Source of the DNA: Synechococcus sp. PCC 7336
GTDB taxonomy: Bacteria > Cyanobacteriota > Cyanobacteriia > Thermostichales > PCC-7336
Length of the DNA stretch: 64,000 nt
Direction: 5' to 3'
Assembly: GCF_000332275.1 (NCBI RefSeq)
Contig: NZ_CM001776.1
Location: 1-64,000, forward strand
Below, in pieces: positions 1 to 64,000 of the stretch. Under the pieces are notes generated by a model. The model was not told the origin of the DNA. It did no database searches and saw nothing but the letters and a program-made list of their open reading frames with translations. Position 1 is the stretch's first letter; each line of letters begins with the position of its first letter. Made by a program: the position numbers and the translations under genes.

Positions 1-397
1 TTCGTCCGATTTCGGCTGAATATGGGGTCTGAGTCGGGTTCTCTCTGAGAAAGCTTGCGAAACACGAAGGCATACTGTTACATTCCGTTATACTGCGAAG
101 TAAGTTTGTGCCTTACTGCATACTGTTCTTCATGGGGCTAGCTGGATGGGCCTACCTCGGCCAAGTCTATGCTGACAAAGTGGACCGCGACGTTGGAAAG
201 CTTTCAAGAATTGCTCTGTGAGACGTACGGGTATACCGAGGTCTGTGGTTGATATTGCCATCCCTCTCGAGCATAGCGCTTTCGTTATTGCGTTCGAGAG
301 CAGTCGCTGTCAACTACGGCTAGCAGGAAAGGCTGTGTACTAAACGTTCGATAGATAAAATCTAGGCTGTGTAATCGCAAGTGGAGGATCGCGCTTT
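1..397 (+). promoter_or_regulatory. psbB upstream region
   Basis: No credible gene is seen here. The stretch leads into psbB and should hold its promoter. A ribosome binding site GGAGGA lies at 383-388, nine bases before the psbB ATG. TAAAAT at 356-361 is a possible -10 box without a convincing -35 partner. A hairpin with arms CTCTCGA (264-270) and TCGAGAG (294-300) could form in the leader or promoter. The word CATACTG recurs at about 70 and 118. Promoter assignment is inference. Confidence 0.45.
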
Positions 398-1930
398 ATG
401 GGACTACCGTGGTACCGGGTCCATACTGTCGTATTGAACGATCCGGGACGCCTAATTTCAGTTCACTTGATGCATACTGCACTCGTGGCCGGTTGGGCAG
501 GATCGATGGCGTTGTACGAGGCCGCTATTTATGACCCTAGCGACCCCATACTCAACCCAATGTGGCGGCAAGGCATGTTTGTGATGCCGTTTATGGCCCG
601 CTTGGGAGTTGAAAACTCTTGGAGTGGCTGGAATCTAGCTGGCGAATTCGTTGAAAACGCTGGCTTTTGGAGTTTTGAAGGTGTGGCTACGGCCCACATT
701 ATTTTGGCTGGCATGCTGTTCTTGGCTGCAGTTTGGCACTGGGTTTATTGGGATCTAGAGCTGTTCCGCGATCCTCGAACTGGCGAGCCTGCCTTGGATC
801 TGCCGAAGATGTTCGGCATCCATCTGTTCTTGTCTGGTTTGCTTTGCTTTGGTTTTGGTGCTTTCCATTTGACGGGGGTGTTCGGTCCCGGTATGTGGGT
901 GACTGATGCCTATGGTTTGGGAGGTCACGTTCAGCCTGTTGCGCCCGAATGGGGGCCTGCCGGATTCAATCCCTTTAATGCGGGTGGAGTGGTGGCACAC
1001 CATATTGCCGCAGGGATTGTGGGTATCATTGCCGGTTTATTTCACCTGACGGTGCGTCCGCCTCAGCGCTTGTATCGCGCCCTCCGCATGGGGAATATCG
1101 AAACGGTGCTATCCAGCTCGATTGCGGCGGTGTTCTTTGCTGCCTTTGTCGTGGCTGGAACCATGTGGTATGGCAATGCTACAACACCCATCAGTTTGTT
1201 TGGCCCCACTCGCTATCAGTGGGACTCCGGTTATTTCCAGCAGGAAATTAACCGCCGCGTTGAAGTCAGCATGGCTGACGGCGCGAGCCAAAGCGAAGCC
1301 TGGGAAACTCTGCCTCGCGAACTATTGTTTTACGACTATGTCGGTAACAACCCTGCGAAGGGCGGTCTCTTCCGACCTGGCCCGATGAATGATGGCGACG
1401 GCTTAGCTGTGGATTGGCTCGGACATCCTGTCTTTAGCGATGCAGAAGGTCGCGAGTTGTCGGTCGAGCGGATGCCGAACTTCTTCGAATCCTTCCCTGT
1501 GATTCTGAGGGATGCGGATGGCGTCATTCGGGCCGATATTCCGTTCCGTCGAGCTGAGTCCAAGTACAGCTTCGAGCAGGCGGGCATAGCGGTTGAGTTT
1601 TTCGGTGGCAAGTTGGACGGTCAGCAGTTTACCGATGCCCCATCCGTGAAGCGCTTTGCCCGTAATGCCCAATTGGGCCAGGTGTTCGAGTTCGATCGCG
1701 AAGCGACCGGCGCTGATGGTGTGTTCCGCACCAGCCCGCGCGGTTGGTTTACCTTCGGTCATGCCTGTTTTGCGCTGCTGTTTTTCTTTGGCCATATCTG
1801 GCACGGTTCTCGGACCCTCTACCGCGATGTCTTCGCCGGTATCGATCCCGACCTAGATGAAGAAATGGTCGAATGGGGTGTCTTCGAGAAATTGGCAGAT
1901 ACCTCCACCCGTAAGAAGGTCGAAGCCTAG
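398..1930 (+). CDS. psbB: Photosystem II CP47 chlorophyll apoprotein
   Basis: CP47 is the inner antenna protein of photosystem II in the thylakoid membrane. It binds chlorophyll a and passes excitation energy to the reaction centre. The 510-residue product matches the usual length of about 507-510 and begins with the typical [19 protein letters not shown] stretch. It shows the family pattern of six hydrophobic helices, with a large lumenal loop between helices five and six (about residues 257-450). Histidines sit in the helices where they ligate chlorophyll. The start is supported by GGAGGA nine bases upstream. psbT follows 90 bp downstream on the same strand, the usual cyanobacterial arrangement; psbH and psbN are not here. 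Confidence 0.98.
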
Positions 1931-1937
1931 TTAGAAT

Positions 1938-1970
1938 AAAGGCAATTTCCCTCAACGGGAAACTGCCTTT
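1938..1970 (+). terminator. Stem-loop between psbB and psbT
   Basis: Arms 1938-1951 and 1957-1970 pair over 14 bp with one mismatch and enclose a 5-base loop. No T-run follows, so this may be a processing or mRNA-stabilising hairpin, or a partial terminator that sets the psbB:psbT ratio, rather than a full stop. Confidence 0.6.
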
Positions 1971-2020
1971 CAATCTGGGTTCCACCCGCTTTTCGGTGTC
2001 GTTTACAGTAAGAGCTAGTC

Positions 2021-2137
2021 ATGGAAGCTTTGGCCTACGTTTTCATTCTGTTTCTAACATTGGGTCTGTTGTTCTTCGCGATCGCCTTCCGGGAGACTCC
2101 GAAGGTTGACGTGCCTCCTTCGACTGACAAAGACTAG
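2021..2137 (+). CDS. psbT: Photosystem II reaction centre protein T
   Basis: PsbT is a single-span thylakoid protein at the photosystem II dimer interface. The 38-residue product starts [20 protein letters not shown] and continues into the diagnostic FAIAFRETP. One transmembrane helix covers residues 4-22. The tail after PKV is several residues longer than in the usual 31-residue PsbT. The gene sits just downstream of psbB, as is normal, and is followed by a strong terminator at 2179-2211. Confidence 0.96.
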
Positions 2138-2178
2138 TAGTTGTTTTGACGGCAACTGCTGAGTGGAGTTGGTTTTTG

Positions 2179-2211
2179 AAGCCGCTGCAGTCCTATTCTG
2201 CAGCGGCTTTT
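2179..2211 (+). terminator. Terminator after psbB-psbT
   Basis: Perfect 12-bp inverted repeat (2179-2190 with 2198-2209), a 7-base loop, and a short T-run directly after. It closes the psbB-psbT unit before pcyA. Confidence 0.8.
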
Positions 2212-2311
2212 GTGCGAGTCGTGGCAAATGGCATGGCTTAGACTGTAACCGTCGCTCTGCGCTACAGTAAGACGACTCGCCTTATTCGATCCACCTGAGT
2301 TCAACCTCCAA

Positions 2312-3079
2312 ATGAGTGCAATCTCGATACAAGATCGGCAACATCCCCTCATCGGCAGGCTGGCGAACCGTATTTTAGAGATCTGGGAGGCTCATCTGGA
2401 GTTATCCCCCTACCGGTTGCCAGAAGATCTCGGATATATCGAGGGGAAACTCGAAGGGGAGCGGCTGACGATTGAAAATCGCTGTTTCCAGACCCCTCAA
2501 TTTCGCAAGTTGCACCTAGAGTTGGCTCGGGTAGGGGAGTCGTTAGAGATTCTCCACTGTGTCATGTTCCCGAAGCCCAGTTACGATTTGCCCGTGTTTG
2601 GCTGCGATTTGGTGGGGGGACGGGGACAGATTAGTGCGGCGATCGCCGATTTGTCGCCGGTAGAAGCCCAATTGCCCGCCGAATACCAAAGTCAGTTAAA
2701 CCCTTGGCTGAAGCGGCAAGCAGCATTCAGTCAACAGCGGCAGTTGCCGCAGTGGGGCAATATTTTTTCCCCTTACTGCCTGTTTGTGCGTCCGATTGGG
2801 CCGGGTGAAGAGCAGCTCTTTTTGGACGCCACGACTGCCTATCTAGAGTTTCACTGCGGGCGGGCGAGTGCTTCTCAGCCTGTAGACCGCGAGCAGCAGG
2901 CGAATATTGTGGCGGGGCAGCAGCGCTATTGCGATCGCCAGCAGCAAAATGACAAAACTCGTCGCGTCTTGGAAAAGGCGTTTGGCAAGCAGTGGACAGA
3001 CCGCTACATCAGCACGGTCCTGTTCGACTCGCCCGACCCCGCTCCTCAATCGCAATCCAGTCCTCGGTCCACCCCGTAA
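2312..3079 (+). CDS. pcyA: Phycocyanobilin:ferredoxin oxidoreductase
   Basis: PcyA reduces biliverdin IX-alpha to phycocyanobilin with four electrons from ferredoxin, giving the chromophore of phycobilisomes and phytochromes. The 255-residue product matches family length. Its central motif LHCVMFPKPSYDLPVFGCDL carries the two catalytic residues His82 and Asp99; their 17-residue spacing equals that of His88 and Asp105 in the Synechocystis enzyme. The C-terminal end contains the family's NDKTRRVLEKAFGKQWTDRY stretch. It acts after heme oxygenase, which is encoded at 30671 in this window. The gene stands alone after the psbT terminator; a Uma2 gene follows 64 bp later. Confidence 0.96.
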   Translation: MSAISIQDRQHPLIGRLANRILEIWEAHLELSPYRLPEDLGYIEGKLEGERLTIENRCFQTPQFRKLHLELARVGESLEILHCVMFPKPSYDLPVFGCDLVGGRGQISAAIADLSPVEAQLPAEYQSQLNPWLKRQAAFSQQRQLPQWGNIFSPYCLFVRPIGPGEEQLFLDATTAYLEFHCGRASASQPVDREQQANIVAGQQRYCDRQQQNDKTRRVLEKAFGKQWTDRYISTVLFDSPDPAPQSQSSPRSTP

Positions 3080-3143
3080 TTTCATCAGCAGCGGCTGGCA
3101 ATTCCGCGCGCTCGTGTGTCAGCAATTCCGTACAGTGCCCCAA

Positions 3144-3791
3144 ATGGTAACGATTCAGCTGCGACAGTTAAGCGTCCCGCCGGGACAGCGATTGCTGCTC
3201 CAGGATGTGAGTTGGCCTGAATTTGAGGCCATCTTGGCAGAACTGGGGGAACACCGAGGCACTCGCATTGCTTACGACAATGGTCTATTAGAAATTATGG
3301 CTCCGTTACCAGAGCACGAATCGGTTAAGGAAACGATCGGCGACCTGTTGAAAGCATTGCTGGAAGAACTCGAGATTGAATTTCTCACTCTCGGCTCGAC
3401 AACATTTAAGAACTCGAAAATGCTGAAGGGCATTGAGCCAGACCAGTGTTTCTACATTCAGCACGAGGCAAAAGTCAGGGGTAAAAAGCGGTTGGATTTA
3501 ACTGTAGACCCGCCGCCCGATTTAGCTCTAGAGGTGGATATCATTTCCCGTACCCATCCTGAAACCTATGCCGCGTTGGGAGTGCCGGAGCTATGGCGGC
3601 GGGCAGGCCGGGAAGTGAGCATTTATCAGCTTCGGGATGGAGAGTATTTTGAGGTGAATGAGAGCCCGACATTTTTAGGCTGGCCGTTGCAGGCGGAAAT
3701 TCCAAAGTATGTAGAGCAAAGCCAAACGGAAGGGCGGAATCGAGCCATGCGGGCATTTCGCCTGTGGGTGAGGGCACGATTAGCGCAGTGA
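3144..3791 (+). CDS. Uma2 family (DUF820) putative endonuclease
   Basis: Uma2 proteins have a PD-(D/E)XK nuclease-like fold and are greatly expanded in cyanobacteria; their biological role is mostly unknown. The 215-residue product shows the family signatures RIAYDNGLLEIMAPLPEHE near the N-terminus, then KKRLDLTVDPPPDLALEVDI, where the acidic residues of the nuclease core lie, and ALGVPELWR towards the end. The reading frame is open back into pcyA, but the first ATG that fits the family start (MVTIQLRQL) is at 3144. Two further Uma2 genes lie at 48929 and 49732, of a different subtype. Confidence 0.85.
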   Translation: MVTIQLRQLSVPPGQRLLLQDVSWPEFEAILAELGEHRGTRIAYDNGLLEIMAPLPEHESVKETIGDLLKALLEELEIEFLTLGSTTFKNSKMLKGIEPDQCFYIQHEAKVRGKKRLDLTVDPPPDLALEVDIISRTHPETYAALGVPELWRRAGREVSIYQLRDGEYFEVNESPTFLGWPLQAEIPKYVEQSQTEGRNRAMRAFRLWVRARLAQ

Positions 3792-3841
3792 CGGTAGCTG
3801 TTCTGACGACCCGAGCCTGTAGCGATCGCCGACATCGAGTT

Positions 3842-4771
3842 TTATGCAGTCGGGACATTTAATGCGCCGAGATCGCGCAGGCCCCGTCGCTGTGCTTCGC
3901 TCAAACCGATTGCATCAGTCAGAGTAGCGCCGCGAACGTCAGTTCCCTCAAAGACAGCTCCCGATAGGTCAGCCCCTTCAAAACTGGCATCGACCAAATT
4001 GGCTTGGGTGAAATTCGCATCGGATAAGATGGCCCCGTCCCAACTGCTGCCAAATAAGGAAGCCTGGGTGAAGTTAGCGTTATGGGCATAGGCTAAATGG
4101 GCGATCGCCGTATCCAGTTCGGCTGCAGTGAAGTTGGCATCTGCCAAATAAGCTTCGGTTAAGTTACTGCCTAAGGCATCGGCAGACGTTAAATCGGCAG
4201 CAGCTAGGCGGACGCGGGTGAGCCGAGCGCGATCGAGTTGAGCGCCCGCCAGCTTGGCACGGGTGAGATTGGCCCCATCTAGATTGGCCCCCACCAGCTT
4301 GGCACTGGAAAAATCCGCCTCGCTCCAATCGCTGAAACTCAGATTGGCTTTCACTAAATTGGCGGCTTGCATCACTGCCCGCCGACCGCTGCAATCTTCT
4401 AGGTTGGCCCCTTCCAATTGGGCGAGCGAGGCATCTGCCCCATCCAAAATTGCTCCGTGCAGGCGAGCCCCCACAGCCTCGACCTCGCGCAGATTGGCCC
4501 GTTCGAGTCGCGCAGCGGTGAGTTGAGCGCGGCTCAGATCGGCTCCAGCCAAGATCGCCCCCACCAACCAGCCTCGAATTAGCACTGTTCCAGAGAAATT
4601 AGCTTTTTGGCAGGAGGCATTGGCGAGATTGGCTACTCGCATGTAAGCACGGGAAAAATCGGCCCCATCCAAACACAACCCTTGGAGTTCGATGTGAGCC
4701 AGCTCTGCTTTGGCCAGCGGCAGTCCTCGTCGAATGAGATCGAGAACTCGATCGGGGGTATAAACGCTCAT
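3842..4771 (-). CDS. Pentapeptide-repeat protein
   Basis: The 309-residue product is built almost wholly of A(D/N)LXX pentapeptides (ADFSRAYMRVANLANAS, ANLDGANLTRAKLAGAQL and so on), which fold into a right-handed quadrilateral beta-helix. The first 25 residues (YTPDRVLDLIRRGLPLAKAE) form the N-terminal cap seen in other cyanobacterial members. No signal peptide is visible, so it is probably cytoplasmic. Function is unknown. It is one of three pentapeptide proteins in this window (also 27400 and 46356). It converges with the Uma2 gene at 3144. Confidence 0.88.
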   Translation of the reverse strand: MSVYTPDRVLDLIRRGLPLAKAELAHIELQGLCLDGADFSRAYMRVANLANASCQKANFSGTVLIRGWLVGAILAGADLSRAQLTAARLERANLREVEAVGARLHGAILDGADASLAQLEGANLEDCSGRRAVMQAANLVKANLSFSDWSEADFSSAKLVGANLDGANLTRAKLAGAQLDRARLTRVRLAAADLTSADALGSNLTEAYLADANFTAAELDTAIAHLAYAHNANFTQASLFGSSWDGAILSDANFTQANLVDASFEGADLSGAVFEGTDVRGATLTDAIGLSEAQRRGLRDLGALNVPTA

Positions 4772-4985
4772 GGGTGGTAGCTTAAAAAGTTGGCGGAAAG
4801 TTGGCGGAAAATGGATCTAGGCAGTCGAGATCTTCAAGCAAAACAGTAGCGTTGCCACTACTGTAGGCAACTTCTCCGCCATCGGCGATCGCCATCATGC
4901 CAAATTTCAATAGAGCAAATGCAGTTCTGGCGACGAGTAGACTGCGAGAAGGGATACCAGTGTGGGGAATTTTCTGAAGTAGAGT
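4772..4985. other. Gap between pentapeptide gene and cyn terminator
   Basis: No intact gene. Two mutually exclusive stems overlap: ACAGTAG (4843-4849) with CTACTGT (4858-4864), and GTTGCC (4851-4856) with GGCAAC (4866-4871). On the minus strand a short open stretch ending near 4784 reads MMAIADGGEVAYSSGNATV and may be a relic of a larger secreted protein. Both readings are weak. Confidence 0.25.
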
Positions 4986-5031
4986 CCAAAAATAAAGCCT
5001 ATCCCCAGCAACAGTTGGTGGGAATAGGCTT
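4986..5031 (-). terminator. Terminator of the cyn operon
   Basis: Arms 4995-5006 and 5020-5031 pair over 12 bp with one mismatch. Read on the minus strand, the hairpin is followed by TTTATTTTTGG. It lies 30 bp downstream of the cynS stop and is a convincing Rho-independent terminator for cynABDS. Confidence 0.8.
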
Positions 5032-5060
5032 CATTCATCAATCCAGTTGTTGCGGTTTGG

Positions 5061-5504
5061 CTACCACTTTTTGTAGGGTAGGAACTTGCCGCACATAATC
5101 ACTTTGACCCGATCGCCTTTCGGGTCCTCCTCCTTTTCCACCTCGATCGAAAAGTCGATCGCACTCATAATGCCATCTCCAAACTTCTCGTGTACGACTG
5201 ACTTCACGGGCAAACCATACACTTGCATAATCTCGTAAAAGCGGTAGATGAGCGGATCGGTGGGCACTAACGGATCGAGCGCCCCTTTGAGGGGGCATTC
5301 CATCAGGGCTTCGACATAGCTGGAGTCGAGCCCGAGAGCCCCGATAATTTTCTTCGCCTCTTCTTCAGATGCGCTGGCTTGACGGTAGACTACAGCCGCA
5401 ACCCAAACTTCATCCCGACCGACAACTGCTTCGAGATCGGCAAAGGAGAGTCCCTTTTTCTTCTTTGCTGCCAAAAGTTCTTCCACAATGGGTGGAATAG
5501 CCAT
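5061..5504 (-). CDS. cynS: Cyanate hydratase (cyanase)
   Basis: Cyanase converts cyanate and bicarbonate to ammonia and CO2 in the cytoplasm, so cyanate can serve as a nitrogen source and is detoxified. The 147-residue product has the N-terminal helical domain and the C-terminal catalytic domain. Arg88, Glu91 and Ser114 keep the spacing of the catalytic Arg96, Glu99 and Ser122 of the E. coli enzyme; Arg and Glu lie in [15 protein letters not shown] and Ser in [19 protein letters not shown] ribosome binding site lies seven bases before the ATG. It is the last gene of the cyn operon, 160 bp after cynD, and ends at a terminator. Confidence 0.97.
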
Positions 5505-5664
5505 AAATACTCCTCCAGAAAATGATTGAAAAACAGTACGTTGAACCTTTCACCGCTAGCAATTCCGAGCAAGTCTATCGCAATATCGACAAAGGGGGTA
5601 GACCGTGTCGATGGAGCGCCAACTGATGGAGGTCGAGCTGAACGCCCCTTCCACTTGCTCGAGT

Positions 5665-6552
5665 CTAAGTCTTGACTCTCGAAGCCTCCACCGCCCGCGT
5701 TTCTCTGTATAAATGCTGCTCCATTTCCACCTTCAGATCGTGGTAAGCCGGTTCGCGATCGATCGTCTCGCGGTTGCGGGGACGGGGGAAGGGCACGTCC
5801 AAAATCTCGTCAATGCGAGCAGCCGGTCCGCGCGTCATCATCACAATGCGATCGGAGAGCAGCAAAGCTTCCTCAATACTGTGGGTAATCATAATGACCG
5901 TTTTGCGCCGCTGCTCCCAAATCCGCTCCACCTCGTCCTGTAAAAAGCCGCGCGTCAGGGCATCTAAAGCCCCAAAGGGTTCGTCCATCAGCAGAATTTG
6001 AGGATCGATCGCCAGCGCTCGGGCAATTCCCACCCGCTGGCGCATCCCCCCCGATAGCTCGTGGGGATGGCGCTGCTCGGCTCCGGCTAACCCCACCAGT
6101 TCGATGTGCTCCTGCACGATCGCCTTCTGCTGGTCCACAGGCATGTGCGGATGTACCGTCTCGACGGCAAAACGAATATTTTGCTCCACCGTCATCCAAG
6201 GCATGAGGGCATAGGTTTGAAACACCATGCCGCGATCGGGTCCGGGACCGGTAATATCTTGGCCGTTCATTTGGACTGAGCCGCCGGAAGCTGCCGACAG
6301 CCCCGCAATTATCGACAGTAGGGTGGACTTGCCACATCCCGACGGACCAATAATTGACACGAAGGTGTTGGGCTCGATGTCCAAGCTGATGTCATCGATC
6401 GCCACAAAATCCGGTTTCGATCGCTTTAGCAGTTTATCCGCCCAACTTTGCTTGCCTGGAAACATCTTAGAGACATTACGGAGGGAAAGCTGAGTGGTTT
6501 TAGCAAGGGCGATTGCAGAGGAGTTGAGCTGAGTGTGAGAAGTGACTGTCAT
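5665..6552 (-). CDS. cynD: Cyanate ABC transporter ATPase
   Basis: This is the ATP-binding subunit of a NrtD/CmpD/CynD-type importer for small anions. The 295-residue product has Walker A GPSGCGKST, the Q-loop region MVFQTYALMPW, the ABC signature LSGGMRQR, Walker B ILLMDEPFGALD and the switch-histidine motif MITHSIEEAL. It resembles nitrate and bicarbonate importer ATPases, so substrate assignment rests on context: it is followed by cyanase and preceded by the permease and binding-protein genes. Its ATG overlaps the cynB stop (ATGA), showing translational coupling. Confidence 0.92.
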   Translation of the reverse strand: MTVTSHTQLNSSAIALAKTTQLSLRNVSKMFPGKQSWADKLLKRSKPDFVAIDDISLDIEPNTFVSIIGPSGCGKSTLLSIIAGLSAASGGSVQMNGQDITGPGPDRGMVFQTYALMPWMTVEQNIRFAVETVHPHMPVDQQKAIVQEHIELVGLAGAEQRHPHELSGGMRQRVGIARALAIDPQILLMDEPFGALDALTRGFLQDEVERIWEQRRKTVIMITHSIEEALLLSDRIVMMTRGPAARIDEILDVPFPRPRNRETIDREPAYHDLKVEMEQHLYRETRAVEASRVKT

Positions 6553-7430
6553 GATTGCCGTCCGAACGAAACCAAACTTTGCAAGATCCCAAAGATGCGA
6601 TCCAAAATAATGCCTACCAGACCGATAACCACAATGGCTGTGATGATGCTGGTAATGCTGAGGTTATTCCATTCATTCCAGACAAAATAGCCCAGACCGG
6701 TGCCCCCCACCAAAATCTCGGCAGCCACAATCACCAGCCAAGAAATCCCGATGCTAATGCGCAATCCCGAGACGATGTTGGGGGCAGCAGCGGGCAAGAT
6801 GACTTTCGAGATGGTGCGCCATTTCGAGGCTCCCAAGGTGCGAGACACATCCAAATATTCGGCGGAGACACCACTGACGCCAAACTTGGTGGCGATTAAG
6901 GTGGGCCAAATACTGGTAATGGCAATCACAAATATGGCTGTCGCTTCGGAGTTTTTCAGTACTCCCAAACCGATCGGCAACCAAGCGAGAGGAGACACGG
7001 GCTTGAGCAATTGTACGTAGGGGTCGATCGCTTTGGAGGCCACTTCGGATAGCCCCACTAAGATCCCCACCGGAATGGCGATCGCCGATCCCACCGCAAA
7101 CCCAATCGCCACCCGGCGCAGGCTGACTAAAAGGTGCCAGCCAATCCCTTTATCGTTAGGACCGAAGTCGTAAAACGGATCGGTAATCCAGCCCCAAAAC
7201 TCTGTAATAGTTGTAGAGGCTGAAGGCATTAATTGAGAGAATAACCCCAATCTCGCCCCCAGCTCCCAAACAATCAGAAGACCGCTCAGCGAGATGAGAA
7301 ATAGGCATAGGGCTTGAAGGTTGGGATCTGCGGGCCAAGCCCTAACGAAGCCCCGCCACGAGCGCCTCAACGAGCTTTTAAGCTCGTAGAACTTTGCTCT
7401 GTAGACAAAATTTGCCATTGTAAAATCCAA
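6549..7430 (-). CDS. cynB: Cyanate ABC transporter permease
   Basis: This is the inner-membrane subunit of the importer, in the NrtB/CmpB/SsuC family. The 293-residue product has a cytoplasmic N-terminus, a first membrane helix at about 40-60 and a binding-protein-dependent transport domain with further helices over about 95-285. The EAA loop that touches the ATPase lies at about SRTLGASKWRTISKVILPAA. It sits 48 bp after cynA and overlaps cynD by 4 bp, all on the minus strand. Cyanate as substrate is inferred from the neighbouring cynS. Confidence 0.92.
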   Translation of the reverse strand: MDFTMANFVYRAKFYELKSSLRRSWRGFVRAWPADPNLQALCLFLISLSGLLIVWELGARLGLFSQLMPSASTTITEFWGWITDPFYDFGPNDKGIGWHLLVSLRRVAIGFAVGSAIAIPVGILVGLSEVASKAIDPYVQLLKPVSPLAWLPIGLGVLKNSEATAIFVIAITSIWPTLIATKFGVSGVSAEYLDVSRTLGASKWRTISKVILPAAAPNIVSGLRISIGISWLVIVAAEILVGGTGLGYFVWNEWNNLSITSIITAIVVIGLVGIILDRIFGILQSLVSFGRQS

Positions 7431-7478
7431 GGGGTGAAGCGTAAATTTAAGCTAGAGAAGAAGATGCTAGATGTAGAA

Positions 7479-9092
7479 TTAAACGCCGAATTGTTCGATT
7501 TGAGCTTCGACATAGGCGCTGGGATCGGCTGGGTCGAAGGAATCAAATTGCAACGTTTCAGGTCGGACTGCTGCGGTTGGCGGGGTTTGTCCCACTTCAA
7601 GGGCTAGCTCCCGCGCCAAATCAGTCAAGAAAACACCTTCACCGATCGATTCGTAATCCGCTCGTTCTTTGGGCAAGAAATCCCAGCGCACGAGTTGAGT
7701 GGAAATCCAATAGGAGAAACTCTGCCACGGATAGGGATCGAAATCGATTCGATCGGGAATGGAGTGGGTATTGCCCAGGCCATCCTCGAATTCTCCCGTC
7801 AGGACGGCCGCCACCACTTCTTCCGGTTGGTTGAGGAACTGGCGATCGGAAATAGCCGCTGCAATTTCTTTGCGGTTGGCAAGGTCGTGGGCATATCCGG
7901 CCCCGTCGATGATGGCTTTATTGAGAGCCCGGAAAGTATTGGGATGGTCGCCAATCCAGGCATCGCTGGCGGCAAAGGCACAACAGGGGTGTCCCGGCCA
8001 CAGGTCTTTGGTGATGAGGTGGATAAAGCCCACACCCTCGAAGACTGCCCGTTGGTTGAAGGGGTCGGGCATGAGGTAGGCATCGATGTCCCCCACTGTC
8101 ATCTTGGCCACGCTATCGGGGGGCGGCACCGGTTCGATCTTGACATCTTTATCGGGATCGATTCCGCCCGTGGCCAAGTAGTACCGCAGCAGCAAGTTGT
8201 GCATGGAATAGGGGAAGGGCACGCCAATGGTAAACCCTTTGAAGTCAGCAGGGCCTTTAACGGTGTCTTTATATTGATTGGCGACCGTGATGGCTTGCCC
8301 GTTAATGTTTTCAATGCTGGCTAGTTTGACGGGGAAGGTGGCCGAGCCCAACCCCAACGTCATGGCGATCGGCATGGGGGCCAGCATGTGATAGGCATCG
8401 AGTTCTCCGGCGATCGCCGAATCTCGGACGGCAGCCCAGCTAGGCATTTTGATCACGCGGGCATTCAAGCCATAGCGCCGATAGAACCCTAACGGCTCTG
8501 ACATAATAATGGGTGTGGCACAGGTGATGGGAATAAACCCGATTTGCAAGTCTGTTTTTTCGAGGGAACCGACGGGCGAGTCGTCAGGATCTTCCGCAAT
8601 AGAGGCAGGATCCTCGTTATTGGGCGCGCAGTTGGCTAAGGTGATTAACGCCGCTCCAACGGCGACGCTGCGCATAAAGTGACGGCGGGTGGTGCGGCTG
8701 AATCGCTTGGCATCGCCGAAAAATTCCCCCGCTCTAGGGCCGAAAGCTGCCGCAAAAGCATTGTCCAGACCGCCTGCAACGGTAACTAAATCTCGCACCA
8801 ATTTTTCCCGTTTGGCACTGCCGCGAGCAGCCATTTGCAAAAATAACGCCTTGCGAAGCTCAGATCGATCGATCGTACTCGCGAGTGAAAGCGCCTCTTG
8901 CTTGTAAACCCCCATTGCCACCAAGTCGTCAATCATTGCAAGGGGATCTGATGGCAAAAATTGCCCGTGGTCTTGACTGAGATGAAACCCTCCACAGACT
9001 GTACAAGTTGATTGAAAGTCATTGAAGCCAATCTGTTTGCCAGATAAACCCGATCTGTCTTTGCCTGTCGTAGCAGCAAAGGTAAAAGCCAT
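7479..9092 (-). CDS. cynA: Cyanate ABC transporter substrate-binding protein with N-terminal extension
   Basis: This is the solute receptor of the importer, in the NrtA/CmpA/CynA family (LQIGFIPITCATPIIMSEPL onwards). The 537-residue product is about 130 residues longer than usual. A Tat-like lipoprotein signal (SRTTRRHFMRSVAVGAALI, then LANC with Cys155 as lipobox) lies inside the protein at 132-155, behind an extension that contains CTVCGGFH at 30-37 and a helical stretch at 50-125. The long start is favoured by an AGGA ribosome binding site and by an NtcA-type promoter whose -10 box is only 34 bp upstream. A start at Met140 (8675) would give a bare lipoprotein signal but has no ribosome binding site. 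The function of the extension is unknown. Confidence 0.9.
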   Translation of the reverse strand: MAFTFAATTGKDRSGLSGKQIGFNDFQSTCTVCGGFHLSQDHGQFLPSDPLAMIDDLVAMGVYKQEALSLASTIDRSELRKALFLQMAARGSAKREKLVRDLVTVAGGLDNAFAAAFGPRAGEFFGDAKRFSRTTRRHFMRSVAVGAALITLANCAPNNEDPASIAEDPDDSPVGSLEKTDLQIGFIPITCATPIIMSEPLGFYRRYGLNARVIKMPSWAAVRDSAIAGELDAYHMLAPMPIAMTLGLGSATFPVKLASIENINGQAITVANQYKDTVKGPADFKGFTIGVPFPYSMHNLLLRYYLATGGIDPDKDVKIEPVPPPDSVAKMTVGDIDAYLMPDPFNQRAVFEGVGFIHLITKDLWPGHPCCAFAASDAWIGDHPNTFRALNKAIIDGAGYAHDLANRKEIAAAISDRQFLNQPEEVVAAVLTGEFEDGLGNTHSIPDRIDFDPYPWQSFSYWISTQLVRWDFLPKERADYESIGEGVFLTDLARELALEVGQTPPTAAVRPETLQFDSFDPADPSAYVEAQIEQFGV

Positions 9093-9125
9093 TTGAAATC
9101 CTATTCAATTGCACCAATGGGGCTT

Positions 9126-9167
9126 ATTAGAACGCTTATTTTTACCCGATTTTGTATCTGTAGATAC
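9126..9167 (-). promoter_or_regulatory. NtcA-activated promoter of the cyn operon
   Basis: On the minus strand GTATCTACAGATAC (9154-9167) is an exact match to the NtcA consensus GTA-N8-TAC and is nearly palindromic. Twenty-two bases downstream lies TCTAAT (9126-9131), one base from TATAAT. This is the canonical class II NtcA layout, in which the site replaces the -35 box. Transcription would begin near 9119, about 27 bases before the cynA ATG at 9092. NtcA control by nitrogen limitation is known for cyanate and nitrate genes in other cyanobacteria. Confidence 0.82.
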
Positions 9168-9194
9168 ATTAGTCGGGGAATGTAAAAATCTAAT

Positions 9195-9276
9195 CGATCT
9201 TTCATCAAAATAGAACGCACAACCACTCTGTCGTTCGATCTTTCATCAAAATAGAACGCACAATCACTCTGTCGTC
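9195..9276. repeat. 41-bp tandem duplication upstream of the cyn promoter
   Basis: Two adjacent 41-bp units (9195-9235 and 9236-9276) differ at only two positions. They begin 28 bp upstream of the NtcA site. 41 bp is close to four helical turns, so a protein bound to each unit would lie on the same DNA face. Open reading frames through the repeat are not convincing as genes. Confidence 0.9.
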
Positions 9277-9445
9277 GGAATAAATTGGCGGTTATTGAAC
9301 TTTTCAAATTTTTTGATAGTCTCATGAATTGGCCGATAAAAGTGCAACAAAGGCTACGCTGACCTACAAATCGCGAATTTCAATCCAGATTGACAGACGT
9401 GAGTTCGACAAGGGACTGGCCCGAATGGCACTGAAATAAGCTCAA
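9277..9445. other. Gap between cyn upstream repeats and transposase remnant
   Basis: Nothing recognisable. It probably contains the distal part of the cyn control region and one end of the decayed insertion sequence. Confidence 0.3.
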
Positions 9446-9828
9446 CTATGTAGCCGGCTTACGTTTGAGAATGGGGCGTGACTGTTGCATCAAGGGATAA
9501 TTCTTGGGTCTGCTGTAGGCCATCATGTGAACCCAGAGTGCTTTGCGCACCATTGCTGGCGTCTTGGCTGCGAGCATTTCCATCTTCAAGGGGGTTTTGA
9601 CAGGCTTGAGATTGACCTCAGCCCCCTGCCAGCGCAGTTGATAGAGCTCAGCCAGTTTGGCCTTGGGATAGTGCAAAGGGTCACGACTGGGCTGTAGACA
9701 GATTCGCGATAGCTCACCTGTTCATCTTCGAGGGCTTGCTTGATGGTTGAGGCTGGCAGCAACTGCTGGAAAGGCAAGCCAACACTGTTGAGGAATTTCT
9801 GCTTGAGAATCTCGGCTCGATTCGGCAT
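9446..9828 (-). pseudogene. IS4-type transposase remnant, centre deleted
   Basis: The start of an IS4-family transposase (MPNRAEILKQKFLNSVGLPF, from 9828) runs to about SYRESVYSPVVTL. It then joins, in another frame, the family's C-terminal part (YPKAKLAELYQLRWQGAEVN, then KMEMLAAKTPAMVRKALWVH). The catalytic middle, several hundred residues in full-length relatives, is missing. What remains cannot encode an active transposase. The element lies between the cyn upstream region and folC. Confidence 0.8.
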
Positions 9829-9847
9829 AGTGGGGTAATTGGTTTAG

Positions 9848-9896
9848 GGCTCTTCAAGCTGAGATTATCCGATCTCAAGCCTTAGAGCCTTTTTTT
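9848..9896 (+). terminator. Strong terminator hairpin just before folC
   Basis: GGCTCT (9848-9853) pairs with AGAGCC (9884-9889), with an inner stem GAGAT/ATCTC, and a run of seven T follows at 9890-9896. It reads as a Rho-independent terminator on the plus strand, yet no plus-strand gene ends here. It may be the insulating hairpin of the decayed insertion sequence, or an attenuator in the folC leader, since folC starts 36 bp later. Confidence 0.65.
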
Positions 9897-9931
9897 ACTC
9901 CCTGCCAAGGGAGACCAATGGAGCTCGATCG

Positions 9932-11227
9932 ATGACGGCATCCGCGAACTTACCGCCCGAATTAGAGCATTTCTCTCCCGCAGCCTACCTCAATTCCCTC
10001 GGGCGTTTTGGGGTGCAATTAGGCCTAGAACGCATGCGAGCATTACTGAAAGTCTCGGGACAACCACAGCGGGGAATTCCTGCCATTCACGTAGCGGGCA
10101 CGAATGGAAAGGGGTCGGCGTGCGCAATGCTGGATGCAATTTTATCGCGATCGCACTACAAAACAGGTCGCTATACCTCGCCTCACTTAGTCACCTGGCA
10201 GGAGCGCATTTGTATCAATGGCAATCCTATTTCCGATCGCGATTGGCGAGATGCCTTGTGGCAGGTGAAATCGTTCCTCGATCGCTACCCCACCCAGCTC
10301 GAACCCCCCACCCAATTCGAAATCGTGACGGCAGCAGCCTGGGTCTACTTTCAACAGCAACAGGTGGACTGCGCCATTTTAGAGGTGGGCTTGGGCGGGC
10401 GATTGGATGCTACGAATGCCGAGATCGATAGCTGTCTGAGTTTAATTGTCTCCATCGGTCGCGATCACTGGCAGCGCTTGGGGAATACGCTAGCGGAGAT
10501 TGCCGCAGAAAAAGCGGGGATTATGCGCCCGGGGGTTCCGGCGATCGCCGCACCACAAGTCCCCGAAGTCACCCAAGTCCTCCTGCAAACAGCCGCACAG
10601 AAAGGCGTTCCCTTACAGCAGGTCGAGCCCGCCTCCTGGATCGAAGACAGCACGATCGCCTGGAACGGCAGCCGCTATCGCCTCAGTCTGCAGGGGGATG
10701 CCCAACTGGAAAATGCGGCCGTCGTGCTGGCGGCAGTGGAACAATTGCGCGATCGCGGCTGGAGGATTCCTGCAACTGCCGTGCGCGACGGATTGGCCCA
10801 CACCACTTGGCCCGGACGACTGCAATGGTCTCAACTGGGCGATCGCAAAGTCCTGCTGGATGGCTCCCACAACGTCCCGGCAGCACAGATCTTGCGCCAA
10901 TACGTCGATCGCCACTTCCCCCAACAAGCGATCGCCTGGTGCATTGGTATCCTGGCCACCAAAGACGCTGAGGGAATTTTGCAGATCTTGTTGCGCCCGG
11001 GCGATCGCCTCTATACCTTGCCGATCGCCGACCATCTGGCCTTGTCTCCCGACGAGCTGCTGACCCTCGCCCGCCAAGTGCAGCCACATCTATCGCTGGG
11101 GCGATCGCTAACCAGCTTAGACCCATTACTATCTGCCATTACCTCGCAACCGACAGCCTCGACCCCGGTGGTTATCTGCGGTTCACTTTATTTGCTCGGC
11201 CAAATTATGGAACGCTATTCACTTTAG
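9932..11227 (+). CDS. folC: Folylpolyglutamate synthase / dihydrofolate synthase
   Basis: FolC adds glutamate to dihydropteroate and to tetrahydrofolate in the cytoplasm. The 431-residue product begins with the family's YLNSLGRFGVQLGLERM region, then the ATP-binding loop HVAGTNGKGSACAM, the YTSPHLVTWQERI motif and VDCAILEVGLGGRLDATNAE. The C-terminal Mur-ligase-like domain contains KVLLDGSHNVPAA. Length is normal. The terminator at 9848-9896 lies between any upstream promoter and this gene, so its own promoter must lie in the 36-bp leader or expression depends on read-through. Confidence 0.95.
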   Translation: MTASANLPPELEHFSPAAYLNSLGRFGVQLGLERMRALLKVSGQPQRGIPAIHVAGTNGKGSACAMLDAILSRSHYKTGRYTSPHLVTWQERICINGNPISDRDWRDALWQVKSFLDRYPTQLEPPTQFEIVTAAAWVYFQQQQVDCAILEVGLGGRLDATNAEIDSCLSLIVSIGRDHWQRLGNTLAEIAAEKAGIMRPGVPAIAAPQVPEVTQVLLQTAAQKGVPLQQVEPASWIEDSTIAWNGSRYRLSLQGDAQLENAAVVLAAVEQLRDRGWRIPATAVRDGLAHTTWPGRLQWSQLGDRKVLLDGSHNVPAAQILRQYVDRHFPQQAIAWCIGILATKDAEGILQILLRPGDRLYTLPIADHLALSPDELLTLARQVQPHLSLGRSLTSLDPLLSAITSQPTASTPVVICGSLYLLGQIMERYSL

Positions 11228-11257
11228 CCGCGACCGCAATGCCGCAAGCAGCAGTTC

Positions 11258-11815
11258 CTACTGCACTGCAGTAATATTTCCGGCCTTGACCCAACCCTCT
11301 TGGCCGTTCAAATTCCGCCGTACCCGCTGCCAGCGACCATCCCCACTCAGTTCTAAGATAGTTACCGTTTCATCAAATGCAATTCCCCCCAAATAAGCAC
11401 CCTCCACATTCGGCTCCGCCCGCAGCGCCAACCCAATCGGCTCGACAACGCGACCTCGAGAGCCCTCCTCCAAGCTACCGGGCACCGAGTCGGGCCGTTG
11501 CGGCGTTGCTTCGGCGATGGCGGGAGTTTCGGCCTCCTCAGCCGGTGGTTCGGTCGGAGCCGGTGCCGACAATCGCGGCGGATTTCCCTCCGCAAAGGGG
11601 GGTAATGGCGGTGCATCGAACATCGGCGCTGTCCAGCGCCACACCTGCCAGCTCACTGCCCCCAGTGCCCCAAAGATGGTTCCCCAAACGATCAGTCCAA
11701 CCCAAGGCAAGTTACGCGCCAGATGGCGGCGAGGGGGCTGTGGCACGGGACGGCGGGGCCGCTGCCGCACGTCAGAGTGAGGAGGCAGGGGATTGGTGCG
11801 GGGGGGGTGTTTCAT
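11258..11815 (-). CDS. Membrane-anchored SH3-domain protein
   Basis: The product (185 residues from the Met at 11815) has a proline- and arginine-rich cytoplasmic N-terminus, one membrane helix at about residues 36-58 (LPWVGLIVWGTIFGALGAVS), a Pro/Glu/Ala-rich linker and a C-terminal bacterial SH3-type domain (LALRAEPNVEGAYLGGIAFD ... RRNLNGQEGWVKAGNI). Such proteins often bind peptidoglycan; that role is inference. An upstream start at 11845 would add ten residues. It converges with folC. Confidence 0.78.
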   Translation of the reverse strand: MKHPPRTNPLPPHSDVRQRPRRPVPQPPRRHLARNLPWVGLIVWGTIFGALGAVSWQVWRWTAPMFDAPPLPPFAEGNPPRLSAPAPTEPPAEEAETPAIAEATPQRPDSVPGSLEEGSRGRVVEPIGLALRAEPNVEGAYLGGIAFDETVTILELSGDGRWQRVRRNLNGQEGWVKAGNITAVQ

Positions 11816-12016
11816 AGAGAGAAGGGCTGTTGCGCGGAGAGACACAGAGGCAGCGGGTGGAAGGGAGAAGCGCGTTCGGCAACGCTCGATCGCGGCTTGC
11901 AGTAGGGATACAAAATTGGCATGTTTCGACTCTCGCAGCTATTGTACGTATCTCTGGCCTTGCAAGCACGGGGAGAAGTCTTGCACTTCAAGACATCGGG
12001 AGTCGCGGGAGAAGAA

Positions 12017-13132
12017 ATGGTGAATACATCGATGGCTGGATACCGACATGGAGGCAATCTGGCATCGGCGGCGGCGATCGCCCAATGCGACCCCAGCGAA
12101 ATTCTCGACTTCTCCGCCAGCCTCAATCCCCTCGGCCCCCCCCCAGCGGTGCTCGATGCGATCGCTCGAGTCACTCACCCCGATCGCGCTGCCGCGATCG
12201 CCCGCTATCCCGATCCCCAATCCCGCCAACTGCGGCAGGCCCTAGCAGCAGCTTTCGAGCTCGATCCCGCCTGGATCTTAGCCGGTAACGGAGCAGCTGA
12301 ACTGTTCACTTGGGCAGCCCGCGATTGTGCTCGACAAGGGATTACGGCAATTCCCATTCCCGCTTTCGCCGATTACGCCCGCGCCCTCTCAACTGCTAAC
12401 GCCAAGTGGGAAGCAATCTCCTGTTGGGATACCGAAGCCGGTCAGCCCCTGTCCCTAGTGCAGCAGATCCGCGATCGCCTGCAACAGCCCCATCCCCCCA
12501 CCTGTCTCATTCTGACCAATCCCCACAACCCCACCGGACAGGTATGGCCTGTCGAAGCATGGCTGGAGCTGTTACCCCAGTTTGACTTGGCGATCGTCGA
12601 TGAAGCCTTTATGGACTTCCTGCCCGACGAAACCGGGTACTCGCTCTTGCCCTGGGTGGAGCGCTTTCCGCAACTGGTGGTGGTGCGATCGCTGACGAAG
12701 TTTTATGCGATCGCGGGCTTGCGAGTGGGGTTTGTAGTGGGGCAGCCCGAGCGTTTGGCTCGCTGGCAGCAGTGGCGCGATCCCTGGAGTGTGAATAGCT
12801 TGGCTACGGTGGCGGCGGTGGCGGCATTAGGCGATCGCCGCTTTCAGCAACACACCCGAGCTTGGTTGCCCGAGGCTCGCCAGCAACTGTTCGAAGGGCT
12901 ACAAGCGATTGCAGGAATGCAGCCTCACCCCAGCAGCACCAATTTTTTATTAGTCCGCTCTCCAGTAGCAGTCCCCACTCTCCAACAGCAGCTCTTACAA
13001 AGCCATCGCATCTTGATTCGCGACTGCCTCAGTTTTGTGCCCTTGGGCGATCGCTACTTTCGCATTGCCATTCGCTCTGAAGATGAGAACCTGAAGTTTC
13101 TGCGATCGCTCTGCACTCTCCTGACAGTGTGA
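12017..13132 (+). CDS. cobD: Threonine-phosphate decarboxylase-like aminotransferase
   Basis: This is a fold-type I PLP enzyme related to histidinol-phosphate aminotransferase. The opening YRHGGNLASAAAIAQCDPSE then ILDFSASLNPLGPPP is typical of cyanobacterial CobD-like proteins, which make the aminopropanol arm of cobalamin from threonine phosphate. The PLP lysine lies in VVRSLTKFYAIAGLRVGF and the cofactor-binding Asn/Asp in LTNPHNPTGQ and LAIVDEAFMDF. The product is 371 residues from the ATG at 12017; the frame is open further upstream, but that part does not look like the family. No other cobalamin gene is nearby, so a different amino-acid substrate remains possible. Confidence 0.75.
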   Translation: MVNTSMAGYRHGGNLASAAAIAQCDPSEILDFSASLNPLGPPPAVLDAIARVTHPDRAAAIARYPDPQSRQLRQALAAAFELDPAWILAGNGAAELFTWAARDCARQGITAIPIPAFADYARALSTANAKWEAISCWDTEAGQPLSLVQQIRDRLQQPHPPTCLILTNPHNPTGQVWPVEAWLELLPQFDLAIVDEAFMDFLPDETGYSLLPWVERFPQLVVVRSLTKFYAIAGLRVGFVVGQPERLARWQQWRDPWSVNSLATVAAVAALGDRRFQQHTRAWLPEARQQLFEGLQAIAGMQPHPSSTNFLLVRSPVAVPTLQQQLLQSHRILIRDCLSFVPLGDRYFRIAIRSEDENLKFLRSLCTLLTV

Positions 13133-13263
13133 CCTGCAATACACCAGCATTGCAAAGATAGCTGCGCGTCGACAGGGAGACCGAGTGTTGCGGGAATTCC
13201 CCGTTCGGTTCAGTGCAATTGCGGTGGTACGATGGCCTCGGCTTCATAGAGGAGACAAATCGC

Positions 13264-13953
13264 ATGGCCGCAACTGTGATGGTCGTGGATGACGAGCCGA
13301 TTATTCGCGAAACAGTCGCTCTAGCATTAGACGAACAAGGATACGAGGTTTTAGAGGCGAGTGACGGCCGTCAGGCTATGGAAATGGTCCGACAGTCCCA
13401 ACAGCTCGATTTAATGATTTTGGATTTGATGCTGCCCAGTCTGAATGGGTTGGATGTTTGCCGACTGCTGCGCAATGAAGGGAACGGCGTTCCCATTATT
13501 ATGCTGACCGCAAAAGATACCGAGACCGATCGCGTCGTCGGCCTGGAATTAGGAGCCGACGATTATGTCACCAAGCCGTTTGGCATGCGGGAGCTAGTGG
13601 CCCGCTGTCGATCTATCTTGCGCCGCCAACAGCGATTGCAGGCAGTGGATGCAGCGACGGTCTTGCAGTTTGGCGATATGTGGCTGCATCCGCAAGAATG
13701 CCGCGTTAAGGTGCGGGGTAACGAAGTCAGCTTCTCCCCCAAAGAGTTCCGCCTGCTGGAACTGTTTATGCGCCATCCCCGCCGCGTTTGGTCTCGCGAA
13801 CAGCTTTTAGACAAGATCTGGGGGCCGGACTTTATCGGCGACAGCAAAACAGTAGACGTTCACATTCGCTGGTTGAGGGAGAAATTGGAGCTAGATCCCA
13901 GTTCCCCCGAATATCTCATTACTGTACGAGGGTTTGGCTATCGCTTTGGGTAA
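13264..13953 (+). CDS. OmpR/PhoB-family response regulator
   Basis: This is a two-component transcription factor. The 229-residue product has a receiver domain (VMVVDDEPIIRE, phosphoacceptor in DLMILDLMLPSLNG, Lys in DDYVTKPFG) and a winged-helix DNA-binding domain (VSFSPKEFRLLELFMRHPRR, KTVDVHIRWLREKLELDPSS, VRGFGYRFG). The C-terminal pattern recalls SphR, the cyanobacterial phosphate-response regulator, but no histidine kinase gene is adjacent and I do not commit to that name. The ATG at 13264 follows GGAG in the AGAGGAGACAAATCGC leader; the frame extends upstream without similarity. Confidence 0.88.
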   Translation: MAATVMVVDDEPIIRETVALALDEQGYEVLEASDGRQAMEMVRQSQQLDLMILDLMLPSLNGLDVCRLLRNEGNGVPIIMLTAKDTETDRVVGLELGADDYVTKPFGMRELVARCRSILRRQQRLQAVDAATVLQFGDMWLHPQECRVKVRGNEVSFSPKEFRLLELFMRHPRRVWSREQLLDKIWGPDFIGDSKTVDVHIRWLREKLELDPSSPEYLITVRGFGYRFG

Positions 13954-14016
13954 GGGGCAAAGCCTCGCGGGCTAACTCTCCCCACGAGACTTCGCGAGGA
14001 AAGGCTCTATTAAGCC

Positions 14017-15069
14017 TCAAACCTTTTTGTCCCAGCGCTGCAGATCGAGCCATTCTTTCTGCAGTTGGCGTATCTGTCGGGCCTGAAGCATCAGCGCATC
14101 GAGTGAGGAGCTCACCTGAATCCATTCGGGCTGGGGCTGCTGGTTGGCTGAATACTGACCGATCTTGTGGATTGTATCGGCTAGCTTGGCCTTCAAGGCG
14201 CTCAATTCTTGTTGCGCTCTCCCGATCGCCGCTACGGTGTCGATCGCCCGTTGCTGATTCTGCTGTTTCTGATATTTGGCGAGGGCTCCCCCCTGCAAAA
14301 TGTTGAGAATTGCAGCTTCTCGCTCCTCCTGAGTAATAATGCGCAGTTGCAATAGCAGGGGTTGGCCGCGATAGACTTTTTCAACTGCGGCAGACTGGCG
14401 ATCGCCGCTCGACTCGTCCATCCCCACCATCTGTTTGAGATTGAGGATCAATTGCGCCCGAATGGTATCGGAAAGTTCCTTGAACATATCCCGCAAAATG
14501 CCTTTCTGACGATAGCGCACCCGGCAGCTACCGTTGTCGTTAAACTCGATAAAAATGCGATCGGCTTCTTCGTCCAGCGCTCGTCGCAACATCGAGTTCA
14601 ATAATTGCTGGACCGATTCTACGGCTTCTGGGGGCTTGCTGCCATTGGCTTCTGCTGCAGGTACTGCATCGACTCGATCGGCCTCCGCCACGCGATCGGC
14701 GTCTGATGGCGGAACTTTCGCCTCGACTGTCCGCATCACTTCGGCCTTATAGGCGGCAATTCGCTCGGGCTCGGGAGGATTGTTGAAATAGTGGGCTATC
14801 AACTCCTGATGCTGGTCGAAGGAGATGGGATGGACGTGGATTTGCAACTGCGAAAAGGCCAGCATCTTGCCGACATAATCTAGGGCCGCCAAGTCGCCGG
14901 GATCCACCATGCCCAAAAACAGGAGATTCTCCTCGATATCGATCGGAACCACTTGGTAGTAGACGCAAATCTCCACGGGTAAATACGTTGCAATCAGAAT
15001 GGGCACCCGCGCCTTATTCAGGTTCGCGGATGTCGCGACTAATGCGGTTGTGTCGTTGAGATTTAGCAT
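14017..15069 (-). CDS. PilB/GspE-like protein lacking the ATPase domain
   Basis: The 350-residue product has an N-terminal GspE/PilB N1 (MshEN)-like domain at about 20-110 (ARVPILIATYLPVEICVYYQ ... VDPGDLAALDYVGKMLAFS). A region like the N2 domain of PilB follows at 155-270 (VQQLLNSMLRRALDEEADRI, RVRYRQKGILRDMF). The RecA-like motor domain with Walker A, Asp box and Walker B is absent; instead there is a glutamine-rich coiled-coil tail to the end. It cannot be a pilus ATPase by itself. It could bind pilus components or cyclic di-GMP as an adaptor; this is inference. It converges with the response regulator at 13264. Confidence 0.7.
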   Translation of the reverse strand: MLNLNDTTALVATSANLNKARVPILIATYLPVEICVYYQVVPIDIEENLLFLGMVDPGDLAALDYVGKMLAFSQLQIHVHPISFDQHQELIAHYFNNPPEPERIAAYKAEVMRTVEAKVPPSDADRVAEADRVDAVPAAEANGSKPPEAVESVQQLLNSMLRRALDEEADRIFIEFNDNGSCRVRYRQKGILRDMFKELSDTIRAQLILNLKQMVGMDESSGDRQSAAVEKVYRGQPLLLQLRIITQEEREAAILNILQGGALAKYQKQQNQQRAIDTVAAIGRAQQELSALKAKLADTIHKIGQYSANQQPQPEWIQVSSSLDALMLQARQIRQLQKEWLDLQRWDKKV

Positions 15070-15154
15070 CCTTACCGCAGCACACGTACAGTGCTATCAC
15101 CATAATAGAGATTTATTCCCGGCTCCGAACCGTTTTGTGGGTGCATTTTTCTAG

Positions 15155-16180
15155 TTACAATAATGAGTCCTCCGCAATTCTACGCAATACAATCCAATCA
15201 TCTTCTACAATCCCCCACCACCCGCCCGGCAACGTGGATGTCTTGCTCTGTCGCGGAGCCCGAATGAGCGATCGCAAGGATTCCACCTGTTCGAAATTGA
15301 CCTGTTTGATGTGTTCGGCGAGCCAACGACGGACGATCTGTCGCTGGAGTGCAATTGAAGCTTGCCCTAAAGATACCCGCTCCAGTCGGGGAGGATCGAT
15401 TCGGCAGATCTGCGGCCACAATTGCGATGCCTCCTGCTGGATGTGATCGGCCTCTGCTTCCAGCAATGAGGCCGTGCGGTTGAGTGCCCGTTCCACCTGC
15501 GGATTGATATATTCTCTGAGGTAGGGAATGACATCCAAGCGGATTCGATTGCGGGGATGCTGGCGATCGCGATTGAACGGGTCGTCCCACACGGGAATCT
15601 GGCGTTCTCGGCAAAAGGCTCCCGTTTCACTGCGCCAAACTTCGAGCAGGGGGCGGACTAGCTGAGGGGAGTTCGGTCGGTCTAGAGCGAGGGGACGACT
15701 CCATTTCAAGCTGGAGAGCCCTGCGGAGCCGCTACCCCGGATGAGATTGTACAGAAACGTTTCTGCCCGATCGCTGCCGGTATGGGCAGTAACCACCGTG
15801 TTGCAGTTCCACTGGGTTGCCCAATCTGCCAACATGCGGTAGCGCCACTGACGAGCCCGATTTTCGTCACGGGTAATCGTGGGGGTTGTGGCAATCTCGC
15901 AGGGCAAATCCATCTCCTTCACATAGTGCTGCACGAAATCGGCACAATCTGCCTCGCGCTCGTCCCAGCGATGGTTGCAATGCAGCACAAATAAACGCCA
16001 GTTCCACAACTGCGACAAATCCCGCATCAGATGCAACAGACAGAATGAATCTTGCCCGCCCGACACGGCCAGCAATAGGTTTGCGCCGTGGGGAATCGAG
16101 TTTCGTTGCCGAATGCTTTTATGTACCCGCACGTGCAGCTCGGATAGATTAACCACAGTAGCTCTAGTATTCCGCCACAA
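15155..16180 (-). CDS. tilS: tRNA(Ile)-lysidine synthetase
   Basis: TilS changes the wobble cytidine of the CAU-anticodon tRNA-Ile to lysidine so that it reads AUA codons; it is essential in bacteria. The 341-residue product has the N-type ATP pyrophosphatase loop AVSGGQDSFCLL and the family motifs HCNHRWDEREAD, ENRARQWRYRML and TAHTGSDRAETFLYNLIRGS. The C-terminal part is short, as in many cyanobacterial TilS proteins. The start is uncertain: TTG at 16180, or GTG at 16156, which gives a product beginning at the VNLSELHVRVHK stretch. A long palindrome lies 33 bp upstream. Confidence 0.93.
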   Translation of the reverse strand: MWRNTRATVVNLSELHVRVHKSIRQRNSIPHGANLLLAVSGGQDSFCLLHLMRDLSQLWNWRLFVLHCNHRWDEREADCADFVQHYVKEMDLPCEIATTPTITRDENRARQWRYRMLADWATQWNCNTVVTAHTGSDRAETFLYNLIRGSGSAGLSSLKWSRPLALDRPNSPQLVRPLLEVWRSETGAFCRERQIPVWDDPFNRDRQHPRNRIRLDVIPYLREYINPQVERALNRTASLLEAEADHIQQEASQLWPQICRIDPPRLERVSLGQASIALQRQIVRRWLAEHIKQVNFEQVESLRSLIRAPRQSKTSTLPGGWWGIVEDDWIVLRRIAEDSLL

Positions 16181-16212
16181 CTTAAAAAAATACGATCGCG
16201 CTTTGAAGGGAG

Positions 16213-16244
16213 GTGAAATTTCAGTAAATTTACCGAAATTTCAC
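16213..16244. promoter_or_regulatory. 32-bp near-perfect palindrome between tilS and an RsbU-type gene
   Basis: The left arm GTGAAATTTCAGTAAA (16213-16228) and the right arm TTTACCGAAATTTCAC (16229-16244) are reverse complements except at one position. There is no spacer, so this looks like an operator rather than a terminator, and no gene ends here. It contains nested palindromes (GTAAATTTAC in the centre). It lies 33 bp upstream of tilS and 227 bp upstream of the divergent phosphatase gene. The binding protein is unknown. Confidence 0.75.
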
Positions 16245-16470
16245 TTCTATCTTGAGAAGAGCCAGCACGAGTGGGAGGGGTTTGTGAAGGCTTTAGGTCG
16301 GGCCAGCCGATGTTGCGACCTGTTACGAGGGCGATCGCTACTGACGCTACTGACTGTGAGGAATAATAACCGCTGATGTCCTCTTTACCGAGTCCCATTC
16401 TACCGATTGTCATACTCACTCAACGATTCTGTCTGTTATGCTAGCTCTCTAAGTTTGCGGTCAGCCAATT

Positions 16471-18120
16471 GTGTCTCCTTCCGATCGCCATCGCAGTCGC
16501 CAGCCCTTTTCCCCGGAACCAGAGGATGTCCCCGAGACAGAGGAATGTCTTGCCGGACAGACCGTCGAGGACGAGCAGCAGCTCGAGACACCCTCTCACC
16601 CTTTTCCCCTACTGGACAGTCCCCCCGTGCAGGCGATCGCCGAAATAGCTCCAGCCCATCCCGAAAGTCCCGATGCCTTGCGAGCCTCGAATGAAGCCTT
16701 GCAGGAATTAGTTGTCCAACTGACGCGAGAACGGATCAAGGCACAGGAGTTAATGAGTTCGCTGGGATTTGCCCTGCGCTCGTTTACCAATCTCAATCAG
16801 ATCTTGGAGCTGATTCCCTTGGTGGCGAGCCGTTTGACAGAGGCTGATGGGGCGGCGCTGGTGCTGTTCGAACCGGATGGCAGTATGCGCATTTCTCGCA
16901 TGTATTTGAATGATGCTAGTGATTGCCCGCAGGTGCGATCGGCTCTAGAGCGGGCGGGGCAGGCTCTGGCTGAGCTCTATGCCGCTACAACTAACGAGTT
17001 GCCTGCTAGTGCTGCCGAGACCCACGACGGCGAGGACGCGGGCGGGGAGCCCCCGCCCGCCACGACCGACTTGGCTCCCAAAATGGCTTCGGGGAAACAG
17101 TTGGATGCTCAACTGGCCCGTCAACTGGGGGAGAACCTGCAAATGTTTGGCACCCCTCTCTTGTCCAGACAGGTGGTGCGCGGCCGGCTTTACGTGTTTA
17201 GCGGTCAACCGAATTACGTTTGGGATGCCAATCGCCAAACAGCGATTCGACTGGTGGCAGATCAGACGGCGGTGGCGATCGAAAACGACTATTTACATGC
17301 CGAGCTGCGCCAGCGGGCCAAGCTGGCGCGAGAGGTGGAAATTGGCTCCGAAATTCAAACTCGCCTGCAGCCCACCCGCTGCCCCGAGATTGAAGGTATT
17401 GCACTTGCCGCCCGCTGCGAAACTGCCAGTCCGGTGGGGGGCGACTATTATGACTTCATTCCAGTCCCCTTTCCTTCGAAAGATTCGTCTATTCCTCCAT
17501 CCGAGCGGCCCACCCAATATTGGGGCATTGCGATCGGGGATGTCATGGGTAAGGGGGTGCCTGCCGGACTGCTGATGATGGCCACTCGGGGGGTATTGCG
17601 GGCAGAGGTGCTGCACGATCGCGAGCCCGCTCAAATTCTGCAGCACCTCAACCACGTCACCTTCAGCGATCTGGAAAACTCCAATCGCTTTGTCAGCTTG
17701 TTTTACTCGGAATATTGTCCTGCCAGCCGCCAATTGCACTTCAGTAACGCCGCTCACAACCCTTCTATGTGGTGGCATGCAGCGACTGGCGAGGTGACCC
17801 CCCTCGATACGGAAGGCATGTTAATTGGGGTGGAGTTGGGCAGTCACTACACACAGAGAATGGTGCAACTCGAACCGGAAGATGTGGTGGTTTACTATAC
17901 CGATGGGGTAACGGAGGCCGTCAATCCGCAGGGCGATCGGTTCGAGGAAAGTGGCCTGATCGAGGCGATTCAAATGGCAGCTCGGCGATACCCACAGCCC
18001 GAAGATATTTTGGAGAGCTTGTTCCAACAGGTGAGAGACTTTCGCCAGGGCACTGTCGAAACCAAGTTTGTGGACGATATGACCCTTGTCATCCTCAAGG
18101 TCCTGCCGCAGGAGGATTGA
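16471..18120 (+). CDS. GAF-PP2C serine phosphatase, RsbU/SpoIIE type
   Basis: The 549-residue product has a charged N-terminal tail, a short coiled coil at about 70-90, a GAF-like sensory domain (about 95-275, FALRSFTNLNQILELIPLVA ... ADQTAVAIENDYLHAELR) interrupted by an Ala/Pro-rich insert, and a C-terminal PP2C-type phosphatase domain. The metal-binding motifs are present: SPVGGDYYDF, IAIGDVMGKGVPAGL, YYTDGVTEA and FVDDMTLVIL. Such enzymes usually dephosphorylate anti-anti-sigma (STAS) proteins. No STAS or RsbW gene is adjacent. The start is GTG. Its targets are not evident from the sequence. Confidence 0.88.
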   Translation: MSPSDRHRSRQPFSPEPEDVPETEECLAGQTVEDEQQLETPSHPFPLLDSPPVQAIAEIAPAHPESPDALRASNEALQELVVQLTRERIKAQELMSSLGFALRSFTNLNQILELIPLVASRLTEADGAALVLFEPDGSMRISRMYLNDASDCPQVRSALERAGQALAELYAATTNELPASAAETHDGEDAGGEPPPATTDLAPKMASGKQLDAQLARQLGENLQMFGTPLLSRQVVRGRLYVFSGQPNYVWDANRQTAIRLVADQTAVAIENDYLHAELRQRAKLAREVEIGSEIQTRLQPTRCPEIEGIALAARCETASPVGGDYYDFIPVPFPSKDSSIPPSERPTQYWGIAIGDVMGKGVPAGLLMMATRGVLRAEVLHDREPAQILQHLNHVTFSDLENSNRFVSLFYSEYCPASRQLHFSNAAHNPSMWWHAATGEVTPLDTEGMLIGVELGSHYTQRMVQLEPEDVVVYYTDGVTEAVNPQGDRFEESGLIEAIQMAARRYPQPEDILESLFQQVRDFRQGTVETKFVDDMTLVILKVLPQED

Positions 18121-18240
18121 GTCGAGGGGCGGGCATCCTAGAGCAGGGTGAGTTCCTCAAGCAGGGTGAGTGCCTTGGCGGGGCAATTCGAGCCGACAAT
18201 TTGTGAAATACTCTTTATCAACGGTTTGGAAGGTGCGATC

Positions 18241-18510
18241 GTGAGCAAGATTTCTACAATTTCTGTTGCAGCGGCAGGACCGACTCCAGGCATATCCCCG
18301 TCTGCGCAGACCATTTTCGATACTACCGCTTCCGAGCTGCCGCTCCCTCGATCGTCCCGCCAGGAGAGTTATCTAATTGCCCAAACTTTCGACCAGGATG
18401 TGTTGGGAGATATTAAGACTGGCTTCGATAACTTTATCGAGTCAGGGCAAGTGTGGGCACTGCTGATCGGGCTGGTGGTGGGGTACGTGATTCGGGGATT
18501 GACGCGGTAG
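18241..18510 (+). CDS. Small tail-anchored membrane protein, unknown
   Basis: I do not recognise this gene. The GTG at 18241 gives 89 residues; GGAAGG lies about eight bases upstream. The first 55 residues are Ser/Pro-rich without a signal peptide, followed by FDQDVLGDIKTGFDNFIESG and one hydrophobic span (VWALLIGLVVGYVIRGL) close to the C-terminus, which suggests a tail anchor with the N-terminus in the cytoplasm. It lies between the phosphatase gene and argH on the same strand. Confidence 0.55.
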   Translation: MSKISTISVAAAGPTPGISPSAQTIFDTTASELPLPRSSRQESYLIAQTFDQDVLGDIKTGFDNFIESGQVWALLIGLVVGYVIRGLTR

Positions 18511-18660
18511 CTCTGTCAGCGGCGCGACTCCGAACCAATGCTGTAGAAGGCGATCGCAGCCAAGACCCTTTCAGAATGGACGAATCGCGATGGGTTAGCT
18601 CGCGAGGGTCGCTTACAATAACCTGTTGTACTGTTGGCTGGCCTCAGGTCAGCATTGTTT

Positions 18661-20103
18661 GTGGCTGATTCTGATTCCTCTGCTGCCAAAACTTGGAGCC
18701 AGCGCTTTGAAGGGAGCTTGCATCCGGCGATCGCCCAATTCAACGCCAGCATCGGGTTCGACATTCGCCTACTGGAATACGATCTCACCGGTTCGCAGGC
18801 CCACGCTCGCATGTTGGCCCACTGCGGTATTATCTCCGCCGAAGAGGCCGATCGCATTTGGGCGGGGTTAGAGCAAATTCGGGAGCAGTCTCGGCAGGGT
18901 CAGTTCAATCCCGGTGTCGAGGATGAAGACGTGCATTACGCTGTGGAACACCGCTTGGTGGAACTGATTGGCGAAACGGGCAAGAAGTTGCATACGGCGC
19001 GATCGCGTAACGACCAGGTAGCCACCGATCTGCGCTTGTTCCTGCGCGATCGAATCGATCGCATCGCAGCATTTCTCCACACCTTCCAAGCGGCTCTGCT
19101 GGAGTTGGCGGACAGTCACGTCACTACCTTGATTCCTGGCTACACCCACCTACAGCGGGCACAGCCGGTCAGTTTGGCCCATCACCTATTGGCCTATTTC
19201 GAAATGGCCCAACGGGACATCGAGAGACTGCAGGATGTGCGCGAGCGCACCAATCGCTGCCCGTTGGGGTCTGGGGCATTGGCGGGAACGACATTTCCGA
19301 TCGATCGCGAGTTCGCGGCCAACCTGCTCGGGTTTGAGTCCGTCACGGCAAATAGCTTGGATGCGGTCAGCGATCGCGATTACGTCGTCGAATTTCATGC
19401 AGCAGCCAGTTTGATTGTGATGCATCTGAGTCGCTTGTCCGAAGAAATCGTTTTGTGGGCGTCGCAGGAGTTTAGTTTTGTGCGGCTTACCGATGCCTGT
19501 GCCACCGGCTCCAGCCTCATGCCCCAAAAGAAAAATCCCGACGTACCGGAGTTGGTGCGGGGCAAGTCGGGGCGCGTATTTGGCAATTTACAGGGGTTGC
19601 TGGTGACGCTGAAGGGGTTGCCGCTGGCCTACAACAAAGATTTGCAGGAGGACAAAGAGGGGCTGTTCGATTCTGCGGATACCGTTCTGGCCTGTTTGGA
19701 GGCCATGACGATCCTGTTGCGGGAGGGGGTGGAGTTTCGACAGCAACGATTGGCAGCGGCAGTGATGGAAGATTTTTCGAATGCCACCGATGTGGCGGAC
19801 TATTTAGTCCGCAAAGGAATTCCGTTTCGGACGGCCTATCAGCTCGTGGGCAAGATTGTGCGCACCTGCTTAGGAAACGGAAAATTACTCAAAGACTTGT
19901 CCTTAGAAGCTTGGCAAGCCTTCGATCCGGTATTTGAAATCGATATTTACGAGGCGATCGCCCCCGAACAGGTGGTGTCAGCCCGCACGAGTGCGGGGGG
20001 CACGGGCTTCGAAGCCGTGCGCTCGGCCCTACAGAAGGCCAAGGCACTGCACGCTCAAATACCGTCGATCCTAAGCCCTCATACTCCGGCAGCACGGTGG
20101 TAG
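18661..20103 (+). CDS. argH: Argininosuccinate lyase
   Basis: ArgH cleaves argininosuccinate to arginine and fumarate, the last step of arginine synthesis. The 480-residue product carries the fumarase/aspartase superfamily signature [20 protein letters not shown], whose Ser is catalytic, the [20 protein letters not shown] region and the catalytic His in [11 protein letters not shown]. The GTG at 18661 starts [12 protein letters not shown]; a TTG nine codons earlier (18634) is possible. The last 25 bp overlap the end of lpdA on the opposite strand. Confidence 0.96.
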
Positions 20104-21458
20104 GCCTCTCCTAGCGTCTCTGCCAGGGTAGGGTGGGTGTGAATCAGGGTGGCCAGGTGTTGGACGGTGTCTCGCTTGGCGATCGCCTGAGAGGCTTCGT
20201 GAATCAGGTCGGCAGCGTGGGGACCGAAGATGTGGGTTCCCAGTAACTCGCCAGTGGGCTTGTCGTAGACCAGTTTGACCATACCGTCGGTTTCGCCCGC
20301 CGCGATCGCCTTGGAGTTGCCGCCAAAGTAGGTTCTGACGGTACCCACCTTGTACCCCGCTTCTTTGGCCTGCGGTTCGGTCAACCCCACAAACCCCATT
20401 TCGGGATGGGTGAACACTGCCGCCGGAACACTGCGATAGTCCACCTCGGAAGGGCGATCGCAAATGGTATTGACGACTGCAATCCCTTGAGCAGAGGCAA
20501 CGTGGGCCAGCATCATCTTGCCGGTGGCATCTCCAATCGCCCACAGGTGAGGTAAATCTGTCTGCAGGCGATCGTTGACAGGAACAAAGCCTCGCTTGCC
20601 GGTATCGATCCCCAAGGCATCCAGCCCCAACTCTCGGGTAACCGGAATGCGCCCAGTGGCCACCAGGCAAGCATCTACCTCCAGACTGTCGCCTGTGGAC
20701 AGCTCGATCGAGACCGGAGAACCCGGCGTCACTTTCTTGGCTAAAACCCCCGCCAGCGCTTCAATGTCGCGTCCCTTAATCAGCACCCGCTGGGCCAAGC
20801 GGGCAATATCGGGATCGAAGGCAGGCATGAGCTTATCCAAAGCCTCCAGCACGACCACCTTGCAGCCCAGCGCGGTATACACATCGGCAAATTCCAGGCC
20901 GATATAGCCACTGCCAACAATCGCCAATTTTTCAGGCAAACTTTCCAAGCGGACTGATTCGTCACTGGTGAAGACGGTTTTGCCATCGGTTTCGATCCCG
21001 GGGGGGACGAAGGGGGTCGAGCCTGTGGCGATAATGACGTCTTTGGCCGTGTAGGTAGAGGTCTCTCCCTCCGGCGAGGTGACCTCGACGGTTGTGGCGG
21101 CGAGGAGCTTGCCGACCCCTCGAATGATGTCTACTTTGGCTTTTTGCAGCGATTGGGTCATATCGTCGCGAATTTTGCTGACAACCGCGTTAGCGTGCTC
21201 GGCAATGGCAGCGCGATCGAACGACACCTGACCCACCGAAATTCCCAGTTTGTCTGCCTCGCGAATCTCCCGCAGTCGCCCTGCCGCCGCCAGCAGAGCC
21301 TTAGAGGGAATGCAGCCGCGATTGATGCAGGTGCCCCCCATCTCCGCCGCCTCGACAATCGCGGTCTCGAGGCCGCAGGCGACTGCGTGCAGCGCTGCCG
21401 CATGGCCGCCCACGCCCGCACCAACCACAATCAAGTCGTAATCTGAAGTCTGACTCAT
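20079..21458 (-). CDS. lpdA: Dihydrolipoyl dehydrogenase
   Basis: This FAD enzyme reoxidises dihydrolipoamide in the pyruvate dehydrogenase complex or the glycine cleavage system, using NAD. The 459-residue product has the FAD loop [16 protein letters not shown], the redox disulfide Cys44/Cys49 in [14 protein letters not shown], the NAD-binding loop [15 protein letters not shown], the second FAD motif [18 protein letters not shown] and the C-terminal catalytic [14 protein letters not shown]. Length is normal. Its 3' end overlaps argH convergently by 25 bp. Confidence 0.95.
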
Positions 21459-21578
21459 CCTGCTTGCCTTCGAGGTCTAGAACAATAGACTACCTCAGTA
21501 GATACACTCACGGCAGTCGAAAAATTTTGGCCTTTGTCCTGTGGCCTAAACCAGCGATCCATAACCGACAATCTACGA

Positions 21579-21613
21579 CAAAATAAGGGATTCGCGCCTC
21601 TGGCTGAATCCCT
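21579..21613 (-). terminator. Terminator after the 166-residue hypothetical gene
   Basis: AGGGATTC (21586-21593) and GAATCCCT (21606-21613) form a perfect 8-bp stem. On the minus strand it is followed by TATTTTG. It lies about 70 bp downstream of the stop at 21685. Confidence 0.6.
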
Positions 21614-21684
21614 CGTTCGTCTTTCAATCTGACTGAGAGGGAAGCGCGATCGCTAGACTCCATCCCAAAGCAAAAGGAACGCAG

Positions 21685-22185
21685 TCACCCACGTCCCTCT
21701 CTACTGCGATTGAAGCGGTCCAGCGCTTGCCAGTCTGCGCAATTGTCCATATCTGCGCAATTGTCCATATGAGCATCGAGGCTGGCAGCTAGGACATCGG
21801 CGACGGCGGCTTCTAGAGCCTGAAAATCTTGTACGAGCGCTCGCTCTGTATCGTCATCGCTGTTAATGGGAACCAATCGCAAAGTGCGGGCGTCTCGAAC
21901 TAAATCGAAGGTTACTTGCTGTTCGAGATCCGTACTCAGTCTCAAATAGTCAAAGCTGCAGACATTGAGATAGAGCGTCCGGCCGATCGCTACCGTAGCC
22001 GCCTGGGGGTCGGCGAGCACTTCCATCACATACCCCGTTCCTCGGGCACGCACTTCGCCATCGACGACATCGAAGTAGCGCACTTGGCCTAAGTCGCAGA
22101 GCAACCGATGAATATCGGATCGATTGACGATAATACCCGAACCGACAATGCAGGGAGCACAAATAGACAAGCTAGGCTGAGTCAT
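21685..22185 (-). CDS. Hypothetical protein, cyanobacterial type
   Basis: I do not recognise a family. The 166-residue product has no signal peptide or membrane helix. It is acidic, with a mixed alpha/beta pattern (GIIVNRSDIHRLLCDLGQVR, GTGYVMEVLADPQAATVAIG, RTLYLNVCSFDYLRLS). Close to the C-terminus MDNCAD occurs twice in a row, caused by a perfect 18-bp duplication at 21734-21769. A terminator lies on either side, so it is probably transcribed alone. Confidence 0.7.
   Translation of the reverse strand: MTQPSLSICAPCIVGSGIIVNRSDIHRLLCDLGQVRYFDVVDGEVRARGTGYVMEVLADPQAATVAIGRTLYLNVCSFDYLRLSTDLEQQVTFDLVRDARTLRLVPINSDDDTERALVQDFQALEAAVADVLAASLDAHMDNCADMDNCADWQALDRFNRSREGRG
21734..21769. repeat. 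Perfect 18-bp tandem duplication inside a gene
   Basis: Units 21734-21751 and 21752-21769 are identical. The duplication is in frame and adds six residues, so the second MDNCAD block appears to be a recent addition to the hypothetical protein. Confidence 0.95.
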
Positions 22186-22220
22186 GGATGCAGGCGGGTA
22201 GATCTACGATGAAAAAACGC

Positions 22221-22256
22221 TTTAAAGAAAGCCCCAAACACTACCGGTAGTGGGGC
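22221..22256 (-). terminator. Terminator upstream of the hypothetical gene
   Basis: GCCCCA (22231-22236) and TGGGGC (22251-22256) enclose the palindrome CACTACCGGTAGTG. On the minus strand TTTCTTT follows. It would stop transcripts coming from the Rieske gene before the gene at 22185. Confidence 0.65.
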
Positions 22257-22477
22257 GGCTGGGCCGCTGGATTCAACCGGACTCGCATAGGACAAGATCA
22301 GTTTAGCGAAGGATTGTTAGGTTGTCAGACGGTCTGAGGATTTTATGAAAAACACCTGAAATTCCGTTTAATCCCAGCCGTATCAACCTCTACATTCCGT
22401 CATAGCTCCGCAAATGGAATGCCCCCTTGGTGTAAATTAATGTAACAGAATCCTGAGAAAAGTTGATGATTTTAAGC

Positions 22478-22506
22478 TTGAGGCGATTTTCTGAAAATCG
22501 CCTCAA
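22478..22506. other. Perfect 13-bp stem-loop in a 499-bp gap
   Basis: Arms 22478-22490 and 22494-22506 pair perfectly around a 3-base loop (TTGAGGCGATTTT on the left). It sits about 180 bp downstream of the Rieske gene in the stretch 22186-22684, which otherwise holds no gene. No clear T-run follows on either strand, so it may be an mRNA end stabiliser, a weak terminator or a small RNA element. Confidence 0.6.
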
Positions 22507-22684
22507 ACCATCTGCAGAATAGCGGGCAATTTTGCACCTCTCTGTCATGAACGATGGCAACGACTGCTCGGACAGGTGTATGCGTGCTGGGAAAGCTCCT
22601 AACGAAGATGGAGATCTGGCCGGAGGAACAACAAGTGTAATGTTTCGCGAGCTCAGCTAATCTTCAGAAAGTTCTAAGAAAGTT

Positions 22685-23221
22685 CTAGACCCACCAAGGA
22701 CGTTCGCCAGTGCGCGGGTCCGTTTCCATCCAAGGGGTTATCCAAATCCTGTCACCCTCAACTTTGACGCGAACGAGCTTGAGGGGAAGACCTGCCGGAC
22801 CGCGGACAACCGTGCCATCTGGCGCATAGCGAGAACCGTGACAGGGGCACTGAAACTCTTGCGCTTGCTCGTTCCAGGGAAACGTACATCCCAGATGGGT
22901 GCAATCGTCGACGATACCGCGATCGCTCAATGTTCCATCGTTTTGCAGCGTCAAGTAGGTTGGCTGTGCAGCTATGCCAGCGACTAGGGCTCGGGTGCCG
23001 GGTGGCTCAATCAGAATTTGCGAAGCAGGAATCGGATTACCCAATTTGTCCTTCGCCCGAACAGCACCGCCTACTCCCGTTTTTTCTACAGGTGGGACAA
23101 ACACCTTTGCAACTGGATAGAGAGCCGCGCCTGCTGTGGTTGCTAGAGCTGCTCCAGTCAGGAAATTGAGTAGTTTTCGCCGAGACAAAGAAGGGGATGT
23201 GCATTCGAGGCTGTTTTCCAC
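22685..23221 (-). CDS. Rieske iron-sulfur protein, PetC-like paralogue
   Basis: The 178-residue product (GTG at 23221, preceded by GGAG) has a twin-arginine type N-terminus (LSRRKLLNFLTGAALATTAG) with one membrane helix, then a Rieske domain whose [2Fe-2S] ligands are Cys and His in CTHLGC and CPCHGS. The ending ITPWMETDPRTGERPWWV is like PetC of the cytochrome b6f complex. However, the usual partner petA is absent and the next gene upstream is a DUF2892 protein, so this may be an accessory PetC2/PetC3-like protein rather than the main subunit. A TTG at 23248 is an alternative start. Confidence 0.85.
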   Translation of the reverse strand: MENSLECTSPSLSRRKLLNFLTGAALATTAGAALYPVAKVFVPPVEKTGVGGAVRAKDKLGNPIPASQILIEPPGTRALVAGIAAQPTYLTLQNDGTLSDRGIVDDCTHLGCTFPWNEQAQEFQCPCHGSRYAPDGTVVRGPAGLPLKLVRVKVEGDRIWITPWMETDPRTGERPWWV

Positions 23222-23279
23222 GATCCATCTCCAAATTAAAGCGGGCAAATAGGTTTGCCTAAAAAGTCACCGATCTGGT

Positions 23280-23501
23280 TTAGACATTGTCTTGAGAGCG
23301 ATTGGATGGATTTGTACGAATCCCCAACAAGCTATAGAGCGGACAGATGCCAAATACAGCGGTTAATAGCGCTAAGACAGCGATCGCATCTAAGCCAATA
23401 CCCAGCATCGTGCCGCTATAGACTGCCAGCCCGAGATATCCCATTCCGGTAGCAAACATCAGGCGCAAGACGCGATCTAAACCACCCACATTAGCAATCA
23501 T
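23280..23501 (-). CDS. DUF2892 (YgaP-type) inner membrane protein
   Basis: The 73-residue product starts NVGGLDRVLRLMFATGMGYL and has two hydrophobic helices, ending GICPLYSLLGIRTN, the typical DUF2892 pattern. Members often sit beside rhodanese, sulfide oxidation or ArsR-type genes; their role is not settled. It lies 58 bp upstream of the Rieske gene on the same strand, probably co-transcribed. An inverted repeat AACTA-TG-TAGTT lies 41-52 bp upstream of its ATG. Confidence 0.85.
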   Translation of the reverse strand: MIANVGGLDRVLRLMFATGMGYLGLAVYSGTMLGIGLDAIAVLALLTAVFGICPLYSLLGIRTNPSNRSQDNV

Positions 23502-23537
23502 GAGAGCTTACTCCAGAAATTTTACTTCTTAATTGAA

Positions 23538-23553
23538 ATATAACTATGTAGTT
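23538..23553 (-). promoter_or_regulatory. Possible ArsR-type operator before the DUF2892-Rieske pair
   Basis: ATATAACTATG (23538-23548) overlaps the inverted repeat AACTATGTAGTT (23542-23553) in the AT-rich leader. The same 11-mer, with one change (ATATAATTATG), occurs at 25876-25886 at the start of the ArsR-family gene. A shared repressor site is inference; AT-rich words can match by chance. Confidence 0.35.
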
Positions 23554-23752
23554 TTATTTTGTCAAGACGAGGCCCTAAGATCGAACTTATAACGTCTTTG
23601 CAGAAGGATCTTCCAATTAATCGCTGTTTGGTTGTATATGTTAGAGTGGTGGCATTGGCGCTTTATTAAGCCTGTGAACGACAATATGGGCTTAGCCGAT
23701 GCCATGAAGAGCTCCTCCCCTCGGTCGAAGAAAGTACTAGAGGTTCTGAAAA

Positions 23753-23908
23753 ATGGCTCGAATCGTCGTTGTCGGTGCTGGATTGGGGGGCTTACCCACG
23801 GTTTACGAGTTGAGACATCTATTGACTGGCCAGCATCAGATCGTATTAATCTCTAACACTCCGCAGTTCAGATTTCTCCCCTCTTTACACGACTTGGAAA
23901 CTGACTAG
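23753..23908 (+). pseudogene. Truncated sulfide:quinone oxidoreductase fragment
   Basis: The 51-residue reading frame MARIVVVGAGLGGLPTVYEL ... ISNTPQFRFLPSL is the FAD-binding start of a sulfide:quinone oxidoreductase-type flavoprotein (normally about 400-430 residues). It then ends in HDLETD and a stop. No downstream sqr sequence was recognised. It is therefore a remnant left by a deletion. The neighbourhood (Rieske, DUF2892, ArsR regulator) fits a former sulfide-oxidation locus. Confidence 0.75.
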
Positions 23909-23981
23909 GCAACAGATGACTGAACAAGGTAATTGTTACTGTTGAAAGCGCAATTCGGTTCTATGGCCTTCTCCAAACTCG

Positions 23982-24224
23982 TCAAATCATTGGATTGCAG
24001 TTGCTTTTGTGCATTCGTAGGAGCCTCTGAAGATCTGACAGGTCTCGACGCAATTCTTCGCAAACGCCTTGCGACATGCGGGATGCTTGTCTGGGTTGAT
24101 AGTTCTCGGCTTCTGCACGCGATCTCCTGCTTCGAGCGAGGATTATAAGGATCAACGTAATCAGGCCATTTGAAAGCAAATACAGAGGACAGCAGAAGCC
24201 ACAGCAGCCAATCTCGTTTGCCAA
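23982..24224 (-). CDS. Possible small cysteine-rich membrane protein
   Basis: This is not a shadow of another gene. A TTG start would give 80 residues beginning ANEIGCCGFCCPLYLLSNG, followed by a hydrophobic span LITLILIILA and a basic, then charged tail. The CCGFCC motif next to one membrane helix is striking. No clear ribosome binding site or known family was seen, so it may equally be decayed sequence between the sqr fragment and the next gene. Confidence 0.3.
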   Translation of the reverse strand: MANEIGCCGFCCPLYLLSNGLITLILIILARSRRSRAEAENYQPRQASRMSQGVCEELRRDLSDLQRLLRMHKSNCNPMI

Positions 24225-24289
24225 AGTTGTGGCTAAGAACTTCCTTTCACAACCGTCAGCCTCCGCCCTAGGGAGGATAGGTGGGACGG

Positions 24290-24442
24290 ATGGTCGCTTA
24301 CTCCATCAACTCCGAAGTCACCATCTTGCCGATCGCCACTCTGGTGGTGTTCGGGCTGGCTACCACCGCTTTTACTACCCAAGAGGCAATCCGCAGATTG
24401 AGGAGAAAGAGTGGCTACTCCGAAAAGCTGGCTAATATTTAG
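24290..24442 (+). CDS. Small single-span membrane protein, unknown
   Basis: The 50-residue frame from the ATG at 24290 has GGGAGGA about 14 bases upstream, one hydrophobic span (ILPIATLVVFGLATTAF) and a basic C-terminal tail (IRRLRRKSGYSEKL). I do not recognise it. It is followed 72 bp later by another membrane protein gene on the same strand. Confidence 0.5.
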   Translation: MVAYSINSEVTILPIATLVVFGLATTAFTTQEAIRRLRRKSGYSEKLANI

Positions 24443-24514
24443 CTGGAAAGGGTTATCAGCTATCGCTCAGCGTCACCATTTTGCCACAACTTCATTCAAC
24501 TGGATTGGAGAAAG

Positions 24515-24946
24515 ATGATGAAACACCAAAAATTACGTATTGCCATCGGTGTACTGACTAGCTTTATCGCCTTGACGGCAATTGGGGGAGGCATCGCCAT
24601 GTTGGTAGGGGCAGAGGGCGATCGATTCCCGCTGGAGTGGCTTCAAAATACACCTTTCAAGGATTACTTTATTCCTGCTCTATTACTAACTATTGCTGTA
24701 GGAGGAAGTTCGCTTTTGGCCTCTGTAACAGCCTTTGCAGGTCACAAATTGAGTGCGATCTCAGCTATGATGGCGGGACTCATCATGGTAGGTTTTATCG
24801 TCGTGGAAGTCTCGATCCTCAAGCAGGATCCTCCTGGCCCAACTGCGATTGAATTCATGTATTTTGGGCTGGGTCTGATGATATTTGGGCTAGCTGCGTC
24901 CCTCTGGATGGCTGAGTGTCGAAACGAGCGCGATTCTGTTGCATAG
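24515..24946 (+). CDS. Four-span membrane protein, unknown
   Basis: The 143-residue product has four hydrophobic segments at about 10-32, 48-75, 80-100 and 112-133 with short loops. The N-terminal MMKHQKLRIAIGVLTSF suggests a cytoplasmic start. The loop after the first span contains GAEGDRFPLEWLQNTPFKDY. I do not recognise a named family. It lies in the AT-richer accessory patch, between the sqr remnant and a GNAT gene. Confidence 0.7.
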   Translation: MMKHQKLRIAIGVLTSFIALTAIGGGIAMLVGAEGDRFPLEWLQNTPFKDYFIPALLLTIAVGGSSLLASVTAFAGHKLSAISAMMAGLIMVGFIVVEVSILKQDPPGPTAIEFMYFGLGLMIFGLAASLWMAECRNERDSVA

Positions 24947-25105
24947 GGTGATAGGAGATTTGATTGATAGAAATAAGTGCTTGGCGGACGGGGCGCGGTT
25001 GTAAGATGCCATCCTTGAAGCGGGATGTTGGAGCAGTTGAAACTGCGCCTTCTCGCCAGCATCAAAACCATTAGCTAATAATCTAGAAAGTGCAAGGAGC
25101 TAAAA

Positions 25106-25651
25106 TTGGATATAAGAAAATCGACAGAATCAGATTTAAATGATGTACTGCATGTTCAAATGCAAGCATTCGGTAAGGATGAAGGGCCTGAGATTGCAGA
25201 TCTAGTCAAGGGATTGTTAAACGATCCAAGTGCAATGCCAAATCTGTCTCTGCTTGCTGTTAGTCGCGATCGAGTGATTGGGCATATACTATTCACAAAA
25301 GCACGTATTGCGGAATCTGAAGATTCAATCTCAGCTGTGATACTCGCCCCACTGGCAGTTATTCCTGAAGCACAAAGTCAAGGTGTTGGTGGAAAACTAA
25401 TTGAGGAGGGTTTGAGGGTATTGTCTAAGTCTGGAGTTGAGCTTGTGTTTGTACTCGGTCATCCTGGCTACTATCCACGGCATGCTTTCAAACCAGCAGC
25501 AACTCTCGGATTTAAAGCTCCTTATCCAATCCCGGAAGAGCACGCTAATGCATGGATGGTTCGAGAGCTTCGAATAGGTGCAATTGGTAGTATTGATGGA
25601 AGAATTATTTGCGCAGATTCACTAAACAAGCCTGAGTATTGGCGTGAATGA
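25106..25651 (+). CDS. GNAT-family N-acetyltransferase
   Basis: The 181-residue product has the acetyl-CoA-binding signature VIPEAQSQGVGGKLIEEGL and the later FVLGHPGYYPRHAF, as in the YhbS-like subgroup of GNAT enzymes. The substrate is unknown. The start is TTG with AAGGAG seven bases upstream. The gene is noticeably richer in A and T than the housekeeping genes around it, which suggests transfer. It lies between membrane-protein genes and the ArsR regulator. Confidence 0.85.
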   Translation: MDIRKSTESDLNDVLHVQMQAFGKDEGPEIADLVKGLLNDPSAMPNLSLLAVSRDRVIGHILFTKARIAESEDSISAVILAPLAVIPEAQSQGVGGKLIEEGLRVLSKSGVELVFVLGHPGYYPRHAFKPAATLGFKAPYPIPEEHANAWMVRELRIGAIGSIDGRIICADSLNKPEYWRE

Positions 25652-25883
25652 TGAGTCTAATTGTTGCTAACCCGGTGCTGCAACAGACGGCTAGGCGATC
25701 GCTTGCTCCTTCCAGGCAAATCTGTACTGTCGCCTACCTTAACCGATAGCCGCCGTCTTTTAGAGGTTGGGCAGCAACCTGCGAGCTCTGTAACTCAATA
25801 AGCTATGAAAGAAATAAAGGATGGTGCGATGGGATGGCTGCGCTGAGGGAATGCTCCTTAACCACTAGTGATACCATATAATT
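25652..25883. other. Gap before the ArsR gene
   Basis: No gene seen. It contains the promoter of the ArsR-family gene. The word ATATAATTATG at 25876-25886 overlaps the annotated ATG and resembles the word found upstream of the DUF2892 gene. Confidence 0.3.
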
Positions 25884-26288
25884 ATGAAGTCATCAAAAAG
25901 TATGGGCTTATCGCAGATGTCAGTTGTCGATCCAGATGTCCTCTCCCAAGTTGCAAACTATTTTAAGCTGCTTTCAGAAGTCAGCCGACTTCAGGTCTTA
26001 AACTGCTTGCGGAGCGGTCCTATGAGTGTGAACGCACTCGTGGAGGCTACAGGGCTCGGACAAGCCAACGTATCCAAGCATCTCAAATTATTAACTGAAG
26101 CAGGCATCCTCGAACGAGAGCCAAAGGGCGTTAGTGCTTACTATTCCATCGCCGATCCAACTATTTTCGACTTGTGTGAGTTGGTTTGCGATCGCATTAG
26201 CGATCGCTTGATTCAACAAGCTGAAGCATTTAAGCAATTTAAAGCATTTAGTACTCCTAGAAGTTCATCTTTGGAAAAATCTAAATAA
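25884..26288 (+). CDS. ArsR-family transcriptional regulator
   Basis: The 134-residue product is a winged-helix repressor: ANYFKLLSEVSRLQVLNCLR, then the recognition helix region TGLGQANVSKHLKLLTEAGI and the wing LEREPKGVSAYYSI. It has Cys41, Cys98 and Cys102 and no obvious metal-binding ELCVCD box, so thiol or persulfide sensing is possible but unproven. The start could be the ATG at 25884, 25902 or 25917; the later ones would leave the AT-rich word at 25876-25886 as an upstream operator. It ends 8 bp into the convergent reductase pseudogene. Confidence 0.85.
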   Translation: MKSSKSMGLSQMSVVDPDVLSQVANYFKLLSEVSRLQVLNCLRSGPMSVNALVEATGLGQANVSKHLKLLTEAGILEREPKGVSAYYSIADPTIFDLCELVCDRISDRLIQQAEAFKQFKAFSTPRSSSLEKSK

Positions 26289-27041
26289 GCTGATGGTTTA
26301 GATTCTCAACCCACTGTCGGGCTCCCGCAGAGCTGCGAATATCTCGCCAGATTTGTGTTGCCGCTAATGCACCATCCCCAGCCGCGACCACAACCTGATT
26401 GAGACCCACTTTTTAATCCCCAACAGCAAAAATTCTTGGGTGAGAGGTTCGTCCCATTTTGTCTGTTACGAGATTTCCATCATTGAATTCCAGATGTAGT
26501 CCTTTCAGATAAGTATTGTGATAGCGCGATCCAAACGATATCAACCCTGTCTCTAACTCAACGATCGAGCCATCGATTAACTCAACCCCTGTCATCTGAT
26601 GATTTTCACCGAGAAATTGCTTGATAGGGGTTTCAATCAGTCGATATCCGTACGATCGCAGCTTCTTCCGCATCTCTGCAGTCACATCAAAACGACCGTG
26701 GGTAAAGATCGTAATGTAGGGCGTAATCACAGGATAGATGCTGTTTTGACGTCCCACTTTTAGCCGTATGACAAAGGTCGCTCTTTCGTCTGTGACCTCT
26801 TCGATATAGCCATTCAGCAGGTGTCCACCTAAAGAGGTGTAATGATGTTTTCCCTGTTTTAATAATGTTTTCCCTGTTTTAATAATTCGTAGCCGGAAGT
26901 GTCGGGTGGTAAGCCCAGATAATTATGCAGCTCCTGCATCCAAAAGGATCGGGCTTTGCCTTTATCGACAATGACTGAGAGGAGTCGGTACCGCTGCAGG
27001 TAAATCCCAGCAGATAGCCCACCTGCACCTCGACGCCCCAT
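26281..27041 (-). pseudogene. Thioredoxin reductase-like flavoprotein pseudogene
   Basis: The pieces form one ruined gene. The N-terminal part (GAGGLSAGIYLQRYRLLSVI ... DTSGYELLKQGKHY) breaks at a 20-bp tandem duplication (26845-26884), which shifts the frame. After it comes SLGGHLLNGYIEEVTDERAT, an apparent internal deletion, ITIFTHGRFDVTAEM through RTSHPRIFAVGD, then a stop TAA where relatives have Leu TTA. The same frame then continues KVGLNQVVVAAGDGALAATQ to 26281. The first residues of the FAD loop are also lost, at the junction with a psbA relic. A disulfide-type or ferredoxin-linked reductase role is only historical. Confidence 0.85.
26845..26884. repeat. Perfect 20-bp tandem duplication that breaks a reading frame
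   Basis: Units 26845-26864 and 26865-26884 are identical (ATGTTTTCCCTGTTTTAATA on the plus strand). Twenty is not a multiple of three, so the duplication shifts the frame of the thioredoxin reductase-like gene and gives a stop right after KQGKHY. Confidence 0.95.
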
Positions 27042-27167
27042 TTAGGAAAAGATGGCAATGAGAAAGTGCAAAACGATTAGCTGGTAAGGACCGCCATTGT
27101 AGAGCCACTCATTCAGAGAAGCGGCCTTCCAGATCGGATATCGGTGCAGTCCGATCGCTAAGGAACT
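27033..27167 (-). pseudogene. psbA (photosystem II D1) relic
   Basis: The minus-strand translation [20 protein letters not shown] then [20 protein letters not shown], a stop, and MGR matches D1 from about Ser85 to Arg129, with the codon for Tyr126 changed to TAA. The peripheral chlorophyll ligand His118 (in LHFLI) is kept. No other part of psbA is present. It joins directly, within MGR, to the reductase pseudogene. It is a remnant of a 360-residue gene and is not functional. Confidence 0.85.
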
Positions 27168-27399
27168 CATTGATTTTACAGCGCGGACAGACAAGTGACC
27201 GTCCACAATAGTCAATATATAGCCATATAAATATATATATGTTGATTGATTGCTGTTCAATTGCTGCGAGTCTGTTTCGATCCCTCGTTTATTGCGCGCT
27301 TTCCTTCCGAACAGGCCCGATGTGTTGGGGGTATTGCAAATCTGGGGCACCACCCCGTGCAGTTCGATAGAGTTTGAGAGTGATGCATGGAGAAATGCA
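27168..27399. other. AT-rich gap upstream of a pentapeptide gene
   Basis: No gene. CATATAAATATATATATG at 27224-27241 has inverted arms CATATA/TATATG and lies in a very AT-rich run, possibly promoter or a recombination-prone site beside the psbA relic. Confidence 0.3.
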
Positions 27400-28113
27400 A
27401 TGAATGCTGAAGAGGTATTGCGACGGTATGCTTTAGGCGATCGCAACTTTGCCGAGGCAATGTTGCAGGAATCGGAGATATTGCATGCCAGTCTGCTCGA
27501 AGCCAACTTTCAGCAGGTAGATTTTCGGCAAGCTCGCTTGGGACAAAGCAATTTCAGTCAGACGAATCTTCGGCAGGCTGACTTGAGTGAAGCGTTGTTG
27601 TGGGGGACAGATTTCAGCGAGGCCGATTTATCGGCAGCCCGATTGCGGGAAACCGATCTCAGTGGGGCTAAGTTAATTCGATGCAATTTGTCTGGGGCCT
27701 ATCTACTGAAAGCCATTCTGAATGGGGCCAATGGGAATACGGCCAATTTTGCTAGGGCGTTGTTGATTGAGGCCGATCTACAGTCCTCTTCGGATCGCAG
27801 AACCGATTTAGGCCATGTCAACTTCAGCCATGCCGATATGAGTTATGTCCGGCTGGGGGGGGCTCTCTTATTCGACGCAAACCTCACAGGGGCAAGACTC
27901 TGCCGCGCGGATTTCACTGGCACACTCCAATCGGGCTTTGCAGCAGCCGATCTCACCCAAGCCAATTTGCAAGCGGCCGATCTCAGCTACGCCAACTTGA
28001 AAGGTGCGATCTTGCGCGAGGCTAACTTAAGGGGCGCGGACCTGACGGGGGTTGACCTCACAGATGTCGACTTATCCGGGGCTGTCATGCCAGACGGAAG
28101 GATACACAACTGA
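27400..28113 (+). CDS. Pentapeptide-repeat protein
   Basis: The 237-residue product begins [20 protein letters not shown] and then runs in A(D/N)LXX pentapeptides ([20 protein letters not shown] ... [20 protein letters not shown]) to the end, predicting a right-handed beta-helix. A break near residue 130 ([14 protein letters not shown]) may be a loop. No signal peptide. Function is unknown. The frame is open 150 bp further upstream, but that part does not carry the repeat. It converges with acsF, whose stop is only 5 bp away. Confidence 0.85.
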
Positions 28114-28118
28114 CTGTG

Positions 28119-29192
28119 TTACGAGACGGTACCGCGAAGAGACTCGCAATCAATCGGAGCGATCGCGTACAACCGCAGAATTTGCCACAGACTGGAGGCA
28201 ATCAAAGGTAGCTTTCGCAATGTTTTCAGCCCTGGCGGCAGCTTGCTGGCATCGATCTGCTGCATCTTGAGATTGAGATTCGAGCAGCGATGCAATCGCT
28301 GGAAAAACTCGGGATGGTCGGTGTCGAGAACGACGGGAAACGCCCCTTTGGCCGTATTGTTGGTCTGACGAATCACTTCCCGATCGTATTCAGTCGGATC
28401 TAGACCGAGGGATTCGTAAAATTCCGCACGCTCGTGTACGGTCAGCGTATGGGTGGCAAATACTGACAGCAAGAAGAAGCGCACCCAGAGACGAGCTCGC
28501 CAGTTATTCCAGAGGCGGGGCTGAGATCGCACTAATGCCTTGAAGATATCGCCGTGGCGGTTTTCGTCCTGGCACCAATTCTTGAAATATTTGAACAGGG
28601 GGTGGAAGCGGCGATCCGGCTGGGCCTCCAAATGGCGATAGATGGTGATGTAACGCCAGTAGCCGATTTTTTCTGACAGGTAGACCGTATAGAGCACCCA
28701 AGGCAGCGGGAAGTAGGTATAGCTGCGAGATTTGCTCAAGTGGGGTAAATCGAAGGCGAGATTGAAATCTCCCATCGTTTTGTTGAGGAAGGCGGCATGT
28801 CGAGCTTCATCGCGGGCCATCAAATTCAGAATGTCAGACAGCAACGGATTGCGCTGCTTGAGCTTGCGCGACATCTCCTTAAAGAGTAAGAAGCCCGAAA
28901 ACTCTGAGGAACAGGAGCGTTCCAGGAAGTCTACAAATGCTGCTCGCGTTTCATCATCGATATGTTCCCAAGATTGCTCGAACTCTCGATCCCGCACGAA
29001 ATGGTAGCGATTGTAGTCCGTCTGCATTTCTTCCAGCATGGCTTCAAGCTCTGCCCGCTGAGAAGAGAGGTCCATCTCGGCAGCTGCGTCAAAATCTGTT
29101 GTGTAGAAGCGCGGTGCGAGCACTGTTTCCCGAATGCGGGGCTGGGAAGCGTGCTGCAACTTGCCAACTGGGGCTTGCGCTGAAGTAACCAT
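28119..29192 (-). CDS. acsF: Mg-protoporphyrin IX monomethyl ester oxidative cyclase
   Basis: AcsF (ChlA, CycI) is the diiron oxygenase that forms the fifth ring of chlorophyll, using O2. The 357-residue product has two carboxylate/histidine diiron motifs, NLMARDEARHAAFLNKTM and NWCQDENRHGDIFKALV, and the SCSSEFSGFLLFKE stretch that supplies another Glu ligand. Length is normal. It is divergent from hemF-ho-hemJ. In Synechocystis the low-oxygen paralogue chlAII is clustered with ho2 and hemN, so this may be the low-oxygen copy, though a genome search would be needed to know. Confidence 0.96.
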   Translation of the reverse strand: MVTSAQAPVGKLQHASQPRIRETVLAPRFYTTDFDAAAEMDLSSQRAELEAMLEEMQTDYNRYHFVRDREFEQSWEHIDDETRAAFVDFLERSCSSEFSGFLLFKEMSRKLKQRNPLLSDILNLMARDEARHAAFLNKTMGDFNLAFDLPHLSKSRSYTYFPLPWVLYTVYLSEKIGYWRYITIYRHLEAQPDRRFHPLFKYFKNWCQDENRHGDIFKALVRSQPRLWNNWRARLWVRFFLLSVFATHTLTVHERAEFYESLGLDPTEYDREVIRQTNNTAKGAFPVVLDTDHPEFFQRLHRCSNLNLKMQQIDASKLPPGLKTLRKLPLIASSLWQILRLYAIAPIDCESLRGTVS

Positions 29193-29513
29193 AAGTGTTT
29201 TAGGTCAACTGATTTATTTAATTTCTATCTAATGATATAGCAATTCTGATTCTATGCAAGCCATTCCGCCTGAGCCAAAAGTACCTAAAACCATCTCTAA
29301 GCAAGGCTTATTGCTGCCTGCTAGCCCAAGATCCTCTGCACAACTCCTATAGAATTTGTAAAGTTTTGAAAAATATTTTCCTTTTATTGCTAGATAGCTA
29401 TGAAGCTATTAGTGCGTCCAGAAGAAGCAAGGTTGTCACGCCGCGACGCATCCGGTCTTCATCTAGGGCGATCGCGGCACTTTCTATCATTCACAGCATT
29501 TAGGTAGTTAAAT
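29193..29513. promoter_or_regulatory. Divergent control region of acsF and hemF
   Basis: This AT-rich 321-bp stretch must hold both promoters. GTTTTAGGT (29197-29205) and ACCTAAAAC (29283-29291) form a 9-bp inverted repeat 77 bp apart, the first just before the acsF ATG. ATAGCT-ATGA-AGCTAT (29394-29409) is a compact dyad on the hemF side. Either could be a regulator site; none was matched to a known consensus. Confidence 0.45.
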
Positions 29514-30587
29514 ATGAGTCCTAACGTATCTGTCGAATCAGCAAAGACTGAAACAGCGCTTCAAGGTGAGAACCTGCGTCCGCCAGCCGATTCTCGCTTG
29601 CGCGTAAAGCAGTTTGTCCAAACCCTACAGGACCAGATTTGTCAGGGGTTGGAGGGGCTCGATGGTGAGGCGTGCTTCCAGGAAGACAACTGGCAGCGAC
29701 CAGAAGGGGGTGGCGGTCGGACGCGGGTGATTCGCGATGGGCGAGTGTTCGAACAAGGGGGAGTCAATTTTTCGGAAGTATGGGGAGATTCCCTCCCTGC
29801 GGCGATTTTGACTCAACGACCCGATGCGATCGGTCGCGGGTTCTATGCTACGGGTACCTCGATGGTATTGCATCCCCGCAACCCGTTTGTACCCACCGTC
29901 CATCTCAACTATCGCTATTTCGAAGCCGGTCCCATTTGGTGGTTTGGTGGCGGTATCGATCTCACCCCCTACTATCCCTATGGGGAAGATGCCGTTCACT
30001 TCCACCGCACGATCGAACAAGCCTGCGATGCCCACAATCCCCACTACTACCCGGTATTCAAACGGTGGTGCGATGAATATTTCTATTTGAAGCACCGTCA
30101 GGAGGCGCGAGGCATTGGCGGGATTTTCTTCGATTACCAGGGCGATCGCAGCCCTCTGTATGCGGGGCCAAATCCCGATGGTTTAGCTGCAACTGCTAGC
30201 GATCGCATCGGTCCCGCGTCTAGAAGTTGGGAGGAGATCTTCGCGTTCGTGCAGAGTTGCGGTAATTCCTTTTTGCCTGCCTACCTCCCGATTGCCGAGC
30301 GTCGACAACAGATGGAGTATGGCGATCGCCAGCGTGACTTCCAACTGTACCGCAGAGGTCGCTATGTAGAATTCAACCTTTTGTACGACCGAGGCACGAT
30401 CTTTGGCTTGCAAACCAATGGCCGCACCGAATCCATCCTCATGTCACTGCCTCCCCTGACTCGATGGGAGTACAACTATCAACCGGAACCGGGAACTCCA
30501 GAAGCAGAACTGTACGAGACATTCTTGAAGCCCCAAGACTGGGCGAATTGGCCTCTAGTAGACGCCGAACAAACTATAGCAGTCTAA
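29514..30587 (+). CDS. hemF: Oxygen-dependent coproporphyrinogen III oxidase
   Basis: HemF converts coproporphyrinogen III to protoporphyrinogen IX with O2, in heme and chlorophyll synthesis. The 357-residue product has the signatures [43 protein letters not shown] and [20 protein letters not shown]. Length and start (ATG) are normal. It is the first gene of an apparent hemF-ho-hemJ unit, 83 bp before heme oxygenase. Low-oxygen clusters in other cyanobacteria carry the oxygen-independent hemN here, so the presence of an aerobic enzyme is notable. Confidence 0.97.
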
Positions 30588-30670
30588 CTCGAGCGCATCA
30601 ATTCGGACGTTTTTCTCTAGCCGATAGAAACCTAGAAACCCTAAAGCTACTTATCAAAGAGGTATTAAAG

Positions 30671-31423
30671 ATGTCTGGAAACTTAGCTGCACAACTCAGA
30701 CAGGGCACAGCCGAGTCTCATACTATGGCAGAAAACACCGCCTTTATGAAGTGTTTTCTCAAAGGAATTGTAGAGCAAGGGCCTTTTCAAAAGTTGCTTG
30801 CAGATTTGTACTTCCTCTACTCCGCATTAGAAGAGGAAATGCAGAGTTACAGCCAACATGCAGTTGTCGGCCCCATTTACTTCCCAGAGCTCAATCGTCA
30901 GGCCAAGTTGGAGGAAGACCTTAAATTTTATTACGGCGAGCAGTGGCGCGATCGCATTCGGTCCTCCGATGCAGGCAAACAATATGTGTCGAGAATCCGT
31001 TGGGTGGCAGCTACCCATCCAGCGTTGTTAGTGGCTCATGCCTATGTCCGCTATCTCGGAGATTTATCGGGAGGGCAGAGTCTAAAAAACATCGTGCGAT
31101 CGGCGATGGAGTTACCAGCCGATCGTGGTACTGGATTCTACGAGTTCGATGCCTTTCCTACCCCAGAGGCTAGATGCGCTTTTAAAGGTAAATATCGCGA
31201 CGCGCTAAATTCATTAGCTCTGGATGAAACCCTAGCCGAGAAAATTGTGGAAGAGGCGAACTTTGCATTCCAGCTCAACTGTAACGTCATGCACGCATTA
31301 GAATCTGACGTAAAAGCTGCGATTGGCGAACATACATTCGAGCTGCTAACAAAACAAGACAGAAAGGGCAGTACAGAACGGCAACCTAGCGATCGCACTT
31401 CAGAATTGGCGGCGGTAGAATAA
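30671..31423 (+). CDS. ho: Heme oxygenase (biliverdin-producing)
   Basis: Heme oxygenase opens heme to biliverdin IX-alpha, CO and iron with O2 and ferredoxin, supplying PcyA with substrate. The 250-residue product has the proximal histidine in RQGTAESHTMAEN (His17), the FYYGEQWRDRI region and the distal helix RYLGDLSGGQSLKNI. The ATG at 30671 is chosen because the family starts there (NLAAQLRQGT); the upstream open frame lies in hemF. The C-terminal tail after residue 225 is polar and variable. HO1 and HO2 types cannot be separated by eye. Confidence 0.95.
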   Translation: MSGNLAAQLRQGTAESHTMAENTAFMKCFLKGIVEQGPFQKLLADLYFLYSALEEEMQSYSQHAVVGPIYFPELNRQAKLEEDLKFYYGEQWRDRIRSSDAGKQYVSRIRWVAATHPALLVAHAYVRYLGDLSGGQSLKNIVRSAMELPADRGTGFYEFDAFPTPEARCAFKGKYRDALNSLALDETLAEKIVEEANFAFQLNCNVMHALESDVKAAIGEHTFELLTKQDRKGSTERQPSDRTSELAAVE

Positions 31424-31575
31424 GTCCTCCAGTTTTTACAGCTATCCCCGCCAGTATGTCCTCAATTGCTGCCTGGGGAGAATAGGGGGCGGTTTCTGTG
31501 CCGCCCTTCAAACACAATTTTCTAATAAAAGAGTATTTTTCCTCGAGCGATCTCAAAGTTGGGAGACCTAATCTG

Positions 31576-32139
31576 ATGGCTTATTTATGGCTTAAAGTAT
31601 TTCACATTGTGGGTGTTGTCGTTTGGTTCTCGGGCTTATTCTACCTGGTTCGACTCTTTATCTATGACGTAGAAGCAAGCGGGCGACCGGAACCTGCGAA
31701 GTCCTTGCTAAAATCTCAGTATCGCGTAATGGAAAAGCGCCTATTGAATATCATTGCGACTCCTGGAATGATTGTGACGCTTGTGATGGCAATGGGCTTG
31801 CTGGCGAGCGATCGCACTCTCATACATCAACAATGGTTGCAACTAAAGCTCGGACTCGTTTTGTTGTTAATCCTCTATCATTTTTACTGTAGAAAGATTT
31901 TTAGAAATTTATCTTCCGAAACGTGTGGTTGGACTGGTCAGCAGCTCCGTTTATTAAATGAGCTGCCTACCGTCTTGTTGATTGCTGTGGTATCGTTAGC
32001 GATCTTCAAGGATGGCTTGCCTATTTATAGTGCTGCCCTAGGACTAATTGGATTAGTGCTCCTGATGATACTAGCCATCTATTTCTATGCAAAGAAACGC
32101 CGGATCTCTCAAGAGGTTCTAATCGTTGAAGCGAATTAA
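31576..32139 (+). CDS. hemJ: Protoporphyrinogen IX oxidase HemJ
   Basis: HemJ is the membrane protoporphyrinogen oxidase of most cyanobacteria (Synechocystis slr1790 type), making protoporphyrin IX. The 187-residue product begins MAYLWLKVFHIVGVVVWFSG with a conserved histidine in helix one, has further motifs VMEKRLLNIIATPGM and LNELPTVLLIAVVSLAIFKD, and contains four membrane helices. The ATG at 31576 matches the family start. It follows heme oxygenase by 152 bp on the same strand and acts directly after HemF, so an operon is likely. Confidence 0.93.
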   Translation: MAYLWLKVFHIVGVVVWFSGLFYLVRLFIYDVEASGRPEPAKSLLKSQYRVMEKRLLNIIATPGMIVTLVMAMGLLASDRTLIHQQWLQLKLGLVLLLILYHFYCRKIFRNLSSETCGWTGQQLRLLNELPTVLLIAVVSLAIFKDGLPIYSAALGLIGLVLLMILAIYFYAKKRRISQEVLIVEAN

Positions 32140-32224
32140 TTTACTCCACTAATATGTTTGTGGTTACTTCAGTTGTGGAAATAAAAAGCAATGGAGTGAC
32201 AGCGCATTCTCTATTACAGATTTA

Positions 32225-32863
32225 TTAGATCGTCGTCAAGATATAAATCAGGGTAAACAGAATAATCCAGATGATATCGACGAAGTGCCAGTAGATCTCG
32301 GCCATTTCGACGCCGACGTGATGGTCTGCGGAGTAGTGTCCGGGACGACGCGATCGCCAGATCGTCCCGAGAATGAGCAAAATGCCCACGAACACGTGCA
32401 AGCCGTGAAAGCCTGTCATCACGTAAAAACAATTGGCGAATAGGTTTGTACTCAAGCCATAGCCCAAGTTGACATACTCGTAGATTTGACCGCCCAAGAA
32501 CACCGCCCCCATCGCTGCAGTGGCCGCAAACCAGAGGCGCAATCCCTTGATGTCGTTCTCTTTGACCGCCTTAGTGCCGTAATGAATCACAAAGCTGCTC
32601 GACACCAGAATGATGGTGTTGATGGTGGGCAAAAACAGTTCCACCTCGGTCCCTTCGGGGGGCCAAGTGGTTTTGGTCAGCATAAAGACGATGTAGGTGG
32701 CAAACAAGCCCCCAAACATCAGCGATTCCGAAGCTAAAAAGGTGAGCAGTCCCAAGACGCGATAGTCGGGGTGCGCTGCGACAGCGCTATCGATAGGAGC
32801 ACCGGCAACTCCAGCAATCGAGACAGAGTCAGAAGACTCGACAGTAGATCCTTGCATAATCAT
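32225..32863 (-). CDS. ctaE: Cytochrome c oxidase subunit III
   Basis: Subunit III of the aa3-type terminal oxidase stabilises the proton-pumping core in the membrane. The product (about 212 residues from the ATG at 32863; 32857 is also possible) has five hydrophobic helices and motifs FLASESLMFGGLFATYIVF, FYVMTGFHGLHVFVGI and YWHFVDIIWIILFTLIYI. The frame is open well upstream, but that part is not similar to the family. It is the last gene of ctaC-ctaD-ctaE, 74 bp after ctaD. Confidence 0.93.
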   Translation of the reverse strand: MIMQGSTVESSDSVSIAGVAGAPIDSAVAAHPDYRVLGLLTFLASESLMFGGLFATYIVFMLTKTTWPPEGTEVELFLPTINTIILVSSSFVIHYGTKAVKENDIKGLRLWFAATAAMGAVFLGGQIYEYVNLGYGLSTNLFANCFYVMTGFHGLHVFVGILLILGTIWRSRRPGHYSADHHVGVEMAEIYWHFVDIIWIILFTLIYILTTI

Positions 32864-32937
32864 TAGCCTGCGACGATAAAACGGGAAGGTGGGGCAATCT
32901 ATCAGCGGACTCCGTGCGTCGAAGTCCGCCACGAGCA

Positions 32938-34617
32938 TTAGGCTGAGGCAACGGGCTCGGGTTCTAGATGGGGTAAATCGGGTGGCTCGATCCCTTGGCC
33001 GTATTCGTAAGGACCGTATTCCACCACGGGTAATTCTTCCCAATTCTCCACGAGGGGGGGCGAGTTGGTGGTCCATTCCAAGGTCAGCGCTTGCCAGGGA
33101 TTGCCGCTGGCTTCAGGACCGTACATCCAACTCCAAATCATGTTGATGAAGAAGGGAAACACCGAGAACCCGAGCAGGATGGAACCGAAAGTGCAGAGGT
33201 GGTTGAGGGATTCGAACTGGGGATCGTACATGGCCACGCGGCGGGGCATCCCCTGTAGGCCGAGATAGTGCATTGGCAGAAAGGTGAGATTGGTGCCAAT
33301 CAAGGTGAGGACGAAGTGAACTCGTCCCCAAGTCTCGTTGTACATGCGGCCCGTCATCTTGGGGAACCAGTGGTATAGCCCCGCATACAGACCGAAGACC
33401 GATCCCCCAAACAGGACGTAATGGAAGTGGGCTACCACGTAATAGGTGTCGTGAACGTGGATATCGATGGGGGCAGTCCCGAGGGTCACACCGCTGAGAC
33501 CGCCAATCACAAACATAGAGAGCAGCCCTAGAGCAAATAGCATGGGACTATTGAGACGAATCTTGCCCCCCCACAACGTGGCCACCCAACTGAAGATTTT
33601 GACCCCCGTCGGCACCGACACAATCAGGGTGGAGATGGTGAAGAAAATCCGCATCCAGGGGGGGGTACCGCTGGTGAACATGTGGTGAACCCAGACAAAC
33701 AGGCCCACGGCACAAATGGCCAAACTGGAATAGGCGATCGCCTTATAGCCAAAGATGGGCTTGCGGGAATGGGGGGAGATTACTTCTGACATAATGCCGA
33801 AAATTGGCAAGATCATCAGATAAACGGCGGGGTGGGAATAGAACCAGAACAGGTGCTGGTACATCACAATATTGCCGCCCGCATCTGGCTTAAAAAATGA
33901 TGTCCCGAAATTAATATCGAACAGCAGCAAGGTAAGGCCGATCGCCAAGACAGGGGTAGAGGCCAAGGCTAAGATCGAGGTGGCTAAAATCGCCCAGCAG
34001 AACAGGGGTAACTGGTCCCACTTGAGACTGGGTACCCGCAACTTGAAGATGGTGATGATAAAGTTCACCGCCCCAAAAATTGAGGACGTTCCCGCCAGCG
34101 TTACGCTCAAAATCCACATGGATTGAGCGGTGGTCGCCGTAATCGTGCTGAGGGGGGGATAGGAGGTCCAGCCTGCCTGAGCGCCGCCAAAGAGGAAGCT
34201 GCCCAACAGCAGTGCTCCCGAAGGCGGTACCAGCCAAAAGGCCAACGCATTTAAGCGGGGGAAAGCCATATCTCGCGCCCCAATCATGAGGGGAACGAGG
34301 TAATTGCCAAAGCCGCCAATGGCAGCAGGCACGATCCACATGAAGATCATGATCGTGCCGTGGTTGGTCAGTAGCGCGTTATAGAGACTGGGATCGAGTA
34401 AATCGGAATCGGCGGTATAGAGTTCCGCCCGCATCACCATCGCCATCAACCCGCCAATCAGATAGAAGATAAACCCCGTGACGATGTACTGAATGCCAAT
34501 AACTTTGTGATCGATATTGAAGGTGAAGTAGTCGTACCACTTCCACTGGCGGGGGGGATGGTGCTGTCCCTCAGGCCGGGTGGAAGGGGACTGTAAGGGT
34601 ATGGATGCTTGTGCCAT
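32938..34617 (-). CDS. ctaD: Cytochrome c oxidase subunit I
   Basis: Subunit I carries heme a, heme a3 and CuB, where O2 is reduced. The 559-residue product has twelve hydrophobic helices, the CuB and Tyr region FWFYSHPAVYLMILPIFG, the CuB histidine pair in FVWVHHMFTSG and the heme ligand pair in DTYYVVAHFHYVLFGG. The proton-channel Glu of the HPEVY motif is replaced by Ala in YSHPAVY, the pattern described for A2-type heme-copper oxidases. Transcribed with ctaC and ctaE. It would accept electrons from cytochrome c6 or plastocyanin. Confidence 0.97.
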   Translation of the reverse strand: MAQASIPLQSPSTRPEGQHHPPRQWKWYDYFTFNIDHKVIGIQYIVTGFIFYLIGGLMAMVMRAELYTADSDLLDPSLYNALLTNHGTIMIFMWIVPAAIGGFGNYLVPLMIGARDMAFPRLNALAFWLVPPSGALLLGSFLFGGAQAGWTSYPPLSTITATTAQSMWILSVTLAGTSSIFGAVNFIITIFKLRVPSLKWDQLPLFCWAILATSILALASTPVLAIGLTLLLFDINFGTSFFKPDAGGNIVMYQHLFWFYSHPAVYLMILPIFGIMSEVISPHSRKPIFGYKAIAYSSLAICAVGLFVWVHHMFTSGTPPWMRIFFTISTLIVSVPTGVKIFSWVATLWGGKIRLNSPMLFALGLLSMFVIGGLSGVTLGTAPIDIHVHDTYYVVAHFHYVLFGGSVFGLYAGLYHWFPKMTGRMYNETWGRVHFVLTLIGTNLTFLPMHYLGLQGMPRRVAMYDPQFESLNHLCTFGSILLGFSVFPFFINMIWSWMYGPEASGNPWQALTLEWTTNSPPLVENWEELPVVEYGPYEYGQGIEPPDLPHLEPEPVASA

Positions 34618-34675
34618 AAATGCAAAATCTCTCGCGATCGCGAATACTGGTCGTGAGCTCGGTAGAAGGGGTCGT

Positions 34676-35674
34676 CTATTGAGTGGCTAACCTCTCCATT
34701 GGCATCTCCATCGGCATCTGTGCCGGATCGAGACCCATATGGTGCAGGTGCTCGTCCGCAAAGGCTGAATCTAAAGCAGGAGCCATTGCCAGTGCATCCT
34801 GCTGGCCTTGTAGGGCCAATGTCTGGTTTTCCTCTAGCCAAGCGGCATAGTCTTCCTCAGACTCCACCACTACCGTGGTGCGCATGCCACCGTGGTAAGC
34901 ACCGCACAATTCGGCACAGACAACGGGATAGGTACCGAGGCGGGTGGCAGTGAAATGTAACTGGGTGGGTTGGCCGGGGAGGGCATCTTGCTTGAGCCGA
35001 AATTGCGGCACCCAAAATGAGTGGATCACGTCTTGAGCTTTGATATTGAGCTGGATGGGGCGATCGACCGGAATGTGGAGTTCTCCCGCCAAGATATCGT
35101 AGCCGGGATAGTCAAACAGCCAAGCGTATTGCAGGCCGGTCACGTTGACCTCCACCTGCGATGCCGCGTCAGCTCTAGTCGCGCCAAACCCGAAGGTGGG
35201 CAGTTTATTCTCTAGCAGCGACTCAGCATCAGTTGCCTCTCCATCACTGACCAACTGTAGATCGCCAGGCTGCAGTTCTGTGACTTCAGTTGCGCTAGCA
35301 CTGACCTTTGCCGGAGCAAAGCCTCCCATCTGGGAGAAGATATCCACGCTGTAGATACCCAATGCCATGACGATGACTGCCGGGATCAGCGTCCAAAAGG
35401 CTTCGAGGGGGACGTTGCCCTCAATCGGCACTCCGTCGGAGTCATCTCCCGGGCGCTGTCGATATTGAATCGCAAACCAAATAATCGCCCCCTGCACCAG
35501 AATGTAAAGGACAGCAGCGATCGCCAACTGGGCGTTGAAAAAGTTATCGACGAGGGGAGCCTGTACTGAGGCTTGCTCGGGCAGTAAACCATTGTTTTGT
35601 CCGAGCCACAGCCCGAACAGCGTGAGTGCAACTCCGAGCACGAGGGTCAGCAGTGAAATGGGAATTTGACTCAT
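34676..35674 (-). CDS. ctaC: Cytochrome c oxidase subunit II
   Basis: Subunit II holds the CuA centre that receives electrons from cytochrome c. The 332-residue product has an N-terminal membrane helix (about 5-27), a second one (about 47-72), and a periplasmic cupredoxin domain with DVIHSFWVPQFRLKQDALPG and the CuA ligands in CAELCGAYHGGM. The linker between the second helix and the CuA domain (about residues 120-175) is long, and so is the C-terminal tail. First gene of ctaCDE. The heme A biosynthesis genes ctaA and ctaB are not in this window. Confidence 0.95.
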   Translation of the reverse strand: MSQIPISLLTLVLGVALTLFGLWLGQNNGLLPEQASVQAPLVDNFFNAQLAIAAVLYILVQGAIIWFAIQYRQRPGDDSDGVPIEGNVPLEAFWTLIPAVIVMALGIYSVDIFSQMGGFAPAKVSASATEVTELQPGDLQLVSDGEATDAESLLENKLPTFGFGATRADAASQVEVNVTGLQYAWLFDYPGYDILAGELHIPVDRPIQLNIKAQDVIHSFWVPQFRLKQDALPGQPTQLHFTATRLGTYPVVCAELCGAYHGGMRTTVVVESEEDYAAWLEENQTLALQGQQDALAMAPALDSAFADEHLHHMGLDPAQMPMEMPMERLATQ

Positions 35675-35879
35675 GGGTCACCTCTGCTCTTCGGCATTCA
35701 AACTGCAAGCTGGATATTCGCAAGGGCAGCAAATGAGCCAGTCGAACGGGAATCAAATCTGCTCCATCGCCTGCGAAATTCAGGCAGTTCGATCCTATCC
35801 GCGCCCTTCGGAAGGGATGACATAGTTTCCATTTCCTTAAGAAACAGGGCGATCGCTGTTGTTCGGGATGTCAGTCAGC

Positions 35880-37694
35880 CTAGAGACCGTTAACCGCGCG
35901 CTTGAGCTGCACAATGGTCAAATTGTAGTTAGACACCGCATCGGCTAGATTTTGGCGCGCGATCGCTAACCGCCCTTGAGCGTCGAGCACTTCCGTTTGG
36001 GTGCCTACCCCTGCTTCGAATCTCAGGCGAGCCAAGCGCAGCTCCTCCTGAGAACTGGTTAAAGCGACCTTAGCTGCCTCAATTTGCTCGCGGAAAGAAT
36101 TGAGCGAGAAGAAGGCGTTTTCTACCTCAAAGCGGATGTTATTTCTCGCCTCTGCAAAACTAAGGCGGGTTTGCTGCCTTTGCAAGTCGGACTGCTGAGC
36201 TGCTGACAGCGATTGCCAGCCATCGAAAAAGGTCCAGTTAAATGTAGCACCCACCGAGTAACCTCGTTCGATGAATGATGTCTGCGAGAAGGTATCTTGA
36301 AGCTGAGCCTGATAGTCAAAGGTGGAAAAGATACTGACATTTGGCCTGACATTCGATAGAGCGTTTTGAGCATTCTGTCGCAGTTGCTCGACTTGCTCTC
36401 GAAGGCTCTCAAATTCAGCCCGATTCTCAAAAGCAAGCACCAAGGTTTCCTCCAGACTGAGGCCCCAAGTTTCTGTCGGAACAATGGGGTCGGTTGCGGC
36501 AACTTCCACAGTCTCTTCAAAGCTCAACAATCGGGCCAAATCGAATCGGGATACCCTTTGGTTATTGAGCGCCTGAATCAGCTCTACCTGATTATTTGCT
36601 AACTCAGATTGAGCCTGCAATACATCAAATCGAGTGCCGACACCAGCTCGCTGACGGGCCTCTGCATCTCGCAAACTAGCTCGCGATTCTTCTACATCAG
36701 CTTCTTCAACCAAGACTGTCGTATCGGCAAGTTGCAGGCTGTAATAGGATTCCCCAACATCGAGCAGCACATCTTGAATTGTTTGAGCGAGGTTGAACTC
36801 AGCTACAGCCAATGCTCGATCTGCTGCTAGATTGCGGGCAATTCGACCGCCCCCATCAATCACGGTAAAGTCAAACCGAATCTGTCCGCTCACGACGTTC
36901 GTGATGTTGCTATCGGTTGCAGGAGCGCCATCGCCGATTAGAAATGCGGAAAAGGAGCCAATATCTGGGCTGGCCGGATCGCTGAAACTATAGTTGACGC
37001 TGGTTGATAACTGTGGGAAAAATTCTCCCCGCGCTTGCCTAACCCCTTTGCGGGCAATCTCCACGTCGAGCTCAGCCTGTCTAATCGTGGAGTTGCGTTC
37101 GAGAGCTCTTGCCAAAGCTTCGTCGAGTGACAGCCCCCGAATCGATTCCACTCGCACTTGAAACGGTTCGTTTGGCAGTTGCAACGTTTCAGCAGCGTCG
37201 ATGCCTTCTACGGGGGGTAAATCAGCCGGAAAATCGAGCAGAGGAGGAGCCTCAGGAGTCACGATATCCTGGGGGTCATCAGGAACGATCGCTGGAGGGG
37301 CAACTAAGCCGCGATCGGGGAAGGTTTCGTTAATCTCTTCTTCAAGCTGTGCGGCTTCGTCCCCGTCTTCCAATAATTCGGAGGCTCTTTCGATCTCGCC
37401 GAGGGGGATATCGTTCTCCCCCAGTGGGATATCGTCGATCGGGCTAAATCCCCCTGTTTCCTCAAATCGATCGAGTTGAATGTCGTCGATTGGGCTGAAC
37501 GTTTCAGTCCCTTCGCCTGCCTGAGCGATCGCCCACTCGGCATCGGCAATCTCCGTTGGCGGAGTCAGCAATTCTTGACTGGATTCGGGCTTTGCCCAGA
37601 CAACTGGAGAAGCGATCGCCCAAGTGCTAACCCAAATCGCTCCTGCTAATGCAGGGGGGCACCATCGCTGCGGTACCGAGCGGCTAAACTGCAT
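35880..37694 (-). CDS. TolC-family outer membrane channel protein
   Basis: The 604-residue product (Met at 37694) has a signal peptide (about 1-40, ending SPVVWA), a long acidic linker up to about residue 190, and the two homologous outer membrane efflux halves (RGLSLDEALARALERNSTIR onwards; WGLSLEETLVLAFENRAEFE onwards) that form the TolC barrel and coiled-coil tunnel. The C-terminal end EVLDAQGRLAIARQNLADAV and YNLTIVQLKRAVNGL is typical. The linker contains the motif FSPIDDI twice. Partner export genes are not adjacent. A start at 37853 would add 53 residues with no signal-peptide logic. Confidence 0.9.
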   Translation of the reverse strand: MQFSRSVPQRWCPPALAGAIWVSTWAIASPVVWAKPESSQELLTPPTEIADAEWAIAQAGEGTETFSPIDDIQLDRFEETGGFSPIDDIPLGENDIPLGEIERASELLEDGDEAAQLEEEINETFPDRGLVAPPAIVPDDPQDIVTPEAPPLLDFPADLPPVEGIDAAETLQLPNEPFQVRVESIRGLSLDEALARALERNSTIRQAELDVEIARKGVRQARGEFFPQLSTSVNYSFSDPASPDIGSFSAFLIGDGAPATDSNITNVVSGQIRFDFTVIDGGGRIARNLAADRALAVAEFNLAQTIQDVLLDVGESYYSLQLADTTVLVEEADVEESRASLRDAEARQRAGVGTRFDVLQAQSELANNQVELIQALNNQRVSRFDLARLLSFEETVEVAATDPIVPTETWGLSLEETLVLAFENRAEFESLREQVEQLRQNAQNALSNVRPNVSIFSTFDYQAQLQDTFSQTSFIERGYSVGATFNWTFFDGWQSLSAAQQSDLQRQQTRLSFAEARNNIRFEVENAFFSLNSFREQIEAAKVALTSSQEELRLARLRFEAGVGTQTEVLDAQGRLAIARQNLADAVSNYNLTIVQLKRAVNGL

Positions 37695-38142
37695 GATTTT
37701 CTCACACTCCTCTATATATGATTCATACACAAATCCCACAGATATGGCTAATCGCAGGCCGAACGGCTCGAACATAACTATATCTAGGAGTTTGTGGCGA
37801 TTCGCAAGAGTTCTTGTCCCTAACAGGCTGCAAATTTCGGCAGCAGACCCCACTTATTCTGCCACTCCTCACTGCGATTGCACCTCAACCGTGCCAAGTT
37901 CCGCATGACAGGTATTCCACATCACTCAAGCCATCACTCGGGCTCGGAGGGTGAGACCTCACAAAGGCGATCGCCTGCTGGACTGTCAGCACGCTGCCAG
38001 CCTCGCACTTGCTTAGGGTTCAGAAATTTCGCGGTATGCTAAGAGGCGGTGTGCCGCGCTTGTGGCGCAAGGTGCCAACATTTCGGGTGCCAATATTTCA
38101 AAGTTGATTATTTTACGATTGACGGAGCGGTCCCGCACGATA
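37695..38142. promoter_or_regulatory. Divergent intergenic region of tolC-like gene and ndhB
   Basis: About 450 bp with no gene. It must contain the promoters of both flanking genes, but no clear box, hairpin or known operator stood out. Confidence 0.4.
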
Positions 38143-39717
38143 ATGAACATCTTCGAACCCAATATCGTTCTCAACGCAGGTACGATCTTGCCCGAGGCGA
38201 TTGTGACGGTAACGCTACTGAGCATTTTGCTGATCGACCTAATTTGGGGAGCCACAGTAGCCCGCTTGATTCCAGCGTTGGCCATTGCCGGTGCGGGCGG
38301 AGCCTTAGCTGCTCTCTACGCTCAGTGGGGCAGCGCCGATCCCGTTGGATTTCTAGGTAGCTTCACCGCCGACCCCATTAGCATCGTCTTTCGCGGCCTC
38401 TTGGTCATTACAGTGGCCATTGTGGTGCTGATGTCCGTGCGTTATATCAATCAATCCGGCACATCGGCCCCAGAGTTCTATATTTTGCTGCTGACTGCCA
38501 CCCTAGGCGGCATGTTCCTAGCTGGTTCCACCGATATGGTGATGTTGTTTGTGGCCCTAGAGACTCTCAGTATTTCCAGCTATCTCATGGCAGGCTATAC
38601 CAAGCGAGATCCGCGATCGAACGAAGCCGCACTCAAATATCTACTCGTTGGGGCCAGCAGTACCGCCATTTTCCTGTATGGCATGTCGCTGCTTTACGGC
38701 CTGTCTGGGGGCGAAACGCTCTTGGAAAACATCGCCCCAGCCCTCGCCAATGCGGGACTGGCCGGTACGCTGGCCTTGGTCTTCTGCATTTCTGGCATTG
38801 CCTTTAAGTTGGCTGTCGTTCCCTTTCACCAATGGACCCCCGACGTTTACGAAGGGTCTCCCACACCGGTCGTCGCCTTTCTATCCGTTGGCTCGAAAGC
38901 CGCAGGCTTTGCACTGGCCCTGCGCTTTTTGACAACCGTGTTTCCAGCCTTGACCGATGAATGGCAGGCAGTTCTGACAGTGCTGGCTATTTTGACCATG
39001 ATTTTGGGCAATGTGGTGGCACTGGCCCAAAACAGTATGAAGCGCCTGTTGGCCTACTCTTCCATCGCCCAAGCGGGGTTTGTCCTGATTGGTTTGGCGA
39101 TCGGCACCGAAGCGGGATATTCTTCAGCTCTGTTTTACCTGATTATTTATCTGTTCATGAATTTGGGGGCGTTTTTGTGCGTCACTCTGTTTGCCCTGCA
39201 GACTGGCACGGACGAGATCGCGGAATATAGCGGTCTCTATCAAAAAGATCCCTTCTTGACTCTATGCTTGACAGTCTGTTTGCTCTCGCTGGGGGGCATT
39301 CCTCCCATGGCAGGCTTTTTCGGCAAGATTTACTTATTCTGGGCCGGTTGGCAGGCAGAAGCCTATGCCTTGGTGCTGGTGGGCCTATTTACCAGCGTGA
39401 TTTCGATCTACTACTACGTGCGCGTCATCAAGATGATGGTGGTGAAGGAGCCGCAGGAAATGTCTGAAGCGGTGCAGAACTATCCCGAGCCCGACTGGCA
39501 ACTGCCGGGGATGCGCCCCCTACAACTGGGTATGGCAATTACCTTGGCGGTAACGGTTTTAGCCGGAATTTTATCCAATCCACTGTTCGATCTCACCACT
39601 CAATCTGTGACGCGCAGTGCCTTCTTGCAATGGCCTGTTGTGACGCAAACGGCGATCGCCGCCTCTCCAGAAGTAGCGATCGCTCCCCTCGATACCCCTG
39701 CTGCCCGCTCTCGGTAA
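38143..39717 (+). CDS. ndhB: NAD(P)H-quinone oxidoreductase subunit 2
   Basis: NdhB is a membrane, proton-pumping subunit of the NDH-1 complex used in respiration, cyclic electron flow and CO2 uptake. The 524-residue product has about fourteen hydrophobic helices. The start [20 protein letters not shown] is characteristic. Motifs such as [20 protein letters not shown] and [20 protein letters not shown] are as in cyanobacterial and chloroplast NdhB. The ATG at 38143 is chosen over an upstream one at 38062 that lacks similarity. It stands alone, as is usual. Confidence 0.96.
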
Positions 39718-39957
39718 AGCGCCCCCAACACAGCAGCAGTTAGCTCGGATTGCACCCTCCCTTAAAGAAAGCTGGCCTGCGCGAGGTTAGGGGTTCGATA
39801 TGCGCGAACTGGTAACTAAGGGCACAGTCTTCTGCCTACCCTGTTTGACTAATACTGCGTAGATTAGAACTAGCTGAGTGGAATCTTCACCCACTGGGGG
39901 AATTGAGGGCAAGCGGACAGCCCAGCCGCAGCATTCGTTTCCCCCCTCAGCCTGACC
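39718..39957. other. Gap after ndhB
   Basis: 240 bp without a recognisable gene, hairpin or repeat. Confidence 0.3.
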
Positions 39958-40497
39958 TTGAAACTACGCGTGTTTGGCGTGATGAACAGTTTAACCAGCC
40001 CCAATCGAAGCAACTGCAATCGACCGAGCCAAACGCACCGAAGTGATGGGGCTCGCCTGTCTAAATGGTTGCTAGGAGGATGTCTCGGAGCCGCTATTTT
40101 GCTCGGCCCCGCGATCGGTGGTTGGGCACAAGCTGCAGCGCAAACCGTCTGGCGGGGCAACGGCCAAATTGTCAGCGGTCAGGGCCACGGCGGACGCTTA
40201 GAATTAGTCGTCGAAACTAGCTCCGGTCGAATTCGCACTCGCTCGGGACCGGCACTGGATGCTTCGTTTGGCGGAGGCAGCCGAACCTTTCAAAATAGTG
40301 CGGGTACATGGCAGATCGACCGGCGGGGCGATCGCCTTAACATTACTCTCCGTCGGGGATCGCAGGTCATTCGCTACCAATTAACCCCCGATAATAAAAA
40401 CAGTTCGGCCCCAAGGGCGACCGTTGACAAGCCGTTTCCCTTTGAGAAATTCGATACAGAGATTATCTCGGAAATTTTTGGGCTAGAGGAACGCTAG
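39958..40497 (+). CDS. Secreted or membrane-anchored hypothetical protein
   Basis: I do not recognise a family. The 179-residue product has a basic N-terminus followed by a hydrophobic segment at about residues 37-60 (WLLGGCLGAAILLGPAIGGW, then AQAAAQ), which fits a signal peptide. A beta-rich domain follows (TVWRGNGQIVSGQGHGGRLE, IDRRGDRLNITLRRGSQVIR). The start may be the ATG at 39982. Its stop overlaps the stop of the convergent ybjQ gene by 4 bp. Confidence 0.7.
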   Translation: MKLRVFGVMNSLTSPNRSNCNRPSQTHRSDGARLSKWLLGGCLGAAILLGPAIGGWAQAAAQTVWRGNGQIVSGQGHGGRLELVVETSSGRIRTRSGPALDASFGGGSRTFQNSAGTWQIDRRGDRLNITLRRGSQVIRYQLTPDNKNSSAPRATVDKPFPFEKFDTEIISEIFGLEER

Positions 40498-40823
40498 TCC
40501 TCGATTGTTACGGCTGTGCCGGTCGCCGTAATCAGCAACAACACTCCTTTCTCGTCGATGTTGATACTGCCGGTGTTGGTGGAAATGCCAATGACGGCGT
40601 TAGCCCCCATGCGTCGGGCGCGTTTTTCCATCTCTTTCATAGCCTTCTCGTGCCCCTGTTCGAACAGGCGCTCGTAGCTGCCCGTGCGTCCGCCAATCAC
40701 TTCGCGGATGTTGGCAAACCAATCGCGGATGAAATTGGAGCCATAGACGACCTCAGCGGTCACGACGCCGACATATTCGCGGATGTGGGTCTCTTGGAGG
40801 ACATCAGTGGTGGTCAAAAGCAT
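40494..40823 (-). CDS. YbjQ/UPF0145 family protein
   Basis: The 109-residue product is a full-length YbjQ-type protein, a small pentamer-forming family of unknown role sometimes called heavy-metal-binding. Signatures are GVVTAEVVYGSNFIRDWFAN, GGRTGSYE, and ARRMGANAVIGISTNTGSI. No membrane segment. Its neighbours (gatC, a secreted hypothetical) give no clue to function. Confidence 0.88.
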   Translation of the reverse strand: MLLTTTDVLQETHIREYVGVVTAEVVYGSNFIRDWFANIREVIGGRTGSYERLFEQGHEKAMKEMEKRARRMGANAVIGISTNTGSINIDEKGVLLLITATGTAVTIED

Positions 40824-40919
40824 AGAGGTTCAGCCGAATGTGCTGGAGGTGCGAGATGTTGCAGAGAGAGTATACAAAGCTTTTGGGCAAGCACGAGGTG
40901 TCTCTCTAGGCCAACAGAT

Positions 40920-41216
40920 CTACTCTTCTGTGGCAAGCAGTTGGGGGACTTTGAAAAAGTCGTCTTCGCGATCGGGGGCGTTTTCGAGCATGGCTTCGCG
41001 ATCGCCCCAGGGATTGGGAACGTCAGCGCGGAGGGCGGCGGGTATGTCGAGCGCGTGCATGGTGGGGGGCACGTCCTCAGTGTCCAGCTCGCTCAATTGC
41101 TCGACGTAAGCGAGGATGTCTGCTAACTCTCGGGTCAGTTGGGTTTCTTCTGCTTCGGTCAATTCTAAGCGGGCTAGGTGGGCGACGTGGCGGACTTGGG
41201 CGCGATCGATGCTCAT
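40920..41216 (-). CDS. gatC: Asp/Glu-tRNA amidotransferase subunit C
   Basis: GatC stabilises the GatCAB complex, which makes Gln-tRNA (and Asn-tRNA) by amidation. The 98-residue product has the family core VRHVAHLARLELTEAEETQL, LADILAYVEQLSELDTEDV and the conserved LRADVPNPWGDREAMLENAP. The Met at 41216 (SIDRAQVRHV) fits the family; one at 41234 is six codons earlier. It is 45 bp downstream of ycf3 on the same strand; gatA and gatB are elsewhere. Confidence 0.94.
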   Translation of the reverse strand: MSIDRAQVRHVAHLARLELTEAEETQLTRELADILAYVEQLSELDTEDVPPTMHALDIPAALRADVPNPWGDREAMLENAPDREDDFFKVPQLLATEE

Positions 41217-41261
41217 GGAATTTCGGTGGGGCAACGGGGTGGTTGGGGGGTCGGTCGAGGC

Positions 41262-41783
41262 TCAGAGAGCGTTAATGTTGGCACGTCCGGTGATCTTGAG
41301 CCAGTTTTGGGCCTCGATGTAGTTGCCGGGGGCAATACGAATGGCTTTGATCCAATATTCGGCAGCGCGATCGAACAATTCTTCCCCTTCTTCTTCTTTG
41401 CCCGCCTCGATCGCCCGATCGCCCCGATAGTGCAGCAAAACTGCAATGTTGTTGAGGGCAGAGCAGTTGCGAGGGTTGAGATCGAGAGACTGCTGATATA
41501 AGTTCAGGGCTTCGTCGATGTTGCCGTTACTTTGTTCGATCAGCCCCATGTTGTAGTAGATGTAGCTGCGATCGATGAGGTTTTCTTCCAGCTCTAGGGC
41601 TTCTTTGTAGTTATCCAAGGCTTCTGCGTAATCGCCGTCAGCTTGGGCGCTCATGCCATCGCGGTAATAGACAAAGGCTTTTTTCTCGTCGCGATTGACA
41701 CCCGGCATCATCTTGAGGATCATGTCGGCCATAACCGTAAAGCTTTTGTCGATAAAATTATCGTTGCGCATGCTGCGGGGCAT
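41262..41783 (-). CDS. ycf3: Photosystem I assembly protein Ycf3
   Basis: Ycf3 is a thylakoid-associated chaperone for assembly of the PsaA/PsaB core. The 173-residue product starts [20 protein letters not shown], the hallmark of the family, and contains three tetratricopeptide repeats ([59 protein letters not shown]). Length is standard. The Met at 41783 is chosen because it matches the family start; the frame runs further upstream. It is divergent from htrA and probably co-transcribed with gatC. Confidence 0.96.
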
Positions 41784-41983
41784 GGGTTCGACTCTCCGAA
41801 GACAGTTGGACAGTATTATCCACTGTACCGCTGTTTTTGGGGGCGATCGTGAAAGTTCAAGTAACGGGTGGAGGCATCGCTCGGCATAGCGTACGCTGCA
41901 ATCACCTTGCCGTTCACTTCGCTCCACCAGTAGCAGTCGCGGGACGGTTACGATAGAACAATCCTCACATCCCTCGATTGACT

Positions 41984-43150
41984 ATGGCCTTTTCTGTAAT
42001 GCGATCGCTCGGTAAAGCGATTAGCTGGACTGTCTGTCTCTGCTTTATTTCCCTGTTGGTTCAATCTCTCAGCCAACCCCCTTTCCTACAGCCCCTCAGA
42101 ACGAGTGCTTTGGCCTTACCCGCCGACAGCAACAGTTCTCCCCTCCTTCTGGCCCAAGCTGCTCCGATCGCAGACCCCAACTTTGTCGCGGATGCAGTCG
42201 AACGAGTCGGGCCAGCAGTGGTCAGAATTAATTCCTCCCGTACGGTACGCGATCGCCGTCAGTTGCGCGGCTCTAGCCCCTTCCAGCAGCGGGGAGAAGG
42301 GTCGGGCTTTATCGTGACTGACGATGGCCTGGTGTTTACCAATGCCCATGTCGTGCAGGGGGCCGATCGCGTCGAGGTGGTGCTCCAAGATGGCCGCAGC
42401 TTTCCAGGAGAGGTGTTGGGGGCCGACAGTCTGACGGATGTGGCCGTCGTTCGCATCGAAGCCAATCAATTGCCGGTCGCCACTTTGGGAGATTCTCGCC
42501 TGCTCGTGCCTGGAGAATGGGCGATCGCGATTGGCAACCCCCTCGGCTTAGATAGCACCGTTACGGTCGGCATTATTAGCGCTGTGGGGCGATCGGCAGC
42601 CGATGTGGGAATTCCCACGCAGCGAGCCGAGTTCATTCAAACCGATGCCGCCATCAACCCCGGCAACTCCGGCGGTCCCCTGCTCAACGAACGCGGGCAG
42701 GTCATCGGCATGAATACAGCCATCATTCGCGGTGCCAATGGAATTGGTTTTGCCGTCCCCATCCGCACCGCCCAACGCATTGCCAATCAACTGGTGGCCA
42801 ACGGTCGCGTCAGCCGTGCTTATTTGGGCATTCAAATGAGTACAGTTACCTCCGAACTGCGCGATCGCGTCAATGCCAGTCCCCGCTCCACCTTTCAACT
42901 GTCCGCCGATGCAGGGGTGCTGATTCAGGCCGTTGCCCCCGAAGGTCCGGCAGCCAGGGGAGGGTTGCGTCGCGGCGATGTGATTGTAGCCATTGACGGC
43001 GAGCTAATTGCAGATTCCACAACCTTGCAACAGCGGGTAGAACGGGCTGCTGCTGGCGACATTCTCCAGATCTCGGTTCTGCGCAACAATCGGGAACGCA
43101 CCTTTACGATCGAAACCGAAGAGTTTCCGCTAGAACTCGTCTCTCAATAG
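41984..43150 (+). CDS. HtrA/Deg-family serine protease
   Basis: This is a periplasmic or lumenal trypsin-like protease with one PDZ domain, like cyanobacterial HhoA, HhoB and HtrA. The 388-residue product has a signal segment (about 8-30), the protease domain with His in FTNAHVV, Asp in SLTDVAVVRI and Ser in INPGNSGGPLL, and a C-terminal PDZ (LGIQMSTVT ... GPAARGGLRRGDVIVAIDGE). The ATG at 41984 is preferred to a TTG two codons earlier. These enzymes handle stress-damaged proteins. Which paralogue it is cannot be settled by eye. Confidence 0.92.
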   Translation: MAFSVMRSLGKAISWTVCLCFISLLVQSLSQPPFLQPLRTSALALPADSNSSPLLLAQAAPIADPNFVADAVERVGPAVVRINSSRTVRDRRQLRGSSPFQQRGEGSGFIVTDDGLVFTNAHVVQGADRVEVVLQDGRSFPGEVLGADSLTDVAVVRIEANQLPVATLGDSRLLVPGEWAIAIGNPLGLDSTVTVGIISAVGRSAADVGIPTQRAEFIQTDAAINPGNSGGPLLNERGQVIGMNTAIIRGANGIGFAVPIRTAQRIANQLVANGRVSRAYLGIQMSTVTSELRDRVNASPRSTFQLSADAGVLIQAVAPEGPAARGGLRRGDVIVAIDGELIADSTTLQQRVERAAAGDILQISVLRNNRERTFTIETEEFPLELVSQ

Positions 43151-43233
43151 ACGCTGCCCGGGACGCGATCCCTTCAGCCACATCCCATTGCGAACAAAAA
43201 CCGATATCCTGAAAGTAAGGATGTTGAAGAAAT

Positions 43234-43449
43234 ATGAAGGACTTTCTCAGGCAATACATCGTGCCCGCCCTCATCTTTGTGGTGTTTGCATTCACCCTGT
43301 TTGTCGTCAGTGCCCGCTCGTTTCTGCCGGGAGATATGGCTCAGCCCGCTCCCACAGACGAGTCAGCCCTATCGGCGATATGGCAACCTGTGGCAACAGT
43401 TGTTTGCTTTACCTCCCCGATGGCGGTCCAACCGCCTATATTCCCCTAA
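43234..43449 (+). CDS. Small membrane protein, unknown
   Basis: The 71-residue product starts MKDFLRQYIVPALIFVVFAF with one membrane span (about 9-28), then SARSFLPGDMAQPAPTDESA in what would be the outer part. An AAGAAATATG context precedes the start, with no strong ribosome binding site. The last 20 residues look less protein-like, so a frameshift near 43380 is possible. It is followed 6 bp later by a GNAT gene in the same frame and may be co-transcribed. Confidence 0.5.
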   Translation: MKDFLRQYIVPALIFVVFAFTLFVVSARSFLPGDMAQPAPTDESALSAIWQPVATVVCFTSPMAVQPPIFP

Positions 43450-43455
43450 CTCGCA

Positions 43456-43953
43456 ATGGCGACCCCATCGGTAGCGCTACCGTCAGGGTATTGCTGGAGA
43501 GTGGGAGTTGAGGGCGATCGCGAGCGGCTTTGCCGTTGCTTCCGAGCTGCATTTGCAGAAGCATTTCCGCAACAGCAGTCTTGGCAGCATCTAGACAAGA
43601 CTGCGGCACGATATTTCCACCCCCAAATGGCCCCCTTTTGGTGGATCGATCCGGTGGAATGCCAGGGTGGAGAATCGAGTGTTGCGTGCGTTTGGGCGTG
43701 TCGGGGGGAGTCGCAAGTTTCTGGATTGCCCGTCGCCTATCTGTTGTCTCTCTGGGTTCACCCTCAATATCGCCGACGGGGGTTGGGTACTGCCTCGATT
43801 GCGGCAGTGCGGGAATGGGCTCTGGCGAGCGGATGTTCCGCTTTAGAGCTACAGGTGTTTAGCCAAAACCTGGAGGCACAAGCCTTTTATCGACGGCTGG
43901 GATTCTGCGTACGAGGACTGTGGCTGCAAGATTCTCTGGGAAAGCAGCCATGA
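43456..43953 (+). CDS. GNAT-family N-acetyltransferase
   Basis: The 165-residue product carries the GNAT acetyl-CoA site LSLWVHPQYRRRGLGTASIA and the C-terminal LQVFSQNLEAQAFYRRLGF, as in RimI-like enzymes that acetylate protein or small-molecule amines. The substrate is unknown. The start could lie a little upstream or at 43456. It lies between the small membrane protein gene and a HAD hydrolase gene, all on the plus strand. Confidence 0.83.
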   Translation: MATPSVALPSGYCWRVGVEGDRERLCRCFRAAFAEAFPQQQSWQHLDKTAARYFHPQMAPFWWIDPVECQGGESSVACVWACRGESQVSGLPVAYLLSLWVHPQYRRRGLGTASIAAVREWALASGCSALELQVFSQNLEAQAFYRRLGFCVRGLWLQDSLGKQP

Positions 43954-44004
43954 GGAGTGGGGAAAAACGCTTAAATTGACCCTTCGATTGCAAGAGACAG
44001 TGCT

Positions 44005-44763
44005 GTGTTAAACGTTAACGTCGTATTCTTCGATGCTGTCGGAACTCTGTTCCGGGTTCGAGGCAGTGTCGGTCACATTTACAGTCAGATTGCGGCTGAC
44101 TATGGTGTCATTACCGACGCACAGGTGGTCAATCGCTCCTTTTATCGAGCTTTTAAAACCGCTCCTCCGGCGGCCTTTCCCAACGCGGGAGACCGATTGC
44201 AAAAGCTAGAGCGAGCCTGGTGGCAAGCGGTTGTACGGCACACTTTCCAGGGGCTGGGGCTGTTGGAGCAGTTTCGGGATTTTTCGGGCTACTTTCGGGA
44301 GGTCTTCGATATTTTTGCTACGCAAGAAGCTTGGGAGCTCTACGAAGACACCATGCCAGTGTTGGAGGCACTCCAGGAGCGGGAGGTCGAAATCGCCATG
44401 ATTTCCAATTTCGACTCTCGCCTCTATGCGGTCTTGGAAGTGTTAGGGCTGCAGGACCGATTCAGTTCGATCGCCGTTTCGACCGCCGTGGGTGCAGCCA
44501 AACCCGATGCGCGCGTCTTTCGCTTCGCTCTCGAGCAGCAAGGCGTTGAAGCCTCGCAGGCACTGCACGTTGGGGACAGTCAGCGCCAAGACTATCGAGG
44601 GGCCAAACAGGCTGGCTTGCAGGCTCTGTGGCTCGGTCGCAACAATCCCATGATTGCCCCCGAGGCGGGGCTGCCTCCTGCTGCAGAGACAATTTCTGAC
44701 CTCTCGGGCATTTTGCCCCGACTGGCTCCCCCTCAAACATCGACAAAACTGCTGTCGATCTAG
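44005..44763 (+). CDS. HAD-superfamily (HAD-IA) hydrolase
   Basis: The 252-residue product has the four HAD motifs: nucleophile Asp in VVFFDAVGTLF, Ser/Thr in IAMISNFDSRL, Lys in AVGAAKPDARVF and the acidic pair in ALHVGDSQRQDYRGAKQAG. The usual second Asp two residues after the nucleophile is Val here, a variation also seen in haloacid dehalogenase-like and HDHD3-like members, so a standard phosphatase role is uncertain. The alpha-helical cap spans about residues 15-100. The start is GTG. Confidence 0.87.
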   Translation: MLNVNVVFFDAVGTLFRVRGSVGHIYSQIAADYGVITDAQVVNRSFYRAFKTAPPAAFPNAGDRLQKLERAWWQAVVRHTFQGLGLLEQFRDFSGYFREVFDIFATQEAWELYEDTMPVLEALQEREVEIAMISNFDSRLYAVLEVLGLQDRFSSIAVSTAVGAAKPDARVFRFALEQQGVEASQALHVGDSQRQDYRGAKQAGLQALWLGRNNPMIAPEAGLPPAAETISDLSGILPRLAPPQTSTKLLSI

Positions 44764-44788
44764 AGTGCTCGATTGGGTTGGGATGGCG

Positions 44789-46294
44789 CTAGCTGCGCTC
44801 CTCCGATCGCTCGGCAGCCGCTTCAGTCGAGGGCTCTCCTGCTTGGGCCAGTTGCTGGCGGACAAGTACGGCGATCGCCCGAGCCGCACCGGGACTGGCT
44901 CGAAACTCCTGCAGTCGCTGGCGGATCGCCCGATAGCGCTGCTCGTCTAGCAAGACCTCGCAGACAGCATCGGCGACATCTTGGGGGACAATACGGCCCC
45001 GCAATTCCGGCACCACTTGTTCTTTCGCCCAGATATTGGGCCAAGCCAGATGGCCCAACACTCGGCTAGCCACCCAATTGATGAATTTGGCCACCCATTT
45101 GCCCGCCAAGGGCAGGTTGACCAGCAACCCCAACACTCCATCCCAAGCCCGCATGGCCTCTAACTTATTAGTGGGCAAAACCACCACCATCGGCACTCCC
45201 AAGCGGGCTAACTCGGCAGTGTTGGCCCCTACCGTCGTGACGCAGATATCGCAGTTCGCTAGTAGCGTATAGGCTGGAAACTCCCGCCACAAGGTCACCA
45301 CAGTTCCAAAAGGAGTGGCCAGTTGCATAGTACTGCCCCCCTCTTCTAAGAGAGCAGAGGTGCCGTAAATGGTTGCAATGTCGAGATTTTTGCTGACCTC
45401 GGCGTAGGCTGCTAAATCCCGAGCCTCCAGTGTCGGGGCAACGGGGATGGCAAATTGGGCGGCGGGTAGGGCCTGACGCAGACAATCGGCTACCGCTAGC
45501 ACGAGGGGGACCCCTAACGATAATTTGGCGGGCTTGGAACCAGGCAGCAAGCCAATCTGAAAGGCTCGGCGATCGGGGGCTTGGAGGGGCTGCCACTTCC
45601 AAGGCAACGAGATAGATGCTGGCAGAGAGAGCTCTAAGTCGGTATCGGGAGCCGTAACCGCAAGATCGGGTGCGGTGGCTGTGCCCGGATCGGGAACTGT
45701 CGGTGCGGTATCGGTTTGGAGCTCTAGCGATCGCACTGTCGGGAACGCGATTGCCTCTGGGGCAACGGACAGAGCATTCCCCGCGACGCCATCTGCCATG
45801 AGGTCGCCGACAACGTGGAATTTGTCTTGCCATCGCCGGGGTGCTGTCCGAGCGATCGCCTCTGTCCTAACTGCAAACGCATCCACCCAACGCCGCCAGC
45901 GCGCCTCCCATTCGGCATAAACCACCACCCGATAGCGCAGCCGTCTCGCCAGCCAAACGGCAAAAAACTGATCGCCCCCTAAAAATAAGATCGTGCCAAA
46001 CGGAGCCCAGTCCCAGTCCTCCGCAGTCTTGCCTGCCAGTAAAAACCGCCAGAAGTGTTCGGCAGATTGAATGCGATCGAGTCGCAGGTGCTTGCGCGCT
46101 AGTTCTGCCTCTCGACCGGAGGCATGGCTGCAGGGGGACAACACTAGCGAGAGCCGAGCGTGGGGCACCTCTTGCCGCAATTGAAGTACCACGGGCCGCA
46201 CCCAAGTGGTGACTTCCCCCGGTCCATTTGACAAGATCAGAATATCCGCTAGTGGCATTACAGAAAGATTAGCCGTTTGCTCCAGAGTAGCCAA
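44789..46294 (-). CDS. LpxB-like glycosyltransferase-fold protein
   Basis: The 501-residue product belongs to the cyanobacterial/plant set related to lipid-A-disaccharide synthase: DILILSNGPGEVTTWVRPVV near the start, FLGGDQFFAVWLARRLRYRV, IGLLPGSKPAKLSLGVPLVL and ICVTTVGANTAELARLGVPM, where the nucleotide-sugar pocket lies in GT-B enzymes. It is longer than E. coli LpxB (about 380 residues), with an insert rich in Thr, Pro and Asp around residues 195-230. Whether it makes lipid A is doubtful, as other lpx genes are not nearby. The start may be the Met at 46258. Confidence 0.78.
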   Translation of the reverse strand: MATLEQTANLSVMPLADILILSNGPGEVTTWVRPVVLQLRQEVPHARLSLVLSPCSHASGREAELARKHLRLDRIQSAEHFWRFLLAGKTAEDWDWAPFGTILFLGGDQFFAVWLARRLRYRVVVYAEWEARWRRWVDAFAVRTEAIARTAPRRWQDKFHVVGDLMADGVAGNALSVAPEAIAFPTVRSLELQTDTAPTVPDPGTATAPDLAVTAPDTDLELSLPASISLPWKWQPLQAPDRRAFQIGLLPGSKPAKLSLGVPLVLAVADCLRQALPAAQFAIPVAPTLEARDLAAYAEVSKNLDIATIYGTSALLEEGGSTMQLATPFGTVVTLWREFPAYTLLANCDICVTTVGANTAELARLGVPMVVVLPTNKLEAMRAWDGVLGLLVNLPLAGKWVAKFINWVASRVLGHLAWPNIWAKEQVVPELRGRIVPQDVADAVCEVLLDEQRYRAIRQRLQEFRASPGAARAIAVLVRQQLAQAGEPSTEAAAERSEERS

Positions 46295-46355
46295 GCTAGG
46301 TGGACTGGCGCTCGGCTCGGCGATCGCTTTTATAGAGATCTGGTTGAAAGCGCGA

Positions 46356-46844
46356 TTACTCTTCCAGCAGAATCATACCCAAACTTTCTGGATCCACTTC
46401 TGGATCGAACACCGTCTCTTCGGTATAGAAGGCTCCTTCCGTCTGAGTACCATTCCAAATCACATCGTACAGAATTGCCCCTGACAAATCTGCTTCATTG
46501 AGTTTGGCATAACTCAAATCGGCCCCGACTAAATTGGCTCCCACCAGCGTTACTTCGGTCAGATTCGCGCCAAATAAGTCGGCTGCGATCAATGACGCTC
46601 GGGACAGATCGGAGCGGCTCAAATCCGACCCCATCAGTCGTGCCCCCATCAGTGGGGCTCTCACCAGAATGGCATCTTGCAAATGGCACTCGACACACTG
46701 CCCCGTCCCCTGCAAGTAGCGCAGATCGTGGGGTTCCAGCGCTGCAGCAGGCAATATTCCGGCTCCTAAGGCGATCGCGATCGGCCATCCCAATTGCCGA
46801 AAATTCAAAGCTCGTTTGACAATCTCTCTCGCCATCCCCAACAC
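46356..46844 (-). CDS. Exported pentapeptide-repeat protein
   Basis: The 162-residue product has a signal peptide (about 18-37, LGWPIAIALGAGILPAAALE), then YLQGTGQCVECHLQDAILVR followed by A(D/N)LXX repeats (GSDLSRSDLSRASLIAADLF ... ANLVGADLSYAKLNEADLSG). The Cys pair CVEC at the beginning of the repeat domain is a feature of a subgroup exported to the periplasm or lumen. Function is unknown. The C-terminal tail is acidic. Confidence 0.85.
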   Translation of the reverse strand: MLGMAREIVKRALNFRQLGWPIAIALGAGILPAAALEPHDLRYLQGTGQCVECHLQDAILVRAPLMGARLMGSDLSRSDLSRASLIAADLFGANLTEVTLVGANLVGADLSYAKLNEADLSGAILYDVIWNGTQTEGAFYTEETVFDPEVDPESLGMILLEE

Positions 46845-47005
46845 ACCTCAATATGGACGACGCAACTATTATGACCGCTAAACTCTGGGAAGGCGAGGCT
46901 GTTTGCATCAGCCAGCCAATCTTGTGGCAACCCCAGCGCGATCGCCATCTCTCGATAGGAAGCAATGGGTAAAAGTCTTGCAGCCCCCTCACAACACCAG
47001 CCCAA

Positions 47006-47851
47006 TTGTGCAACGATGAAAATGTGACTTCCACTGCACCCCATTCCCCCGATCCTGCCTACCAACTGCTGAGTCGCGATCGCCAGCGGCCCACCTTAGC
47101 GTTCGTCCACGGTTGGATGCTCAGCCAACGATACTGGGAGCCACTGTGCAGTCAACTATTTCCCCAATACAACTGCCTCACCTACGATCTGCGCGGCTTT
47201 GGCCAATCCGAGCTCGGCTCTGCCCGAGCCTTCGACTTAGCGAGCTACGCTCGCGACTTATTGGAACTGCTCGATCGCCTCCAGTTCGATCGCGTCTGGC
47301 TGGTGGGTCACTCCATGGGGGGCAGCATTGCTTTGTGGGCCGCCGATCTAGCCCCCGAACGCATTGCAGGTGTCATCTGTCTGAATGCCGGTGGCGGCAT
47401 TTATCTCAAAGAAGAATTCGAACGCTTCCGTACCGCTGGAGAGCAACTGATTCGCCTCCGCCCCAGTTGGCTGGCTCGCCTGCCGGGTCTGGCGTGGTTT
47501 TTCTGCCGCGATAATGTTGTCCGCCCTCTAGATCGCTGTTGGGGCAAGCAGCGATTGTATGACTTTTGTACGGCCAATGCTGCCGCAGCTCGAGGCTCTC
47601 TACTCGACTCCACCACCGAGCGGGAAGTACATCAATTGCCGCAAGTGGTGCAGCGCCTGACACAACCGGTATATTTCTTCGCCGGCTTGCAAGATACAGT
47701 GATGGAGCCCAAATACGTTCACTATTTAGCTAGCTTCCACGCAAACTACAAACAAGGGGATATCGTTTTCGAGCTGGCCAACTGCGGCCATCTCGCCATG
47801 CTGGAACAGACTGATGCGATCGCCGCTCGCATCAAATCCATTGTGGACTGA
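47006..47851 (+). CDS. Alpha/beta-hydrolase
   Basis: The 281-residue product has the fold's oxyanion region LAFVHGWMLSQRYW, the nucleophile elbow VGHSMGGSIA (Ser), and the catalytic His in NCGHLAMLEQ; the acidic residue is probably Asp in FFAGLQDTVMEP. It resembles cyanobacterial esterase or lipase-like hydrolases; the substrate is not predictable. The start is uncertain (TTG at 47006 or GTG at 47024). It converges with bioB, 9 bp apart. Confidence 0.85.
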   Translation: MCNDENVTSTAPHSPDPAYQLLSRDRQRPTLAFVHGWMLSQRYWEPLCSQLFPQYNCLTYDLRGFGQSELGSARAFDLASYARDLLELLDRLQFDRVWLVGHSMGGSIALWAADLAPERIAGVICLNAGGGIYLKEEFERFRTAGEQLIRLRPSWLARLPGLAWFFCRDNVVRPLDRCWGKQRLYDFCTANAAAARGSLLDSTTEREVHQLPQVVQRLTQPVYFFAGLQDTVMEPKYVHYLASFHANYKQGDIVFELANCGHLAMLEQTDAIAARIKSIVD

Positions 47852-47860
47852 ACTACTCCC

Positions 47861-48835
47861 CTACCCACTCGCCTCTGCAGCCGCAAGCGATCGCTGTGGC
47901 AGCCGCTCCCAAGGGGTTAACCCTAACTGTTGGAATAGAGCCGCATCGGCATCGGAACCGGGGTTCTCGGTCGTGAGCAGTTTTTCGCCCGTAAAGATGG
48001 AGTTGGCTCCAGCCAAAAAGCACAGGGCTTGGTCCGAGGCACTCATCTGGTTGCGGCCGGCAGACAATCGGACAACCGCTCGGGGCATGAGAATGCGGGC
48101 AGTGGCGATGGTGCGGGCCAGATCGATCGCACTGACGAGCGGGCGATCGCCGAACGGAGTTCCCTCTACCGGCACGAGAGCGTTCACTGGCACCGACTCC
48201 GGCTGCGGATCGAGATTGGCAAGCGTATGTAGCAACTCAATCCGATCGAGCTCGCTTTCCCCCAGACCGAGAATGCCGCCACAGCACACCTGAATGCCCG
48301 CCGCAGACACGGCGGCAATAGTATCGAGGCGATCGCGATAGGTACGGGTCGAAATAATCTCGGGATAGAAGGTTGCAGAGGTGTCGAGGTTGTGGTTGTA
48401 GGCAGTTAACCCAGCTTCTGCCAAGCGCTTTGCCTGATCTGCTCTCAACATCCCCAACGTCACGCAGGCTTCCATCTCTAGGTCTACAACTGCCCGCACC
48501 ATTGCGAGTACGCGATCGAAGTCCGGGCCATCTGGAACTTGCCTCCAAGCCGCCCCCATACAAAATCGGGTAGAACCATTGGCCTTTGCTACCTTTGCTT
48601 GCTCGATGATGGTCTCTAACGGCAGGAGCGCATAGTCTTCGACTGGCGTATCGTAGCGAGCGCTTTGGGGACAGTATTTGCAATCTTCGGGGCAGCGACC
48701 GGATTTGATATTCGCCAGCGTACACAGTTGCACCGCATCCGGCGGGTGGGACTGACGGTGAACGGTTTGGGCCTCAAACAGGAGGGCAGTGAAGGGCTGA
48801 CGATAAATCTGTTCGACGCGAGCGAGGGAAACCAA
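47861..48835 (-). CDS. bioB: Biotin synthase
   Basis: BioB inserts sulfur into dethiobiotin to form biotin, as a radical SAM enzyme with a [4Fe-4S] and a [2Fe-2S] cluster. The 324-residue product has the radical SAM cysteines Cys48, Cys52 and Cys55 in [13 protein letters not shown], the [15 protein letters not shown] motif and [11 protein letters not shown], with conserved cysteines for the second cluster. Length is normal. The product of this pathway is the cofactor of AccB, encoded at 60768. It is divergent from a Uma2 gene. Confidence 0.97.
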
Positions 48836-48928
48836 TGGGTCTACTCCCGATAAAGCATGGCTATTGTACCTCTAGCCTCTAACCCGTGCTGCAGCGATAC
48901 GATAGAGCTACCGATTTCTCTTACACCG

Positions 48929-49600
48929 ATGGTTGCTGCTCCGTTTGCGAAACCCCCAACACCGCTGGTGTATCCCACCTCCGATGGAGAGCCTGTGGCC
49001 GAAACCTACGTTCACCTATACGCGCTGCTGGTGACTCTAGAAGTGTTGAAGCAGTATTTAGAAGGCCAGCAGGCGACAGTATTGGGCAATCAGTTTATGT
49101 ACTACGCTCAGGGATTTCCCAAGTTGCGGGTGGCTCCCGATGTGATGGCGATTTTTGGCGTGGAGCCGGGCGGGCGGGATTCCTACAAGATTTGGGAAGA
49201 AGGGCAAGTGCCTGCAGTGGTATTTGAGATGACCTCTGAGGGAACGAGACAAAAGGATGAGGGGTTTAAGTACACGCTGTACGAGCAATTGGGGGTGCAA
49301 GAATATTGGTTGTTCGACCCCAAGGGAGAATGGATTGAAGGACAGCTTCAGGGCTATCGATTGCGGGGGGATGTCTACGAACTCATTACCGACGATCGCA
49401 GCGAACCGCTGCAGTTGCGCTTGCAAATAGAGGGTCAATTGATTGGGTTTTATCGCGAGGACACGGGGGAGAAGTTACTGATTCCGAGTGAGTTGGCACA
49501 GGCATTACAGCAGGAACGACAGCGGGCGGAGCAGGCAGAAGCGCAGGTGGAGCAGTTGAAGGAACAGTTGCGATCGCTCGGGGTGAATCCTGAGGAGTGA
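48929..49600 (+). CDS. Uma2 family (DUF820) protein, copy 1
   Basis: The 223-residue product (ATG at 48929, MVAAPFAKPPTPLVYP) has the Uma2 nuclease-like core: QFMYYAQGFPKLRVAPDVMA, FGVEPGGRDSYKIWEEGQVP, AVVFEMTSEGTRQKD and LGVQEYWLFDPKGEW, followed by a C-terminal coiled coil (ALQQERQRAEQAEAQVEQLK). It is almost identical to copy 2 apart from fewer heptads in the tail. An upstream start at 48857 is possible. DNA cleavage has not been shown for this family in general. Confidence 0.82.
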   Translation: MVAAPFAKPPTPLVYPTSDGEPVAETYVHLYALLVTLEVLKQYLEGQQATVLGNQFMYYAQGFPKLRVAPDVMAIFGVEPGGRDSYKIWEEGQVPAVVFEMTSEGTRQKDEGFKYTLYEQLGVQEYWLFDPKGEWIEGQLQGYRLRGDVYELITDDRSEPLQLRLQIEGQLIGFYREDTGEKLLIPSELAQALQQERQRAEQAEAQVEQLKEQLRSLGVNPEE

Positions 49601-49614
49601 CGGTCGAGCGTTCC

Positions 49615-49682
49615 CTGCCCCAATACCGATCGCCTATACGTCGACATTCAGCCAGTGGATTGAAGCGCATACCTTACCCCCA
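49615..49682 (+). pseudogene. Relic of the rlmL-like methyltransferase gene
   Basis: This 68-bp stretch aligns without gaps to 50831-50898, inside the intact rlmL-like gene, with 58 of 68 bases identical by hand alignment. The third frame also agrees (YRSPIRRHSASGLKRIPYP against CRSPLRRHSVSGLERIPHP). It lies between the two Uma2 copies and shows that the duplication once included the beginning of the downstream gene. Confidence 0.85.
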
Positions 49683-49731
49683 ACCCTCCCTGGGCAGCGA
49701 TACGATAGAGCTACCGATTTCTCTTACACCG

Positions 49732-50466
49732 ATGGTTGCTGCTCCGTTTGCGAAACCCCCAACACCGCTGGTGTATCCCACCTCCGATGGAGAGCCTGTG
49801 GCCGAAACCTACGTTCACCTATACGCGCTGCTGGTGACTCTAGAAGTGTTGAAGCAGTATTTAGAAGGCCAGCAGGCGACGGTATTGGGCAATCAGTTTA
49901 TGTACTACGCTCAGGGATTTCCCAAGTTGCGGGTGGCTCCCGATGTGATGGCGATTTTTGGCGTGGAGCCGGGAGGGCGGGATTCCTACAAGATTTGGGA
50001 AGAAGGGCAAGTGCCTGCAGTGGTATTCGAGATGACCTCTGAGGGAACGAGACAAAAGGATGAGGGGTTTAAGTACACGCTGTACGAGCAATTGGGGGTG
50101 CAGGAATATTGGTTGTTCGACCCCAAGGGAGAATGGATTGAAGGACAGCTTCAGGGCTATCGATTGCGGGGAGATGTCTACGAACCCATTACCGACGATC
50201 GCAGCGAACCGCTGCAGTTGCGCTTGCAAATAGAGGGTCAATTGATTGGGTTTTATCGCGAGGACACGGGGGAGAAGTTACTGATTCCGAGTGAATTGGC
50301 ACAGGCGTTACAGCAAGAACGGCAGCAGGCGGAGCGAGAACGGCAGCGGGCGGAGCAAGAACGGCAGCGAGCGGAGCGAGAACGGCAGCGGGCGGAGCAG
50401 GCGGAAGCGCAGGTAGAACAGTTGAAGGAACAGTTACGATCGATCGAGGTGAATCCCGATGAGTGA
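49732..50466 (+). CDS. Uma2 family (DUF820) protein, copy 2
   Basis: The 244-residue product repeats copy 1 (ATG at 49732, same opening) with few amino-acid changes, such as Pro for Leu in VYEPITD. The C-terminal coiled coil is longer: a 21-bp unit coding for ERQRAEQ-type heptads is present four times (50317-50400) where copy 1 has one. The reading frame extends back to 49597, but that part is translated rlmL relic and is not likely to be used. Confidence 0.82.
   Translation: MVAAPFAKPPTPLVYPTSDGEPVAETYVHLYALLVTLEVLKQYLEGQQATVLGNQFMYYAQGFPKLRVAPDVMAIFGVEPGGRDSYKIWEEGQVPAVVFEMTSEGTRQKDEGFKYTLYEQLGVQEYWLFDPKGEWIEGQLQGYRLRGDVYEPITDDRSEPLQLRLQIEGQLIGFYREDTGEKLLIPSELAQALQQERQQAERERQRAEQERQRAERERQRAEQAEAQVEQLKEQLRSIEVNPDE
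50317..50400. repeat. Four 21-bp heptad-coding units
   Basis: Units start at 50317, 50338, 50359 and 50380 and differ by a few bases each. They encode seven-residue coiled-coil heptads in the tail of Uma2 copy 2. Copy 1 holds a single unit, so the array expanded (or shrank) after the gene was duplicated. Confidence 0.9.
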
Positions 50467-50636
50467 CAATTGCTCTTCTCGGACTGGCGCAGGTGCCTGC
50501 AATCGAGACCGATCGCATCTCGCATTCAAGTGAGTCCTACGGTGAAGCATCTGCTCTGGCGACCTCTTATCGGTCTGAAGCCTTCTAGACCTGCGCGATC
50601 GCCGCTCGCATTGAACCTCATTTACTTTCTGCTCGT

Positions 50637-51761
50637 ATGTCCGAATTCTTTGCCACCGTTGCCCGAGGACTGGAATCTCTAGCTGCCCGAGAGCTCTCTC
50701 AACTGGGGGCAGCGAAGATCGAGTCCGATTTTTGTGGGGTGAGATTCGAGGGCGATCGCCGCTTGCTCTATCGGGTCAATCTTTGGGCTCGACTGCCCTT
50801 TCGGATTTTGCAGGTGATCGATCGCTTTGCCTGTCCCGATGCCGATCGCCTCTACGCCGGCATTCAGTCAGTGGATTGGAGCGCATACCTCACCCCCGCT
50901 TGCACCCTCGCCGTCGATGCCACCGGTCGCAGCCGCGCCCTCAACCACAGCCACTACACCGCCTTACAGGTAAAGAATGCGATTGTGGATCGACAGCGGC
51001 AGCAATTCGGCGATCGATCGAGCGTGGATGTCGACCGTCCCGACGTGCGCATCAACGTTCACATTTATCGAGATCGCTGCACCCTCAGCCTGGATAGCTC
51101 TGGCACCAGCCTGCACCGTCGCGGCTACCGACCTGCTATAGGCAAAGCGCCACTGAAAGAAACCCTTGCAGCTGCCCTGCTCGACCTCTCCAACTGGACC
51201 CCCGAACTGCCCTTTCTCGATCCCCTCTGTGGTTCCGGCACCCTCCCCCTCGAAGCTGCGATCGAAGGGCTCAATATTGCCCCCGGCAGCTTTCGCGATC
51301 GCTTCGGCTTTCAATCCTGGCCCGATTTCGATCGCCCTCTGTGGAAGGCTCTCTGCGCGGAAGCAGCAGCCTCGCGATTGCCCGGGCTCAAAGCGCCGAT
51401 AGCAGGCAGCGATCGCGATCGCGATGTCTTAGATCGAGCCCGTGCGAACGCCCGCGCCAGCCAGCTAGATCGCTACATTCACTTCGCCTGCACCGATCTA
51501 GCCAATCTCGATCCCCCTGCAGACTGCGGCGTTATCGTTTGCAATCCTCCTTACGGGGAGCGAATTGGAGATCGCCGTCAATTGGGAGAGTTTTACAAGT
51601 TGCTGGGCAACGTCCTCAAACAGCGCTTCAAAGGTTGGACTGCTCATATCTTGAGTGGCAATAAAGACCTCGCTCAATCGATTGGCTTGAAATCGTCGCG
51701 ACGCACTCCCATCTCAAATGGGGCGATCGCCTGTCAGTTGCTCGAATACGAACTCTACTAG
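50637..51761 (+). CDS. rlmL: THUMP-domain RNA methyltransferase (RlmL/RlmK-N type)
   Basis: The 374-residue product fits the N2-guanine 23S rRNA methyltransferase family (RlmL-like, YpsC in Bacillus). It has an N-terminal ferredoxin-like/THUMP domain (about 1-155, FATVARGLESLAARELSQLG ... HIYRDRCTLSLDSSGTSLHR) and a Rossmann methyltransferase domain with PFLDPLCGSGTLPLEAAIEG, AGSDRDRDVLDRARANA and the catalytic VICNPPYGERIGDRRQLGE. Length is that of the single-domain type without the RlmK half. The target base is inferred from homology. Confidence 0.9.
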   Translation: MSEFFATVARGLESLAARELSQLGAAKIESDFCGVRFEGDRRLLYRVNLWARLPFRILQVIDRFACPDADRLYAGIQSVDWSAYLTPACTLAVDATGRSRALNHSHYTALQVKNAIVDRQRQQFGDRSSVDVDRPDVRINVHIYRDRCTLSLDSSGTSLHRRGYRPAIGKAPLKETLAAALLDLSNWTPELPFLDPLCGSGTLPLEAAIEGLNIAPGSFRDRFGFQSWPDFDRPLWKALCAEAAASRLPGLKAPIAGSDRDRDVLDRARANARASQLDRYIHFACTDLANLDPPADCGVIVCNPPYGERIGDRRQLGEFYKLLGNVLKQRFKGWTAHILSGNKDLAQSIGLKSSRRTPISNGAIACQLLEYELY

Positions 51762-51869
51762 GCGATCGTAATCTCGCGATCGTAAAACAAACCGTAGAAG
51801 GCCGACAAGGTTGCGACTTCCCCCACAGAGAGCCTGCATAATGGGTCTTACCTCAACTCGGGACCCCGC

Positions 51870-52583
51870 ATGGAAAACCCCACCGATGTCCGTACTGATT
51901 GGGAAGAATATACCAAGCCAATCGCCAAACGGTTCGATCGCGAAGTGCAAGTACAATTGGGGCAATCCAATTGGGAATTACCTGAGGAAATCACCGAGCT
52001 AGATTTTTGGCAGGCTTGCCAGCACGATCGTCTCGGAGAACGTCTCAGCATTCCCTTTCACGAATTGCGCCAGCCCAAAAAACGCGAACACTGTCTGGAT
52101 ATTGGCTGTGGCGTCAGCTTCTTGATTTATCCCTGGAACCATTGGTCCGCTTATTTCCACGGCCACGAACTCAGTCCTCAAACCGTGCAGTTCGTTCAAT
52201 CGCGCGGCCCTCAACTGAACTCGAAGTTATTCAAGCAAATGGAACGAGGGGTAGCCCACCAACTCAGTCGCTACGACGAGGCCCAGTTCGATCTGGCGAT
52301 CGCCACTGGATTTTTGTACTACTATCCTGCCGATTATTTCGCGCTGATGTGGCAGCAACTGCAGCGGGCGCTCGCCCCCAAAGCAGTCACAGTGGTGGAA
52401 GTGGTCGACCCCGAGTCGGAGTGGATCGACGAATGGGGGCTGGTAGAGCTGGCTAAAGGGCTAGAGCCAATCTTAACGCCGCTCCAGGAGTGGGAAGCGC
52501 TGTTCGTGCAGGTGGGGGCCAAAGTCCGCAAGCAGGCACGAGGGGAGTTGTTTGCGACCTACGCGATCGCCCCAGCCGCTTAG
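51870..52583 (+). CDS. SAM-dependent methyltransferase
   Basis: The 237-residue product has the class I glycine motif CLDIGCGVSFLIYPW at about residue 75 and the acidic residue after strand two in FHGHELSPQTVQF. An unusual TGFLYYYPADYFALMWQQLQ region follows where the substrate loop lies. The first 60 residues (DWEEYTKPIAKRFDREVQVQ) are a helical cap. The substrate is unknown. It follows rlmL by 108 bp on the same strand. Confidence 0.82.
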   Translation: MENPTDVRTDWEEYTKPIAKRFDREVQVQLGQSNWELPEEITELDFWQACQHDRLGERLSIPFHELRQPKKREHCLDIGCGVSFLIYPWNHWSAYFHGHELSPQTVQFVQSRGPQLNSKLFKQMERGVAHQLSRYDEAQFDLAIATGFLYYYPADYFALMWQQLQRALAPKAVTVVEVVDPESEWIDEWGLVELAKGLEPILTPLQEWEALFVQVGAKVRKQARGELFATYAIAPAA

Positions 52584-52645
52584 TGCCATAGAATTCAGTG
52601 TCTTGGGATGTCTTGGAATTCTGGGAAGCCGAGATCGTCAATCCT

Positions 52646-54937
52646 TCACCACTTTGGGTTGGAGGTGACTAAATCCCACATCCGATCGCCCTCCAAAGGT
52701 TGAGAAAAAAGATAGCCCTGACCCGATTCGCAGCCAATCGCCCTCAGCAACGAGAGCTGCTCGGAGGTTTCAATCCCTTCTGCTGTGACCGATAGGCCCA
52801 ACTGCTGGGCCAAAGTAGCAATGCTGCGGACAATGGAAAGACTTTTGCCCCCCCGTTGAATGTTGCTGACAAACGAACGATCGATTTTCAGACTGTCCAC
52901 CGGAAAGCCATACAGGCTGGTCAAAGAAAAGTAACCCGTACCAAAATCGTCAATTGCGGCGCGTACCCCCAGCTTTTGAAGCTGCTGCAGCGACTGGGCA
53001 ATCCGTTCTCCCCCGCCCGCGATCGCCCCTTCCGTAAACTCAATCTGCAAGTTCCTGGGGCTAATAGCCAAACGATTCAAGGCCCGATCGACTTGCGATG
53101 GCAAATTGGGGTTTTGCAGTTGTCGCGCCGAAAAATTGAGCGAGATTGGGGGCAATGCAACTGTGGGAAACTGCTGCTGCCACTGTTGCAATTGCTGGCA
53201 GACTTCCCGCAGCATCCAGTTATCGATCTCGGTCACCAATGTGGAATCTTCCGCGATCGGCAAAAACTCTCGCGGCGTTAGCAAGCCGCGCTGGGGATGC
53301 TGCCAGCGAACCAATGCTTCCAGACCTTCAATCTTGCCCGTGCGAAACGAGATCGTGGGCTGGTAAAACACCCGCAATTGTCTCTGGGCGATCGCCTTGC
53401 GCAAATCGGTTTCTAGCTGCAATTGTTCGATCGCCTGCTGGTGCATGAGGGGATCGAACAAAATGTGCTGAGATTTGCCCGCATCTTTTGCCCGGTACAT
53501 GGCAATATCGGCGTCCCGCAGCATTTCGTCGGGAGCCTCGTAGATAGAGGACCAGAGGACAATCCCAATGCTGGTGCTGGTAAAAACCTCTTGGCCCGCC
53601 AACTCAAAGGGGGCTGCTAACTTGGCCTGAATGCGATTGGCCACTCGAATGGCATCTTTGGGGTACTGGATATCTTCCAGTAGTAGGGTAAATTCATCTC
53701 CCCCAAACCGCGAGAGCGTATCCTCTGGACGCAGGCAGGTGGCAAATCGGCGAGCCGCTTCCACCAGCAGGCGATCGCCCATATTGTGGCCCAAACTGTC
53801 GTTGACCAATTTGAAGCCATCGAGATCTAAAAATAAGATGGCGAATAAATAGTGCGGATTGCGTTTGGCCCGCCGTACCGAATGTTCTAGCCGATCGAGA
53901 AACAGGGCGCGGTTGGGCAGCCCCGTCAAAATATCGTGAAAGGCACTGTATCGCAGTTGTTCGGCCACCTGCTTGCGCCTCGAAAAAGTGGCGATCGCAT
54001 TGCCGAGCTTACCCAACCAATCGAGTGATTGAGGCTTGGGTTGAATCACTTCGGGGTGAGCTAGCGTCAGGGTGCCAAACAATTTGCGATCGACCTCGAT
54101 CGGCAAACAGATTGCCGTTTGAATCTCTGCACGACTCAACAGAGGGGAAACGTGGGCCGAGTCAGCGCGATCGCCCGAGAAGGTTTCGACCATGACCTCT
54201 CCAGACAGAGCTGCTCGACCCGATAGATAATCTCGAGCTGAGACCTCCAGAGCCGTGTCGTCAGAATATTCCACCCCCTCTGCAGCCACGAACTTCATCA
54301 TCTGCCGGTCGGGTATATATTGTTCGATCGCCACCATCGGGAATCCCGCAACCTCGCTCAGACTTTTGACCATACCTTTGAGGGCAACCTCAAACGAGGA
54401 CGACTGAAAAGCCGCAGATGCAAGCGAATTTAAGGCTTTGAGCTGTTGCTGCTGGCGGTGTAGCAAGTTGAATTGCTCTTTGTATTGGCTGACATCCCGC
54501 ACAATGGTCAGCAGCATCGGATTGCCCTTGACCTCAATAATTTCGACAGAGACTAGTCCCGTACGACGCTGCCCCTCAGCGGTCAGAAACTCCATCTCCC
54601 GACAGACGTGTGCTCCGCGAGCGTTCAGACTGCGGATGCTGCGGGTGTGCTTGCGGGCATCGACCCAGAGATTGAGGGCGGACATCGAACGGCCCACCAG
54701 AGCCTCTCGCGAATATCCGGTCAGCTTTGAAAACCCCGGATTGACGGCCAAGATCTTGCGGTCGGTGATGGTGGTTACAGCAATGCCATCTGGATTGTAT
54801 TGAAATAACCTCGCAAATTGGCCTGCAGCCCGAACTAGCTCCGTCGCCTCGAAGGCCGGAGCATCCTCAGTCTCCGCTTGCGGAGGGTTGCCTACAATCG
54901 GGGCGTCATCATCCCAAGCTTGGGAACTTTTGGGCAT
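52646..54937 (-). CDS. PAS-GAF-GGDEF-EAL cyclic di-GMP protein
   Basis: The 763-residue product has a PAS domain (about 38-150, FQYNPDGIAVTTITDRKILA), a GAF domain (about 165-315), a GGDEF domain with an intact GGDEF at 412-416 and an EAL domain with EAL at 540-542 (GLEALVRWQHP), DFGTGYFSL and an intact-looking catalytic region near the end. It could both make and break cyclic di-GMP; which activity dominates is not visible. No membrane segment, so it is cytoplasmic. The neighbour at 55074 has the same GGDEF-EAL ending and orientation. Confidence 0.92.
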   Translation of the reverse strand: MPKSSQAWDDDAPIVGNPPQAETEDAPAFEATELVRAAGQFARLFQYNPDGIAVTTITDRKILAVNPGFSKLTGYSREALVGRSMSALNLWVDARKHTRSIRSLNARGAHVCREMEFLTAEGQRRTGLVSVEIIEVKGNPMLLTIVRDVSQYKEQFNLLHRQQQQLKALNSLASAAFQSSSFEVALKGMVKSLSEVAGFPMVAIEQYIPDRQMMKFVAAEGVEYSDDTALEVSARDYLSGRAALSGEVMVETFSGDRADSAHVSPLLSRAEIQTAICLPIEVDRKLFGTLTLAHPEVIQPKPQSLDWLGKLGNAIATFSRRKQVAEQLRYSAFHDILTGLPNRALFLDRLEHSVRRAKRNPHYLFAILFLDLDGFKLVNDSLGHNMGDRLLVEAARRFATCLRPEDTLSRFGGDEFTLLLEDIQYPKDAIRVANRIQAKLAAPFELAGQEVFTSTSIGIVLWSSIYEAPDEMLRDADIAMYRAKDAGKSQHILFDPLMHQQAIEQLQLETDLRKAIAQRQLRVFYQPTISFRTGKIEGLEALVRWQHPQRGLLTPREFLPIAEDSTLVTEIDNWMLREVCQQLQQWQQQFPTVALPPISLNFSARQLQNPNLPSQVDRALNRLAISPRNLQIEFTEGAIAGGGERIAQSLQQLQKLGVRAAIDDFGTGYFSLTSLYGFPVDSLKIDRSFVSNIQRGGKSLSIVRSIATLAQQLGLSVTAEGIETSEQLSLLRAIGCESGQGYLFSQPLEGDRMWDLVTSNPKW

Positions 54938-55073
54938 CTTAACACCGTAAGAGCTGAGCGAATGTCAGTCAGTCTGTTGATGAGTTTATAACTAGAAGCT
55001 GTCGCAAGGGACTGAAATAATACAACACGAGTTGCGAATAATATACCAGAGGTGTATAAAAATTGGTAGCTCG

Positions 55074-57230
55074 TTATGTCTGAGGCTGAGCTCGAGCTGT
55101 CAGGAATGCTTCGATCCCCACACTGGGCAGCGGTTCGCTAAACCAAAACCCTTGCCCTAAGTCGCAGTGGGCAGCTTTTAAAAAATCGAGCTGCTGCTGA
55201 GTCTCCACCCCTTCCGCAACAACCTTTAAACCGAGTCCTCGACCTAGATCGATCGCCGAACGACCGATGAGGTCCGCACTTTCACAAGTACCGATATCGC
55301 AGATAAAAGAGCGATCGATCTTGAGGGAATCGCAGGGAAACTGCCGCAGGTAGCCGATCGAAGAGTAGCCCGTGCCAAAATCGTCGATCGAGATCTGTAT
55401 CCCCATCGCCCTCAACTCTGCTAGGGTCCGAATGGTGCGGCTGGCATCTTGCATCGCGACACTTTCTGTGATTTCCAACTCTAGGCATTTGGGGGGCAGG
55501 CCAGTCTCCTGCAGAACTTGCGATGCCAGTGGAATTAACTGTGCCTGCTGAAATTCCCGAGCAGATAAATTCACTGCGATACGATCGAGCTCCAGACCCT
55601 GTTTCAGCCACGCTCGCAATTGAGTGCAAGCGGTCTGTAAAATCCATTCCGTCATCTCGGTAATCAGGCTGGTTTCCTCAGCAATCGGGATAAATTGGCC
55701 GGGTGACAGCAGTCCTACTGAGGGGTGGTGCCAGCGCAATAGCGCTTCGAGGCTAACGATACGCCCGGTCTGCAGTTCAATTTGGGGTTGGTAAAACAAT
55801 TCCAACTCTCGATTTTGTACTGCTCGCCGCAAATCGTTTTCGAGGTATAGGCGGTTGGACGCCTTTACATTCATAGTGGTGCTAAAAAACTGGGCATTAT
55901 TGCGACCGAGATCCTTGGCTCGATGGAGGGCGGCATCGGCATTCTGCAGCAGGGTTTGGGTGCAGGTACCGTCTTCTGGATACAGGGCAATACCGATGCT
56001 GCAGGTAATGTGAAAATCGTGCCCTTCGCAGGGGAGCTGGGTTTCAAACGCACGCAGAATACTCTGTACCTTTTCAACCACTGGCTCGGCGGCTTGACTT
56101 TGGGACAGCATCAGGGTGAATTCATCTCCTCCCCAGCGAGCCAAGATATCGCCTTCACCGACACAATCAGTCAGTCGGACTCCGACTTCTTTCAAGAGCT
56201 CGTCTCCGGTACCGTGCCCTAATGAGTCGTTAATGGTTTTGAAGCGATCGAGATCGATAAATAGGACAGCCAGTTTACTGTGCGTTTGATGAGCTCGGGA
56301 GATAGCTTGGGTGAGGCGATCTTGAAATAGGACGCGGTTGGCCAGTCCGGTGAGGGCGTCGTAGTAGGCCATATATTCGATCGTTTCGCGATCGCGCTTG
56401 CGGGCAGTGATATCTTCGATAGCCCCTTCAAATCCCTTCAAGGCACCGTTACCATCGCGAATGGCGCGGGCATTCTCGCAGGCCCAGATCGTGGAGCCAT
56501 CTCGACAATACAGCTCGGCTTCGAATCTCCTCACCACATCATCTCGGGAAATCGTGCGAATAAATTCGCATCTTCGATCGGGGCTAACGAACAACTGCTC
56601 TATCTCGGTAATGGTATCGAGCAATTGTTCGGGCGAGTTGTAGCCGAGCATACGAGCCAGCACGGCGTTAGCCGAAATAAATTTTCCCCCCGAGCTAGTC
56701 CGATAAATTCCCAGAAAGCCATCGAAGAAGCTGGGCGATGGGCAAACAGCCGCATTTGGATTGCTGGGAGGTTGAATATTCTTACGGGCAAGCTGCTGGA
56801 TAACAATGACAACCGCTTCCGCGAGCTCTTGTGTGTTGAGGTGGCGATCGTAATACAGCGTACATACAGCGTCTACTGTGGTGTCGCCGATAATGGGGAT
56901 GCTCAGTTCTAGCTCGGCTTCGGCTAAGCGGGTCAGTTGACTCGCGCTGCTATCAGTTTCGCCATCGATCGCCCTGACTAGCTGCGGTTTGCAAGTCGCC
57001 CGAGCTTGCCCGGAGCTGCCTGCATCAAGCGGGCGCTCGGCAGCCTGCTGGAGATGTCGAATGGCGGCTACCGGACAGTTTTTCCCGAACCAAACTTCAC
57101 GTCGCACCTGTACGAGGCGATCGCGATCGCAGTGCCACAACTCAGCACAGATACAACTCAATGACTCGCAGAATTTCTGCAAGGAAAGCTCCCTAGCCAC
57201 GAGGGTGGATAAAGACCGTAATTCGTCCAT
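55074..57230 (-). CDS. GAF/PAS-GGDEF-EAL cyclic di-GMP protein
   Basis: The 718-residue product has an N-terminal divergent GAF-like region (about 10-150), a PAS/PAC domain (about 165-282, GIYRTSSGGKFISANAVLAR ... FEGAIEDITARKRD), GGDEF intact at 367-371 (ARWGGDEFTLML) and EAL at 495-497 (VSLEALLRWHHP) with IDDFGTGYSSIGYL. Both catalytic domains look complete. It is upstream of the gene at 52646 on the same strand, 137 bp apart. They probably arose from related multidomain genes, though the sensory parts differ. Confidence 0.92.
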   Translation of the reverse strand: MDELRSLSTLVARELSLQKFCESLSCICAELWHCDRDRLVQVRREVWFGKNCPVAAIRHLQQAAERPLDAGSSGQARATCKPQLVRAIDGETDSSASQLTRLAEAELELSIPIIGDTTVDAVCTLYYDRHLNTQELAEAVVIVIQQLARKNIQPPSNPNAAVCPSPSFFDGFLGIYRTSSGGKFISANAVLARMLGYNSPEQLLDTITEIEQLFVSPDRRCEFIRTISRDDVVRRFEAELYCRDGSTIWACENARAIRDGNGALKGFEGAIEDITARKRDRETIEYMAYYDALTGLANRVLFQDRLTQAISRAHQTHSKLAVLFIDLDRFKTINDSLGHGTGDELLKEVGVRLTDCVGEGDILARWGGDEFTLMLSQSQAAEPVVEKVQSILRAFETQLPCEGHDFHITCSIGIALYPEDGTCTQTLLQNADAALHRAKDLGRNNAQFFSTTMNVKASNRLYLENDLRRAVQNRELELFYQPQIELQTGRIVSLEALLRWHHPSVGLLSPGQFIPIAEETSLITEMTEWILQTACTQLRAWLKQGLELDRIAVNLSAREFQQAQLIPLASQVLQETGLPPKCLELEITESVAMQDASRTIRTLAELRAMGIQISIDDFGTGYSSIGYLRQFPCDSLKIDRSFICDIGTCESADLIGRSAIDLGRGLGLKVVAEGVETQQQLDFLKAAHCDLGQGFWFSEPLPSVGIEAFLTARAQPQT

Positions 57231-57760
57231 AACAAATGGCCGATCTCGCGAACTGCGAGATTCAATGAGTTTACTTGGCTTTGAGAGTTAATTATAATAG
57301 TCAATAATTTTTTCGCTTCTCTTTTAATGGAAGAATTATCAACTTCTATTAAATTGGTGGCAGTCAATTATGTGAAAACACGGAAAACATAGACTGTCTC
57401 TCCATTTCGATGAGAAGATCGGCAGTACAATCACTAGTATCTACAGACCCTATGAGATGATTTAAAGTAAATATAATTTGTTTCTGGATTTGATTTGACT
57501 TGACAACAATCTTCTCATAAAGTTTGCCTTCGAAGATTGGCGATCTCAACGAGCATTTACGAAATTACCGATCGCGTTTCAAATTGAATTGGCTCGAAGA
57601 AGCGAGAGGCTGCGAGCTCGAGTTAGCCCAGATTTGCTCGCAATTGTCAGTACCGAGCAGCTCCATCCTCAAAATGCTGGACCCAAGCAAAGCAAAAAGC
57701 AAGTGTGTGTTCGGCTGGCGTCGCGTCGAACGATGAAAGGTTTAAAGGTGGAAGTGCAAA
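57231..57760. other. Gap between GGDEF-EAL gene and perR
   Basis: About 530 bp, AT-rich at 57290-57500. It should contain the promoter of the GGDEF-EAL gene. Short open frames in 57524-57813 overlap the end of perR and have no recognisable content or ribosome binding site. No repeats or hairpins stood out. Confidence 0.35.
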
Positions 57761-58189
57761 TTAGTTCCGAGGCCCATTGGGAACGCCGAAGAAATCGATG
57801 CGGTAGTTGGTAATTTTCATCCCAGTTTTGGCTTCCACTTGCTGGAGAACCTCAGCGGGTAACTCGAGATCCACATCCACAATGCTATCGGTTTCGAGGC
57901 AGTTAATGTGGCTGTGCATGTCGTTGCGGCTGCCGTACCGACGGCCTTCCGCCCGATCGATGCATTCAATCACGCCGTGGGCGGAGAGGGCCTCTAAATT
58001 CTGATAGACCGAGGTATGGCCGATGGGCTTGTCTTTTTGGTTGAGGCGATCGTAGATCTCGCGAGCAGATAGATGCTCGTGCGATTGCCACAGGAGTTCG
58101 AGAATGTAGCGACGCTGGCGACTCAAGCGCAGGTTTTGCGCTTGGCATAGGGCCAAGGCATCTTCGAGGGATTGGGCTAGTTCAGTCAT
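57761..58189 (-). CDS. perR: Fur-family regulator, PerR/FurC type
   Basis: The 142-residue product (Met at 58189; another at 58207) shows LRLSRQRRYILELLWQSHEH, LSAREIYDRLNQKDKPIGHT and SVYQNLEALSAHGVIECIDR of the winged-helix domain. The dimerisation half with HSHINCLETDSIVDVDLELP follows. It lacks the CXXC zinc motifs of classical Fur and is closest in pattern to cyanobacterial PerR/FurC, a peroxide-responsive repressor. Peroxide sensing is by analogy. It is followed downstream by a Kir channel gene of the same strand at higher coordinates. Confidence 0.85.
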   Translation of the reverse strand: MTELAQSLEDALALCQAQNLRLSRQRRYILELLWQSHEHLSAREIYDRLNQKDKPIGHTSVYQNLEALSAHGVIECIDRAEGRRYGSRNDMHSHINCLETDSIVDVDLELPAEVLQQVEAKTGMKITNYRIDFFGVPNGPRN

Positions 58190-58304
58190 TGCAATATAAT
58201 TTGACACACACTCTAGACTCGATCATACCCGATCTTGAAGTTGTTACGACTTTTAGATAGGATTCTGCCCTCTATGACGAATTCTGCCCAATCGCCGAGG
58301 CTCG

Positions 58305-59279
58305 CTAAGCAGCCCGTTCGGAGGGATGCTGTTCCCCCTCGGGAATGACATCGTGAAAGTGGAGATAGTTTACGACACGGCGACCGTCAGGTCTAGTGGA
58401 GAACACATCGATAAAGCGATAATTCCAAAAAATTTCGCTGGAGAGGTATGAGTGACGGGCATGAATGGTTTGGGAAAAGGTCTCGTCTAACCCCGTCAGC
58501 GTTGCAATAATTTCTCCATCCAGCTTCGATAGCTTAGCTCGATCCATACCGTACAGGGGACTGGCGCGATCGATCGCGTGCATAACGGTCCAGGTGAGAG
58601 CAAAAATGGGCGTTTGCGATCGCACTAAGTCGAGGCTGTGAAAGCGATACATCAACTGTCCCTCTTCACTCACCTCCCGCAGCAGCAGCGTCAGCATAAT
58701 TTGCCCTTCTAGAATCTGATTGCGCCGCTGATTGCGCATTCGAAACATCAATGTCGGCACGCCATTGTAGCGAGACACCGTTGCTACATCGCTGAAAATC
58801 ACCCGTGCGGTCGGACGCGACACCCGCGCAAACACAATCCCGGTGATAGTGGCCAAACCCAGCAGCCCCACCAACGACTCTAGTGTGACGATTAGATCGG
58901 TATAAAAACTGTCTGGATGCATGGCACCGTATCCCAACGAGGCCATCGTTTGCACGCTAAAGAAGAATGCATCCCAAAACGATCCCGGCTCTGCTCGCGC
59001 GATCGCATTGCCCCCCGCTAAATAAAGCAGGGCAAATATCCCATTGGCCCCCATGTAGATAAAAAATACCAGCCCAAAAAAACCCATCCAGGGCATCGTC
59101 AGCAATAGGTGGTACAGATCGCTCAAATGGGAATGATCTTCTCCCACTTCAATAACGTTGGGCAAGCCGGAGCGCGTGACCACCCGCTGCTCGAAATGAG
59201 GCCCTGCGGGATCTAGGAGTTTGGGAAGTCGCGCGCGGAACTGGACCAGTAGTTGGCGGATAAATGACCGAGACCGCAT
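58305..59279 (-). CDS. Inward rectifier (KirBac-type) potassium channel
   Basis: The 324-residue product has two membrane helices (about 65-88 and 130-152) around a pore loop with the selectivity filter TMASLGYGAMHP (about 111-122) and a C-terminal cytoplasmic Kir domain (ARVIFSDVATVSRYNGVPTL, MRNQRRNQILEGQIMLTLLL, HSLDLVRSQTPIFALTWTVM). The filter GYG is intact, so it should conduct potassium. The helical N-terminus includes a slide-helix region (DLYHLLLTMPWMGF). It is 97 bp upstream of the perR start on the same strand. Confidence 0.93.
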   Translation of the reverse strand: MRSRSFIRQLLVQFRARLPKLLDPAGPHFEQRVVTRSGLPNVIEVGEDHSHLSDLYHLLLTMPWMGFFGLVFFIYMGANGIFALLYLAGGNAIARAEPGSFWDAFFFSVQTMASLGYGAMHPDSFYTDLIVTLESLVGLLGLATITGIVFARVSRPTARVIFSDVATVSRYNGVPTLMFRMRNQRRNQILEGQIMLTLLLREVSEEGQLMYRFHSLDLVRSQTPIFALTWTVMHAIDRASPLYGMDRAKLSKLDGEIIATLTGLDETFSQTIHARHSYLSSEIFWNYRFIDVFSTRPDGRRVVNYLHFHDVIPEGEQHPSERAA

Positions 59280-59389
59280 GGCAAAGTTGGCTGAATTAAT
59301 ATGTCGATCCTGCCAACTAGAATGGCGATCTACAAGAGGGCTGCAGATTGTTAGAGGAGATGAGGTCGATCGACCCTACTCTCGCCAAG

Positions 59390-59421
59390 AAAAAAAGCCG
59401 GGCTTGACTAAACCCAGCTTT
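59390..59421 (-). terminator. Terminator after a small secreted-protein gene
   Basis: AAAGCCGGG (59394-59402) and CCCAGCTTT (59413-59421) form a 9-bp stem with one mismatch. On the minus strand a run of seven T follows, so it terminates the gene at 59478-59765, about 60 bp downstream of its stop. Confidence 0.75.
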
Positions 59422-59477
59422 AAGCTCACTGCATTATCGATCGACAGCTCGGGATGGCTGCAATTTTCGGTCAAACT

Positions 59478-59765
59478 CTAATTCTCTACAGTGCGCAAAT
59501 CGTCGAGGCGATCGAGCAAGGGAGCGCTCTTCGATTTTTCAGACAAAGATGCTGCAGGATCGTTAGAAGCCACTTCAACAGCAGTGGAACGGCTGCTTGG
59601 CGTTGGGGTGAAGCTATCAATGCCGCCATTAATGGTGGCGTTAGAACGTAACTCTTGCAGGCGTAAGAGAATTGGGGGGGTAGCGCTAGCAGGAGCAGCG
59701 GCCAAGAGAGAGGTCGCACTGGCGATCGCTGCGGCTGCGAAAAGAAGGTTACGAGTGATTTGCAT
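59478..59765 (-). CDS. Small secreted protein, unknown
   Basis: The 95-residue product has a clear signal peptide (MQITRNLLFAAAAIASATSL, cleavage probably after ASA at about residue 29) and a short polar mature part (ILLRLQELRSNATINGGIDS ... LLDRLDDLRTVEN). I do not recognise it. The Met at 59765 is favoured over 59834 because only it puts the signal peptide at the start. A terminator lies downstream, so it is its own transcription unit. Confidence 0.65.
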   Translation of the reverse strand: MQITRNLLFAAAAIASATSLLAAAPASATPPILLRLQELRSNATINGGIDSFTPTPSSRSTAVEVASNDPAASLSEKSKSAPLLDRLDDLRTVEN

Positions 59766-59834
59766 GACTGCGCTCCTGAAAAACCAGAGATGGGTAAGAA
59801 TACGTTTCAAAAAAGCTTTAGAGCTTTGGCCCAC

Positions 59835-60135
59835 TCAAATGCTGTGCAGAGCAATTTTGGGGGGACAACAATAAATCTTTTTCGATTGCAGTTTGATTAA
59901 ACAATCGCCCGCTGAGATGAGCCTTTAGTCTAGCGCTAGGTCATCTGGCAAATCAGTGAAGGCATTCTCATCTTTGCTTCAGTCTCAACTCACTGGCTGG
60001 AAAAGCTCTCGACCTAACGCAGGCAGAAGTATTAACTGTGACAGACGCTTGGCACAGACGGCATCGACCTGGCTCGGTTGAGAGTCCGCCACGGGGTACA
60101 ATTGGTCCGATTGCACCCTGGAACGTCGCCACACC
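59835..60135. other. Gap upstream of efp
   Basis: About 300 bp that hold the promoter of efp and, on the other strand, of the small secreted-protein gene. No box or hairpin could be assigned with confidence. Confidence 0.35.
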
Positions 60136-60696
60136 ATGATTTCTAGCAACGATTTTCGGACAGGCACCTCCATTGAGCTGGATGGCAGCCCCTGGAAAGT
60201 GCTCGAATTTTTGCATGTGAAACCGGGTAAGGGGTCTGCCTTTGTGCGGACGAAGCTCAAAAACATGCAAACTGGGAATGTGATGGAAAAAACCTTCCGG
60301 GCGGGGGAGATGGTGCCCCAAGCCAATCTCGAAAAAGTGGACATGCAGTATCTCTATAAAGACGGGGATGACTATGTGTTTATGGATATGGAGTCTTACG
60401 AGCAGAGTCCATTAACTGAGGCGCAAATTGGAGAGCAAATTAAATACCTCAAAGACGGTATGGATGTGGCCATCCTACGTTGGAACGAGCTGGTGATTGC
60501 AGTGGAGTTGCCCAATACGGTGGTCTTAGAAGTGGTCGAAACCGATCCTGGCGTTAAAGGGGACACCGCAACTGGCGGCACCAAGCCAGCCAAACTGGAA
60601 ACTGGAGCTGAGATTCAGGTGCCCCTGTTTATCAAGATTGGCGAAACGATTAAAGTGGATACCCGTAACGATTCTTACCTAGGTCGCGAAAACTAG
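60136..60696 (+). CDS. efp: Translation elongation factor P
   Basis: EF-P relieves ribosome stalling at polyproline stretches. The 186-residue product has three beta-barrel domains. The tip loop [16 protein letters not shown] carries the Lys (about position 32) that is modified in many bacteria, and the C-terminal part [19 protein letters not shown] is the family end. Length is standard. It is followed after 71 bp by accB, the common cyanobacterial efp-accB pair. Confidence 0.97.
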
Positions 60697-60767
60697 TCGA
60701 TCCCGGTCCAGTTCCGCAGTACGGTCGTTGAATCTATTCAGAGCTTTGCACGCTTATTGTCCGGCAT

Positions 60768-61286
60768 ATGGAGAGCAGTTCATCCTTGAATTCAGTTAAT
60801 TGGCAGGAGATTCGCAATCTGCTTGCGGCGATCGACCAATCCGATGTGGTCGAGTTTTCGTTAGAAGTTCAAGACTTTAGCCTTTCGATCCGCAAACCCG
60901 ATCGCAGTACGGCTGCGAACGCGCCATCGGCACCGGCTCTGCAGCCCGCTGACGAGTCGACATCTACTGTTGTTTCTTCCCCCCCCATTCCAACAGAAGT
61001 TGCTACTCCGACCGCTCCCAGCCCAGCTAGTCAGCCTACCGATCGCTGGATTCCGGTGACGGCCCCGATGGTGGGTACGTTTTATGAAGCATCCGCTCCT
61101 GGAGAACCACCGTTCGTGAGTCCTGGCGATCGCGTCACTGTGGGCCAAGCGGTTTGCATTATCGAAGCAATGAAGTTAATGAACGAGCTGGAAGCTGAGG
61201 TGGCAGGCACGATCGCCGAAATTGTGGCCAAGAATGCCGAACCGGTCGAGTTTGGCCAAGTGCTGATGTATATCGATCCCGCTTGA
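60768..61286 (+). CDS. accB: Biotin carboxyl carrier protein of acetyl-CoA carboxylase
   Basis: AccB carries biotin between the biotin carboxylase and carboxyltransferase of acetyl-CoA carboxylase, the first step of fatty acid synthesis. The 172-residue product has an N-terminal helical part (LNSVNWQEIRNLLAAIDQSD), a Pro/Ala/Ser-rich linker (about 45-92) and a C-terminal biotinyl domain with the biotin-accepting Lys136 in EAMKLMNE. Start is ATG at 60768. It lies between efp and aroE on the same strand. Confidence 0.96.
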   Translation: MESSSSLNSVNWQEIRNLLAAIDQSDVVEFSLEVQDFSLSIRKPDRSTAANAPSAPALQPADESTSTVVSSPPIPTEVATPTAPSPASQPTDRWIPVTAPMVGTFYEASAPGEPPFVSPGDRVTVGQAVCIIEAMKLMNELEAEVAGTIAEIVAKNAEPVEFGQVLMYIDPA

Positions 61287-61326
61287 TGGCGATCGCCCTG
61301 CGAGACTCACCGCTCAATCTGACTCT

Positions 61327-62211
61327 GTGACTGCAACTCCCCTCTCGATCGACGGTGCCACTCAACTTTTGGGTTTGATTGGCAATCCCGTGGCCCACAG
61401 TTTGTCTCCAGCCATGCACAATGCAGCACTGGCTCGGATGGGCGTCAATGCAGTTTACTTGCCCTTGCCCGTAGCCACGGAAGGGGTCGGGGCAGCCTTA
61501 GCTGGATTGGCGGCGATTGGAGTGCGGGGCATCAACGTCACCATCCCCCACAAACAAACGGCGATGCCGTTTTTGCAAGAGGTTTCCGCTAGGGCACAAC
61601 AGGTAGGGGCCGTGAATACGATCTACCCGCTCTCTGGTGGCGGCTGGGGGGGCACGAATACGGATGTGAGTGGCTTCCTTTATCCGCTGCAGCAACTCGA
61701 TCGCCCCTGGTCGGCGTCAACGGCCATAGTGCTGGGTTCGGGTGGAGCGGCGCGGGCCGCCATTCAGGGGTGTTTCGAGCTTGGGTTCGCTCGGGTGGTC
61801 GCTGTAGGTCGATCTCGCGATCGCCTGCTGTCCTTAACCCGAACCTGGTCCCAATTGCAAACCGCCACCTGGGACGAGCTCGCCGCTCTCCTGCCCGAAA
61901 CCCTGTTAATCGCGAACGCCACCCCGATTGGCATGCAATCGGAGTCCGATCCCGCCGAGATCGCCAGCACCCCCCTCTCCCTCGAACACCTGGCACGGTT
62001 ACCGAGAGAGGCGATCGTCTACGACTTGGTCTATATTCCCAAACCGACGGCGTTGCTCAAATATGCTGCTGCCCGCGAACTCGTTGCCATCGACGGGTTA
62101 GAGATGTTGGTACAGCAGGGGGCGATCGCCCTGTCCCTGTGGCTGGGCGGGCGAGAGGTGCCGGTGGAGGTGATGCGTCGAGCGGCTTTGGCCCATCTCG
62201 GGCTGGATTAA
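61327..62211 (+). CDS. aroE: Shikimate dehydrogenase
   Basis: AroE reduces 3-dehydroshikimate to shikimate with NADPH in aromatic amino-acid synthesis. The 294-residue product has the substrate site IGNPVAHSLSPAMHNAAL, NVTIPHKQTAMPF with its catalytic Lys, the NADP loop VLGSGGAARAAIQGCFELGF with VAVGRSRDRL, and the C-terminal EMLVQQGAIALSLW. The start is GTG, 40 bp after accB. The stop overlaps the convergent glycosyltransferase stop by 4 bp. Confidence 0.96.
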   Translation: MTATPLSIDGATQLLGLIGNPVAHSLSPAMHNAALARMGVNAVYLPLPVATEGVGAALAGLAAIGVRGINVTIPHKQTAMPFLQEVSARAQQVGAVNTIYPLSGGGWGGTNTDVSGFLYPLQQLDRPWSASTAIVLGSGGAARAAIQGCFELGFARVVAVGRSRDRLLSLTRTWSQLQTATWDELAALLPETLLIANATPIGMQSESDPAEIASTPLSLEHLARLPREAIVYDLVYIPKPTALLKYAAARELVAIDGLEMLVQQGAIALSLWLGGREVPVEVMRRAALAHLGLD

Positions 62212-63107
62212 GCCGATTCTTGCTGGGGCTGCGAGGTCGATTCGAGCGGATCTTGCCGATCTTGCTGCATGTGCAGTTCCACCAGCTTGGCATCGACTAA
62301 AAAGCGGAACCAGAAGGATTGCAGAACGTGGAAAATCAAGCCTGCCCGCCCATCTAAAAAGCCGAGACGCAGGAAGTAGCTGTAGAAGAAGAAGAGAAAC
62401 GGACGCAGTAGAGGCGGGCTCTTGTACCAGATATTATTTTTGAGCCAGCGCTTTTTCATGCGGATGTCCCCGCGCAGAGTCGCCGGTAACGTTTGGGCCT
62501 CCTCTTTGGCCTGGGAGATCCTGCGGTTGACTTCGGCGGCTTCGGCAGTGGACCAGCGGTTGTGGGAGGCGGTCCAGGTTTCGAGGCTAGTGAGCTGCAG
62601 ATCTAACATCGTGCCTGCGAGTTTGCGGGTGGCTCCCGGCACAATGTAGTGCTGGTCGTAGAGACGTTCTTCACACTGACCGCACTTGGCCCGAAACAGG
62701 CGCAGGTGCCAACTGGGATTGATGTTGCCGTAGCGAATGGGTTTGCCTAGAAAGTAGGAGAGCCGCCGAATCAAGTAGCCATCCACATCGGGCTCTGAAT
62801 CGCTGGCCTTCAGTTGGCGAATACTGGCCGCCAGTTCGGGCGAGATTACCTCGTCGCTGTCGAGATGCAAGACCCAATCCTCTGGGGCCAAGTTGGCATA
62901 GTCCTGAGCCCAGTTGCGCTGTTTGGAATAGTTTTTGAATTCGTGTTGCACCAGCTCGCAGCGATAGGAGCGAACGATATCGAGGCTGCGATCGCTGCTG
63001 TAGGAGTCCACTACCAGAATGCGCGCAACCAGTTCCTGACAGGATTCGATCACCTGGGCGATCGAAGCTTCGGAATTAAACGTCAAAACAATGGCAACGA
63101 TATTCAT
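62208..63107 (-). CDS. Family 2 glycosyltransferase
   Basis: The 299-residue product begins with the GT-A nucleotide fold IVAIVLTFNSEASIAQVIES, has acidic residues at VDSYSSDRSLDIVRSY and the DXD-like LHLDSDEVISPEL. A hydrophobic C-terminal region (PFLFFFYSYFLRLGFLDGRA) suggests membrane association. It resembles WaaE/KdtX-like lipopolysaccharide and glycan transferases; the acceptor is unknown. It is followed downstream on the minus strand by aroE (convergent) and preceded by an acetyltransferase gene, forming part of a glycan cluster that runs off the window. Confidence 0.88.
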   Translation of the reverse strand: MNIVAIVLTFNSEASIAQVIESCQELVARILVVDSYSSDRSLDIVRSYRCELVQHEFKNYSKQRNWAQDYANLAPEDWVLHLDSDEVISPELAASIRQLKASDSEPDVDGYLIRRLSYFLGKPIRYGNINPSWHLRLFRAKCGQCEERLYDQHYIVPGATRKLAGTMLDLQLTSLETWTASHNRWSTAEAAEVNRRISQAKEEAQTLPATLRGDIRMKKRWLKNNIWYKSPPLLRPFLFFFYSYFLRLGFLDGRAGLIFHVLQSFWFRFLVDAKLVELHMQQDRQDPLESTSQPQQESA

Positions 63108-63126
63108 ATGCGCCTTCTAGACATCA

Positions 63127-63717
63127 TTAGCAATCGATCGCTTCTAGGACTCCCTCAAACTGGCGAGGCTTGACGGGCTTGCAGGGATTGCCCGCGCAGA
63201 CTTGCCAGGAGGGTAAATCTTTAGTGACCACCGAACAAGCCCCCACTAAAGCTCCGTCCCCCACCGTCAGTCCCGGCAGCACAAATGTTCTAGCCCCTAA
63301 GAAGACATCCTTACCGATCGCAATTTTGGCGGTCATGAGGGGATAGCTACGGATGGAGAAATCGTGGGTGCCCGTACATAAATAACATTCTTGAGCGACA
63401 ACAGTCCGTTCTCCCAGTTCAATTTCGCCGAGGGAATAGAGATTGGCCCGATCGCCGATACAAGCGCGATCGTGCAAAGTCACATGCCAGGGGATTTGAA
63501 TGCGGGCTCTTTGGTGGACAAAGACCGACCCCATCACTTTGCAGCCAAATCGTTTCAGCACCCAGACTCGCCAGCGATTCAGGGGTTTTGGCGTCCAGCT
63601 ACACAGCAGCGTCCAGCAGGTGGCCCACAACAGCACTCGCAAGCGATGGTGCAGCGGCCAAGGGGAATTGAGGGAATGCTTGGATGCGTGAGTTTGGAAT
63701 TGAGTAGCGTCCATCAT
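63127..63717 (-). CDS. WcaF-like hexapeptide acetyltransferase
   Basis: The 196-residue product has a helical N-terminus (LLWATCWTLLCSWTPKPLNR) and a left-handed beta-helix of hexapeptide repeats (ARIQIPWHVTLHDRACIGDR ... IAIGKDVFLGARTFVLPGLT), with the catalytic His in CTGTHDFSIRSY. It matches the colanic acid/exopolysaccharide O-acetyltransferase (WcaF) type. It lies 19 bp upstream of the glycosyltransferase at 62208 and is probably co-transcribed with it. Confidence 0.88.
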   Translation of the reverse strand: MMDATQFQTHASKHSLNSPWPLHHRLRVLLWATCWTLLCSWTPKPLNRWRVWVLKRFGCKVMGSVFVHQRARIQIPWHVTLHDRACIGDRANLYSLGEIELGERTVVAQECYLCTGTHDFSIRSYPLMTAKIAIGKDVFLGARTFVLPGLTVGDGALVGACSVVTKDLPSWQVCAGNPCKPVKPRQFEGVLEAIDC

Positions 63718-63736
63718 GACCCACTAACTGCTTGCA

Positions 63737-64000
63737 TTATCTGACGTCGGCGATCGCTTCGCACTGGTCAGGTGTTCCCTCGATCGCCGCGACTAGATCG
63801 CGGGCGGCCTGACTGATTTCAAATCGCTTGAAAAAACTTTGCTGTGCCAGTGTTTGCATCTGTCGTCGTTCGGACTCATCCAGAGCCAGCCACTGCTGCA
63901 ACAATTGCAGGGTGCCCTCCAGCGTGTCCTCCGCTGCCAGCCCCGCCCGATCTGCGACAATTTCCCGCCAGATGTTCACCTGTGTGGAGATCAGCACGGG
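63737..64000 (-). CDS. Glycosyltransferase, C-terminal part (cut by window edge)
   Basis: The gene runs off the window on the minus strand; only the last 87 residues or so are visible. They read STQVNIWREIVADRAGLAAE, DTLEGTLQLLQQWLALDESE and QQSFFKRFEISQAARDLVAA, the usual end of GT4 (GT-B) transferases such as those in exopolysaccharide clusters. The nucleotide-binding part lies outside. It is followed 19 bp later by the WcaF-like gene. Confidence 0.75.
   Translation of the reverse strand, partial: PVLISTQVNIWREIVADRAGLAAEDTLEGTLQLLQQWLALDESERRQMQTLAQQSFFKRFEISQAARDLVAAIEGTPDQCEAIADVR

Follow-up and report, generated by a model that had tools for sequence, protein, structure and literature searches.

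A Tat signal is expected near the N-terminus of a protein, but in CynA of Synechococcus sp. PCC 7336 the twin arginines stand at residue 136, behind a conserved extension of 130 residues. Is this long start genuine and, if so, what could a domain placed in front of an export signal do? We examined the window (the whole stretch of 64,000 nucleotides that was analysed) and compared the locus with homologous genes from other genomes. The features are collected in Table 1.

The cynA operon and its internal export signal

The permease, ATPase and cyanase genes cynB, cynD and cynS lie immediately downstream of cynA, and this gene order is kept in most of the homologous loci. The binding domain is of the NitT/TauT type (NMT1_2) that characterizes cyanobacterial CynA, and its relatives in the PDB are the regulatory domain of NrtC, NrtA (2g29) and CmpA (2i48). 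Because a cyanase gene is part of the operon and because of this family membership, we name CynA, putatively, the cyanate-binding protein of a cynABDS operon. The locus resembles CynABD of S. elongatus PCC 7942 in the gene set cynB, cynD and cynS, in the NitT/TauT-type binding domain and in nitrogen control. CynD consists of the ATPase domain only, a C-terminal regulatory domain of the NrtC type being absent as judged with the Pfam and NCBIfam models.

Table 1. Features of the cynA locus (positions in the window; residues are those of CynA).
Feature	Position	Strand	Basis or remark
CynA open reading frame, 537 residues	7479-9092	(-)	first gene of cynA-cynB-cynD-cynS
Substrate-binding domain, residues 177-537 and stop	7479..8564	(-)	NMT1_2 PF13379, E=2.7e-78; PDB relatives
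Disordered linker, residues 156-176	8565..8627	(-)	entropy 2.78 bits; low pLDDT at 155-173
Tat lipoprotein signal, residues 134-155 (RRHFM ... LANC)	8628..8693	(-)	TIGR01409; RRxF[LMI] in 113/113 homologues
N-terminal extension, residues 1-131	8700..9092	(-)	conserved across CynA-clade homologues; core dN/dS 0.052
Helical core, residues 50-131, invariant A106-G-G, A115, F117-G118, F124	8700..8945	(-)	AlphaFold2 and invariant columns
C30-x2-C33-G-x2-H37-x4-H42 motif, possible metal (zinc) site	8967..9005	(-)	conserved columns
Variable N-terminal tail, residues 1-29, probably disordered	9006..9092	(-)	mean column entropy 2.66 bits; pLDDT about 30
AGGA ribosome-binding-like site	9099..9102	(-)	-10 to -7, 6 nt before ATG
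-10-like hexamer TCTAAT (5/6 to TATAAT)	9126..9131	(-)	22 nt after NtcA site, 33 bp before ATG
NtcA-type palindromic site GTATCTACAGATAC	9154-9167	(-)	sequence; GTA-N8-TAC
cynB permease	6549..7430	(-)	BPD_transp_1 and TIGR01183, both above cut-off
cynD ATPase, 295 aa	5665..6552	(-)	ABC_tran and TIGR01184, both above cut-off
cynS cyanase	5061..5504	(-)	TIGR00673 above cut-off

The original prediction, made from the DNA sequence of the window, had placed a Tat lipoprotein signal inside the protein and not at its N-terminus. We found it as described: the NCBIfam model TIGR01409 matches residues 134-158 with 17.4 bits against a cut-off of 16.7, and CynA has an RRxFLK-type motif (R136-R137-H-F-M), a hydrophobic stretch and a lipobox with its cysteine (LANC155). 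The signal region has a median dN/dS of 0.029. Cys155 is present in a lipobox-like context in 98 of 112 aligned homologues. Seven of 113 homologues (L009, L010, L013, L014, L118, L121, and L122) have no lipobox cysteine, so processing by signal peptidase II cannot hold for the whole family. Most of these have A-x-A-like sequences slightly downstream, which suggests that they may be processed by signal peptidase I instead.

Conservation, selection and promoter of the long start

An extension peculiar to the genome of PCC 7336 was considered and rejected. The first 155 residues of CynA match 15 of 39 related genomes, a profile of the extension has hits in 30 of the 386 genomes from the phylum, and 127 loci in the GTDB species genomes encode it, the best 80 of these 127, on which all GTDB detail rests, being cyanobacterial without exception as judged from the record names; each of these genome collections is a sample. 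A search with the binding domain only separated the homologues into two groups that lie well apart. The group with at least 65% identity comprises 30 loci, which come from 29 genomes and have open frames of 531-595 aa; the extension profile hits all 29 of these sampled genomes. The group with 36-40% identity has frames of 441-482 aa (NrtA/CmpA-like) or 667-714 aa (NrtC/CmpC-like). NrtA and CmpA share with CynA a homologous binding domain (E 7e-52 for 2g29, 2e-44 for 2i48) and a Tat-type twin-arginine signal; they differ from it in having no extension, since the five NrtA/CmpA-like frames that were read start 4-13 residues before the twin arginines.

Every intact match shows the order extension, signal, binding domain. 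In the genomes searched, the extension occurred neither free-standing nor attached to a different protein, and no second copy was detected in the genome of PCC 7336 at E up to 10. Among plasmid records it occurs once, on a cyanobacterial cynABDS operon, and RefSeq annotates the long form of CynA in Pseudanabaena sp. ABRG5-3. The genomes that carry it include small-genome genera (1.7-2.9 Mb) which look like Prochlorococcus and marine Synechococcus. Pairwise identities of extension and binding domain correlate (Spearman 0.64), as expected from joint inheritance. Judged from these matches, the extension is a general and constant property of the cyanobacterial CynA clade.

Some copies are broken. 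A frameshift around residue 92 interrupts the cynA extension of a genome of about 2.70 Mb (G037; L018:1441-1900), which appears from its size to be S. elongatus-like and differs from PCC 7336 in this respect; it could be a sequencing error, decay or a real truncation. Two more copies have reading frames broken in or just after the extension, one at L078:6001-6435 and one in G312 (L128), the single profile-matched genome that comes in addition to the 29.

The median dN/dS (from 29-32 non-overlapping pairs) is 0.052 for the extension core, residues 30-131, against 0.048 for the binding domain, with 31-32 pairs behind this comparison. Purifying selection acts on the core as it does on the binding domain. 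The tail of residues 1-29 is under looser selection (dN/dS 0.30). Upstream of the conserved core there is a single start codon of any kind (ATG, GTG or TTG), the annotated ATG at 9092.

An NtcA-type promoter with its -10 box had been predicted close to this ATG; the sequence there has an NtcA-type site, which ends 61 bp before the ATG, and a -10-like hexamer. Of 113 distinct homologous genes, 27 carry GTA-N8-TAC at a distance of 50-78 bp upstream of the long start, where the frequency of the site in the window would predict about 0.4; since the genes are related, this comparison is descriptive. Even in lineages with extensions that have diverged to about 50% identity, the site keeps its place with respect to the long start. 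Just upstream of the site in PCC 7336, at 9194-9275 of the window, two copies of a 41-bp sequence stand side by side as a direct repeat and are 98% identical. Farther upstream of cynA, a fragment at 9446-9676 on the (-) strand matches a DDE transposase weakly (E 0.007, below the Pfam cut-off) and is perhaps the remnant of an insertion sequence.

These observations bear on the possibility that the start codon is mis-assigned, with translation beginning just before the twin arginines and the upstream frame being open by chance. NrtA and CmpA do begin there, and n-regions annotated too long through a wrong start call are a familiar error (for example PMC10924467). This explanation is nevertheless refuted by the homologues and can hardly be right: the core is conserved at the protein level with a dN/dS of about 0.05, and the NtcA site is placed relative to the long start. 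We likewise rejected a start at Met140, since this residue is Leu in most homologues and Met in only 12 of 113, and starting there would remove the twin arginines. The alignment with homologues had been proposed beforehand as the check; it shows the extension to be conserved in the CynA clade, and the homologues do not all start near residue 130. The central claim, a genuine long extension read from an NtcA-driven message, is supported by homologues, dN/dS, start codon and promoter position alike.

Structure of the extension

The sequence CTVCGGFH, singled out in the original prediction, corresponds to residues 30-37 and forms most of a C2H2-like motif. In 112 sequences C30 is conserved in 99, C33 in 105, H37 in 105 and H42 in 111; a relaxed Cys/His pattern is found in 104 of 113 homologues and is missing or altered in 9 of 113. 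This pattern suggests that the motif binds zinc, as a candidate site. It is followed by further conserved positions: M/L-P-x-D-P, D56, M60, A106-G-G-L, A115-A-F-G118, and F124-F.

An AlphaFold2 model of the extension, computed from 64 sequences, has six helices between residues 50 and 131, with block pLDDT values of 84-89 for residues 81-130, a mean of 66.7 and a pTM of 0.42. The core is therein predicted, at moderate confidence, to be a helical bundle. In the full-length model, a signal helix at 136-154 is followed by a disordered linker and a confidently modelled binding domain, with the extension at lower confidence.

The extension matched no family in Pfam or NCBIfam, and nothing in the PDB either by sequence profile or by fold (Foldseek, VIA-align). 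A description of an N-terminal domain of CynA was not found in the openly licensed literature searched. The core is a real, conserved domain of about 100 residues that lacks characterised relatives in these databases. To our knowledge, signal-peptide programs inspect only the first residues of a protein, and therefore both the export signal of CynA and the domain preceding it would be overlooked. The domain so overlooked is constant across cyanobacterial CynA, including that of small-genome genera resembling marine picocyanobacteria.

Possible topology and role

The architecture of extension, signal and binding domain is well supported; from it we infer the topology. A Tat signal enters the membrane as a loop and its N-terminus stays on the cytoplasmic side; for this reason a folded domain before the twin arginines should remain cytoplasmic. 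The CynA precursor would consist of a mostly helical, possibly metal-binding domain of about 131 residues, the Tat lipoprotein signal and the cyanate-binding domain. The binding domain alone would be exported by Tat, leaving the extension at the cytoplasmic face, tethered to the membrane by the signal helix. Signal peptidase II would then cut before Cys155 and leave a membrane-tethered cytoplasmic fragment of about 154 residues in a ratio of 1:1 with the exported lipoprotein. Part of an exported protein thus probably remains inside the cell. Of the earlier suggestions, a cytoplasmic domain of regulatory or chaperone-like function may be right. A second protein made from the same message survives only as this cleavage fragment, as there is no separate reading frame for it; beyond that, there is no support for a polyprotein piece.

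The cyanate/nitrite transporter is reported to be inhibited by ammonium in a PII-dependent manner (PMC4390861; PMC6603209), and the ammonium inhibition of NRT needs the C-terminal domain of NrtC together with PII (PMC6603209). The nitrate transporter thus has a cytoplasmic regulatory domain of its own, which may be why the extension is found on CynA and not on NrtA or CmpA. Since the cyanate/nitrite transporter is reportedly subject to this inhibition and yet CynD has an ATPase domain only, the extension is a candidate for the missing regulatory element, and our hypothesis, by analogy, is that it regulates the CynBD transporter or docks to it. The C-terminal domain of NrtC/CmpC could be a parallel, being a cytoplasmic domain through which nitrogen status controls an ABC transporter for uptake; however, the NrtC domain is a binding-protein-like fold on an ATPase, and that of CynA a small, helical one on a binding-protein precursor, with no sequence similarity detected between the two. 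Should the extension regulate the transporter, the cytoplasmic element that the ammonium/PII inhibition of cyanate uptake still lacks would be found, and CynA would illustrate cleanly that what precedes a signal peptide on the cytoplasmic side can have a function of its own. As a whole, a precursor with a tethered, cytoplasmic N-in extension that is cleaved by signal peptidase II and regulates or docks CynBD is the best explanation, and we put its chances at about even. The bolder proposal that one precursor gives two working proteins, an exported cyanate-binding lipoprotein and a tethered cytoplasmic domain reporting the nitrogen status to the transporter, is doubtful for now.

The main rival is a domain that controls export or biogenesis in cis, holding or shielding the Tat signal as long as the binding domain is unfolded or TatBC is occupied, and that has no role after cleavage. 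The invariable attachment of the extension directly to the Tat signal speaks for it, as does its retention on paralogues that have no adjacent transporter (see below). On the other hand, NrtA and CmpA manage without an extension although they carry the same kind of twin-arginine signal, and nothing in the CynA binding domain points to a cofactor in need of proofreading. If export control were true, the extension would be like the Tat chaperones of the TorD/DmsD type in partnering a Tat signal as a helical domain in the cytoplasm; it differs from them in acting in cis, in its length of about 100 residues and in its C2H2-like motif, and we found no similarity to them in sequence or fold. We regard export control as possible but somewhat unlikely. 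Cleavage could also be partial or not occur, leaving CynA as a bitopic protein, with extension inside and binding domain outside, that joins the receptor in the periplasm to a partner in the cytoplasm. For the homologues devoid of the lipobox cysteine, an uncleaved form is conceivable, and the linker of the full-length model is long enough for a mobile binding domain, but the prevalence of Cys155 and the A-x-A-like sequences of most homologues without it make a bitopic CynA improbable.

The paralogues mentioned above form an orphan clade of about 17 CynA-like genes that are 62-66% identical, have kept extension and Tat signal, and have no cynBDS directly adjacent (L022, L025, L027, L031, L037, L042, L053, L069, L074, and L085 among them). 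Judged from the record names among the best 80 of the 127 loci, almost all their hosts also have an operonic copy, and the orphan proteins may serve the same CynBD as additional receptors. Their sequences indicate that the domain stays with the receptor where the transporter genes are not adjacent. As they carry the extension in such places, a role linked to the binding protein fits as well as one linked to the transporter. In one of these loci (L085:7705-8674), the orphan paralogue is followed by a gene that appears, by eye and from its N-terminal sequence only, to encode a CobW/G3E GTPase-like protein.
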